A model generated the notes under the pieces. It saw only the letters and a list, made by a program, of their open reading frames with translations. It made no database searches and was not told the origin of the DNA. The position numbers and the translations under genes were made by a program. A DNA stretch of 64,000 bases from positions 186,001 through 250,000 of the forward strand of contig JAQGDQ010000126.1 in the NCBI GenBank assembly GCA_030141605.1, read 5' to 3'. The DNA comes from Tubiluchus corallicola (lineage: Eukaryota > Priapulida > Priapulimorpha > Priapulimorphida > Tubiluchidae). Below, piece after piece: positions 1 to 64,000 of this stretch (within the stretch, counting starts at the first letter, position 1; each line of letters begins with the position of its first letter).

Positions 1-245
1 GATCACATGTGGCAACTTCCTGATGTTAGAAATGACAATCATAATGTTGTTAATGATGTAATCCATGATATGATATTGATGTTGCAAATAATTCAGACGT
101 AGATGATTTTGTTGAATCTGATGAAGAAAGTAGTGACAGCAGTGATTCTGAATTTGATGTTGAGTTAGGACGCTCGTCTAATGTGCCAGCTTATTATACT
201 CGTTCAGGGAGAAAGTCTGTTCCTCCTAAGATTTTAGATGTTTAG
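1..245 (+). pseudogene. C-terminal remnant of an LTR-retrotransposon polyprotein
   Basis: From about base 80 the sequence reads as an acidic, serine-rich stretch followed by YTRSGRKSVPPKILDV and a stop at 243-245. A tail of this kind (acidic linker, then a basic SGR..PP motif just before the stop) is typical of the end of the integrase region of Ty3/gypsy-type polyproteins. The upstream part (starting DHMWQLPDVRN) is in another frame, so there is at least one frameshift near 75-80. The element continues off the left edge. Family assignment is inferred from the tail motif alone. A purine-rich AAGAGGG at about 358-364 could be a polypurine tract, but I could not define the 3' LTR. Confidence 0.5.
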
Positions 246-3049
246 ATTACATTTAGCATTATAGTTAAAAGTTTCATGCCTTAATTTTGAAAAATTGTAT
301 GTTTAGACGGCTTATATACTTTCATCAGAGTTGTACTGCTTCAGGGTACAACTCATCAAGAGGGTTTTGCAATGCAAGTGTGAAACACTAGATCTTAGAG
401 TTTACTACATAATATAGTGTTAGCTATGCTTTTGTATTTAGTATTGGTTGACAAGGTTAATTAAGAGCATATTGGCAGCAGTATGTAATAGTGTGAATGG
501 AGCTTTGTTAATAACCTTGTTATAGTTTCAAAATTTGTGCAATTGCAAGTTGCTTCTTAGTTTGTTTGAGGCAGTTAGAATAGTAACTGTAGCATTGACT
601 AATTGTGCTTAACTTGTACAGATTGCCTTTTTAAGGTTTTTATAAGTTCGGGAGAATGTAAAGGCAATTGGTAGAACGGAGCTGATTTGTGCAATGAGGA
701 GACCTCGTGCAAAATGGCGTAATTTTATAGCAAAGTAATTTCGTGAGAGGATCCAATTTATGTCTTGGTTGCTTGCAAACAATTGTCTTTATTTAATAAA
801 GAACCATAACACCTGCATTAAAAAGTATAATGTATGTGCAATGTCTGATTGATAAAAAAAACTGGCTGACCTTGAAACGACAAATTTGGTGAAATGAGGA
901 TTATGAGGAGTATATGTGCTGTGGTGAAGTTGTATAAGGACGTGCATTGACTTTGTATGTTGGAAAGGATTATAAACAAAGATAGAACGAACAGCAAAGC
1001 ATTTCAACTTCTTTCCTCACTACCTAGTAGCAAAACCATCTTATCTACGTTGCCACTATTATTTTAGTTTGTAAACTGTGACTTAGAAGCCGCAACTGCA
1101 TTGGAAGGCTCGACAAGCTTCGCGCTGAACTTGAAATTGTTGATGCAACTTTCTGAATTTTTGCGGGCTTATTGCATTGTTGCAAGACTGAAACATATTT
1201 CTCTGTACAGTGATAATCATTAATAAAAACTGACACGCACGAAAGACATGCGATGCGGTACCGAACGTTTGTTGCAAACTTGCATTAACTCCGGAAATGT
1301 TGACCTATGCACTATACAATTTTAACAAAACCTGAGTTTTTAGTGTGTTTTATATTCTCGCGCAATTAATTTGTTATACGTTATGTGAAACTATTCATGC
1401 GTGTCATTTAATTTTTTAAATATTTACGCCGTATGCCACCTTCGAGCTCGAACACGAGCAGTGAGGTTGTGCACTGCCTAGGGTTCCTAATCTAATGCAA
1501 AAGAAAAAGCTTGAATAGAATACCTTCAGTACAATTATAGTAGTTACACTTATTATTAGGCCTTTTATAGAAAGCCTATATGCATACCCATAATTATATA
1601 ACCAAAACGGTAGATTTTTCGTACACCTAACTGGAATTTTCTTGTAGTAATGATTCAAGTTGACACCGTCCTGTACATTAAAAACAAATTTTACCTATTC
1701 AAGTACAAGAGAATGTTATTTTAAACGTACAACAAAATTAATGGTCATTTTAAATGAACAGTTAACGAAAACTGTCTTTACTATACTTATAGATGTAATT
1801 TCGAAAAAAACGAAGTAGATTTTATGCACACTACTTTTTACATGTAAAGCAAATTTGTCTTACCATCCATTTTGTAAGTGTCGAGATACAGCTAACATGA
1901 AAACGCGTATTCCACATAGAGGAAGAATGTATTATGGCAAACATCCGTCATACAGCTGTTGTATTGTTAATGTTTTGCACAGGTAACACAGATGTTCAGT
2001 TGCTGGGCTTCACTTAGAGGCTGTACAATGTGTCGATGTCCAGCTATAAGAGCAGCTACCTGGAACTAATAATTATTTATGGGGAAGTGAGTTGTGCGCT
2101 TTAACATAGTGTGTTTTAATGGGTGTCAGAGTGTACTGTAACAGTCAAGTCCAAATTCTGGTGATATAACGCAAAACAATTATGAACAAAGAAGGGACAG
2201 AAATTATAAACTATTTTTTGTCACTAAATTATTATTATTATTAATTTTGAAATTGCAGTACAATTTTCACTTTTCAGTCAAACACCTCAACGTTTAAATC
2301 TTTTGAAATTAGGCTTAAACTGCCTCTTTTAGTTCTTCGTTGTAGTTATCTTCAACTAAACTTTTCTATTCGAATAAGCTAGTCCAATATAGAATAACAA
2401 AACACGTCTGCATATTGACGCCGTAATTTGACTGATACCCCTTGCTGAATTGTTTCTCAGAATTTGACGCAGTGAAGTTTGATGTCATCTAAACACCGAT
2501 CAGTTTTTAGACTGAAAGTTTTTGTTTGTCAGTTTAAAAACTGAAAACATTCTTTGGAATATAGAGCCGTGCAGACAGCTTTGTCAGCATTTCAAAATTG
2601 AAGAGATTGCCCCTTCAATATGCAAGCTAACTGATAATGAAACCTGATTGTGTAGACAGAAGTCATTTTTTAAATGTCATTCTTTTGAACGACCGTGTGG
2701 ACGGCCTATAAACAGTCATCGTCATCGAGATAGGTGCTTCCTATGAATTGACATGTTGGTGTTTTGCTGATACATATGTGGCTTCAGCCTAGCTTTCTAT
2801 GATTATAATTCTTAAGAAAAAACTTAATGCATAAACATGAATATTATAAAAAATAGTCTTAATAATTTTTGATTTACACAAATCGATCATCTATACTGTA
2901 TCAGCGTATATACGAACTTTTAGCATAATATTTGTTAGCATTGCTAAACCCTGTTAGCAATCTTTAACCTGTGCGGACAAACAAGTACACTCATTTTTAA
3001 CTTGTTTAACATTGTTAGTATGACGATACCAATTAATTTTACCTATCTT
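246..3049. other. A+T-rich stretch without a recognised gene
   Basis: This stretch follows the retrotransposon tail. It contains an AATAAA at about 797-802 that could end the retroelement transcript, and only short open frames with low-complexity translations. I see no exon with coherent splice sites, no RNA gene and no clear inverted-repeat element. The first several hundred bases may be the element's LTR or 3' UTR, but no TG...CA boundary pair could be fixed. Confidence 0.4.
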
Positions 3050-3960
3050 TAGTTAATAATTAATAATAATAATAATTTATTGAATATTTTTAATGCATTT
3101 TACACGATGATCAAATGTATCTTACAAATAAAAGATCATCAAAATGACTAAAAAAATTAATCCATAAGATATTTAAGACAACAGTGATTAATTGAAAGTA
3201 CACTAAATTTGACAAAAAAGGAAAAACAATAAAAACACAGAAAATTTAGTAAAATAATAAAAGCAATGCCATAAAACATATACATTCGTAAAAAATACGA
3301 GATTAGCTCAACCACAGGAGGCTTCTTTAAAATAGTAGGTTTCACACTTTTTAAAAATTATCAATCGACTTGATCAGGCATAACTGCAGGGGCAAAGAAT
3401 TCCACAATTTGCGGGCACCAGACTGAATGATTTATCACCGCATGTGACTAGTCTGGTACGTGGGACTTCATGGTTACTTCTGCTTGAGTTAGCTCTGCGA
3501 GGGACATATAGTTTAAGAAGGTTTGATATGCAAGTAAGGGCCAGACTATTGATTGCTTTGTAAGTTATCAAATTTATTTTAAATTTAATTCTGTACGCAA
3601 CCAGCGCAGTTCGCTGAGCATTTGAGTGATATGGTCAGATTTCCGATAGCGAGTGATTAACCTAGTAGCTGATTATGTACGTGTTGAAGCTTTTGAATTT
3701 GGTAAAGTGGAAGACCATATAATAAACGACATCCAGTCGGAAGCTTACAAAAACATGCACTAGGATTTCACAAGTATCTTTTGAGAGAAATGTTCTAAGT
3801 TTTGATATATTTCGCAGATAAAAATATGAAGATTTACAAACACTGTTAACGAGAAGGGCCATTAATAGACAATCGTCCATAATTACAAAAAAGGTTCCTA
3901 ACATTAGTAGATATCTCGGTATGATTATTGCCAACCACAATGGAGAATTGACTAATTTTT
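3050..3960 (-). pseudogene. 3' end of an L2/CR1-type LINE (RT C-terminal region, tail)
   Basis: Read on the minus strand, 3940 downward gives SVCKSSYFYLRNISKLRTFL, then a diverged equivalent of the family motif SRLDYCNSLLYGLP. Lower down come the LLKLYVPRR, RTRLV.CGDKSFS and LWNSLPLQL motifs. Their order and wording match the region after the polymerase core in L2/CR1 LINEs. The pieces lie in different frames, so the copy is dead. The minus-strand 3' end runs into AATAAATTATTATTATTATT (3056-3075), a short tandem tail of the kind these LINEs carry. The 5' part is missing, as expected for a 5'-truncated insertion. Confidence 0.75.
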
Positions 3961-5343
3961 GATGCAGACTTCTAAAAAATAATAATTACAGACAATCCTG
4001 AGTGCCATTGTTCTAGCTATTAACCTTATTTAGTGTTTAGCGCTGTTAGAACCGCAAAAATATTTTTATTCTTTAGCCGCATAGTCCTTGCATGTAAAGG
4101 TGATTTCGATTCTATAAGATGTCTAGCACTGCTAAAGTTTAGAGAAAAGAACAAACAACATAAATTAAGTCATGCGACAAAAAGTAACTTGAATTAGAAA
4201 ACAGAAAATCAAAAAATATAATTTTCTGTTGTGTCCCAGAATGTACGTACTGTGAATTGTCCCAATGATGTCATATTTCTGTGCTGCGTTTTTATTTGCT
4301 GTCCTGTTTTTTCCATGCTCTTGTATGGATCCTGTCTGGGTGCAATAATTAATGCTCTACGCGACGTGTAATAAGTAATACGACTGTATCGCATACCTAC
4401 TTTCAGTTCGCTTTTGCTTAATTTTTTCTGCTTTGAGTTTACTTTTGTTGTGATTTTGCTGGATATAATTCCTTTTGCTTTAAGGTGACGTTTGTTTGCT
4501 TTTTTTATTTATACAGTTTGCTCATAGTTTTGTGTGATCTGTAAGCTGTAATATGCACACGATATGCTTACATTGCCCATTTCTTGTTAGGTCATCTTAT
4601 GCTTTGCTTTTAATTTGTTGTGAGGTATTTTGTGCTTATTTCAGAGTTGATCTTTGAGTTGTTTTTTTCAACGCGAGATGCAGTACGTATATGTTTGTTG
4701 ATTTGCTATTTACATTGCTTCTTGAAGATTACTGTTTTTGTTTTTATTTTAAATTCATGAATGAAAGTATAATTATTATTAATAATTATTACCCTAATGG
4801 TAACCTAGTATTTCAATTCTTAATGTGCTTGCTGTTTATAATGTTGCTTCTCTATTATCTAACATTTTCACCAAAAAAAAACTGTTCACAATATATTGCT
4901 CGTAACATGCTAAATTTATTTTAATACTGTATTTTTTTTTCGTACAATAATCACCCAAAAACCTTTCTGCACCTGCAAATGAACTTTTGTTGTTAGAAAG
5001 TGGCAGCTGATTAAGTGACCAACAGATCTTTAGCTACTTTTTCTCAATTATGTTTAAATTGTCATTATTGTTCTTAAATTATTGAATTGAGTAATTAAAA
5101 CAACTGAGTTCAATTAGGCGGAGCATTAATTTCGAAAAAAGGTAGTAGTATATTTCCATGTAGTTTAATAATTATTATTAGCGCTTAACATCATGTGACT
5201 TATTTCTTTATTAATTTGTGAAACGAATTTCTTTACAATCACACCAGTCACCTTCGAACCCAGCTGTCATGGTCTTTCCAAACTTCGTGGTGGCTTACTT
5301 TCAGTGGTGCCTCAATTTTTATTAGACAACGCGCGCGGCAAGC
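3961..5343. other. Upstream flank of DNAJC11
   Basis: No gene is recognised between the LINE tail and the DNAJC11 start codon. The last 100 bases before the ATG are less A+T-rich and include an ACGCGCGCGGC cluster (about 5329-5339), which would suit a promoter/5' UTR of a housekeeping gene. No TATA box is evident at a standard distance. The open frames at 4209-4394 and 4691-4924 have composition typical of chance frames in A+T-rich DNA. Confidence 0.4.
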
Positions 5344-5439
5344 ATGGCAGCGCACGTGCAAGATGAACTTGATGAGGAAAATGAATCGGAACCCGTGGCT
5401 TTTGAAGACTACTATACATTTTTGAATGTTCCCCGTAAT
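5344..5439 (+). CDS. DNAJC11: DNAJC11 exon 1 (coding)
   Basis: Encodes residues 1-32, starting [14 protein letters not shown] and ending TFLNVPRN, the start of the J domain. The ATG has GCGGCAAGC before it and G after it, a reasonable initiation context. The donor is GTAAGT after AAT (phase 0). Reading on past the donor gives a 69-codon open frame, which is intron sequence and not coding. Confidence 0.9.
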
Positions 5440-8400
5440 GTAAGTATTTTACAGTATTTCTCTGTTAAAGCACAGGACAGTGTTCGTTTCAATGAAATTC
5501 ATTACTGCTTTACTCTGTGGACTCAAATTATTTTTCTAAACTGCAACTGGTAATTTTTATTATAGTTAACAATATCAGCATTATCATAGCTACATCAAAA
5601 TTTCTCTTTTCCCTTTCTCTCTCCTTTTTTACACACAATATATAAATAGCATTGATATAATTTTAAGTAAGATTTAGCATACTTACAATGGACATGTACA
5701 TGCCGCTCAATTAGTTAGTAATATGTACAGATTAACAAAAAACAAAACCACAAAAAAACAAGTTACACAGTAAATATAAGAATGCAAAATAAGCCTATTA
5801 TTAGTGCCTATGAGAACTTAACGCACACATATATGATTTACTATACATATCAGTGCTTCTCTGCAGAAAGAAGAATAATCTTTCCTTTCTAACACATAAA
5901 GTACATCATTTAACAAAACAGTTAATACTGTTCAGTATTCATTAATGTAGAAAGCTGTTTCTCTTATTGTTTTCTGGATATAATTCTGGTAATAATTGCT
6001 AACTTTATTATTAGGTTACTTAAATAAAAGTATCATATTGGACTGCTCTCCGCTTTTAGTGGAGGCAGAACAGATGGCACCACGGCCTACACCGTGCGGC
6101 ATGACTCAAAGACAAAAACCAAAATGAATAAAATAAAAATGACGATTTATTACCCAAACAAAATAAATGTTCCAGACAGCTTACCGAATGGAGCAACAGA
6201 AAGCCTGATGAAGTGCGAACAGAGCTGAGATGAGATGAGACGCCCACTGACCACTGACCACTGACCAGGATCTACAGCAGACCTACCCTTTTTATAAGCT
6301 CAGGTGTGCACGTGACTAGTGGCTCCCACTAACACAAGGTCAGAATAAGCGTCTATGTGCTAGTTAAAGCCACGTTCACACGCACACTTGAGAAGTCTGC
6401 TGTATTCTCCTGCCAGTATTACACTATCTCATCACAGCCCTGCAGTACAATATGTTATGTCTTAAAATAGGGTTGCCAGAAAACATAGCTTGTTAGGCAA
6501 AAAAATTGACAATACAATTATTGCTGTTCATACATGCATTGTAAAATAACAAATCGCGATTCAAATATGTAAGACCACTGGGATGTGCAAGACCACTTAC
6601 ATAAGCCAAAAGATATCTGTGGGTCATGTTGAGCAGTTACCATAGTTTTCTGACTCCAATATTCCAAGCAGTATTCAGACTGTCAATGCTTTTTGTTCCA
6701 AGTTTCCAAATCTCAGCGCCATAAAAACGATGACAATAACAGCCAAAATTGTTGATTTTAGGCACTGCCAGAATTGGGCATTGCCAAAATTCCACAGCTG
6801 TTACAATTGAGTTCCACCAAGATTAAGCACTATACTGAAAGAGTGTAGATTTGAAAGACTGAAAAATTTTTCATTATCTTTCTTGATTGTTTTCAATATT
6901 ATTATGAAATACGAATTATCCTTCACAATAAATGCCCATTTATTTGTTTCTGATTTTATTTTTTAATACACCACATTACATAAAATAAAGCAACCAGATC
7001 TAGTTGTTGGCTTATGCTAAATCAGGTAAGTTATTGACTCACACATCTTGTCAAAAAATGGATTATGGCAAAATGCCTTACCATTTACACAGAGTAAGGA
7101 GCATAACACAGACTACGTCAAACAGATTGAGTGGCATTTACATAGCATCCAGAATGCTTATGCGTTATGGGGGTGAGGAATAGATAAAATCGGTTTATAT
7201 TATTTCAATGCACCCATTTGTCAGACCTGCATTATGCATTATTTTTTCTGCAGCTGTTTCCTATTAATTTTTTATTCGCAGTGTGGATGACGGTATACGT
7301 ATTTCCGATGCTAGGTAAACGCCTCTTAATGAAAGATGGAAGATGTCTCATGGCTTACACATTATGGATTATGGCTTGCTCCTTACACCTTTCTCTGTGT
7401 GACACGGGCCTAATAATGAAAAAAAATAATGAAATTGAACATTATGCATACACAGTAAAACTTTGAAAAAACAATCACTCACTGGAGGAGTATGTGGATT
7501 GTGTCGTATGGCACATCACCAGCAGTATTGCTGCTGTACAATAAAATGCCGGGTATTGTACTGGATGCCGGATGTGAGTGTAAATACTGTGAAGCTACCT
7601 GTAATTTTAAGTAGCTTTATAGGTTTGGTGCTTATACAAATCTGTATAATGAGGACATAAATTTTACAGTCATAAGTGTAATGGCAAAATAAAAACTAAA
7701 TTTAAATTAAAAGTAACACAAAGTACAGTACACAATAAAAATGCTCAACTAGATACACAAAACTAAACTTGGTGTGATATAGCATGATTTGATGTTGTAA
7801 TGAGGTGTACCAGTATTAAATTTTGCCGTAGAGGCATAGATGAATCACAAAACAGTCAGATATGTATCTTCAGGTTAGGTGCCTATATTTCCTAATTGAA
7901 TTAAATGAAAATTGTGATTTAGTCGTTTTGTGAATTAACCAAATAAAAAATTATATTATGATAACGATTTTTATTAGTTAAAAACTTTTGTCTACAAAGC
8001 ATAGTAAATCTGTACTGAAGTTATGCCATGCACAGTTAAAATTGAGTTAAATGCTATAATAACTAGTGTAGTGTAGTGTGTATAGTATGTAACACTATTT
8101 ATAGTATGCAACACTATAGTATTAGCAAAATTTAAAGTGCCAATTAAGTGCAAAAAGCTATTATTGATATGCTGGTGTTTAGCAAGTTTTACAAATTTAA
8201 ATTGTAATATGTGGTTGCAACAGTATTAAAGATTTTTCAACAGTGATTCTTTTTTGTTCTATGGAAAGGTCTTCATTGTCAATGTGAAACTATACTGCTA
8301 GTCTTTTAAACAAACTTACTGCATATTCGTCAGTGAAATTACTCTAAATTTTTGAAATTTTATGTTTCTAGGCTACTTCTGAGGAAATAAATGCTGCTTT

Positions 8401-11400
8401 TAGACGTGCTAGTCGCTTATATCATCCAGATAAACATCTCCATCAGGCTGACAAAAGCAAAGCTGTGTTGTTGTTCACTAAGGTGAATCGCCTTTGTTTT
8501 GAAAATAATAAGTAATAATATTTATGCTAATATATGCTAATATGCTAATAAGTAACAATATTTTAATTTGGGTGTGATCCACTGTTGAATTTAGTTCTAA
8601 AATTTCAAGAGTAGCATTTACTCCTTTAACCTGGCAGAATCATCATTTCTCTCCAAGTGCATCCAGTGCAGTTGTTCTTTGTCCATTGTTAGATAATGAC
8701 GAATAAGATAACGGCTTGTGTATGGAGCCATCTGGTGGCTGTGCAAAATGAGCAGACAAAATTATTGTTATTTGCAATATACTTTTTCCTAAACTGTTAC
8801 TTATTTGCCCTGAAATGTTTTGTTCGAGTATAACACAATATGTACAGTAAGCTATCGCTGATTTTTGAAGTTCAATAGTTTAAGCGAATGCATCAAATTT
8901 TCCAATTTTGAGGAGAACTTTTAGGTGAACTTTTAGGTGATTTAAATGTCGCCAACGAAAGCAAATGTGTGTAATATTGAATTAAGTTTGCATTCATGAC
9001 TACAAAATGAACGTGGAAATTTAGTCATTAAAACTTACAAATATTTTTCAAAAGATATCTATATATATAAAAATTAAATAGCCTAATTATATCTCTTGTA
9101 GGCCTTCCTTGCAATCAATTGGGAGTTTTTAACTGTTATCGGTAGCCCTTAAAATATCCTGCCATTGCTGGTCCATATGTGAGCAAACTTGTGTTCTTTT
9201 TTGTAGTTGTGAGCAACCAAAAGAACTCACGTCTTTTCGGTGTTAATGATTCGTTGAGAAAGAAAAATTTGGTTGTCCATGTATCGGGAATAATCCAAGT
9301 TAGTTGTGTTCCCCGAATTTTTGCGTTCTCTGTACATAGGCATCTCTCTTGTCTCGCTGCGTAAATTTAACGATAATTCTAGGATGGCTTTTTTTGGTTT
9401 GGGAAGCCTTTGTGAAATACTGATGTTGTCGGTTGTAAGGGCAATTCCTATGTTGGGGGCGGCACTGAGAACAATTGCATTGGTGTTTTCGTGTTCAATA
9501 ACAGGAATGCTGGAAATCTCAAGGCAGCCTCTACGACTGTATTGATCAAGCTTATCAATCTCGTCTGCATTCGTCTGTGCCTGTTTATGTAGCTCATCGA
9601 CTGTTGTTTTGAGGGAATGGCTTTCGGTTTGTAGTTTTGCAATATCCTGCTTTGCCTTGTTCAGCTCAGTTTTAAACTGTCAAACATAGCTGAAATGGCT
9701 TCCTGAGACTGGGTGATAGCATTCATTTCCTGATCAATTTTTGTAACCTTTGCGCTTAACATCTGATTATCAGTTCAGTGAGTCACATGGTCATGGCTTG
9801 TATTCCTTGTCGTCGATGTACAGCTTGCCCAACAAGCTGCTAAATTTCACTTTCCTCCCAGCCTTAAAAGCTACCTCCATTGCAGGCTTCAGTTTCTTCT
9901 TCTGTTCATAGTCGTATTTAGTGAAGTCATCCTGGAGATAACTTTTGGGTTGTGACACTAATTCTTTCTTTGAGGTCATGACAATTTCAGACTGTTTTAT
10001 GCGACTATAACAGCGCACTATTATAGGACCACTGTTTATTTTCAATCGGCTGGTTTATGAAGTGTGTGTTAGACATGTGCATTTATCATTACTAATTTGC
10101 TACTAGCATAGGTGTCAGTTAATTTACACGTTAAGCTTGATGGTACAGTTTCATCATACAGGCCAGTCAGAAAAGCGTTTTAATGATGTGGGATTCTTTT
10201 CGTACAAGCACTGATGTGGTTAAGAAACAATTCCTCACTGTGTATAATGGATTAGATACATATTCAATATGTTCTTTCGGGGTATGACCCAGTAGACAGT
10301 CTCACGGCCGGCCATCAGTGATGCGAGTAAGCACTGCATAACGGACACCCAAGAATATTGAAGAAAGAAACAACAGAACCAAAACTTAGAAATTAAAAGG
10401 GTCAACTGGGAACAACAGCAACAAAAAAACCTGATGACAATGCTTCATATCTTGACTGGACCAACGACACTCAGCAGGCAGATAGGAGATGTGCATACGA
10501 CAACAGAACACAGGCAACTGACGATGTCATGCGCTCGTTTTTTCTACAGGAATCGACTGCTTATCGCAGGTTATGTTATGGGCTTCCTAGTTTAAAGTGG
10601 CGGTCATAACATTACCCGTAGGTTGGTTGGCCTGGTGCCCATGAATAAATGCAATGCACATTCACTTGTTCAGCTCAATATATATGAATATGTAGTCATT
10701 CGCAAAAAACAAACATACCAATCAAATCTACCACCGCCCAGCAATAAATGGATTTTCATCATTGAGCAACTGCCATAATTGTTTTTTTACAGTTTTCTGT
10801 GAATTGAGCAAGAGAAAATTGCAGGAGTTTGCAAATTGCTTTACCCTTGTCTTAATACATCTGAACGTGCAACTTGGCTGCATCGTAATTAGATTAGATA
10901 TGAATGGAAAACCTTAAATGAGCTTTTACTAATTCTGAATTTAATGTGCAGAACATTGTAAACTGAGCTGTGATCACATATATCAAACTCATATAAATGC
11001 CATCAATAAATCAACAGAGCTACAAAGCATGGATGTCATATTGTGTCCACTTAATGAGGATATCATAAGCCAATTTTACCAGTGTGTTGATCACTACAGT
11101 ATGTATTTTCATAATCAGATCTTATTTTGGCTGTCAAGTATTGAGGTCCTACTTTGTTTAACACACACCACCTGTAATTGTAATTTTTGCCAACAAATTT
11201 ACAACACTAAATATATTGCGTATACAGTGATTCTCTATTGACATCAGGTATTGCACATCATAGATCGTATACCTCAAAGGAAAAAATTAGTTGCTTGTGT
11301 GAAGATTGAAAGCATGATGAAAATTAAGGTTTACTGATTAAGGATATAGCCTGCAAGCACCAAGATGAAACTAGACTAGATTACTAATTTACTAAGAGAC

Positions 11401-14400
11401 GGATCGATAACTGGAGGTATACTACAACACATTTTTTATTTATTTTCACACCTAGAGTGAGCAAACAACTGTCATCTTACAGTACTACATATTAGCATGA
11501 ATGCTGGTATATTTAACCTATTACAACTAGAAAGTCAACAGGTGCTAATGGCAAAAATTAATTGAATTTGCAATGTCGTTTAACTGTCCCTCACAATTGA
11601 CCGTGCATACAACCTAATTTCTTGTAGACAAGGACAATATTTTCTTCCTTTGGTGATTCCTCAGGGTGTTAGCTCAAATAGTTATTTACCAGTTTATGTT
11701 TTCAACAAAGTATATGTCCTTTTTGGTGGTCACATTACTTGAGGATCAGTAGACTGCAAGACCAAGACCACTAAGTACATGTACAAGCTGAACTGTAGGC
11801 CACTTGACCACAAACCTCAACATATATGTGCTAAACAAAATTTAATGAAGGAACTATATTGTAGGCAAAGAAAGCACATGAAGTTCTAAGTGATCCTCAT
11901 CAGCGAGCAATCTATGATGCACTTGGAATTAAAGGACTTGAGACAGAGGGTTGGGAGGTAAGGCATTTTTATTTCTTGCTTACAAATTAGTGGATAGGCC
12001 ACATATTTGTTGTAGATATTTTGCAAGGATGACAACATTTGATATTTCTGACATTTCAAACTGGACCGTTTCATGGTTTTGGTTATTTTTTTATCAAATA
12101 TAGCAATTTTTCGTCAAATATTTCATTAATGATAACATTATTGTAATGTTCTGCTTCCAACATCCACAGTGATTTAGTTTCTAGTGCATTTCGTTGTAGT
12201 ATCATTGGTAGGAAAACCTATATTCAAATGCTAATCTTGAACTAATTAAGAATTGGATTAATATTGCTAGATTTTTTTCATAATGCTTTGTCTTTATTAT
12301 GTGTGGATGCGCCCAAGTAAAATATGCAAAATAAAAAGCTAAATCGAGCATTACCTGGTGCGATAAACAATTTGATGGCCAAGATGGCATCCAGGATAAC
12401 AAAAAAACAGTAATTAATAGGTTCATCAGAACTATGGCAGTAAGCAAAAGCTATAATTGCATACGTGTAAGTATGAACAGGTAAAATAGGTCATGGAAGT
12501 CATGTGACTATACCTAAAGTTGGCTTCTGATATCTGATTGGCTGTAATGTATAACAAGGTTAAAAAAGGTTGAACTAATAAGAAATTTGAAAAATTTAAC
12601 TAAGTGTGGTCTAAACTAGCATTCACATTATGAATAGCTTAAATTGTATGCAATTATGTTATAGAGAATATATGTCATGTAATCTGTTAATAAACTATTA
12701 CTAATAGCCAACAGCAATGTCAATCCATGTTTTGTTAGTTCACTTCCAGCACTCTAATTTAAGCAAAAACTATAAATATGATGTATATTGGGTTTCCTGT
12801 CAATTTCCTGAGCAGATTGTACAGAGGACAAAGACACCATCAGAAATACGAGATGAATACGAACGATTGGCTAAAGAAAGGGAAGAGAAAAGGTTACAGC
12901 AAAGGACAAATCCTCAGGTAATATCAGCAGTTTAAAATTATATAAAGGAAAAAAAGTTTGTTTATTACAATTTATCTGGGCCTGTGTTTATCAAGATTTT
13001 TGACAGTTCTGTCTCTTATACATTTTATTTATGTGCTTTGCTATGGACAGCCAAGTGCAGCACAAAAAGTTACTTTAAAGAAATTATCTGCTTCATTGTC
13101 CCTATAAAATGAATAATTGAATAATGAATAATGTAATATTGTATCAAGATGTAATAATTGTATCAAGATGTAATGTAGAAAATTAAGTTTTTTTATTAAA
13201 TTTTACAGTTTGTGAAAGTTGTCTTTTCCTCGCTCATTTTGGTATTAACTCGAGTTTACTTATACCAGTTTTTATTTACTTGCTATTCTATGTAAGGGCT
13301 TGATTACTCTTCATTTATCTATTCAATTGAGATCAGTTTGTTTATCATTAGGAAGTAGGATAACATGGTGTACACATACCCATTTTATATATGCAAATTC
13401 TATAGGAACTCAAAAGTCAATTACTCTTTAATTTGTTATCACTTTTACTCTGATGACGTAAGCCTTATTGTAGTGTGACTGAGGGGACAGAGTTAAATTC
13501 TGAAGCAAGTAGCTTTAATATACTGTGGTAGGAAGTTATCTTTGGGAATATTTTGTTTAGGGTACGTTTGTGGTTGGTGTCGATGCTACAGACATTTTTG
13601 AGAGGTATATTCCTACTGATGAAGATTATATGCCTGGATATAGGTAATAATTTTATGTGAATAGGACAGTTATCATGTTTAATGAGTTAACAAAGATTTT
13701 TATTGATTTGATTGATGGCTTTATACTCTGTTAGAGGGAAAAGTTTGTCGATACAAATGAGCTCAGTAACTTAATATTTGTGTTAGGGTATAATTTGTGT
13801 TTCGTCTTGTATTGTTTAAGGTATAGGTTTTGAAATAGTTTTGTCATGAAAGAGTCTCACACTTCTAGTACATCAATATGTTTTTTTCATTTGCTTCTGA
13901 TGTTCAGAAACCTCCATCACTTGGTAGTACTTCATATTTTGAAAAAATTTTATGATTTTATGCCGTGTAGACTAAATGATGATGTTTGTTGTATTATTTT
14001 CTGCGCTAGTATAAGATCTTTGCTGTCAGTGTGCTGCAAAAATATTTATTGATTTTTATAAAAGCTTTTTACTTGCAATTAGTACTTTTATTTTTGCACA
14101 AAGCAATAAAAAATAATAAAAAACTATGCAAGAGACAGTTGTTAAAAATACAATGTTTAATCCCGTGGGACTTAATGAAAAATTAAAAAAGCAAATTAGC
14201 TCAGTAATAATATTTTAATTCATTTATTTGCTACAATTTTGTATTTTTAGTGGCTTTCCGAATGTAGAGGTTAATCAAATGAGCCTTTTGCAATCAATAG
14301 ATGTGCCAATGTCATCAAAAGACACGGCTACAATACAAGGTAGCTTATCTGTTCAAAATGGTAACGGACAAGGATCAATTGGTACTGTTCTTAGGCGAAT

Positions 14401-17400
14401 ACTTACAGCACAAAGCTGGGGCGAAATTGGAATTTCTGTTGGGAATGGTCCATTGCTACATTGTAAAGGCTATAGAACATTTACTAACAAAGCGTAAGTA
14501 TAAATGGAGATTTGCAGTTTTTTCAGTTACCCTTTTCAAGTATCAACAAAAAATTGGTATAAACTGGTTAAATTATTTTATTTTAACTAGTCTTCAACAT
14601 GTATTCCACCTATTTTTGATTCTAGAAATCAACTGACAGCTGATCCAATTCTTAAAGCCAATACCTTTAATGATTAGTCTGTTTCTCAAGCTATCCTGGG
14701 TTAAATCCACGCTGTATTGCCTGTTCTTGATTTGTTAGCCAATTCTTTTATTTGTGATATTGTTGTAACAGAATCTGATGTGAAGGATGTGTTTTATCAC
14801 TTGATATAACCAAAGCCAGTGGTCCTGATAATATAAGTAATAGATGCTTAAGCTGTCTGCACCTATGTCTCACAGACCACTAGCTAAATTATTCAGCCTA
14901 TCTTTGTCAAATAGTGTATTTCCAGATATTTGGAAAATAGCAAACTTACTACCTTTGTTTAAGAAAGACGACCAATGTTGCGTTAGCAATTATCGACCTG
15001 TATCTTTGTTATCCTGTGCATCCAAAGCATTTGAAAAAAATTGCTTTTAGACATAGGCAATCTGGTTTTATCCCTTGTGATTCTCCTATCAGCTAAATAC
15101 ATGGTGCATTCGATATGTCAGGCACTAGATTTGTTATAAAGTGCGAACTGTCTTTTTAGTTATTTGCAAAATGTTTGGCATAAAAGACAAAATGTTTGGC
15201 ATAAAGTTACTGTTAATTTGATGCAGGGAAAATTAATTACTTTCTTGGTTAAGTTCATTTCTGTCAGAAAGGAAACAATTTGTAATTATCAATCTGATCT
15301 GAAGTACCTGTAACACTTATTTACCACAAGGATCAGTTTTAGGTCCTCTCCTCTTTTTTACATTCATTAACGACACAGCTAATGGTATTCAGTCCGCTAA
15401 TGGTATGCGATTATTTTCTGATGATACATGCATGAAACATGTGGTCCACTGCCAAAATATTACAGCAGGATCTAAATTGTATTACTCAATGGGCAAGTAG
15501 GTGTTTGGCTATCTTTAAAATTCCCTTTTCTTCCCTCTTAAATATTTTGCTATGAAAAATATCTTTTATTTCTATTGAAAATAAATTTTGCTTTTCTTTG
15601 AAGTTTGTAATTGCCGATGGGTGATTAGCTCTTAGTTTGCCTTACAAAATCAGAGGCTGGGAATGTAATGAGACTCTCATACACACACTATTGTTAGAAA
15701 GCTTTATTTTGAACATTTAGTATTTAATATGATTAGATTACCAAAAACAATAGTATTAATCACTATGCGAAGGCACTATATCATCAACTTTCCAATTTTT
15801 TCACAGCTATTAATCTGATCAACATCAATCATTGATTGGCATTGGCAACTATGCATTTACAGAATAAATGGCAAAAGTTATAATAAAGCATGATTCTTAG
15901 ATTACCTATTTATTGTCTTAAACAAACTGTTGATTTTGGTGAATTTTTTCAACTTCAGGTTTTGTACAATGTCTGGTTCGCTGCAGTTTACACAGCTAGG
16001 AGTCAAACCAGGCATAACAGCTGGTATGTAATATGTCTATGTGTAATCTCACTCAGTTAAATAGTGTGGTAGTATCATAATAATGTTAAATATGTCGTCT
16101 TTTATATTAAAAATCAAGTTCTTAACAAAATTTGAAAAATTGTCATAAAATAAAAAGAATCTGCCCCCAAGACAGGTAAACACAGCAGTTAACCCAGCAA
16201 TAGGCTGGACACTGTTATTCCAGTGGCTTGGCAGCACCACTTCCATGTCTCTTCAACTAAGCTTGTTATCACCCGCAGTTATCATTGAGTGTCCTATTTG
16301 GCACAAACAAGGTATTGGTAATGAAGTCTGCAAAAAAGCTAACTGTAGCATCAGTATTGTACATGTGCATTTAAACTGTATACACAGCATTTATTAGCGA
16401 AAATTGATTTGTGACATTTCTATGTTTGTACTTGAGGGCTGTCAAGTGATAAACTCCGTAATTTTAATTACTCGAAACAAAAGACTCTTCATTATTAATA
16501 ATGAAAATATGTGCTTTTCAGTTTTGGGACAACATTTAGATACAAATATAATGGCTTACATGGCATGGAAAACTGGCACTCCTTCATCGCTGTCGACGAC
16601 AGTTGTCTGGGATGGAAATAATAAACATGTGTCATTTACTGCTCAAGTATGTTTTTTACATATGAAATATAAATTTCAAGTTACTAATCTTTAGAACAAA
16701 GCATTTGGCACATTGCAAGCTGGAATAAGGCTGATACATACCCTAGCCAAGATAAATGACCTTGAGCGCATCTTGCATAGTGGTATAGATGAATACGGCT
16801 GGTTTGCATTGTAGTCTCTAAAGAAGGTTAAAATGTCACTACTTTAAAACTACAAGTTACTTAGGAACTATGCCTTAGGAACAGATTGCTACATAAAACA
16901 GCTATAGTAGAATACTTTAATGTCACTTTGGCTGCTTAATTGCTTACCAGTAGATGTACTAACATTTTAGATATTGAAAAAAAGTTTAACTACTTGAATT
17001 ATAAAAGCTTGTTCTACTTTCAATAGCTAAGCAACATTGGCCATGTAAGAAGTGCTTTAATGGATCAGGTGCTTTAGAGAATGATTGTTTTCAAGTTACT
17101 AGCTTAATTGCATTCCTTTAGCTCGCTTCAGTTATTGCTGTACATGTACTATAATTATATTTGGAACTTGGAAAGTTCACTAGTTCATTTTTCTCTACAG
17201 AGAATATTGGAACTAGATCTAGTTTTTTCTGATAAGTTAGTGGAACTAGGAACTTGGACTGTTTCTACATGGGAACTTAGCACTGGAACTAGTTTCCTTT
17301 TCTGGCAGGGAATTGGAACTAGAACTATGGAGAAGGAATTATAAAGTTTTATAACTACACATATCACTGTTTAGAATCAAATTAAAGTGATCAGAAATAA

Positions 17401-20400
17401 GTCCTACTGACTTGAGAATATGCTACTGTGATTTGAAATCATTCCTACTTACTTGAATGGGTGCTTTTTCGTTGAGTGAGGTACTGTATAAGGCACTGCA
17501 GTGACCTGAATTCAATCCCATTTCATTGAGTAATGTACTATCTAGTAACAGTGTTCTCAAATGAGTTCTATGTACCTGAGTAGCATGCTACAGTGAATTC
17601 GTATCACAGTATACTTGCAAAGGAAAATCATATTCAATACCTAACCTTAATAAACATCTTCCCTCAACATAGTAAAGAACCAGAATCAATATAAAATGAA
17701 CATTCAATAACACAATACAGTGATCAGAAATGAGTCCTACCTATTTAAATAAGGTGCTACAGTGCTCAAATAGTAGCGTAAGTAAAATCGTATAGGGTGT
17801 TAGAGACCTAAATGTGCATACTTAAATGTGGTGTGTAGCACTTTTTCTTTAATTAAAAAATGGCCGTATATTGCAATTCATATTCAAAATGTATACAACC
17901 AGAATTAGTATGGTGAACGAAACTACTTAGATTTAGTATTAAGTTCCGGTTGATCATTAGCTACTTACTGCATAAGGCCCATTTCACAGTGAGGATGCAA
18001 GGAAAATTGACAAACTGAATTGCTGTCAGAAGATCAGAAAATTTTCTGAAAATTTCAGGTTTTTCTCGAAATCCCATGCAGGAAGAAAGTTCACATTTCA
18101 CAGTGAAACATTGCATTTTTTTTCTGCACTTTCAGTTAGCTGCAACTACTTTGCAAGTTTTATACTGTATATACTGTAGTATACTATATACTATCTAAAT
18201 TAAGTTATACTTGCCGTATTTCTTATATTCAAGGTACAATTAATAATATTAATCAATGAAATGTCAGACCTCTTTGTTTTTTTTAGCAAACTTTTACTAA
18301 GCACTTCAAAATCTGAAAATATACATATATAAAATATTTATATGCATGCGTTATTTTCTTTTTTCATGACTATAGCCATTGATGTTGCATTAGTAAAACG
18401 CAAAACTTCAGTCTCATAACAGAGAGATTAAATCTATAATTTTATGCTGAAATGTGTTAATTGTTGTTCGTTAAATAAGAAGTAATTGAGTAGTTAAATT
18501 CTGCGAGAATTTCTCACGAAAATGGAACATGCAGTATTTCTACTATGTGGCAGAATTCCTCACAAGGAGGATGCATAGCTTTTAGCTAGCAGCAAAAGTC
18601 AGTTACAAGGTTTTTAATGGTACTGATGTACCAGCATTATAGTTTACGATAATTTCAGTAAATTATTACAAAGTAAATTGCCAAGCAGTTTATAGGGTTT
18701 TCAAGTTATGCTGGTAGTGATGTAAATCTGTGAATTTAATAACAGAGCCAGATTCAAGCTTCTTAGAAGAATTTATTGGAGATTAATGATTAAAATCCAG
18801 TTGCTGTACTGTTGGCTGTGGTGTTAAGTTATAAAATAACCCATTGCATCTCATCATAAATCCTAGGCTGTCTCTCTTTTTTCTGATTATGTGGCATTTA
18901 TATATATTATATCATATTATTTATTTAGGTCCAAGAGGTAAAATAGTACACAATGAACATAAAATATCATGTACAAAAGTAGTTCTTCATAAGCATGCCA
19001 GGGCAAAAGCAGCAGGGAACTTAATCCCCAAACAGTAAGCTGCCTGCTGACCCATAAAGCAAACAGCATCACAACACTGCAGGGTAGTTTAATTTAATGC
19101 CTTTATCATAAAGAATATATTGCTACACCCATGGAGCTTGTAATTAATTTATACCAGTAACTAAAACAAACTTTATAGGTTCAGCTTATGTGAGCTGATT
19201 TTAAGTTAATTAGTTGCTTTGGGTTGCATCCCTACCATTAGTCTCCTTACCATCATTCATACCATTTTGAAGCACTTCTGCCTCATGTCTGTTTCTATGA
19301 GTTTCAGAATCATTCTTTGTATATAAAATTGTTATTATTAAATGCAAAAATATTAATAAATCCATGCTAATATAAAATTTGCTATAAATGCATGCCTTTG
19401 GCACTGGTGAGTTCTCCAATGTGAAAATGTGAATTGCAAAGATTTCAGAGCACATTGAGGTAGCAGTACAAAAGTTAACATTTTGTATTTCTTAAATTGG
19501 CTAAGAAACTTTGTAAACTCAACTTCTGTGAGATGATGTGTGTTAATCTGTTGAGCTAGGGTGTATCACCTAGAATAGTAACATATATGTGAAGTGTTTG
19601 TTTCTGTAAGCTAATTAATAGTGTTTCTTTAAAGCAAAAATGTAAACGAATTTATTAATTTGCAATTTGCTTTGAATGTTTTGGAGTGGTGCAGGCATTA
19701 ATATTTAAAATCCGGATTTCAAAATTTTAAGAATACATCAACTATTATTACAAAGTTTTAATCTTCTTTAGTTAGCGGAGAAACTTTACAAGTTCATCCT
19801 TTGACAGAGAACTGTAAGCTGATCAGAGCTAGTTGTATCAGCAATTTTTTGTAAATGCTTTTACAGTAATGTGAACCACTGCTACAATACAATGAAATTC
19901 TTTGATGTGAAAAACTATAACTGCATTTTTAATTTAAATTTCAGTTTGGTATTCCAACATCGCATGTAACAATTAGCTATATGCATCGGTTTCCCGAAGA
20001 ACAAAGCAAGTTAAAGGTTGCTACAAAGTTGGTATTTTATATTCTTCTTTTGAATTAGTTAAGAAATGAAAAGAAAACTTGTAATTTTCTATGTGCCCTT
20101 GTCCTATTTGTGATTGGTAAGCAGGCATTTGAGAGATTTTGTGAAAAAATCTCTTGAATTGAAGAATTCAAATTGAGTACTGAAAATCAGAGCAGTGGAT
20201 TAAGTACATTTGATATCACTCACTTAGAATCTGAATACTCATTCCAGAGAAACTAAAAAAATCAAATTGTAGAAATGTCATTTGAAAAACAATATTTACA
20301 ACAATATTTTAACATAAATAACTTATTGAAAATTCTCCCATTCATACTCTGTTCCTTCTCCTTCAGAGATTTTTTTCTGGCATTTATAAGATATTTTGTT

Positions 20401-23400
20401 GTTTCATTGCATTCCTGTTTTATAAATTGTTCTGATTCTAACAATGTTTTAGGTTTGGTACATTTGGTGCTTTATTCGAATATGGAGCAGAGAAGAAAAT
20501 AACCCAAAACAGTATTTTAGGTGCAACCATGTCGTTAGGAATTCCGTCTGGTGTATCATTAAAAATTAGGTGATTTTATGCTTTGTAACTATTGTAACTC
20601 TGTAACTATAAGCCATCCACATGGTCATTCTTGAGTTGGTCAGTGCTGAAGAACTGTGCGGACGCCGAGACTGACAGTGAAATTTGAATGTCATTTAAGT
20701 TTGACGATAAAAAACTGCTCTTGATTTTGTCAGTGTCAATCATCATTCTCGGAATGAACAGCCAATAACAATGTGCGCTGGTCACTTGTTAGAGGAGCCC
20801 ATTTATCGCTGGTTGTAATTCTTATAATGACAAGAATTATAATTATGAAACATGCAAAATTGTAAGGTAATCACTACCCTTTGCTAAAAGGCAGCCCTAA
20901 AATGAGAAACGGATAGAAAATCTCTGATATTATCAATTGGCATCGTGATCCAAAGATTCAGAAGTCTGTTTAGAATTAACAGCTTAGCACTTAATTCCTA
21001 CACTTAATGATTTTCACTTAGCTTATGATGTTGGTGTTTGAATCATCTTTGAATTTGTTATTTACATAATTTTTTTTGAAAAGATTTTCATTTGTTTTGT
21101 TTCTTGACATTTAACCCAACTTCCTTGAAGCCTAAGTGATGATTTAAGCTAATTAATTCAAGTTTTTGTTATTGTACATCTAATGTAGGGAAACCGTTTG
21201 TGACCTTGTTGCATAAGGGTGGTCAGATACTTTTTAGCTTCTTTGTTCAGATGCATTTTAGCCATTCAAGTTAACATTTTTTGGATTTTCTGTTGACATA
21301 AATTACTGTTTCTTTTCAGAGTACACAGGTTCAATCAAACGTATGTTTTTCCTATACAGCTATCAGAAAGCATAGTTCCCAGTGCTATATTATATGGAAC
21401 TACTGTTCCAGTGCTAGTTTTCTTTGTTACAAGAGCTCTTGTTGTACGACCTTGGTTGAGACGACAGAAAGAGCAGTAAGATTCCAAATTACATCAAAAT
21501 GGAATTTATTGCCGACCGGTTTCGAACAAAACTGTTCAATATCAAGGCATCTGAAAAAAAGAAATTTACCAGAATTTAGAAACAACATCGAAATACAATT
21601 CAGCAGCGAGATAGCCAAAAGATAAATGATATAAATTCTATAGATAATTTAGCAATTTCCCTTGCAGATTACATATCTTGGTTGGTATGAAACTATGCTA
21701 CACTCCACAAACAAACAAAGAAAAACCAATATGTTAGCAGCAACAGAACTGTCAATGTTAGGGAGCTGTATTACTGAATTCCACAAAATACAGTGCACTA
21801 TTGGTGTTGCGCAAGCTCAAGTGCACTTCAGCAGTCAAGAGTGCACAGACTCATCTTTGCTGTTTAACTTATGCCCAATACGTTTTATGTGTTCCAGTAT
21901 TGACAAAACACGTGATCCTTTATTTGAAACCAGTTTTGTTTGAAACCAGTCGGCAATAAATATCATTTTGATGTAATTATATCTATTTGTCAAATTTGGA
22001 TAATTCAGTTAGATTGCAAATTGTTATTATAATTGTGTACTGTAGTTTATAATACAGAACACATTATTAGTTTATATCCTTGTTTGTGTCAAAATTTTGT
22101 TGTTGTGTTATGTTTGGTTAGTCTTTCTGGATTTAAAGTATTTTACATAATGTAAAATCTAAGTTATACAGCATTGGGAATGGCACTTATAAATGACAGC
22201 TTTGTGGACATATTTCCTTTGGGTAAAGAGCTAGTTCCAGAAAAATAGTACTTCACTCGCAATGTAGATGCATGACTAGCCATACCCACCACACCACATC
22301 ACCCACACTGCACCCACCACACCGACGATGACACCTACAAAACCAACATCAATAACACAACAGCATAGCAAGAAAACACAAAATATTTTATACAAAGTTG
22401 AAAGTGTGCGTTATGACAAATGCTATCATATTCATCTATGAATGATCATTAATGATTAATGCACAAACATAGATAGTTTTTGTTTACTGCTTCTCGGATG
22501 ATAATAGGCTAACAGAAACAACTTACACATGCAATCTATAACACAATAGAATAAATAGGTGATGACAACACCTGAAGCACAAAGACAGTGTGTGTTCAAA
22601 ATAATATACAGCATTGGGGAGGGGTGTTGAATAAGAACTTTGAAATATACCCCTCCCGTTTCATCTAGCGGTCATCTTTCCTAACAAAACTTCACACCTT
22701 ATAGACTGTTTCCTCCTTTTTCCAGGAGTTGGGTTGTTTTTCCCCAACAGTTGTACAAATCAAGCTTTTCTGGAAGCCAATTATTGCATTTTTCTGCAGA
22801 ATTTGGGCATATATGTTGGGAAAGCAGGAAGCCTTGGGCTTGCTGTGAAGTCTAAACATGCTTATAACACCCACCTATCCAACTATTGCCTGCACATTAC
22901 AATGGTTTGCCTGCACATTACTGATTTAGCATGATTTTAGAATGGTTATTCTTTCCCCTTTGCATTTATACTACTCCACTGGCTTCTTTGTTTTATCTGT
23001 TAAAGATTAAGTATAAGCAAATTTTACTGTGCAATTTACTTCTTGGAACCTTTTCATTTATGATATCTAATATCGTTATCTCAAGTGATTGTAAATTTTT
23101 TATTTGTATATTCTGATGTTCACGAATCATGAATATTTATGATTTTTTTGGCAAGTACAGACAAACCAAAGAATCAGTTGAAATCAATGCCCAAAAACTA
23201 TCTGAGAAGAAAATGGAGGCTGAAGCAGCAACATCATTGATGTTGGAAACTGTGAATAGGATACGTGAAACTGAAACAAATAAACGTGGTCTGGTTATTA
23301 TACAAGCTTGGTATGGCCTTCTAGTCACAGAAACTAGCAGGTAAGTCCTTAGTATTGCTCAAGTTGATACTTGTTTTTACAAATAAGTTTTTTGAAGTAG

Positions 23401-26400
23401 AAATGCATTATGTTATGTAGTACACGCCTTGAGCTACATTAGCTTACAATAAATGATTCACTTTTATTTGAGTCATTTGGGGAGGTGCATTTACCTACCC
23501 CATTGCACGTGCATAAAACCAAGAAATAAAGTTTCATGTGTTTAGCTAATTTTTTTGAGATGATTAACTGAGATGATTAATTAATTACCTACAGAATTAG
23601 TAACACAGCTTTACTAGATTTTATTAAAGCAAGTGTAGATAATCAGTACCTTGGTAGTTAGATGAATTTGTCATGTAGAACTAAAAAGCATGAAACTCTG
23701 TGCAACAATAAATTTTACTTTTTCTGTCTCATTAGAAATTGTTTTATTTATGATGAAATTTTGCTTAAATTGTTTGCTGGCAGGCTGCCTTACAGCTGAC
23801 TTAGTTTGTGTTGCATAATATTGTACATATGTTTTCATAAACACTGCCTATTATTTTCGCCCAGGTTTGTAGGATTGGCATTAGTAACATTTATCATCCC
23901 ATTTTTATGATTTTGGTTGTTTTTAACCTGCTAAAACGACAACACAGTGCAATCTGTAACATTTGTGCGATACTGTGCAATTGGCTGAGTTTAAAAGTAG
24001 AGGAAAAGTGAATGGAACTGGAATCCTGGTCAGGTTCCCTCTGAGTATGATGTGGATTACCTTAAATTAATAGATTTATAATTCTTTTGATAAATAAAAG
24101 AAATTCCACAGTTATTAGTGAAAACTACAAACACTAAATTAAAAAAAGCCTATGGTTGGAAACTGTTTTCTGGCATTTAAAAATATTGCATAGTACTTTT
24201 TGTAAGCATAGTGCACGGTTTGGTGCAGATGGCCCATTTTGTTCAGGTTGAAAATGGCCAAGGGGTTTTGCGCTACCTTCTTTTCGAATCTCACATTCGA
24301 CCTGCTTCTGTGCAAACAGTTGTCATCTGTCTTATTATTGTTGCTATTGTTATTACCTTTGTTATTTGTTTGTGGTCATGTGTTGTTGCTGTGTTCATTA
24401 AGAGTTGTTTTTAGTAGCCTATGGCTAATGTTGTTTGTTTGTCCCAGTCTTTTCAGTCATGTTTAAACGTGGATACACTGTCGCTCATTGAGATAAACAA
24501 CCTTAATCAGTATAGTGAATGAAACCATTTTCAGCCACTTGTGTATTGAATCTAGCAGTCACTTACCTATTAACTGACTGGTCTAGTATTGTCTAACTAC
24601 AGTTAATGCCATGCCGTGGAATAACTTCAAAATTACCCATTTTTGCAAATTATGTGTAACTATTTATTTATTAATGTAATAAATGTTTACCTTTTTAAGT
24701 ACAGCAAAGTCTAATGTGAGTTTTCTTATAACTTTATACAAGCATTAAGACTCATAAAATGTAAGATACATAAACAGGAAGCTTTATTGAGTTTTCATTC
24801 GCATGTCTGTTAAGCACTTCTGACATTGATTTACATTCTACTGAAGTATGGCTTCACTTACCTGGGCATTTTTCTGATATTAATGAGGCAGAGCTGTGAT
24901 CCACTAGAATTTGGCTGGAAAGACTTACTGTAACCTACCTTAGTTTCCTTACCTTTTGTTGACATATGTGGTTCTTAAACTTTAAAATTTACAGTCTATT
25001 GCCACGTTATTTTTAGCTGACTAGTTAGTTAATCTCAACTAGCTTACAGAATTGGCGAAATTGATGCAGAACTATTGGTTGTTGAAAATTTTGATTGTAC
25101 TGTTACAGTCAGGTAGCTGGAAGAGTGATTGATGTAACCATACCTCTTCAGTGTCAAGTTAAAGATTCAAAGCTTATTCTTCATGAAGGAACCAAGGTAA
25201 TTCATCCTGATCAATACTATCTTTGTGGCATTTTAACAAAGAAAGTAAAGGTAATTTTTCTCTCTGAAAATTAACAACATTTGCCAAATAGCATTAATCG
25301 ATATACAAGTCATATCATATCTGTAGATATTCCTTAATCTGCTTTATTAATCTACTTTATGTTAGTAATAACCTTGATCTATATTTATGTTTCTTATCGA
25401 AGAACAACTGTCTTTTTAAATTAAGTAAACACGTAACATAATTAACTGAGTTTCAATTTTTTCTAAAAAGATTTGCAAGGAATAGATCAACTATTCTCTA
25501 GGCAAAGTTTAAGTTCAACAAAGTCTATTCTTGTAATGGTACTATTACAAAAAATTTCTGTAGTGCACTGATTTTTCTCACATGTTTAAACAGTCATTTT
25601 ATTTTGCCTTGATACTTCAGTATTTAACTGAGAATTTTCTCCTAGTAGTGAGCATGTTTGATAATAATAAATACCTAATACAGTCAGTGTTGTTCTACTT
25701 TGTGATTATACCTCGATAAAATTAGACATTTCCTTCCTTGATTATAGTTCAGTAAATTTTACACTCCTGTTACTGATGCACCAAAGAGTATAATCCATGT
25801 CACTTACACCATACTTGTATAATCATACTGTTATGTTTTTGAAGAGGTATTGTGGCTACGCTATTAATGTACTACAGACCAGATATTTGTTTGAAGAGGT
25901 ATTGTTGTTACACTTGTTAATGTACTGAAGACAAAATGTCGGGTAAAAATGCAGTGAACTATGAATCAACAGAGGTACAGTAGCAGCGAATTCAGAAATG
26001 TAACTAAAGTACTATATTGCACAGAGTGAATGAGGTCTCTTCAAGTCACAGGTTTTTATAACTGTACAGGCAAAGCGCAGCATCTGTCTATCTATTGTGT
26101 TGTATACAAATCTAATAAAATTTTTAATGAAAAGGTGTATTGATTCACGTAATTTTGGATTTTCACTGAATAAGATTATTGAACGCTTGTTTTTCTGATA
26201 ATTTTTTTACCAATTAGATAGCACCCAGTTTTACAATATGCAATCATCTGATATCATCCAGTATTGCCTTAAGAATATGAATTAGTTAGAAAATGCATAC
26301 AGCCGAAATGATAAATTCTTGTAATATGAGAACGAGATTCAAATAAAAAATGTAGGCCGATTGCTTATTCAGATTGAATTTATGATTGTATTTTTTGTTT

Positions 26401-28718
26401 TAAATAATTGTATTTTTTGCTTTTAAGAGCAATTTAGCAGGCTTCTATGATCCAGCACCAGTTGAAGAGAAAAGTTTACACATTCTATATAAATTTCATG
26501 ATGTGATGCATGAAGTAACAGTTGAAGATAAATCACCTGTACGGTTACCTAAACAATGTAAGTCTGGATAGTTTAATTGCGCTGTAAAACCAAGTTTTCT
26601 AGCCTCAAACAATTTTTTGCTTTGTCCAATGTTTACTTGTAGGCATCCTAGGCTGTGTGCATGTGTGTATATAGTATGATGTTGGGAGCTAGTAGATTTT
26701 TATGGTGGGTGTGCAACTCTTTACCTCCCAACTCATCCACAAATCTGACTAACCTGTCGCGTCATCTTTTATTCACAATAAAAGGGTTGTGCAACATACG
26801 TGGGCGGTTGTTGTCCTACAATTTTCCAGAGGGCAACAAGGCATATGAACCAAAAATTCAACGACACAGGTATTAATTATTATGTCTTTAGAGAGGTTGC
26901 AATGTCGAAGGGCTCACTTGAAAAACCAGCGGGTCTAAGGCTTGATGTTACATTTTACGGGGGTTTACTTAGGCATTATGGTTTTCCATGTTGACCATGA
27001 CATGCATAGATTCCAAACATTCCAACAACAAAATCTTATATGAAATGGAGGAAAAGATTATGATTATGTTTACTATTTTTATTTAGTTTTTACTCTGTTT
27101 AGATAAATTAGAACAGGTCATTATCACAACTATCAATAACAGTTTATCGCGTAAAGGCAGTTAACAATAGCAAAAATGACAAAGTGAAAAGAAAACAAAA
27201 TGTCTACTTATCAGTTAACCCTTCCCCTGAGAGGACAAGGACATGGGAGAGGAGTCTGCGGACATAGCTCACTTCAGTGAGTCACAGCAACACATCAACG
27301 ACTTCAAGTATATAGCCATAACAGTCAACGGTGATGACGCCGTCTGCAGCACCAATCAAATATGAACTAAGGAATGGCTCACAAGTCTTTGTGGTTGACT
27401 CAGGATACGTCCACAATCCACAACGTCTGGACATGGTGGCTAGTCACGCCTCTCCATGTAGTTTAGAATAGGGCACATCGTAGAGAGTTCCAACATCTCA
27501 TCAGTGTGAATAAAGCTCCATCTACAACATCAAAACTGAAGTAGTTTGGTATCACCACTGATAGTCTCTTTATGTTAGATCAGCCAAACAGCAGATGTGC
27601 ACAAGTTTAGTGCCTCAGAGACTCTTATAACCAAGATTAGGATTTTAACCATTTCCGTAAAGTAAAGTTAAAATTAAGCATTTTGGCTGCTTTCAGATTC
27701 AGCAGTTACACTGTACTCTCCTGTGTCATGCACTTTCCAAGATCATGTTATGCATGGATAGGTTATAGTTTATTATGAAAGGAGGGGTGATAGGTAGGAA
27801 GCCCTTCCCACAGACTATACTACAGCAATATCTAGTTTAGCTATGTGTAAGAACCTTACAATGACTAAACTAATATATACATAGTCCACGCCAGTTGTAG
27901 CATAAAACTTATATAAAGCTTACTAAAACTATCATAAAGCCGTAATGAACCATTTACCTAGACCCTGTACGCATGTATGTATATATATTACTACGTATAC
28001 AATATGCTGTACTAAAGAAAGTATATTAATATTGTCCTAAATATTGCGTGAAAGAGCTACTATAGACACCTGTTGCTGCAGTAACAGCTCCAAAACTATA
28101 CGTATATTACATACTAATTTTTGCACATATATGCATATTACTGTACTCATAAAATGTACTAATAAAGATTTACTGTTATTTTCTGTCCCCATCTTATTTC
28201 CATTTCACTTTCAGCAGTTTTTACAAGCTAATTTACACTTCTTTAACTACAGCAGTAGTATTATAAAAATCATAATTACTACTATTTTTTGGTAATTAAA
28301 ATTTACATGTGACGACGTCTTCAACTGTATGTATATATAATTATAATGTTGCAAGCATTCTACTGAGTGAAATAAATGAAAATTGAAGCCATCCTACATA
28401 ATAAATACTGTATCGGAATTGCATTAATTGTTAAAGAACATAGACAAACAACTTTGTGAAGCAGTCACTGTAATGTAAGTGCATCTTATAAAATGCAGAG
28501 TAAAATACACCGTATGCTGTTTTCTGTTAAAATGTGTGTGGGAAAAGTGCTAATACAACACACATTATTCGAAAAACTGCCGCTTTTTTGCTTCTTGTAT
28601 TCAGGTATAGTATATTGCGGTAATCTTCAATGATTTACTTTGCATTATCACTATTATTTTATGTACAGGCTTAGCAAACACATCGTTGGATTTGTCTGCT
28701 TTACAAGAATTCAAATAA
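5344..28718 (+). CDS. DNAJC11: DnaJ homolog subfamily C member 11 (spliced gene, 14-15 exons)
   Basis: DNAJC11 is a J-domain protein of the mitochondrial outer membrane that associates with MICOS/SAM complexes and cristae organisation (known for the family). Joining 5344-5439, 8372-8482, 11865-11957, 12816-12917, 13561-13643, 14251-14493, 15959-16023, 16522-16646, 19945-20027, 20453-20569, 21320-21475, 23161-23340, 25109-25196 and 26428-26557 gives one open frame with GT-AG introns and consistent phases. The J domain lies at about residues 15-95 with HPD at 50-52. A beta-rich middle region follows. A hydrophobic segment lies near 394-416. A C-terminal DUF3395-type domain (about 425-557) contains [12 protein letters not shown] and AGFYDP. 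The protein ends either by read-through of exon 14 (561 aa, ...PKQCKSG) or by splicing to 28669-28718 (573 aa). The human protein is 559 aa. The introns carry several transposon fragments, none of which breaks an exon. Confidence 0.93.
6039..6449 (-). mobile_element. Solo LTR of an LTR retrotransposon, minus orientation
   Basis: On the minus strand the 411-bp element begins TGTACTGC and ends GCAGTCCA, so its ends form an inverted repeat with 7 of 8 positions matching. It is flanked on both sides by ATAT (6035-6038 and 6450-6453), a plausible 4-bp target duplication. In the minus direction it carries a TATAAAAA box (6289-6296) and then an AATAAA polyadenylation signal (6146-6151) in the order expected for U3-R-U5. 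Three tandem CCACTGA units (6245-6265) lie between them. No internal retroelement region is present on either side, hence a solo LTR. The family is not determined. Confidence 0.72.
6739..6811 (-). repeat. Dispersed copy of the 17/34-bp minisatellite motif
   Basis: The reverse complement of this segment contains CAATTGTAACAGCTGTGGAA, then TTTTGGCAATG and CCAATTCTGGCAGTGCC. It closely follows the left edge of the large minisatellite at 39825-39860 (CAATTGTGACAGCTGTGCAA, then TTTTGGCAGAG). The 17-bp rhythm of AATTNTGGCA-like units is visible in both. The two loci therefore share an ancestor and lie in opposite orientation in introns of two genes. Confidence 0.65.
8372..8482 (+). CDS. DNAJC11: DNAJC11 exon 2 (J-domain core)
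   Basis: Encodes residues 33-69: [20 protein letters not shown] and on to VLLFTK. It contains the invariant HPD tripeptide (50-52) that stimulates Hsp70 ATPase. The acceptor is TTTCTAG and the donor GTGAAT; phase 0 at both ends. This exon is too short to appear as a long open frame on its own. Confidence 0.93.
9160..10045 (-). pseudogene. LINE ORF1 protein fragments (coiled coil, RRM, CTD), decayed
   Basis: Minus strand. From about 9770 down to 9550 there is a heptad-rich coiled coil ([39 protein letters not shown]). It is followed by [15 protein letters not shown], matching the RRM start of L1/CR1-type ORF1 proteins. Then come [18 protein letters not shown] and [15 protein letters not shown], the C-terminal domain. 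A frameshift lies near 9680. Upstream (10045-9791) a second piece reads [15 protein letters not shown]...[16 protein letters not shown]...[12 protein letters not shown] and resembles the C-terminal part of another ORF1. The pieces are thus out of canonical order, either two adjoining insertions or a rearranged copy. It lies in DNAJC11 intron 2, antisense to the gene. Confidence 0.65.
10305..10675 (+). repeat. Dispersed hairpin repeat, copy A
   Basis: This about 370-bp segment is similar, in reverse orientation, to 31400-31790. Shared landmarks are GAGTAAGC.CTGCATAACGG, AGAAAGAAACAACA.AACC, GGGCTTCCTAGTTTAAAGT, GGTTGGTTGGCCTGGTGCC and TGTTCAGCTC. Both copies have an internal inverted repeat around the GGGCTTCCTAGTTTAAAGT loop, built on TAATGTTATG/CATAACATTA; here the left arm is more eroded. 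There is no coding capacity. It looks like a short non-autonomous transposon of unassigned type and lies in DNAJC11 intron 2. Confidence 0.65.
11865..11957 (+). CDS. DNAJC11: DNAJC11 exon 3 (end of J domain)
   Basis: Encodes residues 70-100, starting [20 protein letters not shown] and continuing [11 protein letters not shown]. This is helix IV of the J domain plus the conserved YD..G..GL...GWE extension that marks the DNAJC11 family. Acceptor TTGTAG, donor GTAAGG, phase 0. Confidence 0.93.
12816..12917 (+). CDS. DNAJC11: DNAJC11 exon 4
   Basis: Encodes residues 101-134, [20 protein letters not shown] followed by a charged helix ending QQRTNPQ. It matches the family's [26 protein letters not shown] block. 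Acceptor TGAGCAG, donor GTAATA. The open frame extending upstream to 12717 is intron. Confidence 0.93.
13561..13643 (+). CDS. DNAJC11: DNAJC11 exon 5
   Basis: Encodes residues 135-161 and two bases of codon 162: [20 protein letters not shown] then EDYMPGY. It corresponds to the GT..VGV.A.DLF.RY.....D family block. Acceptor TTTGTTTAG, donor GTAATA, phase 2. It is missed as an open frame because of its length. Confidence 0.9.
14251..14493 (+). CDS. DNAJC11: DNAJC11 exon 6
   Basis: Begins by completing a serine codon and reads [20 protein letters not shown], then a gapless stretch through [23 protein letters not shown] to TNKA. This is the start of the beta-rich region of the family (Q.G.IN..LRR.....W.E.E...G). 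Acceptor TATTTTTAG, donor GTAAGT. The overlapping 111-codon frame at 14301-14636 is a shadow. Confidence 0.92.
14640..15500 (+). pseudogene. CR1-like LINE reverse transcriptase fragment
   Basis: Plus strand, in DNAJC11 intron 6. In shifting frames it reads [11 protein letters not shown], then [20 protein letters not shown] (14890-14949), then [24 protein letters not shown], and near the end [12 protein letters not shown] (15324-15358) and LFSDDT, the decayed polymerase YADD motif (15411-15430). The order of these motifs is that of non-LTR retrotransposon polymerases of the CR1/Jockey group. Multiple stops and frameshifts show it is inactive. Ends were not determined. Confidence 0.8.
15959..16023 (+). 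CDS. DNAJC11: DNAJC11 exon 7
   Basis: A 65-bp exon encoding [20 protein letters not shown] plus partial codons at both ends, bounded by TTCAACTTCAG and GTATGT. Its phases (2 in, 1 out) join exons 6 and 8 exactly, which is strong evidence for it. Confidence 0.9.
16522..16646 (+). CDS. DNAJC11: DNAJC11 exon 8
   Basis: Encodes [20 protein letters not shown] followed by [22 protein letters not shown], aligning with the family's R.L.....G.L.W..G...S..T....D.....F..Q block. Acceptor GCTTTTCAG, donor GTATGT, ends in phase 0. Confidence 0.92.
17170..17780 (+). repeat. Degenerate tandem repeats in DNAJC11 intron 8
   Basis: Two adjoining arrays. From 17170 to 17340 the octamer GGAACTAG and its variant GGAACTTG recur at irregular spacing, including TTGGAACTAG at 17207 and 17315. 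From 17385 to 17780 a diverged unit of roughly 50-60 bp recurs, with the core GATCAGAAATAAGTCCTAC, then CTTGA, then TGCTAC.GTG (best copies at 17390 and 17723). No coding content; the 78-codon frame at 17108-17344 is a product of the repeat. Confidence 0.55.
19945..20027 (+). CDS. DNAJC11: DNAJC11 exon 9
   Basis: Encodes [20 protein letters not shown] then SKLKVAT and two bases of a lysine codon. It matches the family's FGIPHTY....Y.HKF region. Acceptor TTTCAG. The donor GTTGGT (20028) is weaker than its neighbours but is the only one that keeps phase with exon 10. Confidence 0.87.
20453..20569 (+). CDS. DNAJC11: DNAJC11 exon 10
   Basis: Encodes [20 protein letters not shown] followed by [18 protein letters not shown], a close match to the EYGAERKIS.HS.LGA..S.G.P.GVSL.. 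block. Acceptor TGTTTTAG, donor GTGATT, phase 2. Confidence 0.93.
   Translation, partial: VWYIWCFIRIWSREENNPKQYFRCNHVVRNSVWCIIKN
21320..21475 (+). CDS. DNAJC11: DNAJC11 exon 11 (hydrophobic segment)
   Basis: Encodes [20 protein letters not shown] followed by [20 protein letters not shown] and [13 protein letters not shown]. The middle is a hydrophobic stretch (about residues 394-416) flanked by a basic patch, the place where the family has its predicted membrane segment. Acceptor TCTTTTCAG, donor GTAAGA. Confidence 0.93.
21487..21978. mobile_element. 492-bp MITE-like element with about 46-bp terminal inverted repeats
   Basis: The left end AATTACATCAAAATGGAATT, continuing TATTGCCGACCGGTTTCGAA, is mirrored at the right end by the complement of 21931-21978 with only a few mismatches over about 46 bp. 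The interior has no coding sequence. It starts 12 bp after the exon 11 donor, in intron 11. The palindromic AATT at both ends could be either part of the repeat or a 4-bp target duplication, so the superfamily is open. Confidence 0.72.
22617..22657. other. Short perfect hairpin
   Basis: GGGAGGGGT (22617-22625) is followed after about 23 bases by its exact reverse complement ACCCCTCCC (22649-22657). It is GC-rich against an A+T-rich background in intron 11 of DNAJC11. No function is inferred. Confidence 0.4.
23161..23340 (+). CDS. DNAJC11: DNAJC11 exon 12
   Basis: Encodes [20 protein letters not shown], a charged helix, then [17 protein letters not shown], then [18 protein letters not shown]. 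This is the start of the C-terminal DUF3395-type domain (family: G L I I..A.YG). Acceptor AAGTACAG, donor GTAAGT. The extra frame upstream of 23161 is intron. Confidence 0.93.
25109..25196 (+). CDS. DNAJC11: DNAJC11 exon 13
   Basis: Encodes [20 protein letters not shown] followed by [10 protein letters not shown]. It matches the strongly conserved [19 protein letters not shown] block of the family. Acceptor CTGTTACAG, donor GTAATT, phase 0 out. Confidence 0.95.
26428..26557 (+). CDS. DNAJC11: DNAJC11 exon 14
   Basis: Encodes [20 protein letters not shown], then [14 protein letters not shown] and SPVRLPKQ, aligning to the end of the family (LPGFYDP...EEK.L...Y.F......V.....L.IPKQ). After CAAT the sequence GTAAGT is a strong donor. 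If it is not used, translation ends four codons on at TAG (26569-26571). Acceptor TTTTAAG is A-containing but supported by phase and homology. Confidence 0.93.
26572..28668. other. DNAJC11 terminal intron or 3' flank
   Basis: This is intron 14 if the alternative terminal exon is used, otherwise 3' UTR/intergenic DNA. No recognisable coding sequence. The frames at 26655-26994 have no family likeness. The stretch around 27220-27560 is less A+T-rich and could be an unrecognised repeat. Confidence 0.35.
28669..28718 (+). CDS. DNAJC11: Candidate DNAJC11 exon 15 (terminal)
   Basis: After the pyrimidine-rich acceptor TATTATTTTATGTACAG, the sequence completes a cysteine codon and reads [15 protein letters not shown] then TAA. 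An AATAAA overlaps the stop codon. It gives a 573-aa protein. It has no similarity to the vertebrate tail, which is variable, so the support is only phase, splice site and polyadenylation signal. The competing model stops at 26571. Confidence 0.45.
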
Positions 28719-28782
28719 ATGGTTTGTGTCACTCAAATCAGTGTAATTGTGGCCATGTTACTTGTGCACTCTGTGTAGTCTA

Positions 28783-30798
28783 AATCAGGGCAATGTTGGC
28801 CAGTTGAAGGCAATGTTGACCACCAGATAGAGTAATGTCGGGAGATAGAGTAATGTAACGGCGTGTTTTGACACATTCTAAGCACTTGGTGAATATTTTT
28901 CAAGTCTTACTATTGGAAAAATCTCATCATTACAGAAAGCTTGTTCATACTGTGACACTCAGGGCGACTCTCAGACTAAACGTATCGCAAAATGACTCAA
29001 GTCAAAGTATTGTTGCTTCTCATATGCCGACATACTTTATTTTCACCAAATCGTGACAAACGTCAAACATGAAAAAAATTTTGGCGCCAAAACAATATTG
29101 TCGTCTTTAAAAAGTTTTGAACAAAATTCATTCATCGAAACAATATATGCCTAGTTCATTTACAGCTTCTTGCTTTAAAACCGATGCTGTTGTAGGTTTT
29201 TCTTAGATGAGATGAACATCATACAGGGCAAGCTTGTTAGATTTTGTGATGAACTTTTTTCTGGTCTTCTTGCACATTTTTTGTGTTGATTTTCCACCTT
29301 CTTGGTGAAGTCTGTGAAATTTATTTCTCGAGGACCTGCTGGATGCGAACAACCAGGCGCAGCAGCAGATTTTGATGTCACGTGATGGTTATTGGCAGGA
29401 GCATAATGAGCAGAAGTGCTTGGTTGTGGATTATCATGTTGCATATCAACAGCCGCATTATCTTCAACGTGTACAAGGCTCATATCTTGGACACCTACAG
29501 CGTAGCAGTCGCCCGTGATTTCAGCTGAAGTGCTACATTAGGTAATAGTCTCTTGATATTTCTCACCTAGTAAACCTTTAAAGTGCAGATATCGAACGAA
29601 ATTGCAACCCCATTCAGTAACAAGTTCACCTTTAACCCAACTTGTTCCTGTAAATCATTGAAAATGTTGCCCTTGAAAATGATGAGATGTGGAGCAGTCA
29701 TCCCAACTGCACTGATAGCACTGAGGAGAGTTGTAGTTTCACCTTTCTCGCATCCAGTCAGATTACAAACCTGACCCTTCACTTCAGTAGATTCAAAAAG
29801 ATCTTGTAGACATGTTTCATCCAGATTCCAGATGAGCTTTGGTTGTCCTTTTAAGTAGTTTTCACTCATCAATTTGAATAGCCCATCAAAATGATTTTTA
29901 CCACAACATCGTTGGCTCATCCCGAAGTCAAATTTTCTGGTTTCCGGATAGCAAGCTGGGGATGACCATACATGAAAGCCTGTAACCAGTCTTATCTTGC
30001 TAACTTGGTGTTCTCTGAAAAACCTTTTTTTGTTTTTTGTTTCATCATATTGTCTAGTCGTCAAACATCCATCGGTGTCAGTCCGAATCTCTGTTTTGAT
30101 AAGTGAATTAGTAGATTCACCAGTTCAGTTTCTGCTTCCACAGTGAACAACATTTTGCACCCAGTCTTAGGTTTTAGGCTGCTGTTAGGTATGATTAGTC
30201 TCTAACCATTTGTGTTGAAAGAGGTAACTGATAAGCATGGGCAAGCGCTCTAAGAAATAACCTCTTCTGATTGCTCTTCTGATATGAAAACTCCTCTATT
30301 GCCATGACCATTCGGTTTTCATAATTTCAATAACTAAACACGAAAAATAGTGGTGATACATGCTGAAGAGTTGAGCGATGGATATTAGCCGATGGCCGAC
30401 ATTACCCCAATCTGATTTGGCTAATGTCGGCCAATGCAAATTAACTACACAGGTATACTGTATGAAATATTGCAGTATGTCTATTAAAATGCATTAAAAA
30501 CCATCTAATTCATTGTTTGAAACAGACTTTAACATCCTCAGTATAGATGATTATTCATTATAGTAGTTACCAAAAATATTGTAAAACACAAAGCCAACTA
30601 TGAAATATTGTAGTAAATCACCAAACTCTTCTCGAAATTTGTTGCTGATGTGAGTGATAGACAACTAAAACAAGGGAAACACATCTAGCTGAACAATGCT
30701 GGCTCTGCTGATTGGCTCATCACACTATAAAAATCCAAACTAGCTCATGTGCCATGTTTAGGGTCCATAGAAACTGGCTGGCCGACATTACCCCAATA
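28783..30798 (-). mobile_element. Pogo/Tigger-like DNA transposon, about 2.0 kb, defective
   Basis: Terminal inverted repeats of 21 bp (AATCAGGGCAATGTTGGCCAG at 28783-28803 and the reverse complement of 30778-30798, 16 of 21 matching) are flanked by TA on both sides, the usual pogo/Tc1 target site. Further copies of the GGCCGACATTACCCCAAT motif lie inside the right end (30394-30411, an exact 18-mer copy), with related AATGTCGG motifs inside the left end. Size and layout fit Tigger/pogo elements. The transposase on the minus strand is broken. Confidence 0.72.
29175..30200 (-). pseudogene. Pogo/Tigger-like (jerky/CENP-B type) transposase, truncated and frameshifted
   Basis: Minus strand. Upstream pieces read AETELVNLLIHLSKQRFGLT and YDWLQAFMYGHPQLAIRKPE, the CENP-B-type helix-turn-helix. 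After a frameshift, KLIWNLDETCL carries the first catalytic Asp of the DDE domain, followed by the conserved C.KGE.TT.L.A.SA.G...P..IFKG pattern (here CEKGETTTLLSAISAVGMTA). The open frame stops at 29567. The next segment (29483-29175) is the low-complexity, lysine-rich C-terminal part. The block with the second Asp and the third catalytic residue is absent between them, so the protein cannot be an active transposase. Confidence 0.8.
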
Positions 30799-31399
30799 TA
30801 CGTGATTACCACAATATGTGTGATTGTGATGTGTATCAAAAATTGTGATAATGATGTAGGAAAAATCAAACTGCTCACCATACCTGATAGGAAGCTTGTC
30901 CAGCCTGGATTTATACACTACAGCAAAAAAATTCATACTGATGAAAAGTTCACCTGCCTGAAAATTGAAGCTGTTAAAGTATATGAAGAGTCATGTTTTG
31001 ATATTGGCTCCATAATTTATATTGCCTATAGCCCAAAACTGAAGTTTTGAACAATATTTAGCCTAAAGCTTTTTGAACTGCGTTTGACTCCTTTTAATAA
31101 TGTACTGAACACCCCTTTCATGCAAAATCTAAGTTTCTGTTGAAGCCAAGTTATGCATCTGGCCTTTACAAAAGCGGTCATCTCTGCTCTTTTGCTGGTC
31201 TACTTAGATTACAATCCACGACAGTGTAAACTCTGTTTCATCATTATTTTTGAATCTACTTCATGTAATTTGCCAATAAAGATATCGTTTTTCTTACACA
31301 TCATTCTGTTGTTTCGTGGATGTATGTCAGAAGAGTTATAGTTTGCTTGGCCTCCGCATCTGCTGGTACCGAACCAACTTGGGTAGTTTTAGAGCTGAG

Positions 31400-31790
31400 C
31401 TGAGCTGAACAGGTGAATGTGCATTGTACATTTTTATTCATAGGCACCAGGCCAACCAACCTACAGGTAATGTTATGATTTTCACTTTAAACTAGGAAGC
31501 CCATAACATTACCTGTGGTTGGTTGAGCAGTGGTTCCCTTTGGAAAAAACGAACACGTGACATTATCAGTTGTCTTTCTTGTCGTGAAATGCACTTCTCT
31601 TGTCTGCCTGCCGAGTGGCGCTGATTCTGTCGAGGTTTGAAGCATTGTCATCAGGTTTTGTTTTTTCTATTTGTGTTATTCTTCTCAGTCGTCCATTTTG
31701 ATTTCTAAGTTTTGGTTTTGTTGTTTCTTTCTTAAAATTTCTGGAGTGTCCGTTATGCAGCGCTTACTCATATCACCGTTGGCATAAGGC
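31400..31790 (-). repeat. Dispersed hairpin repeat, copy B (reverse of copy A)
   Basis: This is the better-preserved relative of 10305-10675 in the opposite orientation. It has a near-perfect inverted repeat: AACCAACCTACAGGTAATGT and on to TATG on the left, CATAACATTACCTGTGGTTG and on to GTT on the right, separated by a 24-base loop that includes CTTTAAACTAGGAAGCC. The arms are 23 of 24 matching with one extra base. No open frame. The two copies define a family present at least twice in 64 kb. Confidence 0.65.
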
Positions 31791-33148
31791 TGTATTGTAT
31801 TGAACCCCGGAACAATAACAATGACTTCACGGTATTGGGGAGAACTGATTATCTACCTAACTGTTCTTTTAGGGAAAACTTTGGAGGTGGCTGATTTGTT
31901 GGTGAAATGCATGAAAAATGGAGTTGTTGAATAGCAAACTTGTCAAAATTTTTTAACTGTCTTTGTCAAAACACTGGTTAACAAGACAAGAATTTTTGTA
32001 AGCCTAAACAGTTGAAACCTTTAGAAATAATGCTAGTAAGGTGTGCAGCTCTTCAAGTCACTGTCCCATAGTCATCGTTTTTAGCTTGAATTAAATTGCA
32101 AGTCGTTTACATGTTTCACAAATCTAAGCTGAATTTCAATTTTCAAATCACAGATGTGAGTGCCAAGATGACTCTGAATAAAAAAATACTTCCAACTTTC
32201 GTCCATTTAAAAATGTCCCTCCCACTTTTCTAAAATTTTAATTTTTAAACTCTTTGTTATGTAATATCAAGCTCATAGAATTTTGCTGAAAATTTTTATT
32301 CAAAATGTAATTAGACAAACGTATAACCATTTTTAGTGTTCTATGTTGTGATATTTATGATTTTTCAGCTCACAGAATTCAAACTGATTTGGATTGATGT
32401 TAATAATTGTCTAGCAAGATTGCATTTATTCAATGGTGTAGAAGTTCAGCCACACTGTAATGGACAAACAGGAGACTAATAGACTGAAGACAGAAGCATT
32501 CATAAATCAGGCATTGGGTTTGCTTAGTGCATGCTCACGATGTTAGTAAGACAATTTTAGTTGAGTCGTAAAAGCACAGTGGGACCGGTGACATATGCTA
32601 TTGTGTATCACTTTTAACTGTTGTGCAGACAGTTATTATGGCTGTGTGTTTTACTAGCAGGTACAATTCAGTGATATTTAGTTACAGTAGTCTGCTAACA
32701 GTAACCTGAAATAGTAGGTAATATTTCACGAAGCTTTTTTATAAACTCCAACATGTCTTCGCCCTGAAACATATTGTTACTACTGCATTGCTGTATGTAG
32801 TACCACTACACATTTCATCTCTGCAAAAACTATGTATTTTCAAACTGCCAAATTGAAAATTTCAAATTGACAAAATGTTTTTTTCAGTTTATTCTTCAGT
32901 GTATCATTGATTACTGTAACTCTCCTATTTTGAATGAAAGTGAAAAATCATTTTCAAGTGAATAGAATGTGTGTGATTCATGGAAATGCTTATCTGAGAA
33001 CAGTTTTGGGATTTAATTTCAACATAAATGCTTTTTGTTTTTGTGGATCAGGATGTTATGTAGTAATACAGCAAAATCCCCATCAATTGGCCTTGGGGAA
33101 ATTTTTTTATAGGGCTAGTTGAATTTTTGGAGCTTCCAGCACAGCATT

Positions 33149-33213
33149 GGCTTTAGCAACCATGTCATTACTGGCCTTTTTATGGCTTTAGCAACCATGT
33201 CATTACTGGCCTT
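33149..33213 (+). repeat. Tandem duplication, 30-bp unit, period 35
   Basis: GGCTTTAGCAACCATGTCAT continuing TACTGGCCTT occurs at 33149-33178 and again without mismatch at 33184-33213, separated by TTTAT. It looks like a recent local duplication in non-coding DNA. Confidence 0.75.
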
Positions 33214-35720
33214 GTAATGCCGTCTAGCCTAGGTTCTCATGTGCAGCTGATAATATGAAATGTTTTTCTCAAAAGTTTCTGTTTGTTTTAGCAATGGTAT
33301 TGATAACGAGGTTAGATTGGAAAATAGTTTTGGAAACCTTGATTTTCAGCATTATACAAACTGACAACCAAAATTTAAACATACAGGAAAGGCAGCATTT
33401 GTTATAGTAACGATACAAAAATTGCTCACCTTAGCAACTATGTAATAGCAACTTTCAAGAAAGCATTAAGTGCTCTTTGCATGCTCTAATTACCAAAATA
33501 TTGGTACCAGTTCCTTTTTGCGCAAAGCTGTCTGAAACTTGATCATAAATAGTCTGTAAATTAAAAAAAATTGACGTTATTGTAAGAACTGCACTTACAT
33601 CCGGCAACTTTTAAATGTTTGAGCAAGTTGCCTTATCAAGTTTGCACGATGGTGTATAACAAAAACCTGCTAATTTCTAACTGCATTTACCTTTGCAGTT
33701 TTTTTGTAGCTGCAACTAATTTTGGTATAATGTCGAGGGCTAGACATTATTCTTTAAGTAAGGTGTTATAACCCCTGACTAATTTGTTATCTAACAATAC
33801 TCTACTGGCAAAGCAAGTGTTGATACTTGAGCAGATTTTTAAATGTAACTAAGCATTAAAAGTTTGCTCTTCTTGTGTAAAACGGTAATTTACGTCACTA
33901 TCATTTGCAACTATTGAAATCTTTTTTGCAAACAGTTTGCATTTTAGTTATTTTAAATCTAATGAATATCTTGCAACAAATCAAAATGTTACAGCTGATC
34001 ATGTTTGGCTCAACCACTAAGCAATGTAAACTGTTCAAATCATCTATAATTATTTTGTTTTGTAACTTGCAATGACTTTCGTTGTTTATAGCATAGTAGT
34101 GCTGGTAGCATCACACCATGTCAGTGAATGAGCAAAATAAAAGAATTTGTGTTGAAATTAATTCCCACGAGTCGGAATTTTAGCGCTATTCTTACCAACC
34201 TTTGCTGCAAACATTTAGACATGGAAATACAGTTTACATAAAACAAATCTAAAATTTCCAGTCAAAAAATGTAATAGCATACAGTTCCGTGGTAGTGGTG
34301 TGTAGCATCATAGCTGGATGTGTGTTTTGCTCAAAGTTTCTGTTTCGTGGTATAAATGTAGGTTTTTGTTCCGTGATTAGTTATACATGTAATTGCTACG
34401 GTATTTAAGAGGATCAGTCTTAACAATTTAATAAAACATCTTTTAATCTATAATCTAAAGCATTGATTATCGAGGTTTTTTGTTTGTTACATGATTTACA
34501 TTTAGTGAAAATTGCTACAATCTTTAAGCTACAACATTCAACCATGCAGTTATAGGATTTTTATGCCTGTCTGCTACAATCTCAATCTCAAGGTCATGCT
34601 GTTTTCTGTGAGATTTTATTTAGACATGTTTACCATTTAGTGTATTATAGAGTAAAAACGTTTAATAGTTAGTGCTGCTTTCATAAATTACAATTTTTTT
34701 CTCAACGTTGTAGTCTGCAAATTAGAGGTGTTTAAATATTATATTTTCACCTTTTGATTAACAGTGCGTGTACGTTATTAAGTATCTAAAACAGAGCAAA
34801 GTTTTTGTTCTTCATAATATTGTCATTTTGAATTTATAATTGCTGCAAAATTGTTTTGCAGTTTCTACAGTCTGCCTTTCATAATGAGGTTTTTTCTTCT
34901 ATTAAATATGTATTAAACTAGCCACACTTTCCTTTGTTATCAAGTCGACATTGCAAAATGCAAGTAAAGGTGCCGGCGTCACATTTAACGTTAGCGATGA
35001 ATTTTAGTGACAAAAAGAGTGTAGATAAGTGGTTTTGTTGATATGCTTTCTAATAAAATTGACGTTTTATAGAATATCTGTGTGTGTTGGTAATAAAATG
35101 CATTTTATTACGTCATGTAATTCTTCGGTTTATCATTCATAAACACTTCCATCCTATCAAAAAATTTTACATATAGTCACACAGTTTGTACAGTGTCTGT
35201 AACAATTTTATTATTTTATCATGAAAGAAATCAAAATGTCATACCAGTGGCAAAAAATAATAGTGGAAACCTATTTTGAATTATACTAGAATGCATAGTT
35301 GCATACACGGTTTTATTTCTAGTGCTACAATGTTAAAAGATGGACATCTATTCAAATTACGGTATGTCAGGTTCTATTAATACACTAATGAACACTATTG
35401 CTACAAGATAGTAATAATATTGTATAGTGTCTAAATCTATGCCGACTGACAAATGGCTTCATATTCAACAACGCTTCATAGGAAAATCTAAAATCATCAT
35501 GAAAACACAGAATTCTTGCCAAAATGTAAATGCAATTTAACTTAATTGGCTCGAAACATCAGCTTTAAAAGATTGATGTCAATTGCATAAATGCTAGTGG
35601 AATTGACATTGCTTCAGTTGAATTAGTTCAGATGAACTACTGATGTAGGTATTTACAATAAATCTATGACTGATGATCATTTGTGATCGTTTTTGGTCAC
35701 AGTTACTAATATCCAGTAAT

Positions 35721-35746
35721 ATACAGTTTAATATATTAAACTGTAT
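35721..35746. other. 26-bp perfect palindrome
   Basis: ATACAGTTTAATA is followed directly by its exact reverse complement TATTAAACTGTAT with no spacer. Flanking bases do not extend the symmetry. It lies in a gene-free region. Perfect symmetry of this length in A+T-rich DNA is uncommon but could arise by chance or from an inversion. Confidence 0.7.
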
Positions 35747-36100
35747 TATATAATCTGTTTATCTATATCTCACATAATTTTAAATTTTAATTGGATATAC
35801 AAAGCTAACTATATTTCGACAATAACACAATGTATTAGCTACAGTCCTAAGATCTACAAGCTCTAAATGCATTTATATTCTTACTTCATTTAGGGGAAGA
35901 GATTAACTGTTCATTCTCTTTTTCCTTATATTATTATACAAGATGTTTATATGATTTGCGTGCAATTTCAAATGTTATTACTTGGAGCAACACGTGATAC
36001 AATTAATCCCGTGAAATACACAAGTCTTAATTTGCATAGAGACTTTACAAACACCCTTGTATGATTTGTTATGATAGTATGACAGCAGTGGTGTCATTTC

Positions 36101-36951
36101 CAGCGGTGTAACTAAAGGGGTGGTCCATCCCGGGCCACATTTAATTTTCCACAAAAATGATGTTTACATCGTCTCTTGCCGACAACGAAAGATAAGTAGT
36201 AATTAAATATCCTTCTAATATTTCAATATTTGCAACGTAGTTTTCTTTGCTTTTAAAGTTTTTGCACAGTACACATTTTGAGTCAACTCATGCTTGTAGC
36301 TGCAAGCTTTTCATACATTAACGCAGTTTTTAACCATGAATTAAACGCTGGCATTTGATTTTTATAACACTGATATCATTGCAATTAGTTCTATTAACGT
36401 AATAATGATTGTGATTAAGCGGCTTCTTGGCTTGCCAATGTAGTTAACGAGTTTTAGAATATCTCAATCAGAATTTGAATTTAAATATCTTCATGTTTCA
36501 ATTTAGTGTAGATCTATTTTGTGATTAATTTGTGAAACTTGTGACTTATAAAACTAATTCCCGAATACTAATCTGAACTTTGTCTTTGGAATATCTTGAC
36601 AACTTTAATCAACTGTTAATATGTTTAAAATTCCCTGCTAAACATACCGACATCTTAAAAGTCACTCCAGAATGGTTTTCAACTACCATTATAATTCTCT
36701 TTTCTACACTAACATTTGAAACACTTTGAACATTGAAACTTTTGAGTTTTGAAACAATTACGGTGAATTTCTTTCTCCACAAACTATTTTATTTATTTTT
36801 TTCAGTAGCACTTTAACATTTCATCAATTTATCTCAACAGCTTGTCACAACTGCAAGGCAACACACTAAATTTCCAACAAAAACATTTTCATCGGAGAGG
36901 CATCAAACTCAAATGTTGCCCCGGGTGCCAGAAGCTCTAGCTGCGCTATTG
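36101..36951. mobile_element. Non-autonomous hAT-like element, 851 bp
   Basis: The ends are CAGCGGTGTAACTAAAG...CCCGGGCCACATTT on the left and, on the opposite strand from the right edge, CAATAGCGCAGCTAGAG...CCCGGGGCAACATTT. They align over about 41 bp with mainly transition differences. Both begin CA, as hAT termini do. It is flanked by an exact 8-bp duplication GTCATTTC (36093-36100 and 36952-36959), the hallmark target-site length of hAT elements. No transposase frame remains inside. It ends 126 bp beyond the HENMT1 stop codon, so the HENMT1 transcript probably reads into it. Confidence 0.82.
36785..36795 (-). promoter_or_regulatory. Likely HENMT1 polyadenylation signal
   Basis: On the minus strand, AATAAATAAAATAG gives overlapping AATAAA hexamers about 285 bases after the HENMT1 stop codon. 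It is the first canonical signal I see downstream of the gene, and it lies inside the hAT-like element. The cleavage site itself is not visible from sequence. Confidence 0.45.
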
Positions 36952-37076
36952 GTCATTTCAAGATTATGATTTCATTATAATGAAAACAGAAAGAAACTTC
37001 AGCACTAAATTAATTTTTTTTAATGTAAGTATGAATACGTTGTCCTCATTAGAAATTATACTGAAATCAATGAACA

Positions 37077-37191
37077 TTATCCAGAGATGCTGCTGTCAGA
37101 GTGACTGTTGCTGAGGTCGTCTACTGATGGCACAAGTAGGCAGTTGTGGCTTTTGTTTAGCTTCCCAGCATTGTGTTCAACAATAAACTGA
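37077..37191 (-). CDS. HENMT1: HENMT1 exon 7 (terminal)
   Basis: After the acceptor TTTCTGTTTGCAG it completes a serine codon and reads SQFIVEHNAGKLNKSHNCLL, then VPSVDDLSNSHSDSSISG and TAA. It joins exon 6 in phase. The tail is serine-rich and not conserved, so identity rests on splice sites and phase. I saw no better terminal exon between 37191 and 37953. Confidence 0.75.
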
Positions 37192-40100
37192 CTGCAAACA
37201 GAAATAATCTGCGAATTATTTAGATTCTGCAGAATCATTTTGTTTTGCAATCCTTTTTTATTATTTGTTTTCCGGCTACCATGTATAACTAAAAAAAGTA
37301 TGTACAATATGGTCAATACCTTGTGTCATGGAAGCTGCTGGGTTGGTACAGAGATAATGGTTCAAACAAAGTTCTGGTGAATGTGCACCTGCAACTTAGT
37401 TATATGGGTACAGAGTCGGTATTGGTCAGTTATACAAGTATAGCTCAACTCCTCAATCAGATGAAAACGTCAAAATTACAAATAAATGGTGTTGTCACTC
37501 AGCTCCTTTTATAGTATTGAGCTAGTATGTTATGTTTTTGCATACATGGCTAAATGGCTATGTGCATATATGCATTAAGAATTCTTCGAAAAGTTGGTCT
37601 TGCTAGGTCATGTGACAGGAATGAAAATGTAAAAACTAAGTTTATGTTAATAACTGAAAAAGTGCAGCAGACTTGCAGATACCCTGCAGGAGTACCAAAG
37701 ACAATAGTGTTTAACATTCGAATTGCAAAAAAAAACAGAAGTTTTGCTTAACAGCATTTTAGTTAATAAAATGCTATGTTAGCCAAGGTAAATTACTCGT
37801 TACTATGTAAAGGAACACAGTTCTGTACCTAAAGATGAGTCCTGAAACATTAATCTACAAAATCAAGTGCCTGATTTACAGCAAAACATTAGTGAAAGTA
37901 AAAAAATTTACAAGAGAGTTTTTAGGAGAGAGTTACGAGAGAGTAAATTTACCTGAGTATCTGCACGTTGTTGTCACATAGTTCAGCGATTCTTGGAAAA
38001 GCTAAAAGTTTATATAAAGGAATGGTCACAAATTCAGTACCACTAGCATCACAATTACCAAAATCACAGCTAAGCGTTTTAGATTCAAAGGTTCCTGTAT
38101 CATCACACATTCTCTCAATTTGAAATTCACAATTGCTGCCTTGAGGTAGTTTCGCTATATCATCTTTGTCAACATTGTCACTGCAGTCCCCATCTGCTAA
38201 GTCCCCAAATGATGCAAAGTCCCTTCTAAGGATATTCGTGTAGTAAAAAATTTCATTGAGTAATTGTGAATCTTTACTGGCAGGTTTTTTCCAAGGATAT
38301 TCAACTTCAGTAACCTGGAATAAATAATGTGATCATCTGACTATTGGTTCTACATACTGTAACAGTGCATTGTAAATGTATTGTATGCAATGTAAATACA
38401 TATGTTTTAAAATGTGCAATATTTTACATGGTGTAAATTCATTCATTGTGTCAATATTGTACAGGTGGTCATTGTGTCGTAATGTTGTGTAAAGTATTTT
38501 TTGTTGGATATGTTATAGTTATTATATACAGTTGGTTGTAAAAGCTGCTATAGCTTGTGTTTTACTGTTTTCATGAAAATCAACTTAAATAAATTTTTGT
38601 CTGTCTATTTATACCTAGTCTATCAATTATGTCTATTGATTGCTAAGTTAAAAAAATGTGAATAAGTGAATGATTGAACAAACAAGTGGATAGGGTACAG
38701 AAAAAGATTACTAGTAAAAACAAATAGCTAATACAACTTTTCAAAAGCACTTTTTCAATGTAAAACTAGTTTCCAGTCTTTTTATACTTACAAGTTCATA
38801 AACAATTTGCTGTTGAGGACGATTACTCATATGTTCGTTGATTCTTGTAAACACTGCCATCTGTGAGCAACATCCAACATCTTCTGAACCAGATGGTGGC
38901 TCACCAATACCATCATATTTAACAGAGTAAGCTGGATACAAGGTAATTATTTCTTCACACCTGAAATTGCACAAGCAAGTCCAGCAATATGAAGTGCAAA
39001 TACAGCAGTCACTAGTAATAGTAGGAATCTACATGCGTATGTCTTACCAATTGACACACAGCAAAAACAGGCAAGAAGTATGCTCAAAATCTAGCTATCT
39101 TATTGGCTAAATTTGAAATGTAAACTACTGTAATTGACAGAGAGGTTAATATTACTAGGTTAATGCTTCTGTATTAAGAAAGTCAACACAGAAATTAACA
39201 CAAGATTAGCCTTTTTAATTTTATAAAGTTTTAAAAAGATTTGCAGTTATCATAATTTTTTTTAACAATGACAAATGAGACCTATTAATCAGTACTTAAT
39301 ATGCTGCACATTATACCCAACATACCATTATCAGCCAACAGTCGCACCGATCTTGGTGAAATTAACATAATGAAACACTGTGATGGCACATGCAGGTTAA
39401 TGCTGCTGAATGGTAGTTTACTAATGTGTTGTATTTTCAACCCAAGGCTGGACAAGCATCAAAAACACAACACAGCGCATTAAATTTCGAGCTCTCATTG
39501 CCAATATTATCCAATTGCGAAACAGGTCACTTAGTATAACAATAGTTATAGTTATTATAAAATATTGCTCTTGCGACTCTTTTTATTGCTCCCCAGATGA
39601 GTGCCATCTTCCTAAGGCTTGGTGTACACAATGTTTCATTAATCTTAGTTTGTTCTAGTTCAGAATAGAACATACTAAAAAGGCTAATTTTTAGCAGTGG
39701 GGTGTGCGATTGAATTTACTTACATCCCTTTCAAATGTTATGTTGTTATAATGCCTGGGCTTTGCAACGTTTGTGCAATTTTGGCACTGTGTAAATCCAG
39801 TAGTGGGTAATTTAGTGGTGTTCAATTGTGACAGCTGTGCAATTTTGGCAGAGTTCAATTTTAGCAAACTACGTAATCTAGGCAGAGCTTAATTCTAGCA
39901 AACTACGTAATTTAGGCAGAGCTCACTTCTAGTAAACTACGTAATTTAGACAGAGCTCAATTCTAGCAAACTACGTAATTTAGGCAGAGCTTAATTCTAG
40001 CAAACTGCATAATTTAGGCAGAGCTCAATTCTAGCAAACTACATAATTTAGGCAGAGCTCAATTCTAGCAAACTACGTAATTTAGGCAGAGCTCAATTCT

Positions 40101-43100
40101 AGCAAATATGTAATTTGGCAGCGCTCAATTCTGGCAGTGTACAATTTTGGCAAGCTGCACAATTCTGGCAGTGCTCAATTTTGGTAAGCTGCATAATAAT
40201 GGCCATGCTCAATTCTGGAAGGCTGTGCAAGTCTGGCAAAGCTCAATTTTGGCAACCTGTGCAATTTTAGCAGTGTTCAACTCTGACAGGCCGGACAATT
40301 TTAACATTGTTTTACAGCAAGGATATTAATTTATGCTATTTATTCTTTTATGATTCTCAGTGGTTGATTGTCTACATCATGGCCGTGTCCTTCACAGGTA
40401 TGTAGATTTCGTTTTTTTTTCAGTAAAATTATTGAAGTAAGCCTGTGTTTCCTAGTAAGAAAAGTTAGGTTACCAGAGTTAGGAGAAAAGAGAGCACACC
40501 ATACTCCCCTTTCTTAAGCCATCAACTACCCTTAGGTGATCCAGAATTCCTACATAGACTGTTGATCATGAACCAGGATTCACAGCTCTACCTCACTAAA
40601 CAATTAGTCAAAACCAAACTTTTATATTTTTTTACAATTAGGCATGTTAAAAATATGTATAATATCACCTTTATATGATAGTAAACTTCTACTACAAAAT
40701 CTCTTGGTACACAAAATATCATTATAAAATTTTGGCATATCAATTAAACACTTAATTAATCATTTAATTAACATCAATTAAAATCATTACTTTTAAGAAT
40801 ATTACACTTTTGAGATTTTGCTTTTAAGATCTCGCATTTTTAAGGTTCAGATTAATTCAGATATGAGTATATGTTGCTATGTACATTGTACAACAAAATA
40901 CAAAAATATAAAGTTATCACACTTCAACTGGCTTCCAATAAGTATGTGTACACCCATACATAGGTTGATACGTTACATAGGGGGAAGCTGTAAACATTGT
41001 AAGCTAAAACTCATGACACACTTCTAAAACAGTGCATGAAAAAAATGATACACTTGAGATCACTGTTTGCGAGGTTAAATGAATTCTCTGTGGCATATAT
41101 TAATTGAAATTTTCAATATTTAAACAGTAGTGTACTGTTACTTTCTATGACTTGTAACTTTGAATACAATTATCACCATATAGCAACTTATCCGTTTTTT
41201 GCTATCCTTTATGATTTTTGTGCTACTGATCAGCATGTTAGATACAACATAAAACACTGACAGTTAACAGAAACACTCACCAATCTTGGAACTGTGCCCT
41301 GGTCCATTCAAATTTATGATCCCAATGTCGAAAACCTCCACAATTGTCAAACAGTACATTAAATTCAGCATTAGGTGTTGTGATGATGACTAATCGAGGT
41401 TGGATGAATTCAAACACATTATGTGGGAAAATATTTAGTACGTCTGGACTGAGGTGTTCAATGCTGAAACAAGACCATACAACTGAGATTATATGAAACA
41501 CAGTTTATAATGCACAAGCTTGTCTAGAATTTATGTCAAATGACAATATCTATAATTAAATAATTATTCAAGTTTATCGTTTAATGATGGAACAAATGTA
41601 GTGAATGTTAAGAAAGGAAACTCAGTTTAGAGAAAGTCAGACTGAGCCTGGATTTCAACCAAGCACTTTTGAATTTTAAAGCATTAGACACAGTCCCTTG
41701 TTATTGTTGCAAGTCTTAATACCACACCAGGCAACACTAAATTTTCAAGTCTTACTTTATATACTAGGAAGCACCGTAATGACAAATCAAATAGATTAAA
41801 ATTGACTAAATTTTGATGACTTGCTTGTGAAGGAACCTGTAAATGGGTTTATTTTGTCATGATGTCCTTGTCATTTTCTTCATGTCATATGTTTTTGGTA
41901 CGCAAATGGCACATCAAACGAACAGTCTCAGTCTCCCATGGTTTTACAGGGAGTTTATCTTTTGATTTGGGATGTTCCGACAAAAAAAACCTCCAAGGAG
42001 AAAAATTATGCTACATGACAAGGTAGGTCTCTTTTATGAAAGCTTCCAGCATAGCCCACAAGAACAGGATAATTCCTAATTCTGTAGGCTGTTAAAGTAA
42101 CTTATATCTGTTAACAGTTAGCTTATTACCATCATTATGGGAGGAGCAGGCAAACAAAGAGCATGTAATCCAATGCTCAACATTCCCTGCTATTTGCAAG
42201 TTATTTTGAGCCTGGAACAGTGGACTGCTAATGCAAACGTCAATGATGCATTATCCAGGCTCAGTCCCCACATGTAACCTTAATTTTGTTCTCTTTAACT
42301 CAGTTAGCTTCAGCAGAAGTTTGGCATATGGTGAACTCGGTAAAAGTGCAGTAATTAAGTTATATTCTTGTATATTTTGCTTGAAATTATAATGTTCACC
42401 CTGAGGCTTCCAAGCGTTTAAATAAATTGGTTTGATGGTTAACTCAACTCAGTCAACCCTCCTTTTCATGCAGTAGCACCTGGCCAAAGAGGCTTGCAGA
42501 GCAATCGTGATCAGAGTTCTGCTGAGGCAATGAAGACAAAACTCGATACTGAGGTATCTCGGATGATTATCTACAAGATATTGAGAGCCAAAGTCTAGAA
42601 TTATATAATATGATATATAATATAATATAATTCCATCATGACGGTCAACAACTATTATCATTGCAAATAAAAATTCAAGTTTTAATGTTACAGTTACAAT
42701 AATATATGACCAGTTACAGTGGCTACAAATCCCAGTAATTGGGTGTTCCAACTTAAATAGCAAGTGTATCGACTTGACTCAAACAAGGGACAATTTAAAC
42801 ATTACAAGCAACGGCATTAAACTTGTAATACTTACCGAACAATTCGTGACACTACATGTATTTACTTTGTATGGACGATCAAACACAAGGTTTATAATTA
42901 ATAGGTTATTCATAATCAGCGTATCACAAGGTTTACTAAAAATATGGTAGTTTAAGAAAAAAGTGCTCCAACATCCTCCTTGCCCACCATAGTTAATTTG
43001 TGGCACATCATTCCAATTTTCCTTTTACAGCATCTCACTCATTTTCTTTTACCAAATACTTAAATTAGTTAAACAAAAAAGTGTCTAACATCTCCTAAGC

Positions 43101-46100
43101 AAAAAGCAAATATAAAAAACAAGAAGATTTTGTCATATATACGAAATATTTAAAATGTGGTTTAGTACACGTTACATGTAAATGTCTATGTGCAATAGTC
43201 TGCTGTCTGAAAACTACAAAATTATTTAAAAGCTCTCATCGTGGTTTATAAAGACAAACAAAATCATTTATCCAGTATTCAGTAAACGTTGTGCATAAAT
43301 TAAAAAAGAAACAGCAAAAACTGTAAGCTCATTCACTTTATGCTCTGCACAAGCAGTAAGTATACATTTCTGGCCTTCAATCTAAAAATATGATAGTAAA
43401 TTACTGGAAGCGTCATCATTATTGAAGTAGTATTTTCCTTTAAGTACATAAAGATACGTAGCCCTTACACTTCCACTAAAGTGACAATATCAGCTGACGT
43501 CAACCGTGAATCGAAGTCAGTAATATCACCATGGTATAGACATATCGACAAAAGCGAAGTTCTTTGGCAAATGAAATCTGTAACTAAGGGTTGAATTCGA
43601 TGCTTAGCACTTTCTAGAATCTTCCTGTAAATATAGCAAACACACTTTAATTTTTCATGCAATGAGTGACTGGTGAAGCTTAGATTTTACCATAGACTTG
43701 CCTGGAGGCGGTTCTGTTGTTCAACAAATTAACTTAATCCTCGATGGTTTTTTGTTTAGCACATGTACTACTACTTTCTAGGAATGTGAATAAACTGAAC
43801 ACGTTCTATTTTAGTTCTGTGTAAAAGGTAAAAATAATATATTGCACATTAAGAGGTTTACAGTGCCTCTGTAATGCACATAATGTGGTTTTAATACAAT
43901 ATTATAGTAACAAAATTAACATACATAGCTTATCACTGTTGGAATCATATTTTATGCAATTTGCAGATTCAGTTAGTAGAAAACATGGCATTGAGTTTCC
44001 TTCTGAGAAGAGCCTAAATTTTTGACAGTTTCTAACCCGACCTATTCTGGCTAGCGTACAAGCGCAAGTCAGTTAATACAATCTGACTGGGTAAAACCTT
44101 GGGTTTGCACTTGAGGTAAGTAGAAAATAGTGTACTAACTTTATTGTAGTGTTAAAAATCATTTATTTGATCAAAATGAACTGATAAACCTATGTAAGAA
44201 GACCTTAAAAATACCTTCTTATATGTAAATTTTTTTAAATAAAGTATAAGGTACTCGCAAAACAACAATCACTGCCGATAAAACGTATAAAAAATCATAG
44301 TAATTAACTACACATATGTATACATCCAGGCACACAGCCTGAGTAGCTGAGTTTGAGTAAAAGCACTGATTAAATAAGGAAAAATCATTTAAATATATTT
44401 CATCTTGTAACTAAGTCTGATCATCCCCAGTTATTTGATACTTGATTATTCCTTCAAGTTGCCCAAGACAGCTTAAATTGTACAATGACAAACTATGAAA
44501 TCAATGAATTCATAGCTGACTGCTGCTCTGACCTGACAAAAAGTCCAGTCCATGAAGAGAAAATCAACCAAACCTGTAGCCCTGGGTCTCAAGAATTATA
44601 TTAACTTTGTTCCCATATATATTATTAGTACAGATAGTAAGCATACCTATCTATATCCACACCAATGATTGTTTGAACGCCGTCAATGTTTTTTAGTCTT
44701 TGCAAAAGACTGCATTCTGCACATCCAAAATCCACTATCTACATCATGCACGGAAAAGACATGTCTATTATAATTACTGAACTTGTGATAAGGATTGTTG
44801 TTACTGACAAAAACTCTTCACAGTATGAAAATATGAGGTGGAGTTCTCAGGGGTGGGTTTCATTTGAACGGCTCATGACCGCCTGAGTTTCGATACTTGC
44901 TCAACTTAGCAGGCAATACCCAATACTAACTACAGTTATTTATCTCATACAGAGAAGGATACGTGTGTTTGTGTGTGTGCGTGCGTGTGTGCGAAAGTCA
45001 TTTTTGAAGTTGTTGTTCAGTCACTTCGTTATGATTGAGTTTAGACACAGAGAAGTATGGATAGGAACCAAAAATCTATAACAAATATTTGCATTGCACA
45101 CAACAGAAAAGTGTTTATTGAACTATAGAAAACGTGAGTAGCAAAACTGCTGCACTGAACATTGAGCAAAAGCAGTCAGTAAAACCTGTTTCACAGCCAG
45201 TATACAGGTATAGAACTTGACCTATGCAGACTTGCACAGGCTTCACAACAGCCATTAATTTTAGATAGGGAGAGGACCAGGGCCTATTTCAGGGGTGGGG
45301 GGGTAAGTGGGGATACTTCCCCGGGGCCTCACCCTCCAGGGGGGCCTCGCGCCAAGGTAACATTTTTTTTTTGCTTTATGCAAACATACTGCCTCCTCTC
45401 TCCGTCTCTCTCTCTCTTGCCGCACACGCGCCGTTTGCCAGTATTGACAAGTATTAAGGACTGGTCTTGAGAATAAAGCAGTTTTTCTTTCAATTGTTCT
45501 TTCCTTTAACAACTGTATAACTCCATATTTCCTCTTCTAAAATGCTTCTCCGGCATTCTAGCAGTTCAAAAATTTTCTGGGCGTCAACCATGGTGCCCCC
45601 CCCCGAGGGGCCTCGCACGCCCCACTTCCGCGGGCCTCGCTTAGGCTGAAATAGGCCCTGGGGAGGACCAGTGTGTATGTAGTCACTGGACCATACAATT
45701 ATACTGAAGGTAAGTCAGCTGGTAGAATGTAACAAGATTAGCTCACAGATGGCAGCACATAACTACAATTTACAGGCTAAGTCACCTCTGCCAGTTCACC
45801 CAGTTCAGTGGGATATCATTGATACCGAGCTGGGCTCCAGTATCGCCATATATGTCACATTGAGTAAATTCTGCTGTTGATTAATACGTTCAACATTACA
45901 ATGTGCCAAGGTGTGCAAAAATACGCAAATAAATATGAGTTGTTCGATTTATATTGTAAGTGCAGAGCTATTAACACACCTAAAACATAAACATTTTTTA
46001 TTTAAATAAATGATAAATTTAAGTAACAAACAATAACAAAATGTGAGAAAGAGAAAGAGTGAGCGAGTGAGAGTGAGAGAGAGAGGGGGGAGGACAGGGA

Positions 46101-46109
46101 GAGAGAGAA

Positions 46110-46183
<74 letters not shown>

Positions 46184-46349
46184 AAGACAAAGAGAAGATG
46201 ATCCAGCTTACTTTTTTGGGTGTGAAACTGGCATTTTTTATCTCTTCACATACTCGACAATACCTTTGCATGTACACAGGCATGTGAAACTTAGGTCCTC
46301 CAAGCAAAACATCACTTTCTACCTCTACTTGCTGTTCTTTGCCACTCAT
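37077..46349 (-). CDS. HENMT1: Small-RNA 2'-O-methyltransferase (HEN1 homolog), spliced gene of seven exons
   Basis: HENMT1 methylates the 2'-hydroxyl at the 3' end of PIWI-bound small RNAs, using S-adenosylmethionine and a divalent metal, and so stabilises piRNAs (known for the family). On the minus strand, joining 46349-46212, 44738-44647, 43624-43469, 41463-41281, 38960-38792, 38314-37953 and 37191-37077 gives a 404-aa frame with GT-AG introns; the human protein is 393 aa. Visible features: the SAM-binding motif VDFGCAECSLL (48-58) and GVDID; the metal ligands E128, E131 and H132 in VEVIEHL and H178 in DHKFEW; the TTPNAEFN loop (158-165); and GIGEPP. The C-terminal segment FVTIPLYKLLAFPRIAELCD resembles the vertebrate C-terminal region. 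All catalytic residues are intact, so it should be functional. Confidence 0.93.
37953..38314 (-). CDS. HENMT1: HENMT1 exon 6
   Basis: A 362-bp exon. VTEVEYPWKKPASKDSQLLN is followed by an acidic, variable linker (DGDCSDNVDKDD), then TEFVTIPLYKLLAFPRIAEL and CDNNVQIL. The last part matches the conserved FFVPLQRLLAYPKL..LC element of animal HENMT1. Acceptor TTTATTCCAG, donor GTAAAT. Confidence 0.92.
38792..38960 (-). CDS. HENMT1: HENMT1 exon 5
   Basis: Completes a tryptophan codon and reads CEEIITLYPAYSVKYDGIGE, then PPSGSEDVGCCSQMAVFTRI and on to QQQIVYEL. It matches the Y.V.F.GVGEPP.G.E.VG.C.Q...F block that closes the methyltransferase fold. Acceptor GCAATTTCAG, donor GTAAGT. Confidence 0.94.
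39767..40305 (+). repeat. 17/34-bp minisatellite in HENMT1 intron 4
   Basis: The central part (about 39860-40110) consists of near-identical 34-bp units, AATTCTAGCAAACTACGTAA then TTTAGGCAGAGCTC. Each is made of two related 17-bp halves. The flanks (39767-39860 and 40110-40305) contain more diverged 17-bp units of the form AATTNTGGCANNNTGC. This graded structure, homogeneous centre and decayed edges, is typical of minisatellite turnover. The 60-codon frame at 40147 is a by-product. Confidence 0.9.
41281..41463 (-). CDS. HENMT1: HENMT1 exon 4 (catalytic core)
   Basis: Reads IEHLSPDVLNIFPHNVFEFI, then QPRLVIITTPNAEFNVLF and FRHWDHKFEWTRAQFQD. It carries metal ligands E131, H132 and H178 and the TPN loop. 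Acceptor CTTGTTTCAG, donor GTGAGT. This exon alone identifies the family. Confidence 0.96.
43469..43624 (-). CDS. HENMT1: HENMT1 exon 3
   Basis: Reads KILESAKHRIQPLVTDFICQ, then LLSICLYHGDITDFDSRL, then ADIVTLVE and two bases of a valine codon. The LYHG....DSRL....D block is the family motif before the catalytic VIEHL. The donor that keeps frame is GTAAGG, two bases before the end of a longer open frame. Acceptor TATTTACAG. Confidence 0.94.
44647..44738 (-). CDS. HENMT1: HENMT1 exon 2 (SAM-binding motif)
   Basis: A 92-bp exon reading IVDFGCAECSLLQRLKNIDG, then VQTIIGVDID and two bases of an arginine codon. DFGC.E..LL and GVDI are the cofactor-binding motifs of the HEN1 methyltransferase fold. 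Acceptor TGATGTAG, donor GTATGC. Too short to show up as a long open frame. Confidence 0.94.
45278..45660. mobile_element. hAT-like MITE, 383 bp, in HENMT1 intron 1
   Basis: It begins CAGGGCCTATTTCAG (45278-45292) and ends with the exact reverse complement CTGAAATAGGCCCTG (45646-45660). The flanking octamers are GAGAGGAC (45270-45277) and GGGAGGAC (45661-45668), 7 of 8 identical, consistent with a hAT 8-bp target duplication. The interior is GC-rich with GGGGCCTCGC repeats and poly-C/poly-G runs, and has no transposase. The 83-codon minus-strand frame across it is not a gene. Confidence 0.85.
46043..46199 (+). repeat. (GA)n microsatellite in HENMT1 intron 1
   Basis: A GA-rich tract with an uninterrupted (GA) run from about 46112 to 46179. 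On the transcribed strand it is a (TC)n pyrimidine tract starting about a dozen bases after the exon 1 donor at 46211. The Ser/Leu-rich open frame running through it is an artefact of the repeat. Confidence 0.95.
46212..46349 (-). CDS. HENMT1: HENMT1 exon 1 (first coding)
   Basis: The start is the ATG at 46349-46347: MSGKEQQVEVESDVLLGGPK, then FHMPVYMQRYCRVCEEIKNA and SFTPKK. F.PP.Y.QRY.......  ......PKK is the family's N-terminal element. The longer open frame upstream has no ATG. The ATG is preceded by TTTTTGGCTTTATTACTAG|AT, which looks like a splice acceptor, so a 5' UTR intron is likely. Donor GTAAGC. Confidence 0.88.
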
Positions 46350-48289
46350 ATCTAGTAATAAAGCCAAAAACTTAAAATGTCATGCAGTTATTAGCCATTA
46401 TTGTAATAAGCAAGTGTTCCCATTAGCATTGCTTTACATGTCATAGTAGAAGTTGGCTTAAAAACAAGCTGCAAGTCTGAGCTGCACAAGTGATCATAGT
46501 ATGTGTATCGTGCACAAAATAATACAATCAAAAACTTTCTTAAAATAAGAAGAAAATGTAATCAGACAGTTACAATTGACAGTGCATCACAATGATGCTG
46601 ACATAACGGGGGCAGCACACTCTAAAGTAGTGTACACAAGATCAGATTCCCTAGCAAAGTCCTAACAAATCTTATCCAGGAAGGTACATTTTCTACAACA
46701 TTAGCTGTATTTGTACTTGTACAAATTCTGTAAGAAAATTTGACATCGCTGTCAGATGCGCATTGGTAAATAACAGCTACATGTTTTTGTTTACGCATGA
46801 AAATAGAATGGAAACAAAACTGTAGCAGGATGTACTGCTTTGCGTTGTTAACTTTGTATATAATAAGCATTAGAACGTTATGGTATATCTGTTACAGCTC
46901 ATTTCTTGGATGGTCGCACACAAAACCCAAATGTAGGGCCACAAGATCGCCTTATCTTTAGCAGCGAGTCCGAAAATCATTCCATTTAGGATTAAAACTA
47001 ATGGGTCATGCCGTTACGCAATGTCCTAAGTAAAAGATATATATTGTTTTGTAACAGAAGCACGTTAAAACTTAATAACATTAAATATTGTTTAATAACA
47101 CATCATCAAGCTTTGTATACATCAAAAATTTGGACACCTATTACATTGGTTCGGTATCATGTTTTTCCTTTGAAATTAGCATCACATTTTTCATGAACAG
47201 AATTTTGATTGCTCAAAATGATATCTTTTTATTTGATTTTTTGACTACGTCGTAGGATTAAGTGAGAGATTAAATAGACAAACAAAATGTATGTGGTCCA
47301 TACATCAATATTTTCTGGGCAAAAAGATTGATTTTTCACTCCTCTACAGATCTTACAGCAGTTATTTTTTGTGCTGCCGTTGGATGCAATTACATATACT
47401 TATCACCCACACAGCCTAAATAGTTTCTGTGTCTAAAACTGTTTACTGTCAGCATAGTAGCTGAAAAAGTGTCATTTGTGAGTTTTTTGAAAGTGATTTG
47501 AAAGACAAATGTACTGCTGAAACATATAAGGCAAAAAAGCCTGTGTATAAGAAAAAAGATGCTATACACAAAATCTAACTTTGTACTTCATATGCACTTT
47601 TCTAAATTAAATTGTTCCTTCTCACCTTGTGACGGACACATGAGGCACAAATTTTCTGGAAAAAAAGTAGAAGTAGGCAATTGTTTGGGTAGTCAATTTT
47701 TTGTTGCCTATTTCCATTTCTAGCACAAAAATGCTTAATTTGCACCCAGGGGGTATCTTTGTTCTGATTTTACACACAATGAATAAATATTATTTTTATT
47801 ATAATTTCCTTGAGTAAAGGTTTAGGGTGCTGCTGCACTTTTGCACCTCCTAGTTTTTAAGCTATGCTTGGGTTAAGGTTAGCATTTTTTGTACCCTATC
47901 TAAAAAATAATCAAAACTCTATAGTGCAAAAACCCTAGAGTGAAAACTATGAGGTACGAAAGTGTAATGTAATTTTGTACGAAAGTACAAAATTTAGAAT
48001 AATTGTAAAACCACAGCATTTAATACATTTTTATGAGAAAGTAAATATATGTATGTCTGTCTTTTGGATGCTTTTATGGTAAGTTTCCACAGTAGAAATT
48101 TGACATGCAAATCGCTGACAAAATTCTACAGTTTGGCAACAATGTAATGACTTGTGAAGAATCTGAATCTGAATCTGATTCTGAGTAGCAGTCCTTCACA
48201 TTGAAGGTTACATGCTCATTGGTGAACATGTTAGTGTGCTTGTTGTGAAAATGAAAAAAATATGAAGGTTGAGGTATATGCCAGGTTTT
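46350..48289. other. Upstream flank of HENMT1, no gene recognised
   Basis: Contains the promoter and probable non-coding first exon of HENMT1, which I could not position. No coding exon with coherent splice sites and no recognisable element. Confidence 0.35.
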
Positions 48290-48515
48290 CTAATATAACT
48301 ACATAATCTAAAACCTGATCCTGAAATATATACCTATAAATATCCAGATGATACTGCCATTTCAATAATGTTTAGCCGAGCTGAACAATGCTCTTTGAAA
48401 GACTGCACGAACTATTTTTCTGACTGGCTGGTTTGTAACAAAGTAATAATAAATGAATCTAAGACCTAAGTAATGTTAATCAGCTTTAGGAAAACACCAG
48501 TGGTTTTAGATCAAT
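48290..48515 (+). pseudogene. LINE reverse transcriptase fragment, 5' half of an interrupted copy
   Basis: Plus-strand reading PEIYTYKYPDDTAISIMFSR, then YFSDWLVCNKVIINESKT, a stop in place of an expected lysine, then VMLISFRKTPVVLDQ. YPDDT is the decayed YADD polymerase motif, and the following W...N.L.IN.SKT.VM is typical of CR1/Jockey-type LINEs. Reading stops making sense after about 48515. The logical continuation is at 52630 (see findings). Confidence 0.7.
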
Positions 48516-48899
48516 TCAATAGGTTTGCTAACGATTAATAATGTTTATTACTATTCAATTAAATCTTGTAACCCAAAAGTTAAATTACATTACATTAATT
48601 AAGATACACTGAAGTTTAAAATATAATTAAATTACATTACATTAGAAATACAATAATAATATTTATACGATAAAGATTAACCTTATTAAAATAGATTAAA
48701 TAGGTGTCACAATTTATACACTAGTAATAAACTTATTGATAATTAAAAAGTGCATACGGTATAAAACTATTTTTACAACCCTCTGTACGACAAAGCGGTA
48801 CAGGGTACATCAGCTGCTTATGAAGAGAGTGCCTAAGTATTGTGTTTAAGTAACAAATAATGGAGTCTGCTATCTAGATTTTGGATTCACTTGAAAAAT

Positions 48900-51290
48900 T
48901 TCCTGCAAAGGTCATTTCTACACACAGATAAATATTCAAAGTATGGCAGTTGCAAAGCATTTATGTAAGGTGTGCACTGGAAAATTTATTTTAAAATACA
49001 CTTTTGGATTGACTCTAGTAGTAATTTTATTTGTTCTAATGTTAAAGAAGTTTGTCATGCAGGACAGGCACATCCCAATATCGGTCTTATTAAAGTACAG
49101 TAAACAGTAACCGTAACTTTCTGAGAAATGCCAACTCACTTTAATAGTCGAATCAACTGAAGGCCTTTGATTCTGTGTATCTCTTTCACATGCACATGCA
49201 AGTTAAATTATCAGATATATGGACAAGTAGCAGTTTGACTCTTTCGACACTATTTACTATTGATAGTGACGAGAGGAATATTTGTCTCAGCTTTGGAAAA
49301 ATTAATATACATTTCTTTAGACTTAGAATTAATAAATTTCATATTGTTTAATTGGGCCATTCTAGTGCTTGTTTTGTTGCAGTCTGCAAATTGGTAGTTT
49401 TGCCAGGGCCACAGATGTCAATGAGAGCTATGTCATCAATATATTTGATATCTGTATTTAAGTTTCAAAATTCTTTAAACCAGCAATGAATAATTTGGTA
49501 GAGTTCATAGTGCTAGCAGCACACCGCCATTAATTATGCCCAATGTTGAAAATTTTTGACCAATCTGTATTGTCTTAATCACAACAATCATATAAACCCG
49601 CTCAGTATTACATTAGAAACACCGCTCTGTTCCAGGTTACTTAAAAGTAATCTATGATTGATAATGTCAAACGCTTCGGCAAAGTCTAACAAGAGGATTG
49701 TGCTAAAATGGCCTAATTTATCAAAGATTTAATATTATGTGAAATGATGCAATAGTGAAACAAGAGTGTGAGTGGTTGAGCTACCGGTTAATAAGCCAAA
49801 CTGGTTTTGTTTAATCTGAGGTCAAATAGCTTCCCACATTCATTCACAAACAAAATTTTACAAATGTCTGGTATTAAGAAGACTGAACGTAAATCTTTAT
49901 TAAGTGAGGTAATCTTGTTTGACTTTGGAATGAGTACCACTGTGGTAGATCTCCAAAGAAGTGGTATGAAGTTCTCTTGAATGCTACTGTTAACTACTGC
50001 GCAAATTGGTTTGCCTATAATGGCAGCTGAGTCAGATAAAATCCAGTTCAGAATTTCAGGTGACTTATGCTTTAATAATTTCCATTCAACTTCGTCAACA
50101 GAAATAATGTAGTTATCAGGTATGGTACAAGATGCATCATATTTTACTTTCAATAAGCTGCAAATGTTGACATACCAAAACAAAAATTTGGTTCACATCA
50201 TTAGCCAATTTACCAAGATTACCTTCATATCTATTTAATTCTACATTTCTAAACTGTTACTGCAAGGTTTTATACCAATAATTTATTTAATGTGAGTTTG
50301 CTATAATTAGCTGTTGTCAAGGAAAGATTTGCCAATCTGTTTTAGTAGAAGTCTTTTTGTAGCCGTTTTCTCTCTCTGTTGATCTTGCGATAAAATTTGT
50401 ACAACTGAATGTGTCCAGATGGCCAAGCTGTTTGTCTTTTATGGGTCTATTTTTTGAAATGGTCAGTTATCCAAGGTCTGTCATTGGAACACCTTTTGAC
50501 AGTTTTGATTGGTAAATCCAAAAGTTGCATTATTATTGACTAAAAGAAGTTAAACTGATCATTACAAGAAGGTAGTTTGTACATAGGAGTCCAGTTAATT
50601 TTTTGAAGAGCTGACACGAACAATCCATTGCTGTTACTATCTGTTAAGAGAACATACACTTTCGATACCTTGGCTAGTGCACTATTTTTGTACAGAGGGT
50701 GACAGTAACAGTATGGTGGTCCAATGATCCTACTGGAAGAATATCTTTGGGTATATCGTACAGGAATTTGACGTTTGTAATCACTTTGTCCAAAGCAGTG
50801 TCTTTACGGGATGGAGATGCAAAAATTTGACTTAGAGAATATGTGAGTTTTACAGTACTATCATCAAATTGATTAAAGTCACCAAAAACAAAATACCTGA
50901 CTGAGGATGTAATGATAAGATGCGATCGAGAGTTTGTGTCAGATGATCAGTTAATGCCTGGTTGTCTACATTAGGTAGGTTATAGATAACCCAAATGTCA
51001 AGCTAGTACAGCATCTTGGCAATTTATGTGGGCAGATAATAAACCAGAAAGTCTCAAACAGATTGTTTTGTAGTTCAGTTCATTCCTTTAAAGGCAGCGT
51101 ACTTTTGATAGAAGCAGTGACATCCGTCCTTGCTATCATTCTGTAGTGAAGTGTATGAGTCTAACGGAATAGTACCGTAAGAAATGCTTTCAGAGCAGCA
51201 AGTTTCAGTAATGTACAACACATATGACTCTTTTTATGACATAAACTTCGCAATTCGTCGACTTTTGTTACAAGGGATCAAGTATTAGTG
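48900..51290 (-). pseudogene. LINE with APE endonuclease and reverse transcriptase, minus strand, decayed
   Basis: Minus strand, from 51250 downward: SYVLYITETCCSESISYGTI, then PLDSYTSLQND (endonuclease, ITETW block), FGDFNQFDD (catalytic GDFN block, 50872-50883), then a linker. Next VDEVEWKLLKHKSPEILNWI followed by STTVVLIPKS. Then LLLDFAEAFDIINH (polymerase motif A, 49651-49697) and YIDDIALID (motif C, 49431-49444). FLRKLRLLF near 49120 belongs to the C-terminal part. The domain order endonuclease then RT is that of CR1/Jockey-group LINEs. Many frameshifts and stops. Confidence 0.8.
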
Positions 51291-52589
51291 CCAATAATGG
51301 TGGGCAAATCCCATTTTAAACCTGGTATGGGTATTAAATTAGGTCTTAGCAGTGAACAGTTTTAACACATCATCATCTTAGGTGCTTCTGTTATGAAATA
51401 TTGCACCATTCACAATTTGATGCTACATTCCCCAATCTGCTGCCAAATGCCAATTATTCATGTCACTTAAAGCATCCAATGTTAAACAGTAGGTCAAAAC
51501 AACCTATTCTTTAAAATACTGAAAGGAAACATACTATTTTTTAAAGAATGCCTTACGTGAAAGAATTATTACCACGCAAATGCAATTTCGCATTCACGCC
51601 ACTAATTCTTCACTGTTACATGTATTTCGCCATTCACTAGTTAGACGGGCACTGGTGCTTGCATTTCGGAGTGCTGCACAAAAAACAGGTGCTGTACCTC
51701 GCAGTTCAGATGTGTTAGTTTGTGATGAACTGAACACGTTCGACAGCTCATGCATGAGAACAGCGGTAAATTTGAATTTTTATCTTAAAACTTGCTGAGT
51801 TTTAGTACAATACACTGAATCTCTTACAGTAGCACTGTACTTCAATTTTTGCTTTTGCAAACATGCTCATGGAATGCTTTTGATGTTGAAAATTATGTTA
51901 GTTTGTGATGTCATCACTAGTTGGGCTCCCCCGCCATTAATTAAGATTTTAATCTATTATTTAATTACCAGAAACGCTTGTGCAATATTATTGGTGTTAA
52001 AATGTATACTTTTTACCATACTTGAAACTGGGGTAGTATATGAAAAATCATCATGTCTTCCTTTAAGTCAAGTGGAGTATTTAATAAAACTTTCGACAGA
52101 ACATCCAGATGTCCTCCTCTTGGCTGCTTCCCAGGTAATAGTGTTTGATATAATGCTGTAGTAAGTGGAGAGTCCTTTGGTAATCTAATGACGTGTCCAA
52201 TCCATCTTAGCGCATGCTTTTGTATGACTTCACTTCATTCCTTATTCTTTGTTAAATCATATAGATCCTGATTTGAAATTTGTAATCTGCAGGTTACTAG
52301 TATTGAAATTCTTTGATTTGAAACTGTCAGTTTAGTCTTTTTGCGTGTATCAGATACTTACAAATTTATAATGAGCATAAGTGTTGGCACACAGTAGTAG
52401 GAACATGGTTTGAAGGCTTGTACAAATATGGATAACTTAATATTAAACAGTTCCTCTTTCAAGAAAATAAGTCTCTTAGAACTCATTGCACTTAGGACAG
52501 TATTTTAACTGAAGTATAAGAATGCACTATAGGTAGACTCGTTACTGTTAATTTACCCAGGTAAGCTAATACATTGCACTTATAGCGAA

Positions 52590-52880
52590 CAGGTTTCTTG
52601 GACAGCGTACAAGTACCAAAGCTTGTCACGTAAAATAAACAATGGAGTGCGTAAAATAATTAATGTTGAAATAGAGTCAGTTAGCAGCTTTATGGTGCTA
52701 GGAGTAACTATCTTCAACAATTTAACTTGGCATCTTTAAGTTCATATACAAGGGTGTATCCCTAACTTCTTAAACACAGTGGTCTCTAATAACCATTGAC
52801 TTCTATATTATAAAACTGTAGTTAGATCAGTTGTGGAATAAGCCTGTCAGGTTGTAGATGTATTTGCTAAATCTTTTGCA
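52590..52880 (+). pseudogene. LINE reverse transcriptase fragment, 3' half of an interrupted copy
   Basis: Plus strand: NNGVRKIINVEIESVSSFMV then LGVTIFNNLTWHL, a stop, then LLYYKTVVRSVVE. These match the post-polymerase region of CR1/Jockey-type LINEs (V..F..LGV.I...L.W, then ..FYKTVIRPVLEYA). It picks up, in the same orientation, where the fragment at 48290-48515 breaks off. Confidence 0.65.
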
Positions 52881-53264
52881 GTGTATCTATATAAGTCAGT
52901 AGCTGACCCCTTCTCCGCCTTTTTGTTGTTTCAAGAGTTTTATGTAATGCTCATACTGAGTCATAGACATGGAAAAGATACTTAGACTGGCAAATGAACA
53001 TAGTAAGATTGAACAAGTGGCAACCATGATTGATAAGGGTTGAAAACTTCCTTGTACGTTCAGTGCATTTGTACTAAAAAAATTGTAGGCACAACACGAA
53101 TATGGCAGTTTTAAAATTTTACAAAAAAACTATTTATTTTGGAAACTTTGCAGTGTGTTCTTCTTGACTTCATCAGACTGAAGGCTCTAACACATGACTG
53201 TGCTCTCAGCTTGTGAAGGTCGTGTTAGCGTGAAACTACATCCAGTGCAAATAAAAATAGTTTA

Positions 53265-53878
53265 CAGTGGTGCATAAGTTATGTTCGGTTCGAAAGTTCG
53301 GTTCGATTCGAATTCGAAAGTCACAAATTCGGTTCGATTCGAATTTGCTTTCTGGTAGAGAATGCTCACCCCTAACGCCGTTAGGATGAGAAAGGCACTG
53401 AAATGAACGTGCAAAGAAAAGAATTAGAAGTGTAGATTTCTGTTATTGTGCAGAGCGTAGGTTTGAGGCGGTAGAACTTTAGGACATTAAAATAGGTAAG
53501 CTGTCTTTAATTCAAATTTTCGATGGAACGACAACGATTCTGTCGGTGCCTATTTATTTTTTCGCGGTAACGCGCTCATTTACTTTTTATTATTTAGGTT
53601 GCTTCTAGACGAGTTAATGACAGATAAACGCATCAGTTAGACAGTCTCAGTTACTGTGTTAGTCCACCAAACAGTCACGCGCAAGCTTCTTATGGACTGC
53701 CTGTGTGTGTGGGAGAGAGAGAGAGAGAGACGGTGGAAACAGTTTTCTGTACTGAATTTTTTGTTCCATTCTTCGGGAAATGATTATTTTTCTTTCGTTA
53801 TTTATGACAAATTTGAAATCTTATTTATGACTATTTTGCAAGAAAAGTCATAAATAAAGTGCCCTGTGCATAACACTG
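53265..53878. mobile_element. Possible hAT-like non-autonomous element
   Basis: The left end CAGTGGTGCATAAG is followed by a cluster of TTCGGTTCGA/TTCGATTCGAA repeats. The right end, read inward on the other strand, is CAGTGTTATGCAC. With a small gap these resemble each other. The flanking octamers (ATAGTTTA and TTAGTGCA) agree at only five positions, so target duplication is doubtful. A short (GA)n run lies at about 53712-53730. No transposase seen. Confidence 0.3.
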
Positions 53879-54079
53879 TTAGTGCACGTTCGCACGGTAG
53901 TTCCATTGCCAAAAATGGCACACGAGGCTTCACTTTTATGTGCATATTCACTCTTGGCGTACGCTTCATTGCCAGTTTATTACCTTCCCATACACTGGTA
54001 ATGTTATATGAGAGGAGACTCTTAGGGTAGTCTTAGTGCATACTCAATCCGATGCAATCTTACAGCTAGTTTAGCATTT

Positions 54080-54575
54080 CCTCGAAAATGAAAATCGCCA
54101 TGACAGCGCAGTTGCTGCTATCTATGAGAGAAAAAGTGAAGCAATACACCCACCATGGAATGAACTCTGTAATCAAACAAGTAATTCTACTTTGGAATTC
54201 TCTACCGTTACAGGTTAAACAAATCAAGTCCCTATCAGTATTTAAAACAAAATTAAAATCACTAATATTAACCAGATATGAAATACCATCACACCAGTAC
54301 GACAACATACACACTAATTCAGAATTCATATATCCACGTCCATATTAATTAAATCATAGTTTTTCATTTTTGTGCATAGTTGTAAATATGTTTGATCTCA
54401 TTCGTCGTTATTTTCCATTACTGCACAGTAGTTTAAATTGCACTGACGCATTTGCCTTTAGCAGTGCAAGTTTTTATTAACTAACACTGATTGATCATCT
54501 CTGTCAAGTTTTTATCAGTGATTATCAATGTATTTTAATGGCAAATAAAGATTATTATATATATATATAAGCAAA
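54080..54575 (+). pseudogene. LINE 3' end: RT tail motif and 3' UTR
   Basis: Plus strand: a short frame contains SVIKQVILLWNSLPLQVKQI and KSLSVFKTKLKSLIL, the tail found at the very C-terminus of CR1/L2-type polymerases. About 220 bases of 3' UTR follow, then CAAATAAAGATTATTATATA and a (TA)n tail. The UTR shares TGTAAATATGT and a GCACTnnnGCATTTGnCTT block with the copy at 60940-61530, so both belong to one family. The opposite-strand 87-codon frame is a shadow. Confidence 0.7.
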
Positions 54576-55860
54576 ATTCTGCGTATTCATGCATCAGAAT
54601 CAGAGAATCGCGCAAACTATTTTCCAAGTCCGCAATCAGATCCGGTTCGCAAAAAATAATGAATGATTATGTAGCTTTAAATATCACAAAGCCAAACCAG
54701 CAACAAGATCGCAGGTTTTATTCTTTCGTACTTTAAATAAACTAGCTGAAGAGTGGCTGCATAGCAGGCTTCATAAACTATTATTAGCGCTACAAATTAT
54801 TTTAGGTGTAATAAGAATGAATATTATGAGAATCACAAGAAATTCAAGTTGACCTACTGAAGCTCACAACTACGATCTGCGTGTTACGCTTGTATGTCAT
54901 TTATGTGGCAATAAATGTCTGTATACTAGAAAGGAATAATTATATTACTTGTAACTCGAGATCAATCATCACATCGTGTCACCATAATCACTTTGATGTC
55001 ATTGTCGTTAATATCAGGCCATTAGCAGAAGCGAATTGACCTTGAGTTTTGTAACTCTAGGAACACCATTATATCATCATCAACAGCAGCAGCTACCACA
55101 GTCATCACTTATTTGTTTATCATCATCATCATCAGCAACACCAGCATCTCCATCAGCATACATGTAATCATCATAAGTTGCCATCACTTTTGTCAGTACT
55201 ATCATTTAAAAATGTGTGCAAATATGCAGTTTACTGCACACTAACTAAAACTAAATAAAGCCGTAAAACTTAGTATGAAAGTAAGACAATTAAATACTGT
55301 AAACGCGATCTATCTAAATCAATGATACAGCATAAAATTTACTTGACATTGATTATGTAATAATTATGAACACGATGTATATTTTGATCCATGCACTTGC
55401 ATTTCTTTAATTTCAAAATCTCAGAATCTGTAGACTACATTAATTAAGCCTATAATAAAATGGTATGTTGTGTTTGCAGAAGTTGCTGATAAACAACTTT
55501 GTTTACTTTTTCGAATGTATTTAGTTTTATTTACTATTATTGACAAAAAGTGTTATCTCACGACATTCCAAACAGCCACTGATCAATGTATTACTCAGTA
55601 CTCAGTTAGTGGCATTGCACAGCAGCAGATTGCGCGAGAAAGCAAAGCAGGGAAAGAACGCCGATAGCACTTCTTGCCCTTACTTTATTGGATAAAACAA
55701 GAACTTTTTGACGTGTGCACATGCATTACAGACATCTAAGAGTTGAAGACTGCTGACCAGTCATTATCAGTCCATAAACAATAAAATATGCCTCATTATT
55801 AGAAAAAATCTAAAAAAATTAGACATTGTATAATTCGCTATTATATCTGCAATAATTCAG

Positions 55861-56085
55861 GAATTGTCTAGTTCCACAGGTCTGCATGAAGTTTGGGTCT
55901 GCAACTCCACAAAAAATTGTGCAGATCCAGGTACCAATCAGAAAACAACTGGTCCTCAGGAATGCAGAAGAGAAAACGAAATAAATGAAGTGATGTATGA
56001 AAAAATTCAAGAAAAAATCAAGATTGCAAAGTTAAAAAAAGAAAAAATATTACTCTTTTGTGATTATAATGCAAAAGTGGTTTAG
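55861..56085 (+). other. Possible coding exon of an unidentified gene
   Basis: After the acceptor-like CTGCAATAATTCAG the plus strand is open as ELSSSTGLHEVWVCNSTKNC, then a charged stretch ENEINEVMYEKIQEKIKIAK and LKKEKILLFCDYNAKVV, then a stop. The composition (predicted helix, K/E-rich) is more protein-like than most chance frames here. It recalls C-terminal coiled segments of MADF/Myb-SANT-like proteins, often transposon-derived. I recognise no family with confidence and no upstream exon. Confidence 0.25.
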
Positions 56086-56713
56086 GCTAGGTGTACATTG
56101 AAATCCTAAAATGACAAACAGGTTTCAAATACATCATACAACTTTCATGACAACAAGTTGCCTGCACGTTAGCTAGCAATTATTTCACTGTGCACTACAA
56201 ACAGGTCATGCTGCAGTTCTGTTCTGATCGACTGTCTCACTTTTTGAAATACTGTATCATGAAACATGGTTGAAATATAATTGATAAGATTAAGTTACAA
56301 AGAATAAAAACAAGATATGATTACTATAATATGGATTAGTAGAAGATAAAAAAATATAACAGAAAAATACTGAAAAATAATGGTTTATATAGTCTTGGCC
56401 ATATATAGTTAAAAAGTTGAAAGGTGTATATAAATGTTTTGTAAGCCAGGAGTAGCAAATGACAGATTTTACAGTAAAGCTTTAATTTTCTCTAACTCAA
56501 AATTAAAGCTGTCACCAGTTGAAGCTTGAAGGCTATAGTCAATTATTTTTTGCCTCATGAAAGCTGGCCTTTTATTGCCATAATTTTCATGCACATAAAT
56601 AATGAATAACAGATAACTGCCTAACAGCATGGTATGCATTGTTTGCCTTGCGTTTCTGTGAACTTCAATTTTCAATTACGCATAACTCCACTGTTATACT
56701 TTTGGTTCAGCAA

Positions 56714-57244
56714 TTAACGTTTTTTCTTATCTCTTGGGCCACCCATTTCTTCCAACTGCCCTTGCAGCAATTTTAGCTCTTTATCAGGTATGTATTTCTC
56801 AGTTTCATCTTCCTCTGTGTACTTGTTAACTTTTAACTTCACACCTTCAGGCAAAGATGTTTGTAGCACTTCTAGTAGAACTTGGGCTAAAGTGGGCAGT
56901 AACTCATCAACTTGAACAAAACGTCGATACAGCAAAAGTCTATATTCTTCCTCCATAGACTGACTGCCAGGCTTAATTTGCTGTACAAGCATATTCCGAG
57001 GTGGTAATGCCCAGCTCTGTAGAACAACAAGACCCATTCGTTCTGCAGTCTTGTGAACATATTTCTGAAAGTTTTCTAGCACAACATAGTCATACCCACT
57101 CAACTGAATTTTTAAAGATTCATACTGTGGAATAGCCTCTGGGTTTTCAAAACTGGGACCAAACACAGAATCACTATTTGTAACTCTAGTAATGTCTCTG
57201 GTATACCATCCATTTGAGTACAAACTGGATAGATGCCTGAAGCT
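56714..57244 (-). CDS. MRPL48: Mitochondrial large ribosomal subunit protein mL48, 3' coding exon
   Basis: mL48 is a protein of the mitochondrial large ribosomal subunit with an S10-like fold (known for the family). After the acceptor TTTGCTTTTCAG the minus strand is open in phase 0 for 176 codons: SFRHLSSLYSNGWYTRDI, then IQLSGYDYVVLENFQKYVHK (S10-like start), GLVVLQSWALPPRNMLVQ, and LEVLQTSLPEGVKLKVNKYT followed by EED. It ends in a basic GGPRDKKKR and TAA. The strand-helix layout and SSLPEGV.L.V...TEED motif match the vertebrate protein (212 aa). The N-terminal roughly 30-35 residues, the mitochondrial leader, must be on an upstream exon that I could not identify. A weak candidate is ATG at about 57690 reading MSAICKFLDF. 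A TTTATT at 56571-56576 supplies an AATAAA on the gene strand. Confidence 0.9.
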   Translation of the reverse strand, partial: SFRHLSSLYSNGWYTRDITRVTNSDSVFGPSFENPEAIPQYESLKIQLSGYDYVVLENFQKYVHKTAERMGLVVLQSWALPPRNMLVQQIKPGSQSMEEEYRLLLYRRFVQVDELLPTLAQVLLEVLQTSLPEGVKLKVNKYTEEDETEKYIPDKELKLLQGQLEEMGGPRDKKKR

Positions 57245-59747
57245 CTGAAAAGCAAATTAAGCTATTATCTAACTGAAAAAAAGTTTCAAGTGGGTGCCGA
57301 CAACTCTAGTTATTCTTTACCCACAATATTTTCTGAGCGATTCTCGCAAAAGAGCACAACAATAACCATAACAGTATTTCGGGGAAAAACCATGGACTGT
57401 TAGAAATAAGTCTCAAATTGAACAAATTTGTTCTTTGTGGCATATGCAAACTGCAGGCGATTAAAGTAGTTAAAAAGCTAAGATGCTCTCTGAATAAGTC
57501 TGAAGAAAAAGAGAAACTAAGTTTTTATTATAACTCAGTGCTATATATTATAGAATCTTATTTCGCACGTGGCTATACACTAATGTAAACAAAGGAAAAT
57601 CAGATTACGCTTGAAGAGTGATGTTATAACATCTTTTTTTACTTCCGTTACTCTACGAAGTCCAAAAATTTGCAGATTGCAGACATTTATTAGGACTTAC
57701 AAATCATGATTAAAGCTGTTTACAAGCGCTGAATTATTGTCGCAGTTTTAAGTTACTATTTTAAATATTTTTACACTATAATTCTGCTTTATAGACTTTA
57801 TACTACTCTATAGGCTAGAGTTAACTTTAATGCCAGGTGATATCAATCACAGTTTAATGCAGCGGAGACCCCGCCTACCAACGCATTTCCCTGTATATAA
57901 GGGTATTCTGGAGGCCTCTAATGAGATCTAGATTTTGGTATACCGACTTCTTCAATCGTGAAAAAATACTTATAATAAGTCAATTTTTAGGTAAATTTAT
58001 TTATAACTTTTGTAGCTAATGTAGAGAATAGATTGCTATTTGAAATTTAGTGGCACTACGGTCACAAATTGCAGGCCTCAATCCATTTCTGATGTCCAGG
58101 GGTTACCTATACTTTAGAAAATATTGTACAACAAAGTTTTTACCTACTTGAAAACCATAAATTTACCAAAACAATAAGAGCTGATAACAATAATTAACGC
58201 AATTAGTTCAACTCATTTTACTTAGTGCCGATATTAAAATAATTACAATTTTTATTCACTATTTGCTTAAAAAATTGTTTATAAATTTAAAACTATTAAT
58301 AAAATGTCTCATTGACGATTTTAAATTCTGTACCCAGTAATTTGTTCATATAAATTCACTAACTTAGTCACAGAAAGTCCGAACGTCACACAAAATTGGC
58401 TGGTAATATTGAAATGCAAATACAACCAAACTGTAAGTTCCAAACTTGGAAAAGAAAATTTAGGAAAACCTTAATGACTTTCTGTACTAGTGTGCAGATA
58501 AGTTACCCCGAGAAAAAAGACTGCTGTAAACCTTTCAATCGTGCCGTAGCAATCAAAATTTTACCCATGATTCATAGCATATCTAGAATTTGGCTGCATA
58601 TAAATGTATTAAAACTAAATTGCCTTTTGTCAAATTGTCAGAAGCTTGCCATATTGCTAATTAACTTGGAGTCATAAATTGGGTGAAGGTTCCTAAATAT
58701 AATGGATTCATAAGTCAAAAACCTTAGATGAATCGCAGAATATTGTCTTTAACCTGCCGTGTTGCATTAGGGCAGCTAAGTCAGTTGCACACCACTGTTC
58801 TGCCTGCTGCATCCCCAGACAGTCTATTCTATTTCTATTTCTTGCAAAGGGAAAGTAAGTTCCATCTCTTATCAATCGCACTTTATGTTGAGGTAGACAA
58901 CTGGCCGCAAATCAGGAAAAGGGAAGGCTATCACTAAAATCTCAATTAAAAATTCCAAATCTGGAGAGTTGTAATGTCTGGTATTTACTGCAACTGATGC
59001 AGAACTAGGCTATGATTAGGTAGTGTAATTCAATTTCAATGATGCCAGTCCCTTGAACCAAAGCTGTTAACACAATGAAGGATTTAAACAATACAGCAAT
59101 TTGAAATAAAACACGTAAACGCAACGTAAGTTATTATATAGCACTCTGCAAAACTCAATCAACTATAGTACATATTAAGCAAGGCACAAACAAACCCCGT
59201 GATGCAGTGAAAACCCAAGTTGAATCAATGGTGAAGTTACCTCACAGGAATAGGATTGGAATAAAAAACAATGCAGTAGCTAATTGTGAGTGGACACGTT
59301 TCGATTAAGCCACGCCTTTAATTAAGCGCCTTGTCTAAATCGCAACGAGTGTGTCTTCACATTGGAAAATAATCATGAATGCATACAGCTGTGACGCATG
59401 CGTAGTGCAATGGTCTCACAGAACGTATAGCCGTTATAATACAATACAATACAAGTATAAAGTGTTAATAAATTCTAGCAATAATAGTTAATTATTAGAA
59501 ATATTTACAAGTGCTTTTTACATCGTAATTATTTTTTGGAAATTAGAAGGCATGCTGTACATGCGTTGCATTTACGGACTGCACACCACTGCTAACAGTT
59601 ACCTTGCCCAAATTGCATCTTATTTGACAACCTCCAAAAAGCGAGCGAAAGCAACTGATTTCCATTACAGAGCGATAATAATTTGACAGCAAACGCAATT
59701 AAACTTTACAATACAGTTTCAAAGTTGAATAAGGTAACACATATGTA
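57245..59747. other. MRPL48 upstream region
   Basis: Should contain the first exon(s) and promoter of MRPL48. Several short ATG-initiated stretches exist on the minus strand, but none has a strong donor in the phase 0 required by the downstream exon. Nothing else is recognised; the frame at 58396-58677 on the plus strand has no family likeness. Confidence 0.35.
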
Positions 59748-60489
59748 GGGCGCCGAGTAAACCACCAGCCGAAGTAGGACACTTCCGCTAAAACGCATGG
59801 GCTAAAATTTGCAGAAAAGCAGTGTCCAAGTAGGACACTAGCGATTTCTATCGAGAATCGAGATTTATGACATAATAAAATATAAAACTAAATTTGTTTT
59901 AGAAAAAATAACTTTATAATAACGATGGATAGTCCTTGACAATTTACAAAATGTATTTTTTACAACAATATCATCATTATTATTAGCTCCATTAATATCA
60001 TCATAACATTTAAACTAATTATCTAATGCTTTAGAGAGAGAAACTATGTAGGGCACATAACTCGCTAACCCGTTTATTTAGTAGAAAACAATTATTTGTC
60101 CAAGAAAGAGTGAAACGGATCACCTGTCTGTGAAGCAGGACAAAATAAAAAAATGATATACCTTAAGAAAATGTTGAATCGCCTAAAAAGTGCGCTTATT
60201 TCACTTCAAAGAAGATTAATATTGGCAAATATTAATTCTTCTACCTCAGAATAAGATTCTTTTAGTTTATCAGATGTATAATAAATTATTCAACATGTAT
60301 TAACGTTTTTAATTATTATTATTACATAAACAAGGACAACGGACGGTGCCAGTACGCTTAACGACTCAATTCGCGACCTGTCTCTATTGTCCTACTTGGG
60401 CAGCCCATGTACGACGCGTCCTACTTGGGCTACACATTGGCCCATGTACGACAATTGTCCTACTTCGGCTAGTGGATTACTCGGCGCCC
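59748..60489. mobile_element. 742-bp element with about 34-bp terminal inverted repeats and subterminal repeats
   Basis: The left end GGGCGCCGAGTAAACCACCA continuing GCCGAAGTAGGACA is mirrored at the right end (60456-60489) with two or three mismatches. Inside both ends the motif GTCCTACTTSGGC or its complement recurs (left about 59829; right about 60387, 60419 and 60457), together with a GCCCATGTACGAC direct repeat. The interior is A+T-rich and non-coding. The layout is that of a non-autonomous DNA transposon with transposase-binding sites. I could not fix a target duplication. The plus-strand frames at 60346-60653 are products of the GC-rich repeats. Confidence 0.75.
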
Positions 60490-60939
60490 AACTACCGACA
60501 AAACACGAGTCATGGACCGCGTCGGAGCCTTGGCGGCGCGTGCGCAAAACACAGCTACTTGACCTGTTACTGAAATTTATTCAGCTCTTTTTATTGTCAA
60601 AGAGTTCTTTTAAAGGAAAACCGGATGGTTTTTCACATCCTGCCCCATTTTGAAGTATGGCAAAAAGTATACATTTTAAAACTTAAATGGATGCGCATGC
60701 GCGGTCAATATGACTGACGCATTTTTTAAACTGTGGTGATTTTTCAGTTTTGCGTGTTATCTATACCATATAAATGCTCAACTCGAATAAATACTGTTTA
60801 GGTAGTAGCTGGGACATAAAGACTTTGAAACGAGCAAGCGTGAGTTGATATTTCTGTAAACATAGTGTTATGTAAACGGAACTATTTTAGAGCGCATTCG
60901 TCAGTGCTATGATTTGGTGTACATGACAAATTAAGTAGT

Positions 60940-61530
60940 TCGGTGTCTGACATGAAGAAGGAAGATTTCGCTCGCGTTATAAATCCCGATCTCGTAATTT
61001 TGTTGAACCTACGATAAATAATTATATTCTATGTAACTCTATATCAAAACAAGCCATACATTTATGGAACTTAGTACCCAGTGAAATAAAACAAATAGAA
61101 TCTCTCCACCAGTTTAAAAACAATTTAAAAGAACATAATATAATAGGTTTCAACTTCCAAATTATGCATCTGATACTAATTACGCAGACTCAACTTTCAT
61201 CTAACTCCAGAAAATGATTATTAAGAATATAAAATTTATATAATGTCACAGGTGTTATGTTAATTATGTAATATCAAATGTATATATAGTGTAAAATTTA
61301 ATGTGCTTTTATAATATTGGTTTCTCAAAATATTTTAATGTCGCGTTTGTAAATATGTCCATTTATTGTAAATAGTTGGACCTTAGCTCTTGCACTTTAG
61401 TTTTTCTTAGTCTGCACTATACGCATTTGTCTTGAACAGTATTGTTATTTTAACATTACGCTGAGGTTTAGTCAATTTTATTATAATGAGTGAACCATTT
61501 TAGTCACAAATAAAGAATTAATATAATAAT
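60940..61530 (+). pseudogene. LINE 3' end: RT tail motif and 3' UTR, second copy
   Basis: Plus strand: RYKSRSRNFVEPTINNYILC, then NSISKQAIHLWNLVPSEIKQ and IESLHQFKNNLKEHNI, the C-terminal tail of a CR1/L2-type polymerase. About 350 bases of UTR follow, ending CAAATAAAGAATTAATATAA with an A/T tail. It is uninterrupted by stops over the tail motif, so it is younger or better preserved than 54080-54575, with which it shares UTR blocks. Confidence 0.72.
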
Positions 61531-61897
61531 ATAAATATCAATTAACTTGAAAAACACAACATGTAGAATAATTGGTATCTTCTAACACGTTCAAAATGGG
61601 AAAGACTAGCCACTCGCCGAAGCCAAAGTAGAAGTACTACGCAGTTGCAGCAGGTAGGAAAGAGGATTTTTTATGTCCTGGCCAGAAGTTAAAGAAAGTA
61701 CAGAGTCATCTTCCGGTGGAACTGTTCAAAAATTCTCAACCTACGAGGAAGCTGTCGCATGTCTGCAAAATTGTAACGTCGAACGTATTTGATACGGAAC
61801 TAGATATAGTTTTTAGGTGAAGGTAACAGTCGAGCTGAAATGACCTGTACAAGAAACAGTGAGGAAAGACTGAGGCGAGTCAGGAAACAGCACCAAA

Positions 61898-62127
61898 TGT
61901 AATTGACTCGGGATGCACAATATGCCGTTATAAAGGAGACGAGTTCATGCTAAAATGTGGAGAGTATAAGCAATATGCACATTATTGCTGTACAAAATTA
62001 CCATACTATCAAATCGTAGCCTACAAGAAACTTCACAGAAAACATGAATGTGAATTATGCGTTGATGTTAAAGATCAAGCTACAGTAACGATAAAAGAAG
62101 CGCCGAGAAAACAAGCGAGAGAGAAAT
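61898..62127 (+). pseudogene. PHD-like zinc finger fragment, probably from a retrotransposon ORF1
   Basis: The open frame reads DSGCTICRYKGDEFMLKCGE, then YKQYAHYCCTKLPYYQIVAY and KKLHRKHECELCVDV. The spacing C-x2-C-x10-C, H-x2-C and final C-x2-C fits a PHD finger, but the fourth ligand (expected Cys after CGE) is Tyr. PHD fingers of this kind occur in ORF1 of some LINEs and in chromatin proteins. The neighbourhood (LINE tail just upstream, no splice-consistent neighbours) favours a retroelement remnant. The open frame continues to 62396 but the last two thirds look non-coding. Confidence 0.45.
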
Positions 62128-62396
62128 ATTATATATATAACCTGGTAATTACTTCTTGTTCACCATATTCATCAATGTGTATCGGCACCCACGGTTTTCG
62201 TACTGTGAGGCCCCTTATATGTTGTCTGTGTACCTTCATTCTTGTACTCAGTGTGGAGATAATTTCGTCTACATTGTGTTCTCCTCATGTGACATCAGAA
62301 CAACGTGTAGTACAGTTTAAATTCCCTTTAATTACAAAAATCGCCTTTCTTGACTTTACAACAAAAGGTTTACATTCGCATTGCGATTGCAAGTAG

Positions 62397-64000
62397 CACA
62401 ACTTGGTTTTTTAAGACACTTTTTAACTCCAGCCTCATTTGGAAATCTTTATTCCGACTTTGACAGAAATTTCCTTAAATTATGAGGTTGACGTCATTAA
62501 CTTGAAAATAAGATAGTGCTCTTCTTGCGATTACTTCTTCTTTTGTGATTAGGGGGTTGACGTTTACGACCCAGCAATTTGGTTTCTCTCATGATTCTCC
62601 CCTGTTTCTCACTGCTGTTCATAGGAAGACTATTCTGGATAATGCGGAATGTGTTTATATTGTTAAGGTTGTATGTGCATTACGAAAATTAACTCGTTTT
62701 GCTCTGGAAATTTTGTTTTTTCTTTAAGTAATTCCTCCTCATCTTGTGATAAAGCTGTCACTTTACCATTGAAAATCATTTCTACTGCATATGAGTAATT
62801 CTGTTTAATGAGGTATTCGCACAACCTGGTCGAGACACATTGATGTGGCAAACAGGACTTTAATGCAATACCTTTTTTCCAGGTTTTTCTAGAGCAAATG
62901 CTGAGAACTACAGAAATGTAATAGAGGAGAATTCATAAAATCTTATGAGGCCACAATTAAACCTCAAAATTAAACAGCTGAAAAATAGTTTTCTCAAGGA
63001 TAGATGGCAGCACTGCCTTGATAAACTGCATACTCATTGTATCTGACCAGTGTTGCCAAATAAAATGAAAGCTGTGTGTAAACATTTAATTGTATTTATC
63101 ATGGAGATCATATATAAGTAAGCTTGATTAGGTAGTCATCAAAGTAGCAACAACATGTAACAACAACATCCAGATGAGTAGCGATTTGAGTTGATGCGGA
63201 ATGAGCTTCAACCAAAAACTGGACTTAATAATGAATAAAATTGTTTTAACAACCACAAGAGAAGTGTTTGAAAGTACTTTTGTCCGGCAAAAATTTCTTG
63301 CATATGTGATCGGCAAATTCAATTTCGACCAGGAAAGAACATTTCGCCCCGACCGACTTTGATTTTGGGTGTCACAACACAATACAAGTGATAAAGTTTC
63401 TGTTGCAATTAGCTTCGTCATGTTTGTTTTTTTCCGTAGCTATTAGCTAAGAAAACTTTTAATGCTACGCAGTGAAGTTACTGCGAGCGCGATATTTATT
63501 TTAGCTAAAACAATTCATATTCGTAATGAAATAGAAAAAAGAACTATGGTAAATGGTAAAATGGTAAAAAATCAATAATATTGTGTTTAATTAAATTTGA
63601 GTATTTTGCATGTTTGGGTAGGATGTCATAATCATCTTGAGAACTTCTTGAGGTTTTGTCGATTAACTTTGGTCATTAACAACGTTACAATGCATGTGCA
63701 TGGTTTTCTAGTTTGAGACGAGTTTTTTTAGTTGAAAAGTCTCAACTAAAAATTCAGTAAAATTCAGGAAATGTGATTTTACTTCAAACTTCTTACTTCA
63801 ATTTCATTTGAATGATGTCTAAAATATTCGATTTCAAAAGTAAATTTTCAAAATTTTCACGGTTTGGGATGGGGACACCCCTTGCTCATTCGGGGCTTCG
63901 TTCCTCGCACACCAACCGGTCGTGTAGTACTTCAATTTTGCTTCCGTTGCGGTTGTAGTAAATTTCCGCAGGAATGCGCCGAGACGGTTTATTATACGCC
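62397..64000. other. Right flank, no gene recognised
   Basis: A minus-strand frame at 62851-62663 (containing YAVEMIFNGKVTALSQDEEE then LLKEKTKFPEQ) has protein-like composition, but no family, start or splice context is recognised. The last 130 bases (from about 63870) are richer in CpG and might begin a promoter or exon beyond the window edge. Confidence 0.3.

Follow-up and report, generated by a model that had tools for sequence, protein, structure and literature searches.

The HENMT1 locus and the 851-bp interval beyond its stop codon

The window analysed here, a 64,000-nucleotide stretch of Tubiluchus corallicola DNA, carries on its minus strand a real HENMT1 gene, for a piRNA 2′-O-methyltransferase. 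The minus-strand exons, joined together, match the HEN1 methyltransferase domain, with the HENMT1 structure 4XCX at E = 1.9e-26 and further Hen1 structures also among the matches; this concatenation, from which one exon or more (about 38741-39028, GIGEPPSGSEDVGCCSQ) was missing, served for identification only. The catalytic-domain exon lies at 41281-41463 (minus strand). Towards the 3′ end of the gene, a coding exon at 37953-38314 (minus strand; VTEVEYPWKK...CDNNVQIL) ends at the donor CTCAG/GTAAAT and is followed in frame by the predicted last coding exon at 37077-37191 (minus strand), with the acceptor TTTCTGTTTGCAG and a TAA stop at 37077-37079. The C-terminal tail of HENMT1 is too poorly conserved for homology to prove this last exon.

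At a distance of 117 nt from the stop codon lies the right-hand member of an 8-bp direct repeat. The first-pass annotation had proposed that a hAT-like element with a perfect 8-bp target duplication stands here and supplies the 3′ end of HENMT1. The duplication is as described: GTCATTTC occurs exactly at 36093-36100 and 36952-36959 (no strand assigned) and directly abuts both ends of an 851-bp interval, 36101-36951. We describe this interval on the plus strand, which is the orientation of its family consensus and is antisense to HENMT1. Its ends begin with CAGCGGTGTAACTA and, on the other strand, with CAATAGCGCAGCTA, forming imperfect inverted repeats; the left one (CAGCGGTGTAACTAAAGGGG...) occupies 36101-36138 on the plus strand, and the right one, read on the minus strand as CAATAGCGCAGCTAGAGCTTCTGGCACCCGGGGCAACA, occupies 36914-36951. 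Only 8 of their first 15 bases match, the best local alignment between the 70-bp ends was equalled by 84 of 5000 random pairs, and the inverted repeats of this copy are marginally beyond chance. Judged by the window sequence, it is the 8-bp duplication that carries the case for an insertion. Identical 8-mers at the same spacing are found at 6 of 63,130 window offsets.

These numbers leave some room for a reading in which 36101-36951 is not a transposon at all and its direct repeat and inverted ends are fortuitous features of an AT-rich 3′ flank; the near-chance ends and the five occurrences of GTCATTTC within the window would both suit it. We give this reading next to no probability, and it is already refuted by a search of the genome to which the window belongs (343.5 Mb, 2344 contigs). 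The flanks of the interval (381 bp and 453 bp) are single-copy, except for one 26-bp inverted match within the left flank itself. On unrelated contigs there are repeats that share the boundaries of the interval and form a family with it, and duplications are found at these other copies. Since the interval is repetitive where its surroundings are unique, the boundaries of the element are real. An allelic empty site was searched for in the same genome and was not found.

Elsewhere in the window, on the minus strand at 29175-30064, lie broken open reading frames (QPKLIWNLDETC...) that resemble a pogo/Tigger-type DDE transposase; they gave no Pfam match at E 0.01.

A dispersed family of non-coding elements

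With the 851-bp sequence as query, a DNA search of the genome returned 58 matching pieces across many contigs, at 65-84% identity, self aside. A consensus built from 15 other copies, aligned together with their flanks, is about 961 bp long, and agreement among the copies falls to background outside its ends. Used as a query in turn, the consensus found at least 62 pieces (40 scored of 284 candidates). Searches with both the window copy and the consensus thus gave further copies, and the possibility that the interval has none in the genome is excluded. Several copies (C1924, C2067 and C1949) cover consensus positions 1-961, and their terminal bases coincide with those of the window copy. The consensus ends, CAGTGGCGTAGCTA and CAGTGGCATAGCTA, are inverted repeats matched at 13 of the first 14-15 bases; the imperfect inverted ends noted in the first reading are present in the window copy and clearer in the family.

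The other copies were also searched for 8-bp duplications, as had been suggested, and they carry them in decayed form. In 12 other copies with two ends, the flanking 8-mers are identical at a mean of 5.67 of 8 positions, compared with 2.38 of 8 for shuffled partners; a sum as high as the observed one did not arise in any of 20,000 shuffles. The weakest duplications, in two of these copies, agree at 3/8 and 4/8; for one copy (C1776), the right end was set by eye, one base off the automatic alignment. The window copy has 84.6% ungapped identity to the consensus (K2P 0.175, or 0.152 without CpG sites). A divergence of 0.15-0.175 substitutions per site, as in the window copy, would predict about 70% duplication identity, which is close to that observed and fits true duplications that have decayed. 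As about 70% identity is expected from decay, the 8/8 duplication of the window copy is fortunate but unremarkable.

Relative to the consensus, the window copy lacks positions 39-114 (76 bp), just inside its left end at about 36134-36138, together with four shorter stretches of 11-18 bp each. Its longest stop-free frame has 59 codons, that of the consensus 76; the window copy is old and non-coding. The family as a whole is non-coding and has many dispersed copies, as the MITE-like, non-autonomous class requires. A literature search with the exact end sequence gave no match, and we found no name for the family.

Six loci that shared a hit pattern (L044-L049, on the large contigs C2107, C2074, C2072, C1974, C1831 and C1752) were considered as young active copies and rejected. 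Each of the six stretches contains one old family copy, and their sequences agree at 100% for 3.9 kb or more, far past the element. They are copies of one larger duplicated unit that spread recently, or else arose in the assembly.

Superfamily assignment and known analogues

The 8-base duplications and the CAG ends suggest a hAT element, a superfamily whose short terminal inverted repeats typically begin with CAG or TAG. A search of the genome for the hAT dimerisation domain PF05699 returned many loci; among them, L028 and L039 are bounded by CAGGGGCGGAACTAG in inverted orientation, and their 8-bp duplications (AATCTTTG and CAAACGTG, respectively) are perfect. Their ends agree with those of the window family at 11-12 of 15 bases, and a fuller member of the same group (L026) encodes both DUF4371 and Dimer_Tnp_hAT. 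Given such ends and flawless 8-bp duplications on PF05699 elements of this genome, the interval is best read as a non-autonomous hAT-like element. With high confidence, we assign 36101-36951 to a family of non-autonomous hAT-like DNA transposons, of which it is an old and defective copy, and this part of the first-pass annotation stands, on the genomic copies, the family-wide decayed duplications, the inverted ends of the consensus and the similar ends of PF05699 elements.

The autonomous, hAT transposase-encoding partner that had been anticipated did not emerge: no autonomous element with the ends of the window family was found among the loci examined, and the PF05699 loci among them lack its subterminal sequence, the likeness of some of them being in the ends. 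It may be that elements of the L028/L039 type cross-mobilise the window family. P elements also generate 8-bp duplications and have ends starting with CA. With no transposase found that has the exact ends of the window family, one could thus propose that the non-autonomous element belongs to some other superfamily with 8-bp duplications, above all P. We consider this very unlikely, since the CAGTGGCGTAGCTA ends match at 11-12 of 15 bases those of elements that, in this very genome, encode the hAT dimerisation domain and have perfect 8-bp duplications.

On the hAT-like reading, the CAGTGGCGTAGCTA-type ends were most likely recognised by a hAT transposase from another locus, which excised the element and inserted it here. 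The insertion would have duplicated the 8-bp target GTCATTTC, the duplication itself being observed, and the copy would afterwards have decayed by substitution and deletion. As to an assignment to the Ac, Buster or Tip group, GTCATTTC does not fit the Buster consensus nnnTAnnn, the duplications of the other copies are decayed and the element has no transposase of its own.

A further stretch, C774:978-6763, the single inverted pair of exact ends that was examined, was considered as a possible autonomous element and rejected as an inverted duplication about an unrelated open reading frame. At this locus (L080, C774:940-6800), two exact inverted CAGTGGCGTAGCTAG ends bound 5.8 kb, the flanks are inverted repeats too, and the stretch contains a 131-aa open reading frame that looks host-gene-like, presumably resembling JIP4/SPAG9. 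The same hAT-type end CAGTGGCGTAGCTAG also occurs in tandem arrays, at C877:33141-33543 with a spacing of 45-49 bp and at C1838:32553-32655 with a spacing of 22 or 44 bp, an arrangement that would fit amplification of transposon ends into satellite-like repeats.

A close likeness lies in the same genome, where five hAT elements with CAGGGGCGGAACTAG ends (L026, L027, L028, L029 and L039) share 11-12 of 15 terminal bases with the window family, and two of them (L028 and L039) the 8-bp duplications; they differ in carrying a hAT transposase domain, and their interior sequence is not shared. Among described elements, the Drosophila hAT MITEs Mar (610 bp, terminal inverted repeat CAG(G/A)GGTAGGC) and Vege (884 bp) are likewise short, AT-rich and non-coding, with short inverted ends that start with CAG in Mar, 8-bp duplications and dispersed copies (PMC3517528). 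They differ from the window family in sequence and host. In addition, Mar duplications fit the Buster consensus (PMC3517528), which GTCATTTC does not, and Mar, unlike the window family, has a known relic autonomous partner. Short copies of BuT2, of the hAT Tip group (532-927 bp), are thought to have been moved in trans; they are also short, with kept ends and 8-bp duplications, but derive from a known autonomous element, while the parent of the window family was not found (PMC3942097).

Candidate polyadenylation signals of HENMT1

The first-pass annotation had placed the first AATAAA downstream of the HENMT1 stop within the element. This position is correct: on the minus strand, the first AATAAA after the stop is at 36792-36797, inside the element, and there is none between the two. 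Yet an ATTAAA precedes it. Located at 37019-37024 (minus strand), 52 nt past the stop and outside the element, it is followed by the U/GU-rich TTTAGTGCTGAAGTTTCTTTCTGTTTTC, plausible as a downstream element, and is a candidate polyadenylation signal of HENMT1. The second candidate, 279 nt past the stop, is AATAAATAAA (36788-36797, minus strand); it comprises two AATAAA that overlap and lies within a T-rich tract of the transposon.

If the element supplies the polyadenylation site, HENMT1 transcripts would cross the 117 nt into the antisense element, with cleavage 10-30 nt downstream of AATAAATAAA (36797-36788). The doubling of the hexamer at this point, the absence of AATAAA between stop and element and the GU-rich sequence that follows (TTTGTGG, ATTGTTTC) are consistent with such an arrangement, as is the fact that AATAAA is generally the stronger hexamer. 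The earlier ATTAAA with its U/GU-rich stretch argues against it, and so does the composition of the region. AATAAA has a density of one per 627 nt on the minus strand, and the first one would fall in the interval of the element by chance in about 62% of cases; so common a hexamer carries little weight when it turns up in an AT-rich element of 851 bp. Moreover, the T-rich tract that holds AATAAATAAA varies in length and sequence between copies, and an antisense AATAAA of some kind is present in 23 of 28 other copies, as AT-rich sequence would give.

Weighing these signals, we regard polyadenylation within the element as possible but as the somewhat less likely case. It is more likely that HENMT1 transcripts end at or near the upstream ATTAAA, or that they use both signals. 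The role proposed for the element at the 3′ end of HENMT1 is thus only partly supported, a usable signal lying ahead of the element. A retrocopy of the HENMT1 3′ end was also searched for in the genome, and no second copy was found.

A bolder version would have the insertion take over termination of HENMT1, a protector of piRNAs, so that the 3′ UTR of the gene, being antisense transposon sequence, could yield piRNAs against the family and link a silencing gene to its target in a loop; we hold this to be very unlikely. The entry of transposons into last exons is a known phenomenon (PMC2911107). If HENMT1 truly ended in the element, the case would be neat but not new in kind, and would be notable only in that HENMT1 acts in transposon silencing. 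For the family itself, the gain is mostly one of annotation: a short and easily missed group of elements acquires a consensus, boundaries and a target duplication.
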